A DNA stretch of 64,000 nucleotides from Diprion similis (Eukaryota > Arthropoda > Insecta > Hymenoptera > Diprionidae), in the NCBI RefSeq assembly GCF_021155765.1, contig NC_060106.1, forward strand, positions 22,660,031 to 22,724,030. Direction: 5' to 3'. Made by a program: the position numbers and the translations under genes. The notes beneath the pieces are model-generated. The model saw nothing but the letters and a program-made list of their open reading frames with translations. It was not told the origin of the DNA and ran no database searches. Each line of letters starts with the position of its first letter. Position 1 is the stretch's first letter. Positions 1-64,000 of the stretch are shown here, piece after piece.

Positions 1-1056
1 TATCTTTTTTCGTCGTCTTGTGCGTTGACTGAAGAATTCTTCAGACAACGTCTTGTGGAAAAAGCGGTCTGTTGCCCCAAACAGAAAATGATGTATCAGC
101 AGAGCGAATATTTTTGAATACATCAAAGAAACACGTACGTCAAGATTCTTATTGCTGTATGAGGCATTTTTTTTTGCGATTCGAGTCGCTGGTACAGGTA
201 CCAAAATGAATTAAAGTATGGTTTACGTGGCACACAATATTGTTCCGGTACACCTTAATTGCTATGTCAATGGCTCGCCAAAAAATATCTATTATACACT
301 TTTTGATTTTTTTTTAGCATGTTTTGAGCGTGATGTCAAATAATGAAGAGTTTTTACAAGAATTTTTATTTTTTTTCCAAGCTTCTGACTCTTCCCCTTT
401 TTTCCAGAACTGAGAGGTATCTAGTCAAAACTCCATTTCTCATTATACAAAATGAATTGAAGAGCAGAATTATGCACTGCACTTTAAAGTGCAGCATAAT
501 TACGGTTTTCATAGTTCACTTTCATATACAACATTGGTAAAGTCGTGAATTTGTGAACTCAATACGTCGTTTTGCGAATTGTTCTTGTCTGATGCGAAAC
601 CGAGTCCAGGGAGGTGGTTATAGGGGGTGTAAAAAAGCATCCGCTGTTGTAAATGAGTTTGCAATATATTCAATCCCCCAGACCCCCAGCAGTAAATAAA
701 GTTGATAAGTTGGCAGCCTGTATATGTCCTTTCTATAAGCAACGTCGTTGACTAAAAACGTTGCTGAAGATTCTCAAAAACAGCTAGCGAAATGGCACTT
801 TTTGAAGCTGAGCTCAGCAGGCTCAGCGCGGTTAGGTAAGTGAGGGTACGGACAGCTTCGATATACACATTTTCTAGCAATATTGACCAATTTATCAGTG
901 TAGGAGGTTGCTATCATGATGGAAAAAGATAACGTACGTTCCTTCGGTGGACACATTTTTGTCCCATCATTTTGATTGGACCCTATTTGACTTTGAGCTG
1001 ACTGAAAGCCATCTTGAACATGAACGAGGCTATACATCATCTAACATACATGTACT

Positions 1057-1087
1057 GTTGACTGAGGATATGTAATCCTCAGTCAAC
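1057..1087. repeat. Short perfect hairpin (13-bp stem, 5-nt loop)
   Basis: GTTGACTGAGGAT at 1057-1069 is exactly inverted at 1075-1087 around the loop ATGTA. GTAC tetramers at 1052-1055 and 1092-1095 could extend the stem across an internal loop. The stem is too short for a typical pre-miRNA. It may be a transposon end or chance. Confidence 0.45.
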
Positions 1088-2136
1088 GCATGTACCATGT
1101 GGAGATTTTCACACTTTAAAATGTGCGCAAAATGATCTCGAATGCGATTGGTTGAAAATCCAAGATGGCTTCCACTGGGTGCAGGATACGATTCGTTCTT
1201 AGAGACGGCTGCGCAGAAACCACGGTCTTGCATGCAGGGGCAACATAATCGTGTGCTGCCAGCATAGGAATTCCCAGACTTGTAATGCAAGACTGTGGTC
1301 GAGACTGAGGGTAGGCACTTCCCAGCACTGAAATTTGACTTCAACGGGACATGGCCTATAAGGCCAATACCTAATGGTTGAAAAAAAAAAAAAATTTTAC
1401 TTCGTTACCTTGGTTGAAATAATTTCAACACCTAATCAAAAATATGAGTAGAGAAATTCGGACACTTATGTAATTTTGGCCTAGAATTTTGTGTAAATTA
1501 TCGTGCTTTTTCGTCGTATTTTATAGATAAGTGTAGAATGGCTTGCATTTACTCGATCGTTTTTCTTATACCAGATGTCTAAATGGGTAAAATACGAAAA
1601 AATGTAGATTGTAATTTAATTCCTGGTTTGGAAAAATCACAAATGTTTTTTTATAAAACTCACGTCTTGAGACAAGGTCACTTGATAAATATACAACGGA
1701 TTCTCTAAATCAGTCTAAATCATACACAAAAGATGAGAAGATTAGTGTTCAGATGAAGATCTAAATTCTTCTAGGTTTGTCCTGTCTGCAATAAGTTTTC
1801 GTTGTGAGCGAGATGCGACAACTAGCAGTGGTTCAAAAATAGTATTTCATACTTTCTCAAAGATATTTGTAATCTTATCGATCTAAATTTCGTAGAAATT
1901 CGTACTCTTTTATTAGAATTCATGAAGTTCATAAAAAGTTGTACTTTTCAGCGAAATTCAAAGAATTCTACGAGGAAAAAAATTCATGCTGTTTGGGTTT
2001 GAAATAGTAATTATCTTTCACAGAAAATTATGAGTCTTTAGAATGTTTGTGGAAACTGTTATTTTTTACGAAATTTCGGGAATTTCTACGAAAAAAACTG
2101 GCTATGTAATATACACTGACCACACATAACACACGT

Positions 2137-2173
2137 ACGCGCGCGCGCGCACGCACACACACACACACACACA
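2137..2173. repeat. CG/CA dinucleotide microsatellite
   Basis: A run of alternating CG followed by about ten CA units. It is seen directly and produces spurious cysteine-valine-rich open frames on the minus strand. Confidence 0.9.
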
Positions 2174-2651
2174 TGATTTTTTGAATTGTCGATAGTGTAC
2201 CATTCAATTTTGTTGACACACCAACTCGCATTAGGTTGGTTCAATTTGGTAGAATATATCAACGGTTGGGAAAAGAAATTCGGTCTCCTACCTAATAATA
2301 ATACCATAATGCACAAATGAAGTATTCCAATTTATAATCAAACATAATTCAGTCGCATGTACGGTCTATAGAAATAGATAAACCCTTAGCATAACGTAAA
2401 ACATCCCACACATTTCCAGGGCTAGGTCGTCACATATGCTGAATTTGCCTGGTTGTAAATGGTATTGTTTCTTTTCTTATCACCAAGAATTTGGCAGTTA
2501 ACTGATGAAAATAGGTCCGGGCATTCCTTCAGAACACAGCCCAGGATAATAGTCGTATATTCTTTCTATTTTCCATTCCGTTTACAATTCCACGTCAGTT
2601 TTTTCGTTGTTCTGACAACTCGTCACCGTTTTAATTATAGACAATATTATT

Positions 2652-5600
2652 TCACAAGTATAAGGAGGCAGCGAAAACAATGTCTCGTTTTATCACCTTT
2701 ATACCTTCACTGAATTTATTTTCCAAATCTGAGTTTCCGATATTTTTAGCTGCTTGACAAAGCTGTCTCAGAACCTCCTCCAACCGGCGCATACATCTTA
2801 TTATAGACCCTGGAAAAAATAACATGTTAATGTATTGTTGTGATGTAAAGAAGTGTAACACATGAAGCACATGAATCTAAAGGTAGTCTCATTTGTATAA
2901 ACATGCAGAAGCTTCCAAGGATGCGTGTGTACGTTTAACATAGCCACTCGGCTTTTTTTTCCACATGTAATGTAGCATAGCCGAACATTTTGACCCAGCC
3001 ATAACTCTCACCCTTGCCAAAGCTTTAGATTTTGAAAAAACTTCATCTTTACAGTAATTGCTCGAATATAAAAATGACAGCAAAATTTCATATTTTGGAA
3101 ATAATTTAATATCATTTTATATTAGATCAACGGAGAAAGTCGAATTTTTTCAAAATTAATTTCCTTGTGTAAGTTGCTTACTCTCATCTCGCAATTCTGT
3201 AATATTCATTATTTAACTTTTAACCCTCCTTGTCCCTCTTCATTTCATTACATAATACAAGCGGTCACACGTCTTGTGTGCACTTGTAACTTCTTATACC
3301 CTGAAACCTGAACTTGCGGTCTGAACTGCACACCCAATGAAATTTCTCTAAATATATCTAAATTTCTGCCTTTCAAACTGAACACTTCGTCTTTAATAAT
3401 GTAATTAACATGAGTTGAGATCTTGAATGATCCTTATAGTATCGTGTTATTAATCATACTGAACATTAATTTTTATGAAATCCTGCATTTAAACATCCTG
3501 GCTGTTATCAAGTATAAAAGCAGAAAACTCCCAAGGGTATGTGATCTTAAAACTGCTAAAATCTGGACTTTAAAACTAACCGCATCCATATGAAAACAAA
3601 GCTCTCATTCTTTCTACATGAAGAATTTTGAATTTGATAAAACTCGTTTTTATCTATCATTTTGATGTTCAAGCACTCACTAGCGAACTAAGATTTATTT
3701 ATTTTTTTTTTTTCAATCTAAAACAGCGTGAACAGTGTTTTTTATTATACCCTAAAAACTACTGACCCGAGTAACAGATTGAAAATAGTGCACATGCTGG
3801 CCATGTCTGAATGGCCAGACACATTCCATACACACTGTATGAACATTTCACAACTGCGTTAATAGGTATTTCAGTGATTAATCTATAATATCCACTGTAT
3901 TATTGATAATTAGAATACACACCTTCAAATATATCGGTCATTTTGCAGATTTGTAAGAAATTGGCACCTTTACACCACGCGTACACAACGTCCATTAGAT
4001 ACGGTTTAAATTTCTCCACATATGCTTCTTCATCTATCTCGAGTTTAGCATCGGTGGTTACCTTAGCTATTCGTCTGGCCAAATCCTGCATCTGCCTCAG
4101 GGGTCCACTTAGCTCTTCTGTACTCTTCGGCATTTCATTGCTCTTCTCGTCGCAAACGAAGCAACTAACCAGAGCCACCATTTGTGGTACGCTCAATGCG
4201 TTGAACAACCCATTAAAAATCATCTCAGTCATCAACAATTCATCAGCACCATTCAACTCGCAAGCCACCCGACCTTTCAACTCAATAACATCAGCTGCTG
4301 TGCAATAAGCCATTCTGCGTAAGACTCTCTTTCTACATTTCAGTTCATCCATCTGCAATACGGACTTGGCACGTTTGAGCTCGGTTTTTGCTTGTTTTAA
4401 ATCTTCGGCAATTTTTTCTTTGTGCAAAAATCGCTGGGAAAGATCTGGTAATTCAGGATCCTGCAGAATGAAAACACCACATCTACATAAAATATCTGAC
4501 AAATCAGAGTATAGCTCACAAGTGATTGGTGGCTTGTTACCTTATGCAATGGATGGGAAAATAGTCGTTCCTCCAGGGTCTCAATTTTTTTAATGACATC
4601 CTTGAAACCTGGATCTACGATATGCATATCAGTTATCGGATTTAATAACGGTGGACCATCCGGAAATCGCTTTTCAACTTCTTGAATAGTTTTCAATACG
4701 CTCTTTCTGTTATCGGCAGGTCTTAGGTCTTTTGGATAAAATACCCGTAGTGAACTGACTTGTGAGATTAATGAATGTAACACAGGTACGACTTCCATGT
4801 CTCCCTCATTACCATTGCTACATGGAAGTGGATTTCCTTCAGTAGACTGACTGGATATGTGAAGCAGAATGTCCACAATGATTACAGTCTTATCTTTCAT
4901 TGGATTGTTCGGACTCTTCTTTTTGAAATTAATAATGATACCCCAATCAAATTCAGCAGTCTCATTTTTAACCTACCGACATTATTTACAAGTGAACATT
5001 ACACAGAACATTCAGGAGAATATGTCGCGTTGTTAAGTGCCGCGGTTTACAACAGTAGATAATAGATAGTAGATTTACAACAGATAAATAAGTGATAGGA
5101 GGTTACAGCCAACGCTGACTATTTTCTTTCTGAGCAATTTCCTGTTGGGATTCAGCATTTCCTTATAAGTATCTAGTATAACCGCATGACTATTACCGAC
5201 TCCCCATTATTCATGAGACTGCATATATGCACTGGATGCGTCCCAGGTATGAATAAAAAGAATTAAATCTTGCTTGTAGTATTGATGCTACACAGGCTTG
5301 GTCATTTCTCATGACCCACAGGGAACCTGAGTGTGCAAGTCAAGATGCCTGATTTTAACTGAAGCCTAAGTAAGCGGGTTTCTCTTACTGGGGGATCAGA
5401 TAGCAAATGAGCACCAAGCAAGCAGCAACCGTTCATGTGGATCTCGGGTAAGATCACAGGGTTCGTACCCTTTTTGACATCTGAAATTACCTGAGTTTTC
5501 CAGGTATTCCAGCCTGGAAATAGCATTTGTCTAGTAACTTTTCAAGAAGTATACTGCTGAATAATGATAGTTTTTTTTACACATTATTACTAATACCTTC

Positions 5601-8600
5601 AATATTACCTAGAAAATATCTTACTATGTGACTACCAATTTACAAAAAGCAGCCCGCGACTTTCGGGAAAAAGGAAAGAAAGTTTGGTATTAGGTAATAT
5701 ACATAGATTGTATGAAGTAGTGTGATGAAACAAGATTTAAGTACGATTTTTTTTCTCTAGATCGATATTACTTTGTACAAGAACGAGTTTATTTCTTTGA
5801 CAGACTCAAAATTCCAGTCTTCTTTCCGAAATTTCCTGACTTTTCTTTGCTGTTAGCAATTCCCTGAGGTTTTCTAGTTTTTCAGATGTTTCGTGTGTGT
5901 ACGAACCCTGGATCAGGTGCTCAGAAATTTTTTATGTGCAGTAAGGAATGACCAAGACTGCAAATTATTAAGGATGCTTGGTATTTTTCAGATTCATAAA
6001 AATGGGTGAGCAAGCTGTGTCCTTGTGGACAAGCGCACATAGTCGCTAGCAGTGCCATACTAAATTTGGGTGTTACGATCAGCGCCTTCTTGCTTTATTG
6101 CGTATATATATATGTATATATATATATTAGGGTGCTTCATTTGAAATGATCATTTTTTTTTCGGCGACACATGAAAATTTTGTTAATTACATCGAAAAAA
6201 AATTCCCTCAAAAGATGAGCCCTTAATTTGAATTTTAAGTACTTCCTCTCGATCATTGAATTTTTTCCATTTAAATAACATGTAAATCATTGGTTTTTTT
6301 TTTAATTGTTATAGCTCAGTTCGGTTTTACGATTTTTCATTGCAATTAGTCGCAATCTGTAGTGTATTAGAGACTCTTTAAAAGTGTTCATTGATATTTT
6401 CCTATAACCTGAATCGTCGAAAGCCCAATTTCCACGAAAATTGTCATATTTTCTTTGTTGTCAACGAAACGACTGAAGTTATATATATTCGTCATTGCCT
6501 CGTATAACGTTTGAGGGGCCCCGGAATGCGCCCTTATTTATATAAGTCGTGCTACGAGATTATCAGTTTCAGGCCGGACGCTCTCCCACCACGCACCAGA
6601 CTGATCGATATGAGTCGCATAGTCGGGACTGTTGCAGTTATCAAAGTTGCAATTATAGAGGTCCCAGTGTAAGCAGGAAATTAATTTCAGTCCAATTTAA
6701 TAACATTTCTCGTTATGTGCTCACGTAAACATATAGTTTTTAAAGGGCACTCACACGAAAAAACGAATACGTGTTACTCTGTATATTAAAGTAGCTGAGA
6801 ATTCACAACTGTGGAGCTTTGTAAATTGTATTAGTCAACTACAAATGATTGGTATAAATAGAACACTGGAAAATCTGATTACCTTCACTAATCTACCAGG
6901 TTGTAAGAATGGAACAAGATATTCTGGTTTCGTTAGATACGTCCGAAATTCATTGCCAAGCTTGTCTAGTTGATCCCTGATCTGATGATACGATGAAACC
7001 TGTACAACCTTATCGATCACTATGGAATCGTGTAGTTGTTGCAAATCTTTAACCTCTGAAAAATATCACAGTATTCGGTTAATAAAATACAAAATTAAGA
7101 GCCCACCTAAATACATGTTTACAACATATTTAACATGAAGAAAATATAACATGTATTGGCAGTACTTTAATACTCATACCAACTACTCGAAACTGTTGAA
7201 GATACAATTCTTCTCTGATTGTGAGAGTTGAGAATAATCTTTGTAATTCAAATTTCTTCTTTCGATGTAGAAAAAACATTACTATATTCATTAAATAATT
7301 GTACTACCGATTTGCATACTCACTATTGTATAACTCTGGTATATTTGCTTGGTTCTGAAACTGAAAGAAACTTCTCTCCAGCATATACTCTGGATTTATT
7401 TCTTCTACTCTTAACAAGTTAAGAACCATATTATACGTCAGATGAAACGCTGAGTTAATCGGATCAGGTTTTCCCTGAACAATGTCTCTGCCGACAGCTG
7501 GGCTCACTTTTTCATCTATCATTAAAATGACGATTCCTTTCTCGTCCAATCCTCGCCTACCAGCCCTACCCGACATCTGAATATATTCACCTGAGGTTAT
7601 CCATCGAAAATCTTTACCATCAAATTTTCTTGGTGCAGTGAATAGTACAGTTCTTGCTGGCATATTGAGGCCCATAGCAAATGTTTCTGTTGCAAATAAA
7701 GCTTTGATTAACCCTTCTGCGAACAGTATTTCAATGGTTTCCTTCAATATAGGTAAAAGGCCACCGTGATGGATTCCTATGCCACGCCTAAGCAGTGGAA
7801 GCACATTTTCTACTTGAGGTAGACGTCTGTCTTCCTCATTGAGTACATCCATTGCGTTGTTGAATACTTCATCAACCAATCTCTTTTCATCTATGGTGTT
7901 GAAATCCAACTTTGCCATCTGCATGGCATAAATTTCGCAGTCCTTCTTTGAAAAACTGAAACTTATAACTGGGGCAAAGTTTCTCTCCATAATCATCTTG
8001 ACAATCTTAAAAATATTGGTCTGACCAGCATTAGAGCGCATTCCACCTTTTCGACCTTTTTGATCCCCCTTTGAGGCTTCGCCGCCTTGGTGTAGACAAT
8101 TCATAGCTCTGTTGAAATTTTCCTCTTTAAATTCACCATTTTCGTCGACAACCTATTCACCAAAAATTTGTTAGACACAAGTGAAAATTTGATAGCAAAA
8201 AATGAAAGCGTAAAATGTTGTGCAAAGGTAGCGATACTAACCAAATGAATTCCATCGCCGCCAGCCGGAAATATATAATGTTGCAAAGGTGTTGGACGAT
8301 AATCTGTATATACTACATGACAAGGTTGATTATGTAAATGCGCTACCCATTCAGCGAATTGCCTAGCATTTGGGATGGTTGCCGATAGAAACACATAGTG
8401 AACATTGTCAGGTAGGAGAATTAAGGTTTCTTCCCATACCACCCCTCTTTCTTTGTCACGCATGTAATGTATTTCATCAAAAATAACCCAACCAACCTCC
8501 CTCATCACCTGGTAATGGTAATTCGTTCATCATACATCAGACAATTTTCTGTAGACTAAATTGATTTATATTTGCATAGCGAACTGCACAAAAGAAATAA

Positions 8601-10276
8601 GATCGAAGTTAGCAACGTCAATGAAAAGAAAAATTGAAACAAAGATCACTATTGGCAACATTAGAATGACGTTGATGGAGTTGAGTTTCCAAAATATGAA
8701 AATATGTTTATTCTTATTATGAATCACTGGATTTCACACATTCCGAAAGTTGCAAAATAACGATGTTTGCTATAAAAACATCATTGCATCAACGTTACGA
8801 ATTTCAACCATATCACAAGAAATCACATTGAAAACATATTAGTCACTAGAAATATCAGTTCAATTAAAAATAGGGTCAACCTATACTGATATATTCATAT
8901 CAATATTACTATGGTTAGAACTGAAACGTACAAGTAAAATCTTCTCGTATTCATGATCATTATATACATATATTCAACACTAAAACAACCAACAATTGAA
9001 ACAAGGCTATTTTTACCAGGCCAGTCAAAATGATACATATTTAAAAAATATGTAATAATACAGTATGTTTAAAGCATTCAGAATAATCATCCAGACTCTT
9101 TGATTCTTTGCAAAAAATTTGGGACGATCAAACCTTTGGCGTGTCTGGTGTATTGAGTGAAGGTTCACTTTGTAGTGCAAATAGTCAGTTACATTAACTA
9201 AGAAACTGAGACAGGAGGTTGTTGTCTAAATTAATAGTTTGTATGCAAATGATGTACCATATTTTAATGCTGTCAAATACCCTATAATTTCAAGTTATAC
9301 AGGCTGTCAATGTACATTCTGCAGTTGTAAGTTTTATATTTTCGAAGAAGTAGGGGCTTACCTCAGAACCTCTGTAGAGCATATTTCTCAAAATCTCTGT
9401 TGTCATAATTAGAACGCTGGCAGTGGGATTAATCGTGACATCGCCGGTAATCAATCCGACATCTTTAAACTCTTCGAAAAATTCTCTGTACTTCTGATTG
9501 CTCAAGGCCTTTATAGGTGTAGTATATATCACTCGCTGCTTGTCTCTCAAAGAACATGCAATAGCGTATCTGTTTGGGAATTGCATTCAAATGTTTAATT
9601 CTAATGTTTTTACAGTTTCGGAATCGTTTATCAATACATACTCAGCGACGACAGTTTTTCCAGCTGAAGTATGTGCAGATACGAGTACTGATTGATTGTT
9701 CTCGATGCACAAAATTGCTTCCTTTTGAAACGGATCTAAAACGAATTTATATTCTTTTGCCGGTAGCGAAGATTTCTTTTCCAAAGGGAGGTAGTCCTGT
9801 GCGGGTGGTACAGCCACTTCATGGGTACAGGATTCTATTGTTTCTATAGTATGTATCGTTATACGTGTCGCCAACTCTTCCAAGCTAAACAGAAATAAGA
9901 CAGTTTACCCAGGAATGGATTGTCGAGTCGAGGTAAACACAAAAATTTGTATGCCAAGAAATTATGTGTGAAGTGAATACAATGCCACACATAATTACTG
10001 TACTTTATTTCTTCAGTTATGGAATCTGTCCTCTGTCTTTTTCCAAATGGTTCCTCATTTTCCTCAAGATCTCTTTTGATGCTAGGATCGGTTTGCTCCT
10101 CCTTTCTAGAAATCGGTAATTTCAGAGGTTAGCTGTTGAGGTTAGGCATCTATGATCACGGCTTACTTTGTTGTCGCTGCCGACTCTTCGAGAGAAATAG
10201 TATCTCCAGAAAACTGAACTACATCTTCACTGCTCTCTTCGAACACTTGAAAAAGATCTTCGCTAAAATCAGCCAT
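2652..10276 (-). CDS. Mtr4: Exosome RNA helicase MTR4 (SKIV2L2 family)
   Basis: Ski2-like DExH helicase that unwinds and feeds RNA to the nuclear exosome (TRAMP, NEXT and related complexes). Exons in transcript order: 10276-10167, 10105-10004, 9884-9642, 9569-9362, 8508-8242, 8152-7324, 7055-6883, 4972-4541, 4460-3923, 2809-2652. They total 3060 nt (1019 aa plus stop), close to the human length of about 1042, and all junctions keep frame with GT/AG ends. Visible motifs: Walker [10 protein letters not shown] (about aa 140-148), DEIH box (232-235), [15 protein letters not shown] motif VI (about 502-511), the arch KOW stretch [14 protein letters not shown], and the C-terminal DSHCT domain ending [10 protein letters not shown]. 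The start ATG gives an acidic N-terminus (MADFSEDLF). It is head-to-head with mL42, 3.8 kb away. The intron between 4972 and 6883 is the largest (1.9 kb) and contains repeat DNA. Identity is very secure; the first two small exons are slightly less so. Confidence 0.96.
6102..6150. repeat. (TA)n tract with TTAGGGTG-type repeat terminus, in an MTR4 intron
   Basis: A TA run at 6102-6127 is followed directly by TTAGGGTGCTTCATTTGAAA. The TTAGGGTG-next-to-TA arrangement matches the ends of the elements near 28517 and 43707, so this is probably an end of the same MITE superfamily. I could not find a convincing opposite end. Confidence 0.35.
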
Positions 10277-10927
10277 TATAATATAAGAATATTTTTCAGT
10301 TTACAGCTCCACGAGTTTTCTTTAATTTTAACATCAGTGGCCTAAATGCCGCCTCGTCAACACATGCACAGAGGACCAGGAATATACAGAGAAGAAAGTA
10401 CAGAAATCTCTCGTTACTGAAATGGGTCCAGTTTTTTTTTTCACCCCTAGACTGCGCTGCACTCGCAGAGGACCCTCCGCTTCCGGTTTCTACGCATGAA
10501 CGGCCATGTGAGACGTATGTATGTACCAATTTCTTGGTAAACATAACAGTTTGTATCGTCACATACCCTACAGACCCAAGATGATTCTATCCTGGGACGC
10601 ACAATACTAAGATCCGCTGTCAACGAATTTCTAATTCTTTTTTTTTCTCAAGGAAAACAGCTGCGAAAACATAAAGGGCTTTGGGAGCATCTGCCATGTA
10701 GCTGTAATCGGACTATACTGGGTATATGAAGTCATTTTCGTTTCGTATTATAGAAGTGGTCGGGATACGCCTGACGCTCCTTCGCCGCCAACAAAACAAA
10801 ACTGGAAGCAACGCGCGCAACGCGTGCGTGCGTAATGCCGGAATGCTCGACGATAGGGTTACCTCAGGTGGTGGTGGGGGTAACACTGTGTTCTTTCAAA
10901 AATACATTTTCGAGCATGAAGATATAC

Positions 10928-10975
10928 ATACCGGGACCATCTCTAGAAACTAAACAGGATCTGCGCATGCGCGAA
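10928..10975 (+). repeat. Left copy of 48-bp inverted repeat
   Basis: Matches the reverse complement of 13583-13630 at 47 of 48 positions by eye. It begins ATACCGGGACC and ends GCGCATGCGCGAA. Both copies point inward. If the repeat proper starts at ACCGGG (10930), the preceding 8 bases, ATATACAT, resemble the 8 bases after the right copy, ATATACCT (7 of 8), which would fit a target duplication. Confidence 0.85.
10962..10973 (+). promoter_or_regulatory. NRF-1/EWG-type site (TGCGCATGCGCG)
   Basis: A perfect palindromic match to the NRF-1 consensus YGCGCAYGCGCR, bound in insects by the Erect-wing homologue. It lies about 0.7 kb upstream of the MTR4 start and inside the left 48-bp repeat. Function is inferred from the motif only. 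Confidence 0.5.
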
Positions 10976-12851
10976 TTTAAATCCGCCGTCCGTGCAGTCT
11001 GGCCACCCCGAGACCCTGCTGTCAAACTCTGTTTCTGTCGGCGATGTAGTTCACATGCATTTTTGAGGTTAGAATCTCAAGTTATTGAGATAGTCACTCG
11101 GAAAGGCTTGGGAAGCATTTGTTATTGAAAATTGATTGTTCAAAGAACGGTCGGAATTTAATGCTGATGCTCTTTGAAAATTCGTCCTATTCGATTGAAA
11201 CAAGAAATCTGTTCAAATGTTGGGTGCTTGGAAGAAACGAAGCAGGTAGGTGGGGACAATTTCATTGACAAAAATCATTTTCATTACTTCATACATTAAG
11301 AATAACAATGAAATTTTTTTCTTTCAACAGAAAATACAGCCAAAATAATAGCATCTCTGCTGTTAGCTGATGTCTTCTCTTCCCATTCAATTCATGACAC
11401 ATGCAGAGATCATCGGCCACTTTTGTTGGTTGGAAAAGGAAGTTGTAGATCTTACGGTTTCTTTCAATTTCAAATCTAATCTAAAGAAATCTAATCCGAA
11501 GAGTAAAACTCAGAAACATTCTGTGACACAAGTTAAAAATCAACATTTTCAAAATGTGCCTCAGTAATTAACTTTAAGGATAATCATGTTTTAGAGTAAT
11601 GTTCAGAACATTCATATGAAAATATTGACTTATCGGATTCAACATTGTACCCCTTGTTCCTTTGAAACAAATGAATATCTAATTTTCACTGAAGTCCATG
11701 AAAATATTTACTTAAACCTAAATCCAATACAATATCTTGTTCATAGTGCTCCGAACATCATCCAGTAACATGAATATCCGGAAGGAATCCCTCTGTCGCA
11801 GAAACCGTTATAAGGTTCTTTGTCTTTAACTTGTGCCACTAGATAACTTTTGCATTGCAGATTCCATTTCCAATCTTAGGATGAGATTTTTTGTTTCGAA
11901 CAGTGTTAACATGGGATGCAGAATTAATTGTAATAAATGGAGATTCACAAACTCTCAGTTTCAATGAAGGACCATTGTAAGAGTATAAAATTGAATCTGG
12001 TTTCAAGCTTTCAATAAGTTACCGGATGACTCCCTGATAAAGATTCATCATAAAAAAGTTAGCCAGCAAGTAAGTCCTATTGTAGACAAAGTGATCATTT
12101 GTAATGTGTACTAGTAAGTGAATGCATTCCTTAGACCTTGCTGGGGTTGAACGAGGCTCAAGCACGGATGATAGCTGCAACTAGCTAGTCAGATGATACT
12201 GTCGATTAATATTGATTTTAAAGACATTTTCAACTGAAGTTATCCAACATTTTTAGATTGAGATTGGTTCAGTTTACACATCAAAATTCATCCTTGGAAT
12301 CTGATTTAACACTTGAAACACTATTCATCTGAATTGAATACCAAGAGAGTGAAAAATAAAATATCAAAACTGCCGAAAATAACATTTGAAAAATAATGCG
12401 GGCCAATAATACTGCTTGGATTACAATGGTGCACGGAATGATTGCTCTGTAAAATTAGTTAGCAGCAATTGTTGAATAACAAACTTTTTACTATTGGCTC
12501 GATAGATCTAAAATGATGGAATATTCAAACACCATGATCTGTAGTGTGTCGTGCTCTTCAATTTTGCCACGACTGATGTTCAGAAGGTGGCGATGACCAG
12601 AAGAAATTCCTTCGGATACCTGTTGTCTAATGGAACAACGGAACAACCAGGTTCGATGGTTGGAACGGTGGCACCAATCGAGAAACTAGGGTCCTAGCCA
12701 CCAAAACGTTTTGACCATCAGGTAAGGTATGATTTTCATCCTATTATCCAAACTTGAAACTTCAAGTCTGTCAGAACAAACGAATTTTATCATTGAATAC
12801 ATGTGAAAATATTGTAATATGCAAATATCATAGTATCAGAAATTTACTTAC

Positions 12852-13231
12852 ACGCTTCAACGCCTGACAACTTTAGTCTCGCTTCGATGATGTTTGTTTC
12901 CCACCTGAAAATATTAAAAGATATTATCATCAGACAAGAGCTTCTAATTGTTTTGAATACCACTAATTTTCAATAAATTGCGACAGAAAAACGAATTGCT
13001 ACTTTTTGCACTCCTAAGCTTTGTGTTTCAAGATACACTATTTCTTTTATTCCTTGTTACTGATTTTATTTTAATATTTCATGTTCATTGGCACTGATTA
13101 CTGGCTTCCGGAGCACTGCACTGTAACAAATCTACTCTGGAGCAACCTTCTACTGGGTTTCAACAATCCATTTATTTGTAATTTTATGTAAATAAAGAAT
13201 CTGTTTGAAATAAACAATATTTTTACTTACC
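12852..13231 (-). ncRNA. Possible spliced non-coding transcript, minus strand
   Basis: A strong donor GTAAGTAAAA follows position 13231 on the minus strand. Downstream, 12904-12852 looks like a 53-nt exon, preceded by TATTTTCAG and followed by GTAAGTAAA. Joining them gives no long reading frame. Frames run only a few dozen codons (for example one ending ...RHQRVGV), so I call this a candidate lncRNA, perhaps initiated near the right NRF-1 site. It could also be chance splice motifs. No transcript evidence is available. Confidence 0.25.
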
Positions 13232-13582
13232 TGCCTCAGTTTGTCTAGACTCCCACTCGTTGATGACGTTCCACATTTAATTTCAGATTTCTTCTTTCAA
13301 TAAATAACTGATCCAATTTCTGTAGCTTTTGATATTTGTTTCTCCATTGACGCCTTTATTGTGTCGATTAAATATCTTCTAATATCAACTACGGTATTGC
13401 TGAATGACACTTTTCGTAGAAAATTCACGATAAGTAGGAATAAATATCAACATAACCTCAATACGCTACTTTACGCTCGAGATATTCAGAGCCTTGTCAC
13501 ATTTCGTGTACGTTGGTCGCCTTGGTTAGCTGACGAAAATTACTCCGCGGGGCAATTTCGCTGACCAATGAAATTGAATCAT

Positions 13583-13630
13583 TTCGCGCATGCGCAGTTC
13601 CTGTTTAGTTTCTAGAGATGGTCCCGGTAT
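13583..13630 (-). repeat. Right copy of 48-bp inverted repeat
   Basis: Inverted partner of 10928-10975, with one mismatch inside AGGA[A/T]CTG. It lies about 445 bp upstream of the mL42 start codon. See the left copy for the possible target duplication. Confidence 0.85.
13585..13596 (-). promoter_or_regulatory. NRF-1/EWG-type site upstream of mL42
   Basis: CGCGCATGCGCA is a perfect NRF-1 consensus match, 479 bp upstream of the mL42 ATG. In animals NRF-1 commonly activates nuclear genes for mitochondrial proteins, so the position fits. The site sits in a repeat copy, so it may have arrived with a mobile sequence. Confidence 0.5.
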
Positions 13631-14074
13631 ATACCTTATCAAGAAGAAGCGTTGTCAGTGCCACGTAGCGGCAAGAAAAAGAATTACTATTTTCTTGAGT
13701 TTTGGCGTCACGTGTAGCGCCGAGTTGAGCCTCCTTCTCTGTACTCTCCGTACTTCGAAAGCTTAAAATCGGCGAAAGAGTTAAGACTATTGGCACTTTA
13801 ATGTGAAGAATATACCCATCACTGATATATAATTGAGAGCCATCAGGATTAAGGGTAATATAAAGAAAAACGAAGAATAGCGCTCATTTTAGGTGAATAA
13901 AGCAATGAATTAGATCAGCACAAATTGCTATTTCCGGTAACCGGAGTATATTCCTGATCATCCCGATTGATAGGTTTATCAGACATGGTAATAATCGTAT
14001 ACATTTGGTCACCTAATAAAGCATAATTCATCCACTAGCCTTCAGCCTTTGTAAACATACTTACAATGTTTTAG

Positions 14075-14434
14075 ATGAGGTTCTGCCTGAAAAGGCCGCT
14101 GCTTGCTCTACGATCAATTCGGAGCTTACAATTAAACTATTCTACGTTGCCGTCGGAAGCAGTGGTCGTTGCAGACGATGGAACGATTGTTTGCTGGCAT
14201 CCTGAACAACATTTCCCATACCAGTACACCAAACCTTTACCAGCTGAAAAAATTGAGGAAAATTCCGTGCTCAGTAATCAAGCAAAACAAGCTATAGACA
14301 TATTTAGAAAAAAACATCCGGAGGTAGTACGAGAAGAACTGTCTAAAATCACATTCACGACGAAACACAGATGGTATCCGAGAGCTAGGGATAAGAAAGC
14401 TAAGAAAACGCCTATGGATAGGGAGTACTTGTAG
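14075..14434 (+). CDS. mRpL42: Mitochondrial ribosomal protein L42 (mL42)
   Basis: A single-exon reading frame of 119 aa. The first 25 residues (MRFCLKRPLLALRSIRSL...) are basic and Leu/Arg-rich, like a mitochondrial targeting peptide. The diagnostic family segments are present: TIVCWHPEQHFPYQYTKPLP near residues 38-57, and FTTKHRWYPRARDKK near the C-terminus, against FTTKHRWYPHGR in human MRPL42. Length is slightly below the human 142 aa. It is a component of the mitochondrial large subunit. An AATAAA signal lies at 14530-14535, about 95 bp after the stop. The neighbour on the left is divergent MTR4, and ANKLE1 converges from the right. There is no in-frame ATG immediately upstream that would change the start. 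Confidence 0.93.
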   Translation: MRFCLKRPLLALRSIRSLQLNYSTLPSEAVVVADDGTIVCWHPEQHFPYQYTKPLPAEKIEENSVLSNQAKQAIDIFRKKHPEVVREELSKITFTTKHRWYPRARDKKAKKTPMDREYL

Positions 14435-16032
14435 TGGAAAGTTATTGAAACGATTGTTCGCTAGCTGAGAAAATTATGCATCGTACGTGCGTCACATAAT
14501 TAAGTAGACGTTGTTTTGTAATGCACCACAATAAATTGATTAAGTGAAATAAGCCCATGGAAACTTTTAATGATTTGTTGTACCTCTGGTAATGATTTCT
14601 GTGTACATAAATAGGATTATTTTGATAATTCAACTTTGCATTCGGTTATCGATGTCTCATAATTTTTGGAATGTCAAGCTTACAATAGCGGGTGTCAGCT
14701 TCAATTCAGGCAACACCTCTTTCATCTTTAGTGTTTGGCATGCAGATACGCAGAAATAACATAGAGAAAAGGGTTCGGTACTGATTTCCATGTATAGACT
14801 GTAGATTTATTCTGACACGTGTTAAACAAGTAGTGACAGAGTATTCCGGTACCCTTGAATGTGCCAAAATCAATCCAAGGGTTTGTACATGACACAGTCG
14901 TTAGGGCATAATGTTTGCTCCAAGGACATAATAGGGATACGAGGTAAAGTTTATATCATAGTAATGATCCTGCCAAGAAATCTATTCAGGTCGTTAAAAA
15001 AATTGTTGTAGTGTTGGAACACAAATTTGTATCATACAAGTCATTGTTTCAGCCGAGATAATCAGCTGTTTTCATACAACGTTTCATACAAAAAAAGTAT
15101 CACTTATATTTAGATAAAGTCTCAATAAAGATCTCCACATTTACGTGACTAAGCACTTTGGGAAAACTAGCTATGTCCAGACTTTTGGAATGTCGAAAAC
15201 GCAGTAAAATCTCATAAATGATGTATTGAAAGCCGAGCACTTGCATATACTAGCTGTAAGCTTTATAAAATGATTGTAAAGTTGCGAAATAATGGCTTCT
15301 TACAACAATTAGTTACATGAACGTTGCACATTTCAATTTTGTCAATTTTTTGGATCAGTCTATCATTAGATATTTAACATGGCATACTACTAATACATCG
15401 TCAATTGCCATGTTATTAAATTGTTAAAAGATTAAATCTGTTTGTAGTTTTTTAATTGTTTACAAAAATCTATTTACACTTTAGTTATTTCATATAATAA
15501 TATTCTATATACAAATGTTCTTCCCACCTGGTCTTATGTAAACTTTACTCTAACTTTTAATTCTATGATATATTTCTCTTTATGGGTCAAACCTTATTAT
15601 CACATATGAGATTTGTACTTTTGTTGCAGAAGTGTTGATTCCTTTCTTTTCTCACGCTCAGTTTAATTGTGTAATGGAAATATGCATGAACCCAACACTA
15701 TGTGAACATATAGACATACAGAATAATGAATACAATTTGAACATAAGGCTCAGAATTGAAAGCGCAATTGACACGAACCATGCTTTAAACCTTAATGATC
15801 CACATTATACTCCAATGCCAATATGATCTTGAAAATGTTACTAAATAAAAAGATTCATGGTCAAGTCACTTATTCTTACATTGTGGTAAAACTATGAAAG
15901 TAGACTATCTGCAGAAAATCCTTGTCTTATATCAATGTATTTTTTTAATTAGACATGTTGATAAAACATGTTTTGTCGATATGAGCATTATATATCACTT
16001 ATGAATAGTTGTCATTGTCATGTAATGTTACA
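14435..16032. other. Intergenic region between convergent mL42 and ANKLE1
   Basis: It holds the 3' UTRs of both convergent genes and AT-rich DNA. The only coding-like piece is 15630-15826, listed separately. I see no tRNA, transposon end or other structure here. Confidence 0.5.
15630..15826 (+). CDS. Possible orphan terminal exon, unknown product
   Basis: A 64-codon open stretch follows a good acceptor (TTTGTTGCAG ending at 15629), stops at 15826, and has AATAAA at 15844-15849. The residues (ending LNLNDPHYTPMPI) are not low-complexity and look coding, but I recognise no family and no upstream exon. It could be an alternative last exon of mL42 transcripts, a separate small gene, or chance. 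Composition offers no further help. Confidence 0.25.
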
Positions 16033-19000
16033 TCATCTTCCAATATTGTCAGGGCATAATTGTCTCTCGCCTTCATTCATTAAAATCTGCATTGCTTTGT
16101 ATAACAAATATACGCCAAAAGATCGCTTTTGATGGTGACTCCATGTTGCAGCAACACCATAGTATTCCCCTGATTTTGAATTTTTCAGTCTATCCAATCC
16201 TAACGCATCTATCATTGCAGCTTCTCGAGTGTACGCCTCAACGGGAATCGTATTTTGAAACAAGTGCAAGCAAACCACCCCGCAGTTACTGTTCCAAATA
16301 TCCAAAATGTAGTTAATTTTTTTATCGCTTGTACTCCTGTTACCTCTTTTCCATTCACCATATGCCTCATACAAATGAGCATATGGTCTTGATCGCTTTC
16401 CTTTACCAACATAAAATATCGACGACAAAAATGATCGCCAACGTTCGATCGATGATAATACATCTACTCGTCGTGGGAGATTATCTGTAATTCGAGGATC
16501 CATAAGCAGGTAGTTGAACGACGACTTGATCGTACCCTCTCTCCATCGCCGTGTTGGATCAGGATTCGAAAATTCGCCAAATACTTGCTGTTCTAACGAT
16601 TCATACAGGGACAAGTCATTCATCCAACTCTCTGATCGCAACGTTTTTTCAATTTCCATGCTGAATTCTAGATCAAAGAAAATTCATGATAAATACATAC
16701 ACATATGAATAGTACATACATATAGTTAGTAGATACTACGGCTGTGAAAAATTCTGGTACCCGTAAATCCCTAGTAGATACCTTAACTCTTACTGGGCAC
16801 ACCGCACGGGTGAAGTATACGTGACACACACTTATTAATTATTGCCTGGTAAAGAAAATAGTCAACCAAATGATTTGAGAAAATCCTGAAATACCATTAA
16901 GATATTGCTTTTGCTGGCAGCATCATTTTTCAAGGAAATTCCGTTGTTAGTATGTAAAAAAATTTTACAAATTTACGAAGACATCTGTTTTCCATAGACT
17001 ATTGAATAGATATAATAGAATTATAGACTATTAAACTTGGTGGGGTCGATTTGACCCCTGGGTGCGGAGTAAGGATTAACCAAATTATGACGATAAAGAT
17101 AACTTTAGCAACAACAACAATGATATTGATAAGGATGATAATAATGATACAAAGTACTGTTCAAGTTGTACTGGCATGAAGTGAAATAATTATGAAATAG
17201 TGGAGGGAAAAATTTATTTACTTGGTGGAGCTGCAATCTTGGGACATGACGAGGTTGGGGATAATTTTTGAAGTTTCCATAGTCGTTTCAGATAGATATG
17301 GCGAGTTGTAGCTGTTATAGGACCAGGCGGATGACCAATTAGTTTAGTCAACTCTGCACGCAGAGTTTCACTGTCCATAAATACCAACGATGATGGTAAA
17401 CTTGAAGTGTACAATTCTGACGATTCATCTGCCAAGTAGAAATATTACAATTCTTAAATACAAATAATAATAAATTTCAAGGCATTCAAGTTTTTCTAAA
17501 GGTTTCAGCAATATTCATTGTGGTAACATCCTTTTTTTAAAATAATACTTCACATACAATTGTAGAAGTTTGATTTTTTGCATTTTAAATTTCAGTACAC
17601 ACCAAAGTATGCGTTTATATACACGTATTGTCAATGTGTATGTGTAGATAACCATTTCAATTTGAAATTTCGAAAATGCTTACAAATTATTCCGAACACA
17701 AATATACCAAAAATGTTACCAGGCGGTTACGAACAGATATAATCAAGTGTTTAGTGAGTAGACAGTCAACATGTTTTCCAATTTTGAATTAAAAAGATTC
17801 TACGAAAGTTCTACAATCAGAGTTAGAGAAAAAAAAATACGTGTTCACCCCTAATTACAGTCACTGTCAATACTAGTTTCACCAAATTAATTATAGTATA
17901 TACCGAAATAAAAACCTTCTGTAAACATAGTAATTAACTTACCATCCAAACAATCGCTGCTTTTTTCAGATGGTGAAGAGTATTTGACTTCAGATTTGAT
18001 TATTGGAATGCTAGAACATTATTTTCGAAAAGTTGGAGCAATTAGTTGATCTTAAGACTGTGATGTCTCTTAATCAAAATGCACATGTGAACCTTTCACC
18101 TTTTCATGACTTTCTCTGACCAAATTATAACTTTCTTGACTGAACTTTGAATCAATAAATTCTGTATCAATCAGTTTTCAAAAACAGGTTATAATCTATT
18201 TAATAGTCCCGGGACCGAAGACGTGGAAAACAAATTGTTCATAATATTTCTTTTCGTGGAAAAAGCATATTTCTTTCGCATTTCATCACAATGCCATAGA
18301 ATTTTCTAACTTTTCCCTGACCATTTTTCACTATATTCTTTGTTAGCCTGAATGAAAGAGTATTTACAATGTGGCACAGTGGTCTGTTTAATTAATCTTT
18401 TAATAATTTTCATTCCTTATTTCCATTCATAATTACGTGATCGTTGTAAATAGAAAATAAAACAAGAGTAACAATCGTTATTTATAAGTAGGTTGAGAAC
18501 CGGAATCTTTGTTTTCTCAGGGTTATCCAAAAAGTGGCACCTTGTATTTGAATCTCAAGTTTAGCCAAATCCATGCGCAATTATAGGCATAAATGTTGTA
18601 TAAAGCATAGCTTAGTCATGGTTGTTCAAAGAAATCTGAGCTTGTTTTGATAAGGAAAGTAGATAGTATAATCACGTGTAGTCTTAACTCACTTGACTGG
18701 AGTGACCAACAATCGACGTTCCAATAAGATGACTCCCTCCTCTGCGTCTTCATATTTGTACTCCTCTTCAATACTGACAAAAGATGCATAGCTTGACGTA
18801 TTAGTGCTTGACGTGACATTGGATAAGAGGGCAGAGCTTTTCCTATCACTAGAGCATTTATCGCTAGCCAAATCAAGTGGGAAATTACACTGATTTTGAT
18901 GCAATTTGGATCTGGCTTTTGACAGGTTATCATAACTGGCAGATTTGTTCTTGATTAACTGTTGCGGTTTCATTAATGAATCTGTTTCATCTTCTGTATA

Positions 19001-22000
19001 AGTATCAGAGAAATAACTACTATGGTCAGTCAGTGCAACAGAATCATCAATTTCCTTCAAGTTTGATACATGTGAGCAGGTCGTCAATGCTAGTTTCTCA
19101 TTGCCTTTATTTTTCAAGCCAATTGACCTCGCGGGAATATGATTAGCAGCAAGTATATTCAAATCAGGTTTGAATGTTCTATGTTCAATTACTTTGTTTG
19201 TGAAATGTTTGTTATTGTTTGTCTGTGTCGAGTTACTATTAAGATTGTTTGTTCGGTGGTCCATACCATCACCGACCTCGTTTTTTGTAGAACCAATGAT
19301 GGTATTCGCTATTTGAACTTGCTCATTCGTTACTGGAAGATTTGGATTTAATCTTCTCTTCCAATGATTAAAACGGTTATTATCGTCAATCCGTAATGCT
19401 TGAAGCTCAGTAGCGATACAGTCTTTCACTTTAATTTTAGTCCTCGTGTCTTCTTGAAGCTGTGTCTCAGTTTTTGGAATATCTAAAATCTGGTTGGAAT
19501 CCACAGGTAAAATACTTTGGTCAGAATCGTCGTCATACATGGTTTCCTCTAACTTTATGGCAATTCTTTTGGTCAAAGTCCTTCTATCAAGGAATGGATT
19601 AGCATTTTCTATATTTGGCGAAAGACCTGCAGCATCAAAGTAATCACTTTTATTATAGGTTTCGTTAAATGGGGTTGCTGGTGAACGTAGCTTGGAATAA
19701 CTGGGTGTTATAATTTTTGTTCGTTTGGCTGGTAATGTTTTTTTTTGCTTCGCCGAATCTGTAAGGTTTGGGGTATACATATATCTTTCCGACTGCGTTG
19801 GAGAAGTATGAAGTCTATTTGGACTCAGTACCGTTTCCTTCATTTGCATGTAACCTAGGTCGGTCAGTTTGCATGATGCTGCAAAAAGATTTTTACCACT
19901 GTCACCGTTGATAAAATTTTTTCGACATTCTGATATTTGATTTACACTACAGACTGGTCGTCTTTTTGAATGTTTTGACATTTGTACAGCTGTACTATTT
20001 GTAGATATTTTTCCTCCCGCGTGCAATTTCTTATAAGCATTAGTCGGTGTTATGATCAGATTTGGCGACTTACTTACAATCGAACAATCAGGTGAATATA
20101 AAGTTTTTTCAGGGCCCTGTTTACTTGGCGTACGAAATGGTGCTGTCTTCTTGTTTGGCGAGAATTCCCTACCAATTGGGGTAGTTTTGACGTTCAAATT
20201 ATGTACTGTTTTCCCTGTAGTAGATGGAGTTTTCTTCCTTTCAGAAAATGGTTCCCTCTTTAGACATCGTAGAGGAGTTTTGTGAATGATCTTATTTTTA
20301 GAAGACGTTTTTATGTTATGGTGTGGCGCAGTTTCGGTCATTTTGATATCTCGGAATTTAGACCTGATCTCACATGCAGTCTCTACTGATTTTTTATTGG
20401 TTTTTGGTGAGCTGATCCGAGGCATATTTTCGCCTTTTTTTTGCGGTTCTAAAAAAAAAGGTTCCTCAATATTGGTTTCGTTATTGAGGTGTGAAATAGG
20501 GCAACCATTGGATTGAAGATTTTCGTTCATCATATTTCGTTCTCGGCATTCGAACCTGTCATTATTGTTCAAATTTTGGTCAAGACCATTCTTTCTGCTT
20601 CGTGGAAGACACCTCTTATGTCGCCTGATGTTTATATGTTTCGGCAAAGAAGTCGATGACTCGTCAGCAGTTGTCATTGTGCTGTCAATATTCGCAGGAT
20701 GCCTTGCACACAGGTTAAACACATGATTGCCAGATTCCCCATTATTTAAATTTACCGCTACATCAACGTTGTTATTGTTAAATATATGGATTTTTTGAAA
20801 ATCTGGAAGCTTGTTGCTATCCATTGTGGATATATCCTCTGAGACGGCATATTCAGCCATCACACCGCCGTTGCTTACTACAACCTTATCTGTGAAACAA
20901 ATAAGGGAATATATTGAAGTTATTGCCTTTTAAATTACAGTGTTTAGAGCAAGTGAAGTGCACCTGCTGTACAATTTGGAACGCATAGTATCAAAACATA
21001 TTTCCTGGAAGCAATGGATATACATACATACACAAGCATACACATACATCGTACAAGTTCTCCTTACCCAAGGCAATACTGTATTTCAGATTTAGGTCTT
21101 CTTCATAAGATTCACCGCAATACTTTCCAAGGGTAGCAATCGCGTCGTAATGAGCCTCGTCAAAGGCATAATGGAAAGGGGACCTCCCATCGTCGTCAAC
21201 CAATAGAGGATCACCACCGTTTGATAATAGAAGTTCAAGAACACCAAGGCGGCCCCAGGCAGCAGCTACATGTACCGGTGTCATTCCATCCACAGACCTT
21301 TTTTTTAAATACATCTAGCTACAGTATTAAGCAATGATTGAAAAACAAATGTGTGAATTTTGTAGATGCACAGCTAATTAACTATTCACTTTGTTTGTAG
21401 AGAACAGCAGTTGTAGAGAAAACAGATGTTTTCTTCATCTGATCCAAACATAAACCGCATAGGCGGTCGTCTACTTTGATGTACCGCAATTAAATATAAA
21501 ATAATTATTAAAATAATTATAACGGCAGTTAAAGCTTCACCCTGTTGTACCACATCACCATATCATCGGTTTGAATCTAACGTGTCAGTTTTGTGTTTGC
21601 TCCAATGAATATGCTACAAATTTGGGGTAGAAGTTTGATACCTTGCGGTGAAATACCTTCCGTCTGTGCCCTAATTGGTAAATTTCAATCGGCTCTAACT
21701 CGAAAACCGTTGCTCAAAAAAAAAAATTGTCAATACAAATTTTAGTCTTATTTTTTTACAAGGAATCCGTCAGTGCCCGGTGCCCCCGGGTACTGGGTCA
21801 CCCTGTATATCAGAAAAGAGTCCAAGAAAGAATTTCATCCAGGGATTTATTACTGTTGCTATCAATTGCACAAGGTAGTAAAAGTTCAAACAAGGAGATA
21901 AACATTTTGAACATCAAATCACAAGTATACATTCGTTGTGGAAAATTAACTTGATATAAATATTTTATTAATCAATAACTACTGACTTGATATTGGGATT

Positions 22001-23015
22001 TCCACCATGACGCAGGAACAACTTGGTTACTTCTTCGGCAAATGTTTCAGAGTCATTGCCGATAACCAAATGAAACGGGGTTATCCCTTGGGATGGTATC
22101 AAAACATTGGGATCTGCCTCTTTATTCAATAATAGGGTTGTCACTTGCCTAAAAAAGAAAATTCCTTAATACGCAATGCGCTGAGACTAAACAACTCTCG
22201 TTTAAGATCATTGCCCTAATGGTTCGCTCAATGGACAATATAAATATATTTTCCATTCTAACCACAACACAGTCAGTATTGAAAAAATACAATCAAGTTA
22301 CTTCAATATGAGTTTGCAGTGCATTTCCGCGAACACAGTTAAGGATAACATTTAGGATGTGTGCAAAAGTTGTGACTATCATCTTTCTTTTGTCTCTGCC
22401 TTCCAATTGCCGCAATCTAAATAGCTATAATGACTGCTAGTGATCAGGGTGATTTCGAAAGGTAGTGTAAGAAAGTGCCCTGGTCCATTTCGATGTTGAT
22501 GTATAAGTCTCCAAACATCGAGGACCAAGTATTTCAAACGCGAAAAAAGACCCAACAGCCCCATTCTATACATATTTCTGAACAAAAACAGCCAAACACA
22601 TTTTCATTTGACGCAGAAATTAAAATATAGTATGAATTTACTAATGCGATTTCTTAAAATCTATACCATTTCTTTATTTCTGCGACGAAGGAAAATATGT
22701 TAGACTCTTTTGGTTCAGCGTTGCGTATAGAATGGAGCTGTTGAACTTATTTTTGCGTTTGAGATACGTGGATTTCGATATTTGAAGATATATACGTCAA
22801 CGTCGAGATCGACCAGGGCCAGTCATTTTGATATTTTGCAACTGTAGCGCGAATAAATGAACATAGATTTATTTTTGTTATGTTCTAAGTAGTTGTTATG
22901 TGTGTATAAGTAACAATCATCGTAACAATACTTACGTTATATTATTGTCTTCCAAGCCGTCATAAAGAGATGATGCCAGAAACAACTCAGCCTTTGCTTT
23001 TGGCGTTGAAAGCAT
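16033..23015 (-). CDS. Ankle1: ANKLE1/LEM-3 endonuclease (ankyrin-LEM-GIY-YIG)
   Basis: Branched-DNA endonuclease family; C. elegans LEM-3 cuts DNA bridges late in cell division. Exons in transcript order: 23015-22936, 22148-21987, 21297-21068, 20889-18693, 18010-17943, 17428-17222, 16667-16033. They total 3579 nt (1192 aa plus stop), all in frame. Ankyrin repeats occupy about aa 1-155 (e.g. GMTPVHVAAAWGRLGVLELL). One 2.2-kb exon encodes about 730 Ser/Asn/Thr/Lys-rich, probably disordered residues. The LEM domain is near aa 930-967 (LRAELTKLIGHPPGP). The GIY-YIG nuclease fills the last 210 residues: RWREGTIKSSFNYLLMDPR, YVGKG at about 1067, the conserved Arg/His after it, and the catalytic Glu in VEAYTREA. 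The start ATG at 23015 is the first in frame, but an acceptor-like TATATCTAG just upstream allows an extra 5' exon. The acceptor at 21298 has an A-rich rather than pyrimidine-rich lead. Product identity is secure. Confidence 0.93.
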
Positions 23016-23440
23016 TTCGATCAATTTGAACCCTGGGTACGACTGATAATATTTATTCTAGATATAGAGAGAAATTGTGCATATCGCGTAGCAGCGGTAG
23101 CAATTGCATTATACACCTACACGGTCAAGTCTTTGGCTATATTTCTCATTAATCGATATCACGTGAAAAGTTCTATTATATTTCAGTGAAAAACTGTCAA
23201 CACAGCGAATATCGGTAATTTTGTAGCTTATTTGAACTGGTTAAGCGTCGATATGAGATAATATAGATCGCTAGCGCGTGGGTGGGCCAAAGTAGAGATC
23301 AGTGGGGCCAAAGAAGAGGCTCCCCTTTGTGTCTCTGGCTCGCGTTGTTGAACGCACGTGCGACTGGGTCGAGAGAGTGAGAGTCAGTGTCAGTGAGCTG
23401 TGAGACTACTCTGTCCTTGTCGTACACCACTGTGCAGCAA

Positions 23441-23453
23441 TGCCACCTAGTGG
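23441..23453 (-). promoter_or_regulatory. CTCF-like motif near the ANKLE1 5' end
   Basis: The minus strand reads CCACTAGGTGGCA, which fits the core CTCF consensus CCASYAGRKGGCR at all 13 positions. It lies about 430 bp upstream of the ANKLE1 start, between two tandem minus-strand genes. Binding is inferred from sequence only. Confidence 0.35.
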
Positions 23454-23519
23454 TGAAAAATGTAAAAGTATTTGGATCACTACAGGGTTGCTGTACGTAG
23501 GACCGTATTATAGACACTC

Positions 23520-23725
23520 TATGGAGCTAAAATTCTAATTACATTTTTAATTTGTAATTGGAAAAATATCAATTACAAATTACGAATGTAATAAGTATCG
23601 CTTATTCTTTTAATTACAAATTACGAATGTAATTAGAATCGATTTTTTTCTAATTACAAGTTACAAATGTAATTATTAATTTCTATGTAATTAATTATAA
23701 AAATTAATTAGTGGTGCCCACCACT
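23520..23725. repeat. AT-rich repeat block with hAT-like terminus
   Basis: Repeated TAATTACAAATTACGAATGTA-type units (each about 40-60 bp, alternating strands) end at 23709-23725 in a near-palindrome whose minus strand reads CAGTGGTGGGCA. That resembles the CAGTGNTGGGCA ends of hAT elements. No matching left end or 8-bp duplication was established. Confidence 0.45.
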
Positions 23726-24059
23726 GATTGAAATCCATTCAATTGCTTATTACTTGAAGCATCCGGTACCATTTATGTACAATCGTGTAATTTAATTACA
23801 TTCCCACAATATTTGTGAAATGATATTCAGTCAAATCAGTTATGTTTTATACTCAGCATTGAAATGAGCTTAAAAGTCAGTCAAATTTCATTGTGATGAT
23901 TGAAAAATTATCTAAATTATTGATACTTACGTTCAATGACCCTCATATACTCGGAGTCACTCATGTATCGTTGGAATAACTCATACATACCCGAACTACG
24001 ATTTCAATTATTTCGAAACATGATATCAATTACATGTGGAAAATTTAATCACAGGGATA

Positions 24060-24320
24060 TTCGAGTCTAATTACAATTTTCATTCATAATTAGAAGAAAA
24101 ATCGATTCTAATTACATTTGTAATTATAAGAGAATTCGATACTGATTACATTTGTAATTCAAATTTTTCTAATTAAAAATTGAAAATGTAATCAGTATTG
24201 TTTACTCTTCTAATTACAAATCAAAATTGTAATTAGTAATTTTCTTTCTTTCAATAATAAAATTACATTTGTAATTAGTAATTAGGATATAATTAATTAA
24301 AAAAATGCCCAACACTGCGC
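24060..24320. repeat. Second AT-rich repeat block with hAT-like terminus
   Basis: The same TTACATTTGTAATTAG-style units in the same orientation as the block at 23520, ending at about 24306-24318 in TGCCCAACACTG (minus strand CAGTGTTGGGCA). It is probably a second copy of the same non-autonomous hAT-like family. Confidence 0.45.
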
Positions 24321-25789
24321 TGCAGCATGAAGTGGTGCAAATTTGAACACTTTTCTCAACTATCCTCCTTGACTATTTTGAGTGGTTAATTTTATTTTGA
24401 AATGAAATAATCAACGAGATGGTACAACCATGTAACAGATTTATTTAGCATTCCTGCGCCTAATCAAATTCCAATATATTATATATTATCTTGTACATTA
24501 CGTGTACAATCCTGTACGTATGTATATACAAGCTTTGTTGCAACCTTAACCATATTACTATAAATTCTATTTTACTTTTCAACAAACAAGTTTGTTAAAT
24601 ATGAAATAATACAAATGCAGTTTGTTATTGGTTGAAAAATGCTGCTCTATACAAATTGTAAGTAATTTTAGTTTGATTCTATTGTGAAAAATCACTCGCA
24701 CACAAGTCATATTATGTTTCTGTTGTTTTTGCACCCGTCAGTCCCGATTCCCTAATGAGAATAGTACAAATAGTGTTCTCTAAATGTCACAGGTAAACAA
24801 AACTGAAAATTAACATCTGTTGTATTGCCTTTCAGGCCTTTCAGGCCACTTCAATAGATTGTTCTTGACTCATTAAAATAATTAATTTTTATAACATTGA
24901 GTCATGGTATTTAGGTGTACCAAGTCCACCGTAGATTGTACAGTGAAGTATTTGTATGGTTTGCCTGCTTTGCTAATTTGTAAGTTGCACACAACACTTG
25001 CTTTGCTGTTATTCAAAATGTCGGTCTGAATTCCACGAGTAAGGTATTATAAGATTTAGTATTATAATACTCGAGAACTATGTTTTATTTTGGCTGCTCT
25101 ACTTTAAGTACATTGGATATGCTTTTAATGTTTTAGTGATGTAAATTATAGTCCGTATGTGTAAATTTTCAATGAATTCATGTATCTCGTCACTTGCCCA
25201 AGTTCTATTCATTTGTCCATATCATTTCAGTTTCTTTGACTTCAAGTTTTTCTAGTTTCTGCCAAATTTTGATTCACAAATTCCAAGAAAGATAACAAGT
25301 AATATCTTCAGGAAAACCGTTCAACTTAATTTGGTCTTAATAAACATACATTATTGCGAAAAGAATAATAGTACTCATTGAATATTATTTTGGAAACTAT
25401 GTTTGTTAAATTACCATATGACAACCCTCTACATATACAGATGAGTCAAGGTTTCCATTTTTTTCCTGGTACAAATACACCGACCACCAGTTTTTAAATT
25501 TTTTCACATTACCTAAGCGATGCTCATACCTCATGGATAGATTGCAGCAAAGACACGCGTGGCAATAAGATGAAATGGGCACACAGATTTTAATTAATAT
25601 AAACGAGTTTCAAATACTTCGTTCATATGAATAATTTAGGGTAGTGTTACACAAAAATAAGTTTAATAATTATCTGCACTATTTTTTTTATCTTAATTAT
25701 GGATTATTTACAGCGACAGATGTTCCACGCATTGAATTTCTGTGATTGCTGCCTTAAAATTAGTTCACTTAAATACACTATTCTTTATC

Positions 25790-34016
<8,227 letters not shown>

Positions 34017-35451
34017 CTCGGACATTTATTATTTCGACGAGGTTTGATAGAATTTTATTGAGTGAAACTACGGTTATACTTCAAACGAAAACAACCTGTA
34101 GCACGAACACGAGATCAGTGAACATCACCACCAGCACCGTCCACTACCGCGGCCATTTCCGAAATCCATCTCCATCACGAATGCGAGCTGTGGCTGGCTA
34201 TACCTCTGCACACGTTATGTCGTTATGACGGCCAAAGCTTTGGTTATGGCTACGAGGCATAGAGACAGTTATGAACGCCTAGCACTCGCGGTCAATTGAG
34301 GCTAGTTCCCGTTGACTGACGAATCGTATAAAGACTATTAACCTTGTGGGCTTTGCTCCGCAGATAAAGGCATATTTAAGGTAACTGAGAAGCCGGGGCA
34401 AAATTGCAGTATTCTGCTATGCCGATACGATTTAATATTGGGTGATATTGGGATCCTTTATGACGAGTCGGTAAGTGCACAACAATAGAATTACCCCGGA
34501 CCCACCGAGCCGGAGGAAATATTAGTCTTGGGCTGGACGCTAGCCCTTGTGATACTTTGTTATGTCCATATTATGTCTAGGATTTATTCGTCAGTAAACA
34601 TGGAGTTCGTAATTTTTTCCGGGCGACCCTTGTATTGCTTATGGCAACGCTTATGGCTATTGATATGATATGGTTATTCAATGCCCATACCAAATCTCTG
34701 GATAACGAGAGGGGGAAGCGGGTCTTTGCTTACAACAGCGCTGCCAACCGATAGGTTTGTGGAGAACCGTGTGTCACCTGATTTTATCCTCGCGGTATGA
34801 GCAATCCTTATAGTTTACTGTCCTTGATTCCGAATTGAGGCATGCCTGAGTTGATGAGTTCGTGATATTTTTCATCAATTCAACATGGCGTGCATTCAAT
34901 GACTAGACGTGTAATCGTAAGATTATTGTGAAATTATAATTTACTTCTAATGATTTCTAATGATAAAGTGAGTAGTAGTGGTGAAATATTCTACTTCGAT
35001 TTCGTAAGTGTTGAACGCAAGGATCAGATATCGATGGTGCATGGATACACAGTGCGGCAATAATCAAGTAATACGGGCATAACCTTATTATAAAGAGCCG
35101 AATTAGTAAAGAAAAGTAATTGAGTAATTTTATACTTGATGAATAGATAATTTTGCAAAATAAATATTCTTATGAAGGTGAAACTGGATTAAACTTGAAA
35201 ATTTCAAAATACCACGACTGCAAAAGATATAATTTAGTCGGTTATGATTCTACTGCTTGCTAAAAAAAATCCATGTCCAATCAATAATGACGAACCGATG
35301 CATTGAATGCTTCTAAATCTTATTCATCATTATCCACTACTGTCAATATGTTTCTCTCCGTAAATTCAGGCCGATCGGGGAGTCTTCGTTGTTGAATTCT
35401 GAGTGATTCACAAGGGAACAGGCGTGCAATTTCTTTGATCCAAGTAACGTC
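34017..35451. other. Shared upstream region of p38 and UBE3C
   Basis: 1.4 kb between two divergent start codons. It should contain both promoters and 5' UTRs. I see no gene, clear TATA element or repeat. Confidence 0.5.
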
Positions 35452-38400
35452 ATGTATAGCTTTGACGGAGACTATAGACGAAAACCCCAACAAAATCTAG
35501 CCGGCGCTAGCCGTAGGGATGAAAAAGCTGTGCTGCTGCAGCATGCTCAATTGGAACGTTCAAAACGAGAGCAACAGCGTCAGAGGCATGACGCCGCTGT
35601 GAAAATCCAGGCTCAGATTCGTCAATTTGTAACGAGACAGTTGAAGCGTAAGCACGAAAGGCACAACTTTGATATAGCGCAGAAGGCCTTGGGTAATAAT
35701 CCACCAAGCTTGGAAGAGATTTCCCCTTTGCTCAGACAATTGTTATTTTTCTACGACGAGGCTCTAGATGCATCCAGATTGATATGGATACTTAGACATA
35801 TCTTGAAAGATCATGAGCGCATAAAACAACTGACTACCACCTCCACAGAATGGTCGTGGAGACTACGGTATGTTTATGAAATAAAGTATACTGTTCCTCT
35901 GATTAATTTGAAAGCTAAAAACCAGTTGAGTAGGGCGTAACTGGCAAGCATTTCCATTTCGAAGCTGCTGGCGGGTCATTGTGTTTGCAAATTATTAAAA
36001 CAACACTATCCCCTTGGGGCTACAAGCAATTCCTCAATTTGTGCGCAACTATAAAGACCAATTTGCCAGAAGGGTGTGACATTACCTTAGCCATCTGAAC
36101 TTTTTATCAAATCAATGTTGCATCACAGTGATGTATTATTTAGCACATTGAGGTGGAAAAGAAGTGAAAAAAAAAACAAAGCATAGAATGGTCTCATTTT
36201 TGTAATTTTTCTAGTTCACCTTCTTTGACACTATTAAGTGAAACATGCATGTTATGTATGTTGTTTCCATAGCTTGATTTAATACTTCTGCTTTGCCCTC
36301 TCTGCTGTTAAATTAATATTTTTTTGAGTGCTTTTACCCTTTTAGTTTGTACAGCTTGAATTAATACCATCGGTTTCCTTACAACTTTTCAGGTGGATTC
36401 TCAAATTATCCATGCGAAAAATAGTTGACACGGTTTCCCAAGATCCTGCTCGTTCCATAGCCGTTCCTCTGCGAGTCCTGGAAGTGTTCACTATGAAAGA
36501 AAATACAGAAGGAATTTTAAAGAAAGAAACGGATCGCCATTTGATCGGTATATTTGTATATTTGGCAGAAAACAAGTACTTTGTACAATTGAGAAAGTTG
36601 ATAGATGAAAAAGTGCCTCCTTTGTTGGAAGCAACGCCTGTACCGGCGACACCTATGGCGGGATGTCTGTTGGATATGATTAAACGACCTCTTGGACTTA
36701 TCCATACCATGGAAGAGAATAATGATTCTTCTGTTACGATACTTGAAGAGTTCTGCTGCAGCATTCTTGCACCAAGAATGTCAGAGCCAATTAAGATGTT
36801 TGTCTTACCTGCACTGTCAAAATTTCAAAGTCTCCCATACAAACAATTAATCGATTGTATAAATAGACTTGCAAATGAGCCTACTCTGTGCCTTTTGTAT
36901 AGCATACTATCCCTGGAACCAGTCGGATTTGGTAATTATCATATTCAGATTAATAGTCATAATTACGAACACTAATGCAAATATACATTTGATACTTCAT
37001 ATGTTTCAAATGTTGTCCATACTTGGGTGTATATTGCATTACTAATGTTTTCATCTTTGCACCCACAGCCTGCAGAATGTCAAGGAACACTCTGACGAAC
37101 TACCTTCAAGTTTTGGCATCGCTGAGTTCGACGATAGCTTCCCCACCTGCAGAGCAGAGTTTAAATTTCACCGACGAATCGGACAGTGATACGGACACTG
37201 ATATGGTGGATCAGGATGAAGCGGACATACGTCAAAAATGCATTGAAATGTTGAATGCAGAAAATCGCGTACAAGGTATTCTTGTGGTGGTGGACCAAAG
37301 CGAGGATCCTCTAATGCTCCAAGCCCTATGTCAGTTGTGCCACAATCTTTTGATAACCAACAAAATGGCTGTTCCAAAATATAAACTACTCTACATGCTT
37401 GCATTCAAACCATCGTTCCTTCGCCATTTATGGACGGCACTAATGTCCGTTCGTCAAACATCCCTGTTTGGGGGTGTCACTCTTCTACTCCAAGTAGTTT
37501 CTCGAGGTATCGCCCTAGATGCGGATAACACAAAAAAGATTGTACCTCTTTTAGCAGTTTTTTGCTCACTCTTCAGTTTGCTTATTGCAACGCTGCACGA
37601 CACCGAATTCTTCAACGATGGCTCCCAAGTTGGAACAAGTGGTGCCAGCCAACAGACAATGCCATTCACGACTGTAGAACTAGTGCCACTTTCTGCTCAT
37701 TTGAAGGGAGTTTGCTTGGGCCTGGTTGAGCTCGCGTTCCCTGACACCCGGCCGACGGTACGAGACGATTATAAAACTGCAGTACTTGGCACGTCTGCTA
37801 CTCAAACTCACCAAAACACGCAAATGTGGGTGCACTTGTTCAAAGTAACCGTAGGTTTGCTTCGGCAACTGCACACTCGTGATTTGAGAAAACAATTCTG
37901 CCCTGAAGGCCATTGGATAGCTTCAAACATTGTGATACCACTGGACAAGCCACAGGATTTTACATTCCGACGTCGCAGATTAAGAGGCTATGTACCATTT
38001 CAAGGACTACGAGCATTTACCCGTGAAGATTTGGAGGAAGGCCCTCCTTGGTCGACAAAGGAAGTGCGAACGCTTACGCTACTTCGTGAGATACCCTTTG
38101 TTGTGCCATTCAGCGATCGTGTAGTGGTATTTCAATCTCTCTTGAATCACGACAAAGAGGAACAGCAAGGTGAATGGACGAATTTCATGCGGGGTCCATA
38201 CATACAGATTGCTGTGAGACGGAATTACTTGTACGAGGATGCGTTTGACAAACTTTCACCAGAGAACGAGTCCGAGTTGAGGCTGAAAATGAAGGTTCAA
38301 TTGGTGAACGCAGCTGGCCTTGAAGAGGCTGGTGTAGACGGGGGTGGACTATTCCGAGAATTTCTTTCAGAGTTGTTAAAAACGAGCTTTGATCCAAACC

Positions 38401-40730
38401 GCGGATTTTTCAGGCTGACCAAGGATAACATGTTGTATCCAAATCCAACGGTGCACCTTCTTGTTGATGATTTTCCAAAACACTACTACTTCATTGGTCG
38501 TATATTGGGAAAGGCACTGTACGAGAATTTGTTAGTTGAATTGCCGTTTGCCGAATTTTTTTTATCAAAAATTGTCGGCAGGCAAGCCGATGTCGACGTT
38601 CATCACTTGGCTTCCCTGGATCCGATAATGTACAGAAATCTCTTGTATCTGAAAAGTTACCAAGGCGATGTTACCGAACTGGGGCTAGACTTTACAGTTT
38701 TATCTGACGAACTTGGGGAGAGACGCGTTGACGAGCTCAAGCCTGGTGGCGCAAATGTCACAGTGACTTCGCACAATCGGATAGAATACATCCATTTAAT
38801 GGCTGACTACAAATTAAACAAACAGATACGAGCCCAGTGCTACGCTTTCAAGCAGGGCATAAGTAATGTCGTATCCCTCGACTGGCTTCAAATGTTCAAT
38901 AATAAAGAACTACAGGTTCTAATCTCTGGTGCACAGATACCTGTCGATGTACGTGACTTGAAACTACATACAAACTACACTGGAGGCTATACCCCCGATC
39001 ACCCTACAATAATTTCCTTCTGGAAAATTGTTGACGAATTCACCGATCAACAGAGAAGTCAACTGCTCAAATTTGTGACAAGTTGCAGTCGACCACCGCT
39101 GCTTGGATTCAAGGTATGGTGAAACAAGAAATAACCTAAACAATACCGATACTAAACAAAGCAATCGTAATAGCATAGCGTGCAGGACTGCTGAATGGGA
39201 GGGTCTGAGTTCAAATCCTTAGCTTATCGAGAAGAACCTTAGTGGCAATTCACAGTAATTGTCAGACGGTTTCCACCGTTCAGGCGCTGAATCAGTAAGC
39301 TGTAGTTTGAACTCGGTCCGGCTACACCCGGGTAAAGTTTCCTACAGTTTACCTTGTCTTCTGTGCGAACATCTTGAATCGGTTGCAGCCGCATAACGAT
39401 GGTCATCAACCAACCCCTCCCTTGCCCTGCACAGATCTAGCCTACTTCAGACATATCCTATGGAGTATGGTGGGTGTTATTAGTGATCAGGGGCTGAAAG
39501 TAAAAGTGAAGTACATAACAAATTTAGGGGCAGGGGAGTCAAATCAGTTTGTTACTATTTGCTACAGTATGATGAAAATAAATATAAATAAAAGTGAAAC
39601 TTTTCGGTGATTGCTACAAAATTTTTAAGTCGAATTTGGTTCCTTAGAGTCCGTCTAAAGCAAACGTGTTAACGTCCCGAGTTTAGTGTTATGCGGCGAT
39701 TCTTGGCACAAGACCAGTCAACTTAATATAGGAGTTTGCTTAAAGATGGCCCAAAAGTTTTAAGAATTGAAAAATTATCTACAATATAGGGGGTAGGGGA
39801 GAGTGTAATATTTTTTTAGGGTCTGTTACATGAGGGGGGTAGGGATAAAAACGTGATCCTAAGTGTATAGCATAATTAAATTACAGCCTCTTATGATTAT
39901 GATTAAAATCTACAATGTGTATAGAATTGTCTCCTGCTACCAAAATATCTTGTTTCTTCATATAACAATACTGGGCATTATTTGGCGAAGGTAAGCATGA
40001 TGGGAAAGAGCAGAAATGGTTTTGCCCCCCTAAAAATATGCCCTAATGATATGCATCCATGTGAAACTTATTATAATATCCATGTTTCCTGTCCATTGCA
40101 AACATAAATTCCAAACCCTAAATATCACTGTCAGCGTAAGTGAGGATGACACAAATCATATGCAATAATTTTTTGTCAATTCACAATGTTTCAAAGCCAT
40201 TTCGAATAGTTTCATGATCCAGCAATGAGCGTTGAAGGAAAACAAAAAGAAAAGAATTGGCAGTGCGTTGTCAAGATAGGAAAGTATAGGCATTTTCTTT
40301 TGAATTATTATATATTACAATAAAGTGCATCCCTTCTATGTGAACCGAATGTTATCAATTAACGGATGTAAATGAACTTTAAGAACAGTCTTGGAGTATG
40401 TATCAAAAAAAGGGTTCTTTCTGTACTTAATATTTTTCGATTATTTTACGTTTTTTTTAGATTAATTTTTGTTATTGTCAGTATTCGTAACTAACGACAA
40501 TCAGGACAGTCGACTTCGTAATCTTACATTCTAATTCAATTTTTTCTTCTCTTTATTTTCAGGAACTTGATCCACCTTTCTGCATTCAACACGCAGGTAG
40601 CGTCGATAGGCTGCCGACTTCGAGCACGTGCATGAACCTTTTAAAACTTCCAGAATTTCCCGACGAAAGAACGCTAAGGGAAAAGCTTCTGTACGCTATA
40701 CAAGCGGGTGCAGGATTTGAGCTTAGCTAA
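35452..40730 (+). CDS. Ube3c: HECT E3 ubiquitin-protein ligase UBE3C (HUL5 family)
   Basis: A proteasome-associated ubiquitin ligase that extends ubiquitin chains to aid processive degradation. Exons: 35452-35867, 36393-36931, 37069-39113, 40563-40730. They total 3168 nt (1055 aa plus stop; human about 1083), all in frame. The N-terminus MYSFDGDYRRKP followed by GASRRDEKA matches UBE3C, then an IQ-like motif (AVKIQAQIRQFVTRQ, about aa 49-63). An acidic linker DESDSDTDTD lies near aa 346. The HECT domain covers roughly aa 700-1055, with AGVDGGGLFREFLSEL and, in the last exon, the catalytic cysteine in TSSTCMNLLKLP at about residue 1023. The last exon (56 codons) is separated by a 1.45-kb intron carrying a candidate SINE. 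Start and stop are unambiguous. Confidence 0.97.
39171..39605 (+). mobile_element. Candidate tRNA-derived SINE in the UBE3C intron
   Basis: The sequence TAGCATAGCGTGCAGG resembles an RNA polymerase III A box. About 30 bases on, GAGTTCAAATCC fits a B box (GTTCRANNCC). A unique-looking body of about 350 bp follows, then an A/T-rich tail (AAATAAATATAAATAAAAG). It is in the same orientation as the host gene. The boundaries are approximate. Confidence 0.5.
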
Positions 40731-41108
40731 ATATCTGAACTTCACAACAAGAGGCACAATTGCCATTTCTGTTTTCAATGTGATAAATTTATTCCTTGTG
40801 AAATTGGGTGAACGAACAATTTGTACCCACGGTGGATATATTATGAACAAGTTCTTTACAGTATATGCCATGATTGATGGTACCTGTATGTACGAAGATG
40901 GTTTGAATGACAAAAAATATGACATGAAAAAAAAAACCAGACCAATAATATATCTGCGCACTCACGTATAATATTGGTTTGGTTTTGCGTCTCTCCCACG
41001 ACAAGTTACAGCACAGAAAGTAGGATAGCTTTATTTGTGTTAGGTGACTCTCATATACTATATAATTTGGAAGTTCAAGTTCACGTCACAGTTATGTGAA
41101 GTTGTAAA

Positions 41109-41785
41109 TATGACGTACTCAAATGAATGTGGTTCGATTCTACGGAAATCAGTTCTACAGAGTAAATGTTCTACAGAATGTGTTCTAATAACTCGTTTCT
41201 ACAGAATATTTTCTTACAGAATATTTTTCTACAGAACATTTTTTTTATAGAATATGTTTCTGCAAAGAAATTGTCTTACATGATATTTGTCCACAAAATA
41301 TTTTTCTAAACAATTTTTTTCTAAAGCTTCTGTTTAACACAACACACATTCAGAGCAACCATCGAATTATTAAAAGTATACATCTAGGCGTCAATTTCGT
41401 ACATTTTGTTTTAATTTAATTTAATTTAATCTAATTTAATTTAATTTAATTTAATTTAATTTAATTTAAATTGTTTGGTTTGATTTTATATGCTGTTGAA
41501 TGTGTGTTGTGTCGAACGGGTACTGCGTTGGATGTATGAAACCCGAATACTATTCTGTTGAAAAATCTTCTGTACAAAACGATACTGTAGAAATATATTT
41601 TGTAGGAAAATATTTTGTAGAACAATTCTTATGTAGAATGATTCATGCAGGATTATTTCTGTTGTGAATCTCGAATTCCTCCCTGTAGGAAAATATTATG
41701 TAGAACAATATTTCTATAGAAACGAAGCTCGAATATTTTCTGTAGAACATATGCTCTGTAGAACGGATTTCTGTAGAATCCATCC
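41109..41785. repeat. Degenerate TTCTACAGAAT array that inverts midway
   Basis: From about 41150 to 41300 short units read TTCTACAGAAT or TTCTTACAGAATA. From about 41560 to 41785 they read TTCTGTAGAAC or TTTTGTAGAAA, the reverse complement. The switch occurs around the TTTAA pentanucleotide run. Units are irregular and 10-20 bp apart. Confidence 0.6.
41409..41469. repeat. (TTTAA)n pentanucleotide microsatellite
   Basis: About twelve near-perfect TTTAA units with one C substitution. It lies at the centre of the inverted TTCTACAGAA array. Confidence 0.9.
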
Positions 41786-42845
41786 CCCTTCTATTCAAAC
41801 TGGTAATCGGTGTGTAAAATCACAAAAGATGGATCGGTAAACGAAGAATCCGTAAGAGCCATTTTCTACCTAGGAAAAGAAATTGACCCCTGTCAAATGC
41901 CAACACCATTGCTTTGGTAGGTTTTCCCTTTTCATAGAAAATCTAAATCGTTGTAGTAGAAATCGTGAAAAGTTAGAGGCCTGGCAGGTTGAAGTGCGAG
42001 CAGGAAACCCAGCTGTCCGATTTTTTCGATTTTTTTTCCTTTCCAAAACCGCGTAATAACAACATCTAAGCCCAAAGGTTGTCCAAATTTTCCTGAAGAT
42101 GCACGGTGGGGCCCGACCGAAACGTCGATTTTTTATTTTGAAAAACTGTATTTTTGACCAACACTCGACGAACCTCTACAGTTATTTATCTTCTTCCTGG
42201 TCACGAATCTCACTAAAAGAAGCATTATAGAGAGCTACAACACAGTCTGATTTATGATCCTTGCGAGAGCGAAAGAAGATTTCGCTGTCGATTTAGTAAA
42301 CGGTAATAGATTTCGCTACTTACGGGAGGGGAAATCGAACCACCGCCCCTTTTTTTTTTAATTCCTCTTTTCGTTTTTCTTCACAAGGCGTTGCAGCAAG
42401 TAGTTGCAACTGAGCCTTCTAGGTTTACTCTTTTCTTGTTTCCCGGTGTTTGATTGACTTTGATTTTGTGAAATGAGGTTCCGGTTTGCACGCAGATTCG
42501 AGATGTAACTCAAGGAAAACAAAGACTAGAAACTTAACAAAAAATTGATGTGATTTTTTGTTGCAGAACATCAGTCATTCGCGATGAAACCGAAAGGTCA
42601 ATCTTCATTCGTTCTAGGAACAAATAACTCTTATGCAGCATAGATATTACTGTAGTTTCTCAAGATTTTGCGACAGTTCGTTGACAAGGAGATTTCCCGA
42701 TGTTCGACTCTAAGGAAACCTTTCCTTTTAAAGACCATATATGTACAATGTACAATATTCATAGGTCCGTGGTTGTGTACCAAAGCACTATTAGTAGGTC
42801 TGAATTCGCTGCATGAGCCCAGTGCTCGCCTTTCTGGTATTGCAT

Positions 42846-42881
<36 letters not shown>

Positions 42882-43707
42882 GTGGGGTGGTCTTTAATAT
42901 TGGTAAAAAAAAAAAAATTCATTCGCCCCTAAAATTGACTCGAAATACTACAAAATTATTTTTAAACATGAAGTCCGCTCTTAATTTTAATATTAACCCG
43001 CGCCCCAAAGGCACTTTCAAGGAGTTAAAATCGATTAGGAGTGATTATCACAAAGGTAAAAAATTTGAAAAAAGTAAGTCTCACCTAGTTTTTTCTGCGA
43101 AAATCCATGCCGTTATCGCTATTTCGACAGCAATTCTTTTTTTGACATGAAATAGGTATGAGAAAATCGAAAAATAATCAAATCAAAAAACCCCAACGTT
43201 ATATTGGCAATAATTATGTTCGGAGATGTTACATTAATTTCCAGCTCATTTTTGTAGAAGTTTCACTTTTATTTACATTAAAAAATTTTCCCTAAAGCAT
43301 TCCTTATTTCTGCTTCTCAAATTCTAATCAAATAATCTCTCATTTTATCTAATTGGAAACGATTATTTCATATTGAATATTGTAAATTAATTGCAATAAA
43401 TTTTTAAAGGATTCTCATTGACGTAACAAAAACTCAACATCTCTTTACCACTATTTTTTTTGTTTAGTTGAATATTAAAAGTTAAATAAATTAAAAATGA
43501 AATTAAAAAAAGAGTATTAAAAATTTTCCATTGCCGTTTCTTTTTTTTTAACGATTTGAACAGCTTGAAATGGTCTTTGGGGCACGGGTTAATATTAAAA
43601 TTAAGAGCAGATTTCACGTTTCAAAATCATTTTTTAGTATTTCGAGTCGATTTGAGGGGTGAGAGAATTTTTTTTTTTTTTTTTACCAACATTAAGGGCC
43701 ACCCTAA
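42882..43707. mobile_element. MITE with about 140-bp inverted arms, ends related to TAGGGTGG
   Basis: The left arm (42882 to about 43018, starting TGGGGTGGTCTTTAATATTGG) is repeated inverted at about 43565-43707 (ending CCAACATTAAGGGCCACCC), roughly 80-85% alike by eye and both containing ATTTCGAGTC-type motifs. The spacer is about 540 bp, AT-rich and non-coding. It is inserted beside a (TA)n tract, as are the related ends at 6128 and 28517. Confidence 0.7.
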
Positions 43708-44364
43708 TCAACACAAACACACGCACGCACGCACGCAATGTATAAAAAATATGTATCCATGGATTTAGGGGGATTTATTGTTGTGATAGGAACTATAAGC
43801 TTAGCTCATGCTTCTTTTTGTTCGCATCAAGTGAAAGTCGGCGTGCATGTATTGTGTTATAACATACATGTGTACGTATATGTTTTCACCCTCACAAAAA
43901 ATAGGCAATGGGAAGATGTGGTCACTTGACAGAAAATTGTAGCGCAGGAAATAGGTATTGATAACACATAACGAATAGATAATGTTATACGATTAATATT
44001 GTATGTACCGAGGGGCCAATTACTTACAATTAGGGTATGTTATGCAAAGCGCCAGTGTGAGCTCGGTTACGACTGTAGCAGTCATTTCTTACCGTTAAGT
44101 ATAAAAAATCAATTCGATAAACAAGGGTTCCACGTTGAATACACCTACATATATTTTTTGTTAAAGTTTCGGCCCTGGTGTCTGTAAATTGTGTATATTT
44201 AAAAATTTTAAGTTTTATATCTGCCTGTCAGTATAACAAATGTATGTATGCAAGAATGTATTTATCTAGGGGATATGAGTTAATGTAAATAAAAGATATA
44301 ATTACTCGATTTACAGGAGTAATGTTTATTGCACATTTTGTCTCCTAAGGATCTTCACTATTAA

Positions 44365-44579
44365 CCTTTAGCTGGCACCTTTAAACCTTTAGCTGGCGTA
44401 ACATTGCTGCAGGCACCTTGAGGTCAATTAAATTAAAAATCATTGTCACGACCTTTTTTATCTTGTAAAAGACAAGTGAATAGCCCAAAAGAAAATTTAG
44501 GTAAAAATATTAAATTGCCTGCTACCAGCAAGCAATTTCCGGTTGGAGTCTTCAACGACCTCACGGTACCAGCTAAAGG
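44365..44579. mobile_element. piggyBac-like MITE flanked by TTAA
   Basis: TTAA at 44361-44364 and 44580-44583 flank a 215-bp element with ends CCTTTAGCTGGCACC and GGTACCAGCTAAAGG, inverted with one mismatch. A second CCTTTAGCTGGC lies internally near 44386. The TTAA duplication is the piggyBac signature. There is no coding capacity. Confidence 0.75.
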
Positions 44580-44940
44580 TTAATGAAGTTAAAGTTCGAA
44601 ACTTTAATATAACCATGTAATTTTAGGAATCGTCGGTCTTGGCAACTTCGGAATTGTTTGCAATACGGTAAAACGTAATGAAGCAGCACATAGTAGCATT
44701 TTATGCAAACTCGACTCCATCAAAGATATTCTAAAGTTGCAATTAAATACAGAATTATAAATTGGCTCGTAAATTTCTGTCAGGTGAAAATGTGTCGAAA
44801 AAATACACAAATAATCCTTGTATTTATACCGTGGATCGATTGATATTAATTTACGGATAATGTTGACGAATCACTTTGAATAAAACAATCATTCTAAGTT
44901 TATCAATAAATACACTGATGCATTTATCATCAAATTGTAA

Positions 44941-44991
44941 AGCCGGGTACAGACTTGAGCACGAACGCGAATGAGGCAGGCCGAGGCCGCA
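44941..44991 (+). repeat. Harbinger left terminal inverted repeat
   Basis: 51 bp, exact inverse of 48418-48468. After the final A (44991) the two ends diverge. Confidence 0.95.
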
Positions 44992-45093
44992 CCGAACGTT
45001 CTGCGCTAGAAAATAATAACTTTTCCCGAGGACGTACGCGGCAAACTGAGACCATTGTTCGGAAGTGCTCCAGTCTGTTCGGACCGTACCAAC

Positions 45094-47426
45094 ATGGCTG
45101 ACGCAAATGTCGCAGTTGCTTGTGCAAGTTTTATAACTATTTGTTTATTATTGAAAAAAAATAAAAAACTAAAAAAGAAAAGACGTTGGTGGTCACGCCA
45201 CCTGTATCGGAGGAGAACAGAAATTAATACCTCAATATTAAATGATCTTGTAACTGAAGATAGCGGTCATTTTCAAAATTTTACAAGAATGTCTCGCAAT
45301 GATTTCAATTTCATTCTCAATTCTATCAAAGACAAAATATCCAAAAAAGATACGGTTTTCCGAAAAGCAGTCTCCCCTGAAGAAAGATTGGCTGTAACTT
45401 TAAGATTTCTTGCAACAGGTGATTCCTTCACTAGTTTGCAATATCTATTCAAAATATCGAAACAATTGATATCGGAAATAATCCCAGACGTGTGCCGAGC
45501 AATAATCGATTGTCTTAAAGATCACGTAAAGGTAAGTAAAAATATAACCAATATTAATATAGTTGTCACAAACATTTTTATTAGTAGTAAATATATGAAG
45601 TACAAATATATGAATATTATAGTGATTGAAGTGACTCTGTAGTGATAATGAGTTATGGAGACTCATTATTAAACATCATTAGATGAATCGGAAAATTGGT
45701 GGAAATAATTGCATAAAGAGGGCGAATTGTTTTCTTGAGGAGAAGGATACGGCGAATTTATCTGACTTATTGGAGTGGAAGAGCGAGAACTGTCAGTGAC
45801 GAGTGTTTGTGGAGTAGGTGGACGTAATATCTGTTGTTGGAAATTAGACGAATGCGGGGGAGGTTGAGTACAACTTGGAGAAATTTGTGTTCGATGAAAT
45901 TGATCGTTGTAAGCAAATCGTGTTTCATTCTGGTTATACGGAGCGAGTGATTGATAAACATTTCTTTCGGAAGAATGAATGGGAAAAGAAGATTGTGTGA
46001 GTGGAGTTTCCGGATGCTGATATGCACTCATTTCTAATTCGAATAGAGCGTTGTTAATTCGATGTTGCGCGACGGCACGAGTACGAGCGTCAAATGTACG
46101 CAGTTTATCTGCAATGTACTCTCCAAAAAGACTACATTGGTCTTTTTTCTGCTTCGTGGCTGCTGTTGCTTCTTCGAGGTACCCAAATGCTTTTGCGATT
46201 CTCGGGTCCTCGTCATCCCGTTTTCGTTTTATTGTACGTTTTTTTGGTGACTTAAACTCTTTAGTATTTGCTTTATCCGATAGCTCTTTGCCTGGTATTT
46301 GTTCATCAATTACGTCCTTCGCGGTTTGTTTATTTCCAATTTCTTCTTTTTCTCCGAGAGTCTCGTCTTGTATTTCACTGCTGGAATCCTCTTCTTCTTC
46401 TTCGTCGGTTGGTGTTCGTACATTCTATGCAAATAATAAACGACTGTATAAGTAAATGCATATTGTTATAGTTTTTTTGGAATGATTGAACATTTGAGTA
46501 GACCAGACTAGATTAGAGTAGGACTAAATGTATTATAATTTCATTGTTTTTTTTTAAATTATTTTATTTGTTGTTATTTTATTACTACCGAGATATTTTT
46601 ATTGCAGATGCCGTCAACTTGTAATGAATGGAAAAGCATTGCTGATGCATTTAATGAGACATGGAATTTCCCAAATTGTATTGGAGCCGTTGACGGAAAG
46701 CACGTCATTTTACAAGCTCCAATAAATAGTGGAAGCGAATTCTTCAACTATAAATCCCAATTCAGCATTGTTTTAATGGCGGTAGCAGATGCTGATTACA
46801 ATTTTATATTCGTTAATATTGGCGCTCAAGGACGGATTTCAGACGGAGGTGTCTTCAAAAATTGTGAATTTTTTAAAGAACTCGAGAAAGAAAATTTGAA
46901 GTTACCCAAGCCTTCAGCTTTAATTGGGAGAAAAATGGAAGTTCCCTACGTCTTATTGGGAGATGCAGCCTTTCCTCTTAATGAGCATATAATGAAACCC
47001 TACTCAGGCATTCATCCAGTAGGATCTCCAAAACGAATCTTCAATTACCGTTTATCAAGGGCACGTCGCGTAGTAGAAAATGCCTTTGGCATTGCAGCTA
47101 GTGTGTTCAGAGTTTTGCGAAAACCAATGTTGTTACAACCAGAAAAAGCGGAACTGGTTGTAATGACAGTGGTAACTTTACATAATTTTTTACGCAGAAG
47201 TAACACTTCAAGAAATCTCTATACACCTACTGGATCTGTAGATTATGTTCAGAATGGAGAAATAATATCTGGATACTGGCGAAATGATCAGCAAGAAATG
47301 GCATCTCTTTTACCATTACAAAATATACCTCGAAGAACAAAACTAATCGCGCAAGAAATACGAGAAGAGTTCACGGAATATTTTTGTACTTGTGGTAGTG
47401 TACCGTGGCAAAATTATTACAATTGA
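45094..47426 (+). CDS. Harbinger DDE transposase (HARBI1-like nuclease)
   Basis: Catalyses excision and integration of the element. Exons 45094-45531 and 46608-47426 (1257 nt, 418 aa plus stop), joined in phase 0 between strong splice sites (AAG|GTAAGT and TTTATTGCAG|ATG). The N-terminal third is basic with a helical recognition region (FTRMSRNDFNFILNSI, RLAVTLRFLATGDSF). The DDE superfamily-4 core has Asp about 175 (GAVDGKH), Asp about 265 (LLGDAAFPL) and Glu about 303 (RRVVENAFG). There are no internal stops, so it may be functional. ATG 45094 (MADANVAV) is the first in-frame ATG. AATAAA lies at 47457-47462. The 1.08-kb intron contains the antisense last exon of the DNA-binding gene. Confidence 0.93.
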
Positions 47427-47902
47427 TAAGTGTTTGTAAGGTTCACAATAGTTTCAAATAAAAATACTTACACTTGAAGTCTTCCGAATCTCGTTCTTAT
47501 CATCCAAAAAGTTTAAATATTCGAACGCAAACCATTTAGATGTGTAAACCTCATTTCGTCCTGCAATTGTACGTATATTTTACAAATATATATTTTTTTC
47601 CTTTTTTTATTATTTTACAAATATATATTCATTGTTTTTGAATCTCTCATTCTTTATATCTTACCTTTTCCAGTTCCAACACTTTTTTTCATTCGCGTTT
47701 TCTCTCGTCTGTAGGAACCTTTCAGGCTCTCCATCTTTTTTTTTACGTCATCAATATCTTTTCCAATTTTTTCAGAAACTTCTCTCCAAGCATCTTCTTT
47801 TCGTATTTTATTATAATACGAAGCATTTCGAGGATTCCACAAAATTTCTCTGTTTCTGTACTCGCCAATCAGCTTTATGCAAGTTTCTTCATCCCATTCC
47901 AA
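45669..47902 (-). CDS. Harbinger accessory MADF/BESS DNA-binding protein
   Basis: The second Harbinger gene; such Myb/MADF partners bind the element ends and help import the transposase. Exons in transcript order: 47902-47665, 47560-47472, 46424-45669 (1083 nt, about 360 codons, all in frame). The MADF domain is at the N-terminus (WDEETCIKLIGEYRNREILW, then ...WREVSEKIGKD). An acidic and basic linker (SPKKRTIKRKRDDEDP) follows, then a BESS-like segment (CSLFGEYIADKLRTFDARTR) and a Pro/Ser-rich tail. There is an oddity at the start: the reading frame opens TTG GAA TGG where ATG GAA TGG would be expected, and an in-frame TAA lies seven codons before that TTG with no ATG between. So 47902 is only a nominal start. 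Either a non-ATG start is used, an upstream exon exists that I cannot place, or the start was lost. Confidence 0.85.
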
Positions 47903-48417
47903 TTCAAAGAAAAAAAGTTACTAAAAAAAAATAGACACGTTACATTGCGATACATGGTGTAGTAATTCCTTCATGTTAACTGCGACTTAATTATTATTCG
48001 ATTTTAAACATTACGAATCAAACAAAAAAAAGAGTAAATTAACTAAAAATTGATTAATTATTTAATTAATCAACAAGTAGTATTTGTATAAATAAGAATA
48101 ACGCAGCAAGTAAAAAAAATCAGATAAAAAATACAAATGGAATTTTAATTCAACCCGTATTATGAAATGAATGAATAGATACAATTTTGTATTATAAAGT
48201 GGAATAATTAGGAATTATAATTACCGCACATACCCTGGTTTTCCGATGCTCTGTTCGCGGTGAAACGTCAACTTGTTGATGCGCATACGAACACGTCCAG
48301 ACTGAGCACGAATTTCTTTTGATCGACCGACAACATTTGGCTCGGTCCGAGGCCGTGCGCCGAACGACTTGAGGCAGTTTGCCGCGCCTCGGATCGACGT
48401 CCACACTTGCATGCTCA

Positions 48418-48468
48418 TGCGGCCTCGGCCTGCCTCATTCGCGTTCGTGCTCAAGTCTGTACCCGGCT
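48418..48468 (-). repeat. Harbinger right terminal inverted repeat
   Basis: 51 bp, exact inverse of 44941-44991, followed by the TAA target duplication. Confidence 0.95.
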
Positions 48469-48671
48469 TAACAAAGAGTAGATAATTAGAGTAGATAAGT
48501 GTATTGCTCGTTATTTTGTTGGATGACCGAATCGTGAATTTAAAAAAAAAAAACAGGAGTAAATTGAACTGTGTTTTATTTCTAATCCTATTTCGTGGTT
48601 TTCAATGGTGGACTAGATTAATTGACATATTTATCGCTGGGACAAACTGGTTATATTAAACCTTAGAGGAA

Positions 48672-51600
48672 ATGGAATTTATTAAGGATAAACTGGTATC
48701 TTTGCCCGAGGAGGAACAAAGAATTGCTGACTTCGTACAGATATTCACAGTCTTCTTGGACAGTGAGAATAGAAACGAGTCTGTTTCCGTAAGTTCAGTG
48801 CACGTATATAAAAGTTCAATCAACTGGTTGAAATACGTGATGACTTTTTCGTTTTGCAGCACCGAATCTCACCCTCTTGTTACATAAAGCAAATGTTATT
48901 GACAACGGAGGAGCGTACCGAGAGTTTAATAAAACGAGAGCATAAAGCCAAATTGGATGCTGACCCGTCGAGTGTCCCCTTTCGTGTTATCCCTAGCATC
49001 GTTATATTCCAACAGTTTTCTCCTGGGAGTAATTATAGTGTAGCTTTAACCATCAAGAACATTACCTCGGTAAGCGCTTCAGTTTAGTCAAGTGTATTTA
49101 GCGGTTATCTACGGGAATGTTCTTTGCATGGTCTAGTAGCGAAGCGCAGATCACTGTACTTGGATGATCTTTCTGCTTACGAGATCGGCGAGACAAGTAT
49201 TGAACCGAATTTAGATGAATTGACTGAACGGGCACATAAGTCTCGGATAGCCTTGCGTTTCTGAGCAAAAAAAATTATAGTCACATGCTTTACCAAAGCA
49301 CCTTGAGTGAAATAGTTTAGAGGACAAATAGATTACAGCAAAAATGAGGCAATATACGAAAAACCGCAACTATGCAATCAGGTGGAACCGTAAAACACGA
49401 TAAATTTCTAGCAGTCTGAGGGTAAATTTTGCTTTTGTCAGCGTGTTGCTGTCTGCTTGCTGTCTTCTTACCGTCTTCTTACCGTCTATCAAGAATTTCA
49501 GACGGCACATGTCGACTTCTGTAGTTCTAGTCTTAATACATAATCTATGTCTACTGTGCGTGACCGTCTATAAACTACGCAACGCTATTTTTATCTAAAG
49601 ATGCTTATCGGCCCCGACTAGAGTAACAAATATGGCTGGATATGTATCCAGGTGAATTTGAATTGAAAATTAGCATCTTCTGTGAAATTCCAAAGAAATG
49701 GACAAACAGCGCTATGTAACGAAGGCTCTTACCCCCTTCCCCCTGTAAGAAATCGAGAGCCTCCGCGGCCCCCCTCCCTCGTCCTCCTATAAAAGTGCGC
49801 GACGTAGTTTGTGGATGGGTTTTGTGATATCACAGGTTTCGCAGTACTTGAAGATGGTTCGAATCGAGAATCCATGGTTCAGAATCGAGTCTAATGATAC
49901 GACGTACCGAAAAAAATTAGCACCAGGAATGAGTGTCGTTTACGATGTCAAATTTTGCCCAGAGGAAAGACGGGATTACAAGCACCAGGCAACTTTTTCT
50001 ATGGGTTCTGACGTGTTCGTGATACCCATTTTAGGTGAGAATTGATCGTAATTTTCCTGTAGTTGTGATCTCAACAATTGGATGTACTTGACCTTCTGGC
50101 AATTGGATGTTCTTCAGCGGAATAAAAGTACGCCGTCGATATACCTGTCTAACTACAGGTCTCACCTGTCGAGGAACTACATACGTTTAACGATAATTTA
50201 TGTTATTAAAATACCGCGCTATAGTTCGCACGCAGTAGTAGTGAATCGATTTCAGAAGTGCAGTCTGTAATAAATCACAAGCAAAATATACTTGTGTGTA
50301 CTCGATCATTCGAGTTTTTATCTTCAACTGTAACAAAAATACCAATTTAGGAAAAAATTTGCTTTGATTCAATGAAACATTTCCTGCCTGTTTCTTTGTC
50401 GCACCTACGAATTCTTACGTATTACGGTTTAATATTAATTGAGCGACCGTGTAGCATACTTATAATAACAATCTCCACGGAGCGCTCACGTTCCACGGGC
50501 TGGGGGTCCAGGGTATTCGGAATTCTCCTGATGGGAAACAATTATTACCACAGGTGTATTGTCGATATACGACAAGAATGAGGAAATATTTTAGTCCTCG
50601 GAATTGAATAATTCTCTAAAATTAAAGATACGTTTTTGGGGGTAAATGAGACAAAAAATACTAAAATCAATTAAATATTTCATCTAGTAAAATGAATCGG
50701 ATGTGTAAAATCGGAAACAAATCAACATCAATATACGATAAAAACATTATAAAATTGAAATTGAGGACCTGTAATACCATTCATACATTTACTAATGCAA
50801 CCTTATCAATTGGTACGATAAGAGAGTACATTGCGCCTGTCCGTGATTTCTTACGTTTGATCGGCTTTAGCAATTGGACCTCGACCATTGCTGGATTTTC
50901 CCGACACTATTGAGCTACCCAAAACGCCGGTGAAAGCCTTATCTTCGAAATGTTTACTTGTACGTAATATCAGCGATGTGTCTGCCGCCTTTTCTTTAAC
51001 CACAAACAGGTACGTTATGGTGTACGTACGCGTACGCCTGCGGGGTACGATGTTGAAATGCATAGAAATAGTGTCCGGGGTACTGATACCCCGGGTTGGT
51101 ATCACAGTATGAACTATATAGCGACCACTAAAAAGAGGCGCTATTGTTTTTTACAGATTGCAATACCTACCTAAATCAGTACTCTAGACACTACTCCCGT
51201 TTTAGAATCAACCTTTGCAGGTGTTCATTATATACACAAGATGATTGTACATAGTATCAACTGTATTACCGCTCTCCTCTTCTCTTTTTTCCCTCCTCCT
51301 TCCTGTTCCCCTCTTCTTTCTTCTCATTACTTTTACCTTTTCTGTTCCCTAATGGATTTTTGGGCACAGAGTCTATTGATGGCGGTGAATTTAGAGTGGC
51401 TCGGGAGATAGCCAAATTTTATTTTTGCTTCAATTTTCAAATTTGGAAATGATATTTACAGCCCGTTCACGGTTTACCCGAGAAAAGGAAATATCGCCGA
51501 AGGAGCAGCTATGCAAGTGACTGTTAATTTCTTATACGAGAAAAGTGGATGTTTCAGAGATAGCCTACTTGTTACGTATGACACAGGTATTGGATACTGC

Positions 51601-54600
51601 TAAACCCACTTAACAAATACTGCTTTACATTACAGATTTCCGAAATTCCTTATTACCAGTCGTTTAACAGGATACAGTATCGTTATAATTTATTTAACCT
51701 CAGTGCAGCCTGTACAGGCTTTCTCGACTTTGGCCACGCTCTTCATTACATCGGTATGTGAAAGCTTGCAGCTCAGTCCAGGTTTATCATTTTTTCCAGG
51801 CGAAATCATTAGCCTTGATTTGTGTGGTATGGCTATATCTTGCGCTATAACGCTCGAGAAATCAACGATTGTGATGAAAGAAACATACTTCGGACTGACA
51901 ACATCGACTACTTTTACTATTCGTAACGGCAGTGATTACATCTTAAACTTTCAATGGGTACAATATGCGGATCGTAGAAGAGATGAGTTGCGACGAGAAG
52001 TGTAATTATCAAACTTCACGGGGGAGCCCTGTGCACCCATAGACACGATGAACCCAATTTCTACCGCGAGCTATAAAATTATTTTTCCCTCAAGTCCGCC
52101 AATTTCGCACGAATTAGGAAATGTTACGCATCAATAGTTTGCGGTTTTAAATTAAACCTAACGTATCTGTATCCCGAGAAATAGGTGTGGCATGTAAGTG
52201 AGAATCAGGTGGGGTCGCACAGACCCTGGTGTAGCAAGTTACACAGGAATACAGGTATTCAGAAAAAATAGATGTGGCATGCAAGTGTTAATTGCATACG
52301 CAAATAGCCACTGAAAATTTAACTGCAGATATAACTATACTTCTAATACTTAGCACATTATTATACACCAGTTTCCACTGAAAAAAATCAGTTTCATCGT
52401 GTTTTTTTTTAATGATCAACAACTTTGATACTACGGTGATCTTCTTGCCTCGTTTTCATTCCGATTGTTTGTTTCAATTTGACCGTTATCTGGTTTAGGT
52501 TTGTTACTTATTTTTCTTACGGGGAATTGGGGATTGTTACAAGCTCTTACAAAGAGTCGGGCGGGGTGAAGAGGGGTATCTTAAATCCCAAAACATTTCG
52601 ATACGTATTATTTGAACGGTCCTTGCCCGAAGGGGGAAGGCACCGCAGGCACATTATCAAAGACATTGCAGATGTGTGCGTGTGCTTGGGCTTTGTAGCT
52701 GTCGAGTTTCCAAGTTATACCTATAGAATATTGATGTCGGATGTAATTGAAGTTGCAAGTGGTGTTACGAGCCACGTGTATCAAATGCAATTTGGCGATC
52801 GCAGTAGTATTCAATTAATATTCGAATTAGGATATAAATTCCGTATGGCTAGCCATGAGGTCATAAATTACAAAACTGTACTTAACGATAGAAAACTAGA
52901 ATAAGTCCTGTCGTAGCTCGCAACAGGGTCAAGGCTGCAAAAATCTTCACCTGACTCATTTCATTAAAGATGAACTTATTTACATAAAGAGACATATTGA
53001 CAAGAAAAAGAGAAAAAAAAAAAAAATTCCCTATAATTTGCGTCAGGTATGGAAAAATATTTCTGAACGCGTTATGCACAGGTGTAACGTTCAAATACAC
53101 TTATTATATACGGATTATCTTACGTTAAACATCCAGATATCAAAGATCTTTCGAGATGTTGAAAAACATGGAGATATCACGGAAAGTCGACTTGGACCAT
53201 TACAATGTTGGTGATACCCTGGTTCATGAACTGGCTTGCCAGCGTGTATACACGGACCAGTTGTTCGGTTTGCCGGAGCAGACATTTTCGTTCCATCATC
53301 CTTCATACCGTCTGATTCCATCGGTAAGTTCGAACCTATATTTTCCCAATAAGTTTATTTCTTCAGCAACGGTATGCGTCGTGTTGCTTATACGACTTTA
53401 TCAACGAGACCCATGTTGAAACTTTCAGTATACATTCGCGATTTTTCCAATTGTATTTTATAAATGCCAGAATCTAAGCAGTCCCAATATTATATTTCTT
53501 CCAAGTGAAAGAGAGCACAACAAGTCTCTATGGATCTGTAATATTGTCGAAATTTATGTTAACTGTTCATCTGCGAGTACAGATGAATGGTATACATGTA
53601 TCGTTACACGTAAGAATCCATCTGAATGTTTATATTGTCGTATAACATTATACTTACGCATGTCTTTCAAGGAAGGTCAAATATGGCCGCACAGCGAGGC
53701 GGATATTACCCTAATATTTGAACCGAATGAGATTGGTGTAATTGAATCCAAAGCATACTTGGAGATTACCGGCTCTGAAGAAAGGATTTGCCTCAAGTAA
53801 ATTTATCCCATATATTGAAGAAGTTTCATCAATTCTACTATACGTGCGATGTTGAACGACAACTATTGAATCGTACACTCATACTCGCATATTATTGTAT
53901 CACTACGGCAATTAAATGTTATGCTATTCACGGTTCAAACGTATGTACCTCAGGTTACGTGGAACTTGCATCGGCCCATTGGTCAGATTGAATGTGATTT
54001 GTGTTGACGTGGGACCCATATTTTTGTGCTCCAATCATCACTTCGAGGTACTATGACACAGATAATCTGTACGGTTTGTATGGAATTTGAGTAGTTTCGG
54101 AATGTATAAGCTTTAAAACTGTCATACCTGCTCGGACAAGAAATCTGTGAGATTTACAGGTACTGCTGTAATTATATGAAAAGCGCTGTTTCGGAGTAAA
54201 AATTAGCGGGATTGTGGCATTTCACAAGTTCAAATAACATTCGTGAATGTAACTTCGATAGTCTAGTAAGTAATTCATACTGCGATCACTGTAATACTTA
54301 CTGCAGAAATACTTACCGCGTTCTCCATAAAATCACGGTTGCGGATGCAAGTTCATCAGGGTTTTTTCTTGTACGATAAATTATACACTGAACCATGCAC
54401 ACGTCATGTAAAATAATATTCGTCAATGTCTGCCCTCTTCCGGCTGTCTATATGACTGGCACTAATGCAGCCGACGACGTTCGAGTCATAGCTGAGCGTA
54501 TAGCAAAGCATAGCATAGAAAAAGTTGGCGGACAGTGGGCAGGCATTACTGAATATTCCTGTACCTGTATACCGTAACTATTCCACTAGCAACGGAATTA

Positions 54601-57600
54601 AGTTACCCCTGTGCGGTTCCAAGTACAGACCCTCAAATAACAGTCTGGCCCGGTTAGCCGTATATTATACTTATATAATTTCAAGCATAGTTAGAATGGG
54701 ATTGAAAAGGGATGCTTATAACGTGTATATAACAACAACAACAACAACAACAACCACAAATATTATTATTATTATTATTATTGTATATACATGTAGGTAT
54801 GTATATAATTCTTATTACTATTACATTCGAATGGGATATTTATTCCTGCGATCTGGTGGGTATCACTTCTCTCACTTTCATCTTGTTTGTCATAGTACGA
54901 TAAAACGTATCTAAAACTTGAAGCTCCGAGCGTTGAACCCCAGTTTGATGGTTTCTAGCTCGAAGGACCTTTTACAGATAATTTTCGCGGTGCGGTGGGC
55001 ACAGTGGCATGCTAGTGAAAATTGATCTAGTTAGAACACCTTGTTCAATGTGTATTCGTCATATTATATTATCGTTGTAAAATAGGTCATCTGTGGGAAC
55101 AAAGGCGATATTCCCGGTACGTTGGTGCACGCTCCAAGGACTCTCGATTTCGGCGGTAAGATCGAAGTGAATCCCGCACAAGTGAAACTTGAACCTGGAG
55201 AATACAAGTCATTTGATATTTCGTTATCGTCGAACCGTAATGGCGTTTTTGTCGAGATGATCGAATTCGTTATTAAAGAAAGCCTGGAGGTCATTTCGTT
55301 GACTATCAAGTATGCTGAAATTCTATTATAGTAGCTAATTAGAACATTGCTAATTAACATTGTTTTAGAATACAACAAACTAAAGTGAGACGGACAGAAC
55401 CTTAGCCACGTTATTTGTATCCGTGAGTTGGCCCTTCAGTTTTCATGTCCCAATTCGTATCATCATAAAAGGCTATATATTATTGAATAGATCGTAAATT
55501 TCAAGAAGCCAGCATAGATAATACTAGTAATGATTCGAGGTCAAACCTCAGTCGAGTTTAGGCCAAATTTTACAATTCTCTGACTAAATTGGCTCTTTTT
55601 GGGAATAAATTGATTGTCAACGTTTCAACGCTATTACAATTCAACGTCGGAACTTTGTTTTTTACGAAACCGGCATGTTAATACGTGCAGTTCAAATATC
55701 TCACTCTGGTTTGGCGTTAGTTTGTAAATCGTGCAGATTGTACGTAATATTATATGGAAATATTTCAGAGGATCCGTCGTCTGCCCCACACTGCACTTTG
55801 ACAAACAGAGTCTTGATTTTGGTACGACGGCATTGGGTAAGAGGCGTGCGCTCTACATGTATTTCCAATACAGTGTACGTTAGAGGAAAGTCAATTCTGT
55901 CCTCCCTCCTTTTAACAACTCGGAAATAAGGTTGTCAGCGCTGGCGTTTAACGTATGCTAAGCTGCCAACCTTATCTCTGTTTAACCCGCTAAAACGAGG
56001 GGGGTCAGAATCGACTTGAGACAAGTGTATACCATACCTATACGCATGGACGAAAGAAGTTTCCTAATCGCTTGGTTACCATTGGTACAGAATGACTTGT
56101 CGTAATACATGTAAGTCACCGCATAATAATCTTTCAAGGTTTCACGACGAAACGCGAAGTCTGCCTTCACAATTCCTCGCTTGTACCTGTGACCTTTTGT
56201 CTAACGGCCACGCAAGATGGTACACAACCATCGTTAACGTACCAAGATTTTGCTCGCTGTCCCATCAAACCGGTGCTAATCGCTAATCCCAAAGAATTTA
56301 CCTTAGTACCCAGTGAAGGTGTTGTTGCACCCAACAGCTTTCAACGGATCAAGGTATGCATATCGCAGGTACGAGCGCGCATCTGTAATGTTATGTGATA
56401 ACGAGGTTTATCTTATGGAGTTAATTCTGAACGAGAATTCTCGCATGAACGACGTTGCACGTACACTAGACTCTGCAGCGAATTGACCCTGGCAGTAAAT
56501 GCAAATCTCCCGCTTTCCAATCAACTCCAGTTGCCAAATAGTATAACATTACACTGCGGTCTATGCCAACGTATTTGCATTTGTTGACAAATAATGGCAA
56601 ATATTATTTGTATGCTTTGCAGATATCGTACACACCGAATATAGTTAGGTGTGGTCAGACGGCTATCAGGGCGGATATGTGGGATTCCGATTCAGTGCCC
56701 GTTACGCTGCCGATAATTTTCAGCAGCAAAGTAGCTTCGTTAACTGTAAAACCCTGTGAAATTCACTTCAGGTTCTGTTTCATCAATTTCCCGTACACCA
56801 GATTCATAACCGTTGAGAATAATTCTGATGTCGAGGCATACTTTTACTTACCCCCACAGCCGGTAAGATGCCTGCCTTTGCCTCTGTAGCCCATCATCCG
56901 AATGGGGGGGGGGGGGGGGGTAGTGAAAAATACACCATCTGTACGGGCACCAGGAATTCTCAATTATTCAAATCATGACTATAACCAACTTACACAATAC
57001 ATTAAAGTTGGGCTGCAATTGAAACCGATTGTTGTGGAGTCAATGGCTCACATACCTTTGTCGACTCATTGGAATCTGTTAACACCGCTAAATTTGCGAA
57101 AATCTGTTGGGAGTTTTCTACACTTTGTATTGGCTTCTTATTTACTATTATATTTTTTCGCCGATGAAATACTCTTGCTCTGGACCCAATTGAGAGTTGT
57201 TCAAAAGGTTGAACAACTCTCAAATGAGGTTGGTAAAATTGAAAGTTCAGCACCAAAGCTCCATCATTTTAAACTATACGAAAATCATTGAAAAGACTGG
57301 GAGTCCTCTGAAGATATACGTAAGGAATTGATTGTTTTCTGGTTCTATATGGTAGCTGAGTCAGTCTGACCTTTTCGGAATCCGCTTAATGTAGTGATTT
57401 CAACTTTATCAACTTCACTTCTGAATTTAATAATCAGCCATATTCTAATATGTATGCATACCTGCCCCCAAGGTAATACACCTCGCCATGAAAGTACAGG
57501 AAAGACGCGCAAAATGGTCCCCCTAAGGGAAGCATAATGCTAGAACGATTCCAACGACGGTTTTTTTTGCCTTTGGCATAAAAATACGTTTTAAACGTTA

Positions 57601-60600
57601 TCGATATTTTTTGAAATCCCATTTGACTGTTTGACTGTTCAAGCCCCCTCCCCCCCACATGTAATTATATATTGTATGGGTAAAGTAGAGGGTGTTCGAT
57701 GGTTTCGGTTCCACTCCCCAAATTCAGATACATACCTATAAAGTCCGCCAGTGACGAGTGATCTCATCTACACTGCATTCATAAAACTATGGTACTAAAC
57801 GTACACCACTGACGCAATACACATATAGTCTACACGTAGGTACGACACCTATGTATAAAAAGATTTTCCTCATGCCAATGAAGGGAATGACGTTTTCCAT
57901 CAGGTAATGACAAGCTCGACGGTAATGTACTCTTTGTCAGCGTACCAGGGATATTTGAAACCATATGAATGGACATCCATATCCTTGAAGATTATCACAA
58001 CTACCTTGGGCAGACAAAAAGTGCAATTAAGGTAATTCCTCTATGAAATACTTTTATGGCATAGTGACTGCACAGCTGCCCAAACATGTTCGGTCGTTTC
58101 TTACCAGTAATCGAGGACTCTTCGGTCCTGTTCGAAATTACATGTAGATTCGGATAGCAAAAGCAGAAAGCCGTATTAACACGCATAGGAGAATACGAAA
58201 TTTCTATGTCAATTTTTACTTTCCAACGAAGTTTTCTTGAATTTCTGTCCGAACTTTCCTCTCTTGCAAAAACAAAGGTGAGGTAGCAAGCAAGTGGTAA
58301 TTAAACTGCTGATATGTGGTCTGTGAGAGACCTGCGATACCTGCATAATTTAATATGTAGGTTTCATCGTTAACTAAGATTAGGTCTTCTCACTCTTCAT
58401 CAAAGATTCTTCATGAGGTGTGTATGGAATGATCGCTCCTACGCTTCCATACGCGCATTTGCATTCTCTTTTGTAAAGTTTACACACGCGTGATTGTATA
58501 TATTTTCAGTCTTCTTGCCTTCGGTGATAAAAGTCTCGCGCCGTGTTGTACCGTGACATGCAATGGACAGGGCCCCGTCGTCACCGTGCAACCGATGGTG
58601 GTCAACTGGGGTGAGGTCCGACTTCTTGAACCAGTTAAAAAGACAATCACTTTATTCAGCGACGCACCGATCGTCGCGCAATTCGTCGCAGCGCTTGTAA
58701 GTTTAATTTAGAATTTTTCGATAGCTACATTCGGCACACCGATTTAGCGTTCCCGATGTCTCAGGTCATGAATAAAACCTCACAATCCAATGTCATGACG
58801 TGTCAGTTCTTTGGGGAGGCCCTTCTCAAAAGCTGACAAAATCTTACTGAATTGTTGTAATCAAATTACAGACAGACAATTTTGATCTGAAACCAAGAGA
58901 AAGACAAACTCTCAACTGAAATCTAAAGTCTGGGATCAAGGTGTATTGTCTACAGGAGTCAAGTTTTGTAATTTTACTAACGATTTTCTAGCATTGCTTT
59001 CAGGCGTACAATATATTGTAGGGAAAAGGTGAAATAACACGGGAGTCAAGTTGTGTCTTTCAGATGTCTCCTTTGGACGGATTCGGACATTACGAGTATT
59101 GGAGGTGTTTTACGTCGTTCTGACTCGATTTGAAGGCGTCTCAGGGCCATCTGAAAAATCGTATACCAAAGCGTCGTTTCTGCAAAGTTAATTTTTTTCA
59201 CGCAGCAGTGAATGATGTTTTATATTCAGCTAGTGGAAAAGTACTATCGCGCCAAACATCAGTTTTATACTGATTTCACGTGTTTGCAATGTTTTTTCTT
59301 ACGTCTTTATGGCTATACCTACACGGCCATATCCGCCGTGATAAACAAGTCAGACTTTCGAATGAGGAATTAACAACGTTAAGAAAATGTAATAAAATGG
59401 AAAACTTTCTTAGCGAAAGGACACAAATTTTCTGGCCACTGGTTCCCCGATTAGATGCATTTTTTAATCACAGCGTTTCTTTAGCTGTCAGTCTGCTGTA
59501 ACCTTATAAGTATAATACTTGTTAATGTTGAAAATGTATCCCTCGTCTTTCGACAAGCACAAGAAACCTTCCCCTTGGACGGTGAGTCCAGCCTCCGGTG
59601 CTTTGGAGCCAAACAAGTCACTCGAATTGGAAATAACACTTTATCTCCGTGACACCGGAAAGTATTTGGATAGAGTTGACATCGAAATAATGAATAGCAG
59701 AATCATTACATGTTCGCTGAATGCTGTTGGGATTGGAACCAGCATTGAATTGGATCCAAACATCATACCGGTATTCGATATTGGTTTTCTCTTCAGGTGA
59801 CTTGCTGACAATACGAGTATCTTATAAGTAAGAATAAATAGTGTAGGAAATGGATATAATACACACTGACGCACCCACGAAAATTAAATTTTTGCAATCG
59901 TAAACATGAAATTGACAATATGCTTGCTTAGTATCCAATCAGCTTGAAAAAAGAATTTTGAAATATACTCAACTAAACAATATTATGTCAACCGATTCCC
60001 TGCTTGACCCTTATTACTACAAACCATAATTTTGTCATAATTGCTTCATTGGTTAATGGTTGCATCAGTAAACTAATTAGTGCACTGGAAATTATTCATC
60101 ACGAGTAGCGGAAATTTACCCATGCGAGTGAGTTGAGAGAGAACGAACGCTCACCTGGTAAATTTATTATTTGACACCAAAAATTGTCTGCGCGTATGCG
60201 AAGATCATGCATAACGTTACGGGTACGAATACGATACCGGTAGACGATTTCCGCGGAGATTCGGTTGGCAGAAAAGATGGACACAGAATGCCATAATATA
60301 ACATTACGGCACCATTGGAGGAATAAATTAATTCTTAGTTTTTATAGAGTACCTTTCGGCAGACAAAATGTTTAATACAGTCTTGTTTCGCATAATATCA
60401 TATTTTAGGGATGAGGATATCAGTATACCGATAACGATAGCGAATAAGGGCACGAGGCATCATCGATTGGTGTGGACTACTACAGAGGAATCTCAAGTTC
60501 TCCAGAAAAGTGGGAAACACGAACAGCAACAGTGAGTCCGGAAACGTTGACAATGACTTGCAATTTATATATTAGGTATTTATGATAACCCATGCAACAT

Positions 60601-63600
60601 GAATTCTTCAAGTGACAAGTTCACCGTTGATCCGCACATCTTGGAATTACCGCCTGGCACGAATGCGATCGTTCACTGCAGAATACGCTGGCAAACGTGA
60701 GTTCCTAATAGTACAATTATCATAGTCCTATTATACTCTTGTAGCTACATTAGGTTATTGTCGTCAAGGTAATCCGATGTGTCAGTTTAGCCTATTGCCA
60801 TTTGTTCGAGTTGTTGTACCATTTATTTACTTGTAGGAAAGAATCAATCGCCGAACAGTGGTACCTTCATGGTCAGATAAAAGGATACGGGAGAAGGGAG
60901 GTTTTGGCAACAAGTCTATTTCGTGCAACGTTCATTGATCCGCACGTCATATTTAGTAAGCGGAAATTGATGTTCCGGTACGACATGAGCGCATCTGAAA
61001 ATGAGACTCAAATAACAGGTGTGTCAGTCACTCCATCTATACATATATACTTTACGAAAACAGCGTAGTTTCGCGTATAAGGATTGCGTGTATAGTGTAC
61101 TTCCACTCTCTGCGCTGTACACTTCGCGTTCTTATTGTAGAATTGAAATGAATGTTGTGCACTGACTTTTTTAGAGCCATAATTAATTTCGATGAACAGC
61201 TGCTAATGTGAATCCTTGTTAGCAGCTAGCAATTTCACTAATGCCAATCCGTCATGTGATCCGTGAAGCTTGGATACGTGCTCGAAAAGTGCAGTTAAAT
61301 TACCCTCGAAACATAGTTTCGCTACATACATACCTATAAACATCAAGTCACTTGTCCTATAGACCTATTACAATATCTAAAAATTACTGGAATTACTGAC
61401 TAGCACTAATTCGTTCACCTCGCTCCTTGAATTGCTACAAAATTTTGCCTAGAATTGGCTCTTATTAATATGGTACATCACGGTTGATCACACACATAAA
61501 TCTTACCCTTGACAATTTAGATGAACTATTTGTAACGAACCGATCACGACTGGACTTGAGGGCGTGGTTACAGATCGATCCTCCATTCGAAATACTGATG
61601 GACGATGAGGACGATGGTCTTGCTAATACGAATATAGATCTCCGAGATGACACCCCCAATCGCATCTGCGTGAGATTCAACATCCAAGCTATGAAGCCAT
61701 TAAATTTGTACTCCAGAAAATTTAACGGAATTTTGACATTCCAGTACGAGAATCATCGTGCAAAGGTTGCGTTTTTATAGTATATTCTAAATACTTAGGC
61801 CAATCTCAGACACATAGGAAGGTTTCGCATCTCGAGATACATGCTGTATCTATGCGCTGTGAAATCCTTTGACATGGCCATTCCCTTTTATAATTACAAT
61901 CTATTTGATGTACGTACTTATAAACTTCCTTTTGCCAGCAGGATAAAATAAAGTGCATCGCCGAATTGAATTATCCTAACATATCCATATTACCGACCAA
62001 GTTAGCGGTTCTCAACAGCGATTTCGGATCTACCGCGTATAAGAACCTTATCCTTGCAAATCCTGGGCATCTGCCCGTTCGGTACTGTTTCGAGCACCTT
62101 GCCGATGATGATGTTGGTATTGCATCTACCCGCTTCGATCATGTGCGATGTTTACAAGTAAGAAATCGAGCATAATAATATATTTTTATTCCACATAAAA
62201 TTTACCTCACATAGGAGTCAAACGTAAGGAAATGTTTTTAAAATCGTGCAAAAATATGAAATTACACAAATGTATACTATACGTGTGTAGATTGGGCTGT
62301 TTCAAATTTTTTACGTTTTATTCTGAGTCTCGTTGTAGAAAAATAAGTTCCAGTCTCCCAGAGGGTCCACCTCAGAGAACAGCTCCGTGAACGAATTCAA
62401 ATATATATCTGCGATTATTACATCACTTTAATTATACTGTGAAATATAGGATGCTTGTACAGATTATAATCTCGACGGAATATTCCTATTTGTTATAAGT
62501 CAACCGAAAGAATAGCAGGAAAATCGACTCTTCGAGATTTTTCTTCAACCGAAGAACAAGGGGCGGAGCAAGAAGCGAAAAACGAAGAAGATCCCGAAAA
62601 CAGTGCGAGCAATTACCTATTTGAGCGATTGGTCCCAGAAATCACCAAGCTCGCGATACCTTCAGCAAGATCGGTCGATGGTAATTTATTGAAATTTAGT
62701 TATATTATATATCATCTGGAATCTTCCATTTCAAGTAAACTTGTAAGTTTTCAGTGCGCGCACTCGTCAGTTGCAGAATAATAATGTAGATTAGTGAGTC
62801 CCACCGCGGAACCCTGTTCGGAAAAAAACCCTCGAATTACCTGCACATGCAATGAATTTCAACTGTAATTACCACTGTTATTTTACAGTTGCCGCTGCAG
62901 ACTTGGTTTATACGATTGGCAGTACGAGTTCCACTACGGCGCAAGGAGACGAATGGGAGAAAGAGAGGACTTTAGGGTCGATACGTTTATTAGACTCGAT
63001 TGATACTGACAACAGTACCGAAAAAAAAGATAAAGCACAGAGTTTGGCATCTACTGAGGAAAGTGATATTCAAGACTTGATATTCGCCGTAATAGAAAGA
63101 TACTTCCATAAAGATTCGGAGATTTCAGCCCTCGAAGATTCGCAAAAGGCCACGACAGATTTTTCATTGGAACGGCAGCTTATCACGGAGGTTCGTTTCA
63201 TTGCTGTACCATTGTTTGGTCGGTTTCAATTTTTCTGACAGATTTCATTAATTTTAATAATCACATCTAACCCCTTCTGTGAGTCTCATGAGAAGTTTAG
63301 TTCTCAATTAATCCTGTGTACACTTGCACTTGGTACGAATTCGGTATTTCGTAGTTATGTTCAATCTTATTACATTCCATACTTGATTGCGCTCGTTCCT
63401 TATTATACCTATGTGCATACCTACCTACACTACTGGGAGCACATACATATAAATTGACCAATAATCTACCTACGTATGTGAAGGAAATATTCTTACTTGG
63501 AAATGCTCTTTTGTTTGTTAAAGGACTTATGCGATAAGCAAATGTTTTCTACCTGTTCGAAATATTGCAAAGCACCGCTCCGGACGGCACTGCATAGTAT

Positions 63601-63859
63601 ATGTATACCTATATCTCCTGGTTTCTGAATCGAGTTTATTTAATTTCAGATGCTCGAAGTAGTACCAAGGGAAGGTATTATTTTACCGTATTCATCGCAA
63701 TACGGGTATTTCGAATTTAATGCATTGTCACGTGTTGGATTCAACGCGAAAGTAGCCTGTCATCTTTTGTCCGGCCCTACCGAGATGATAGAAGTGCAAG
63801 CCTTGTGCGATACGATTGGCTTTTCCATTGACCCGACGAAAATTGATTTTCATTACCAG
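48672..63859 (+). CDS. hydin: HYDIN homologue, 5' part (runs off the window)
   Basis: A giant central-pair (C2b) protein of motile cilia and sperm flagella, built of Ig-like ASH domains. Exons: 48672-48788, 48860-49069, 49836-50034, 50871-51009, 51462-51586, 51800-52001, 53137-53323, 53672-53796, 53954-54047, 55086-55309, 55769-55836, 56139-56353, 56623-56862, 57904-58031, 58510-58696, 59558-59796, 60409-60531, 60613-60696, 60837-61018, 61521-61765, 61939-62157, 62500-62680, 62889-63190, 63650-63859. They total 4245 nt, exactly 1415 codons, still open (human about 5100 aa). They track vertebrate HYDIN in order: RPLLDFPDTIELPKTPVKA, KCLLVRNI, SLLVTYDTGE, EGQIWPHSEADITLIF, VVCPTLHFDKQSLDFG, HKKPSPWTVSP. 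Less certain: the first exon, the 52001/53137 junction, exon 60613 (chosen by phase), and a NAGNAG acceptor at 61939/61942. It begins 0.2 kb right of the Harbinger element. Confidence 0.92.
54729..54782. repeat. (ACA)n-(ATT)n trinucleotide microsatellite in a hydin intron
   Basis: About eight ACA units pass, after a short ACCACAA bridge, into about seven ATT units. It is intronic, within the 1.04-kb intron 54048-55085. Confidence 0.85.
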
Positions 63860-64000
63860 GTACGCTCTCAAATTCTACAGATAAGTATACCCATAATACT
63901 GTGGTGACCCAAATTTGCAACACGTACGTCGATATCCTTTTGCCTCTGACGGTATGAATTATTACGCGTACCTATTTTTTGACAAAATGTCAAGAGGGAA

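What the first reader, a model, noticed from the sequence alone, without database searches (positions are those of the whole stretch)
44941..48468. Structurally complete, apparently young Harbinger transposon with both genes
Seen: 51-bp identical terminal repeats, TAA duplications, an uninterrupted 418-aa transposase with D, D and E in the expected contexts, and an uninterrupted 3-exon MADF/BESS gene. Known: Harbinger needs both proteins and duplicates TWA. Inferred: recent and possibly mobile. It sits only 200 bp from the hydin start, so it could affect that promoter.
Basis: partly seen in the sequence, partly recalled or inferred. Interest (0 to 1): 0.7.

Follow-up and report, generated by a model that had tools for sequence, protein, structure and literature searches.

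The report
Young jumping gene with interlocked genes
This is a recently moved insect-type jumping gene (Harbinger) whose two protein genes are threaded through each other's introns on opposite DNA strands; this copy has lost the start signal of one of the two proteins, although near-identical sister copies keep it.

Summary
The element is real: 3,528 bp, perfect 51-bp inverted ends, TAA duplication, a DDE_Tnp_4 transposase and a MADF gene. The assembly search found three full copies (3-5 substitutions pairwise) and one 352-bp deletion derivative, in different flanks. One sister insertion has its empty site preserved twice, with one GAA where the filled site has two. Recent transposition is well supported.

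Two corrections. First, the window copy is probably not intact: MADF codon 1 is TTG here, ATG in both sister copies and in a diverged relative; in-frame stops lie upstream and the next ATG is codon 57, inside the DNA-binding domain. Pfam finds no BESS. One decayed relative shares this layout; another probably does, with weak MADF evidence. A fourth element is interlocked at other introns; four others are side by side. One or two origins is unresolved; function is unknown.

The parts
44938..44940 (.). target-site duplication TAA, left copy
44941..44991 (+). left terminal inverted repeat, 51 bp perfect
45094..45531 (+). transposase exon 1 (codons 1-146), donor AAG|GTAAGT
   Evidence: homology to relatives
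45532..46607 (+). transposase intron, 1,076 nt; contains MADF exon 3 on the other strand
   Evidence: same intron position in C4rel
45669..46424 (-). MADF gene exon 3 (acidic linker, basic stretch, conserved C-terminal motif); stop at 45669-45671
   Evidence: 40% aa identity over 131 codons to the C1 relative with changes concentrated at third positions
46608..47426 (+). transposase exon 2 (catalytic DDE domain), inside MADF intron 2; DDE_Tnp_4 match at protein residues 174-339
46425..47471 (-). MADF intron 2, 1,047 nt; contains transposase exon 2 on the other strand
   Evidence: splice sites matched in L013
47472..47560 (-). MADF exon 2 (end of MADF domain)
   Evidence: L013 has the matching exon and splice sites
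47665..47902 (-). MADF exon 1 (most of the MADF DNA-binding domain)
47900..47902 (-). MADF start codon position: TTG in this copy, ATG in the C4 and C10 copies and in the C1 relative
48418..48468 (-). right terminal inverted repeat, 51 bp perfect
48304..48311 (+). extra copy of the end motif GAGCACGA (others at 44957 and 48445, in the inverted ends; 0 in the element's middle); candidate MADF/transposase site, inferred
48469..48471 (.). target-site duplication TAA, right copy
48672..48674 (+). ATG of the likely first hydin exon, 203 bases beyond the element
   Evidence: hydin identity of exons downstream; the start itself is not verified

Best explanation
A young two-gene PIF/Harbinger DNA transposon family, three full copies and one internal-deletion derivative found in this genome, that moves by cut-and-paste with 3-bp target duplication. 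A DDE transposase cuts and joins; a MADF-domain protein is expected to bind the ends and bring the transposase to the nucleus (established for Harbinger3_DR by others, inferred here). The two genes are convergent and interlocked: each gene's last exon lies in an intron of the other, on the opposite strand. The window copy has lost the MADF start codon, so it most likely makes transposase but no full MADF protein, and could move only with MADF protein from a sister copy. Shown: copies, ends, duplications, one empty site, reading frames, start-codon difference, interlocked order of predicted exons here and in relatives. Inferred: splicing, expression, activity today, trans-mobilisation.
For: Copies. 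Empty site: (1 and 2 mismatches in 600 bp, single GAA versus GAA on both sides). Deletion derivative with 8-bp microhomology TCTGTTCG and identical ends. Domains. Start codon; ATG at the same residue in the C1 relative; in-frame stops upstream and next in-frame ATG at codon 57. Interlocking elsewhere: C1 relative (MADF exons 1, 2 and 3 in order, E 2e-28 to 5e-24; transposase exon-2 remnants on the other strand between exons 2 and 3, weak: E 8e-4 and 0.007, DNA 78% over 46 bp E 4e-5; splice sites). C4 relative: transposase intron at the same codon, E 1e-57 for the exon that begins there; MADF exons around it weak (see against). C14. Third-position excess of changes in both genes.
Against: No RNA or protein data, so splicing and translation are predictions. 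A TTG or other near-cognate start could give some MADF protein. Only four insertions were found, so transposition need not be ongoing. One of four duplications is GAA rather than TWA. MADF exon 3 has no Pfam match. In the C4 relative the MADF side is weak: local E 0.004 (exon 2), 0.008 and 0.033 (exon 3, one stop inside, 24% identity); 0 of 1000 shuffles of exon 2 but 4 of 1000 of exon 3 reach the observed score; Pfam MADF on its exon 2 only E 0.14, below cut-off; MADF exon 1 was not found there, and genome-wide MADF searches did not list it. An assembly error at 47902 cannot be excluded without reads.
Confidence: 0.85

Rival explanations
1. The window copy is a fully autonomous, intact Harbinger: the MADF protein starts at TTG or another non-AUG codon, or from an unseen upstream exon.
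For: The frame is open for 360 codons. Non-AUG initiation exists in eukaryotes (recalled). A 5' exon cannot be excluded from sequence alone.
Against: In the frame of MADF the upstream sequence has stops, one of them within seven codons of codon 1. Both sister copies and the diverged C1 relative have ATG at exactly this residue.
Confidence: 0.1
2. The interlocked layout is one ancient event inherited by all interlocked elements, with intron positions shifted later, rather than two events.
For: A clade of focal, C4rel, C14 and C4b is not rejected (p-AU 0.287). The two interlocked types have the same overall order of last exons.
Against: Intron positions differ (transposase codon 146 versus about 104). 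C10 and C1c carry a short intron at about codon 104 with no room for a MADF exon (GT-AG edges). A clade of only the three rows read as interlocked is rejected (p-AU 0.0003), but that leaves out C4b, whose state is unknown, and takes C4rel as interlocked.
Confidence: 0.45
3. The interlocking is a neutral by-product of compaction or rearrangement and has no function.
For: Overlapping genes are common in animals (about 10% of the human-mouse gene set in the abstract start of PMC2335118, seen in a listing only); no functional data here. Side-by-side relatives also survive in this genome.
Against: It is kept in a relative whose MADF is about 52% identical, probably in one whose transposase is 46-51% identical, and it occurs in C14, which is not compact (about 9.4 kb between its ends).
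Confidence: 0.7
4. The three copies are segmental duplications or assembly duplicates, not transpositions.
For: They are 99.9% identical.
Against: Flanks differ at all four sites, each with its own 3-bp duplication, and an empty site exists twice for one of them.
Confidence: 0.01

Closest known systems
PIF/Harbinger elements of insects with transposase and MADF genes (PMC9710019: abstract, sections 3 and 10, and passages read)
   Same: DDE transposase of about 400-500 aa plus a second 300-400 aa MADF/Myb-like gene; inverted ends; 3-bp duplications.
   Different: That paper describes domesticated insect pairs as next to each other, not always in the same direction, one pair annotated as dicistronic; its main text has no occurrence of 'nested', 'overlap' or 'opposite'. 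Here each gene's last exon lies in the other's intron.
Harbinger3_DR (zebrafish) and Ping/mPing (rice) (PMC2836001: passages read)
   Same: Two separate proteins required; 3-bp duplication; short non-autonomous derivatives moved in trans.
   Different: Gene layout not compared here. Activity of the present family is not tested; one of four duplications is GAA.
C14:4047131-4056543 element in the same genome
   Same: Transposase and MADF genes convergent and interlocked, inverted ends (37 bp, 92%).
   Different: Transposase intron at about codon 104 and MADF intron at domain position 40; MADF exons 2 and 3 lie in the transposase intron. Transposase 42% identical.
Side-by-side Harbingers in the same genome (C10:877-881k, C11:13903-13911k, C1:16444-16451k, C2:549-558k)
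   Same: Related transposase and MADF genes, convergent.
   Different: Genes do not interpenetrate; their last MADF exon was assigned by eye.

Membership tests
PIF/Harbinger superfamily | Transposase with the DDE_Tnp_4 domain and D, D, E | tested here: met
   PF13359 E 1.1e-28, full profile 1-158; D175, D265, E303
PIF/Harbinger superfamily | Second gene with MADF/Myb-like DNA-binding domain | tested here: met
   PF10545 E 1.8e-21, full profile 1-84. Met by the family; the window copy's gene lacks its ATG
PIF/Harbinger superfamily | Terminal inverted repeats | tested here: met
   51 bp perfect
PIF/Harbinger superfamily | 3-bp target-site duplication | tested here: met
   4 of 4 insertions; empty site with one GAA
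PIF/Harbinger superfamily | Duplication of the TWA type | tested here: inconclusive
   3 of 4 (TAA, TAA, TTA); the C10 insertion has GAA
PIF/Harbinger superfamily | Transposition needs both proteins | not testable with these tools
   Reported for Ping and Harbinger3_DR (PMC2836001, passages)
MADF/BESS protein | MADF domain | tested here: met
MADF/BESS protein | BESS motif | tested here: not met
   No Pfam BESS match at E<=1 on the whole protein or at E<=10 on C-terminal pieces of focal, C1, C14, C11 and C10 proteins, 5 of 5 without it. Since none of the five scored, a diverged BESS relative is not excluded
Autonomous element | Both genes with start codon, open frame and splice sites in this copy | tested here: not met
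   MADF codon 1 is TTG; the C4 and C10 copies do have ATG
MITE-type derivative (C6 copy) | Short, both ends kept, derived by internal deletion | tested here: met
   352 bp, 3,176 bp deleted at 8-bp microhomology

The most novel reading that the evidence does not exclude
Interlocking of the two Harbinger genes is a selected device, reached more than once. It locks transposase and MADF together so that an internal deletion that removes one gene cuts into the other, and it makes each primary transcript antisense to the other's last exon, which would hold both proteins at low, matched levels.
Probability: 0.13. Interest if true: 0.65.

Novelty: new variant of a known kind. Interest (0 to 1): 0.45.

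Why it matters
A young family with a small set of comparable copies, a preserved empty site and a copy in which one partner gene has just lost its start codon is a natural test of the two-protein requirement of Harbingers. The interlocked layout, shared with at least one diverged relative, raises a testable question about how a two-gene transposon keeps its genes together and matched. In my ten searches of the held paper library I found no description of it; the library lacks most subscription journals, and Repbase was not searched, so this is weak evidence of novelty.

Tried and rejected
Relatives outside this genome: viral contigs (2 pattern matches, none confirmed) and bacterial/archaeal genome contigs (28 pattern matches, none confirmed). 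So horizontal transfer could not be examined. Solved-structure searches with both proteins gave no convincing relative (best E 0.11 and 0.2). Empty-site search for the C6 insertion gave only its own flanks and partial repeats; for the focal and C4 insertions it was not run. I expected two independent origins of interlocking from a quick tree (FastTree); the careful tree and AU test do not reject a single origin if C4b is included, so I withdrew that claim. C4b (C4:8241873-8242716) was checked for MADF exons in the adjoining 5 kb and none was recognised (one 27% match, E 0.013, taken as chance); its state is undetermined, as are C9 and C1c. No structure prediction was run. Age: mean pairwise difference 0.113%, half 0.057%; with assumed insect rates of 2-5e-9 per site per generation (recalled) about 1.1-2.8e5 generations, an upper bound on insertion ages since differences may predate insertion.

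Full report
What is there. The window lies at C2:22660031-22724030 of a 269-Mb, 60-contig genome. At 44941-48468 there is a 3,528-bp element with 51-bp perfect inverted ends and a TAA on each side. The ends are G+C-rich (0.52 over the left 200 bp, 0.53 over the right 280) against 0.34 in the middle.

Copies. A DNA search of the whole assembly finds two more full-length copies, at C4:25875270-25878797 and C10:1664726-1668253, and a 352-bp derivative at C6:4257245-4257596; the tool calls its counts lower bounds. A scan for 28 bases of the end (from its second base), up to 3 mismatches, finds 8 sites, that is 4 elements with two ends each, and 0 for the reversed control. Pairwise substitutions among the full copies are 4 (window-C4), 5 (window-C10) and 3 (C4-C10). 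Duplications are TAA, TAA, GAA and TTA (window, C4, C10, C6). The C6 derivative lacks 3,176 bp, with 8-bp microhomology at the join. An end-like relic lies at C11:13815439-13815480 (93% over 42 bp); no transposase or MADF match was found in the 6 kb around it.

Empty site. The C10 insertion lies inside another repeat. Its two flanks joined with one GAA match C12:1881887-1882486 and C11:14107343-14107942 end to end, with 1 and 2 mismatches in 600 bp; both show one GAA where the filled site has GAA on both sides. This is direct evidence of insertion with a 3-bp duplication, and of its youth.

Genes. The transposase is exon 1 45094-45531, intron 1,076 nt, exon 2 46608-47426, 418 aa, identical in window and C4 copies and with one T-to-I change in C10. 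Pfam DDE_Tnp_4 covers 174-339. The MADF gene, on the other strand, is 47902-47665, 47560-47472 and 46424-45669, 360 codons; MADF covers residues 11-98. BESS was not found.

The start codon. Of the six variable sites among the three copies, one is 47902: MADF codon 1 is TTG in the window copy, ATG in C4 and C10. The diverged relative at C1:11656859-11658130 has ATG at the aligned residue, so TTG is the derived state. The frame upstream holds stops, and the next ATG is codon 57, inside the MADF domain. The window copy is therefore probably MADF-defective, though its ends are intact. The other differences are one silent transposase change (45354), MADF changes K-to-E in C4 (46145) and I-to-V in C10 (47489), the C10 transposase change (47167), and 48199 outside the coding exons.

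Interlocking. MADF exon 3 lies wholly in the transposase intron and transposase exon 2 wholly in MADF intron 2, on opposite strands, without coding overlap. Relatives in the same genome were read at 10 loci, chosen from the 44 transposase match rows and the MADF matches (13 rows, 38); the rest were not read. With the focal family that makes 11. Interlocked, 4 of 11, with different strength: (1) focal. (2) C1:11656859-11658130: MADF exons 1, 2 and 3 in order with matching splice sites, and between exons 2 and 3, on the other strand, decayed transposase pieces (residues 187-211, E 8e-4, one stop; 387-415, E 0.007; DNA 78% over 46 bp, E 4e-5). (3) C14:4047131-4056543. (4) C4:8236304-8240097, probable: transposase exon 2 begins at codon 146, the focal intron position (acceptor CAG and a donor-like GTAAAT), but the MADF exons on either side are weak (E 0.004, 0.008, 0.033; shuffles 0 of 1000 for exon 2 and 4 of 1000 for exon 3; Pfam MADF E 0.14 for exon 2 and nothing for exon 3), and its MADF exon 1 was not found. 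Side by side and convergent, 4 of 11: C10:877-881k, C11:13903-13911k, C1:16444-16451k and C2:549-558k; their last MADF exons were assigned by eye, which matters only for C11, the one of the four with a long transposase intron. Undetermined, 3 of 11: C9:6354-6355k (intronless transposase, no MADF seen in 5 kb), C1:16461k, and C4:8242k. In C14 the two MADF pieces are complementary halves of the domain (profile 1-40 at 39.7 bits and 41-84 at 32.6 bits), on one strand, on either side of the transposase exon; joined they cover the full profile at 77.6 bits. That they are one spliced gene is the natural reading. Both exons of the focal element evolve as coding sequence: mismatches at codon positions 1, 2, 3 are 0.40, 0.33, 0.59 for MADF exon 3 (focal-C1, 131 codons) and 0.37, 0.26, 0.59 for transposase exon 2 (focal-C4 relative, 172 codons).

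Origin of interlocking. A short intron at about codon 104, with GT-AG edges and no room for a MADF exon, is present in C10 and C1c, and the focal intron at 146 is shared only with the C4 relative among the loci read. This suggested two events. But the careful tree is poorly resolved (1 of 6 inner branches starred), and holding focal, C4rel, C14 and C4b together is not rejected (p-AU 0.287); only the set without C4b is (p-AU 0.0003), and C4b's state is unknown. One or two origins therefore remains open. The four side-by-side relatives are all convergent, so the simplest picture is two tail-to-tail genes whose last exons have changed places (inference).

Mechanism. For Ping and Harbinger3_DR both proteins are required, and for Harbinger3_DR the Myb-like protein binds the ends and is needed for nuclear entry of the transposase (PMC2836001 passages; PMC9710019 section 3). 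I infer the same here. The motif GAGCACGA occurs in both ends and once more at 48304, and 0 times in the element's middle, a candidate binding site, untested.

Neighbour. Conceptual exons downstream match HYDIN residues 137-282 (E 1.6e-24; one search gave the same match with one mistyped letter); a likely first exon begins at 48672, 203 bases beyond the element. An effect on its expression is possible but untested.

Literature. PMC9710019: abstract, sections 3 and 10, passages. PMC2836001, PMC2528002, PMC2891614 and PMC4528330: passages only. All others: search listings only. None of what I saw describes interlocked Harbinger genes (searches). I did not see the primary papers on animal Harbingers (Casola 2007, Kapitonov and Jurka 2004, named in a reference list) and did not try to fetch them.

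Verdict. An ordinary superfamily with a well-documented recent burst of low copy number; the window copy is probably not autonomous; the interlocked gene pair is the unusual part.

Noticed in passing
G000:C10:1664423-1668553; C12:1881887-1882486; C11:14107343-14107942: The C10 copy sits inside another repeat with a long open frame on one strand; two uninterrupted copies of that repeat differ from the C10 flanks by 1 and 2 of 600 bases, so that repeat is itself young.
   Followed up: partly
L012 (C11:13815439-13818208): A 42-bp stretch 93% identical to the element's end lies just outside a 58-bp inverted repeat (93%) about 2.6 kb apart, perhaps a relative with renewed ends.
   Followed up: no
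L028+L014+L030 (C14:4047131-4056543): A larger interlocked Harbinger, about 9.4 kb, carrying long inverted arms (up to 230 nt) downstream of its transposase exon 2; its transposase frame seems to break near the 3' end.
   Followed up: partly
whole genome G000: At least 93 DDE_Tnp_4 and 38 MADF matches (lower bounds; some MADF matches are probably host genes), so many other Harbinger lineages coexist with this young one.
   Followed up: no
window 37023-39122: A 699-codon open frame that looks like the HECT end of a ubiquitin ligase (recognised from memory, not searched).
   Followed up: no
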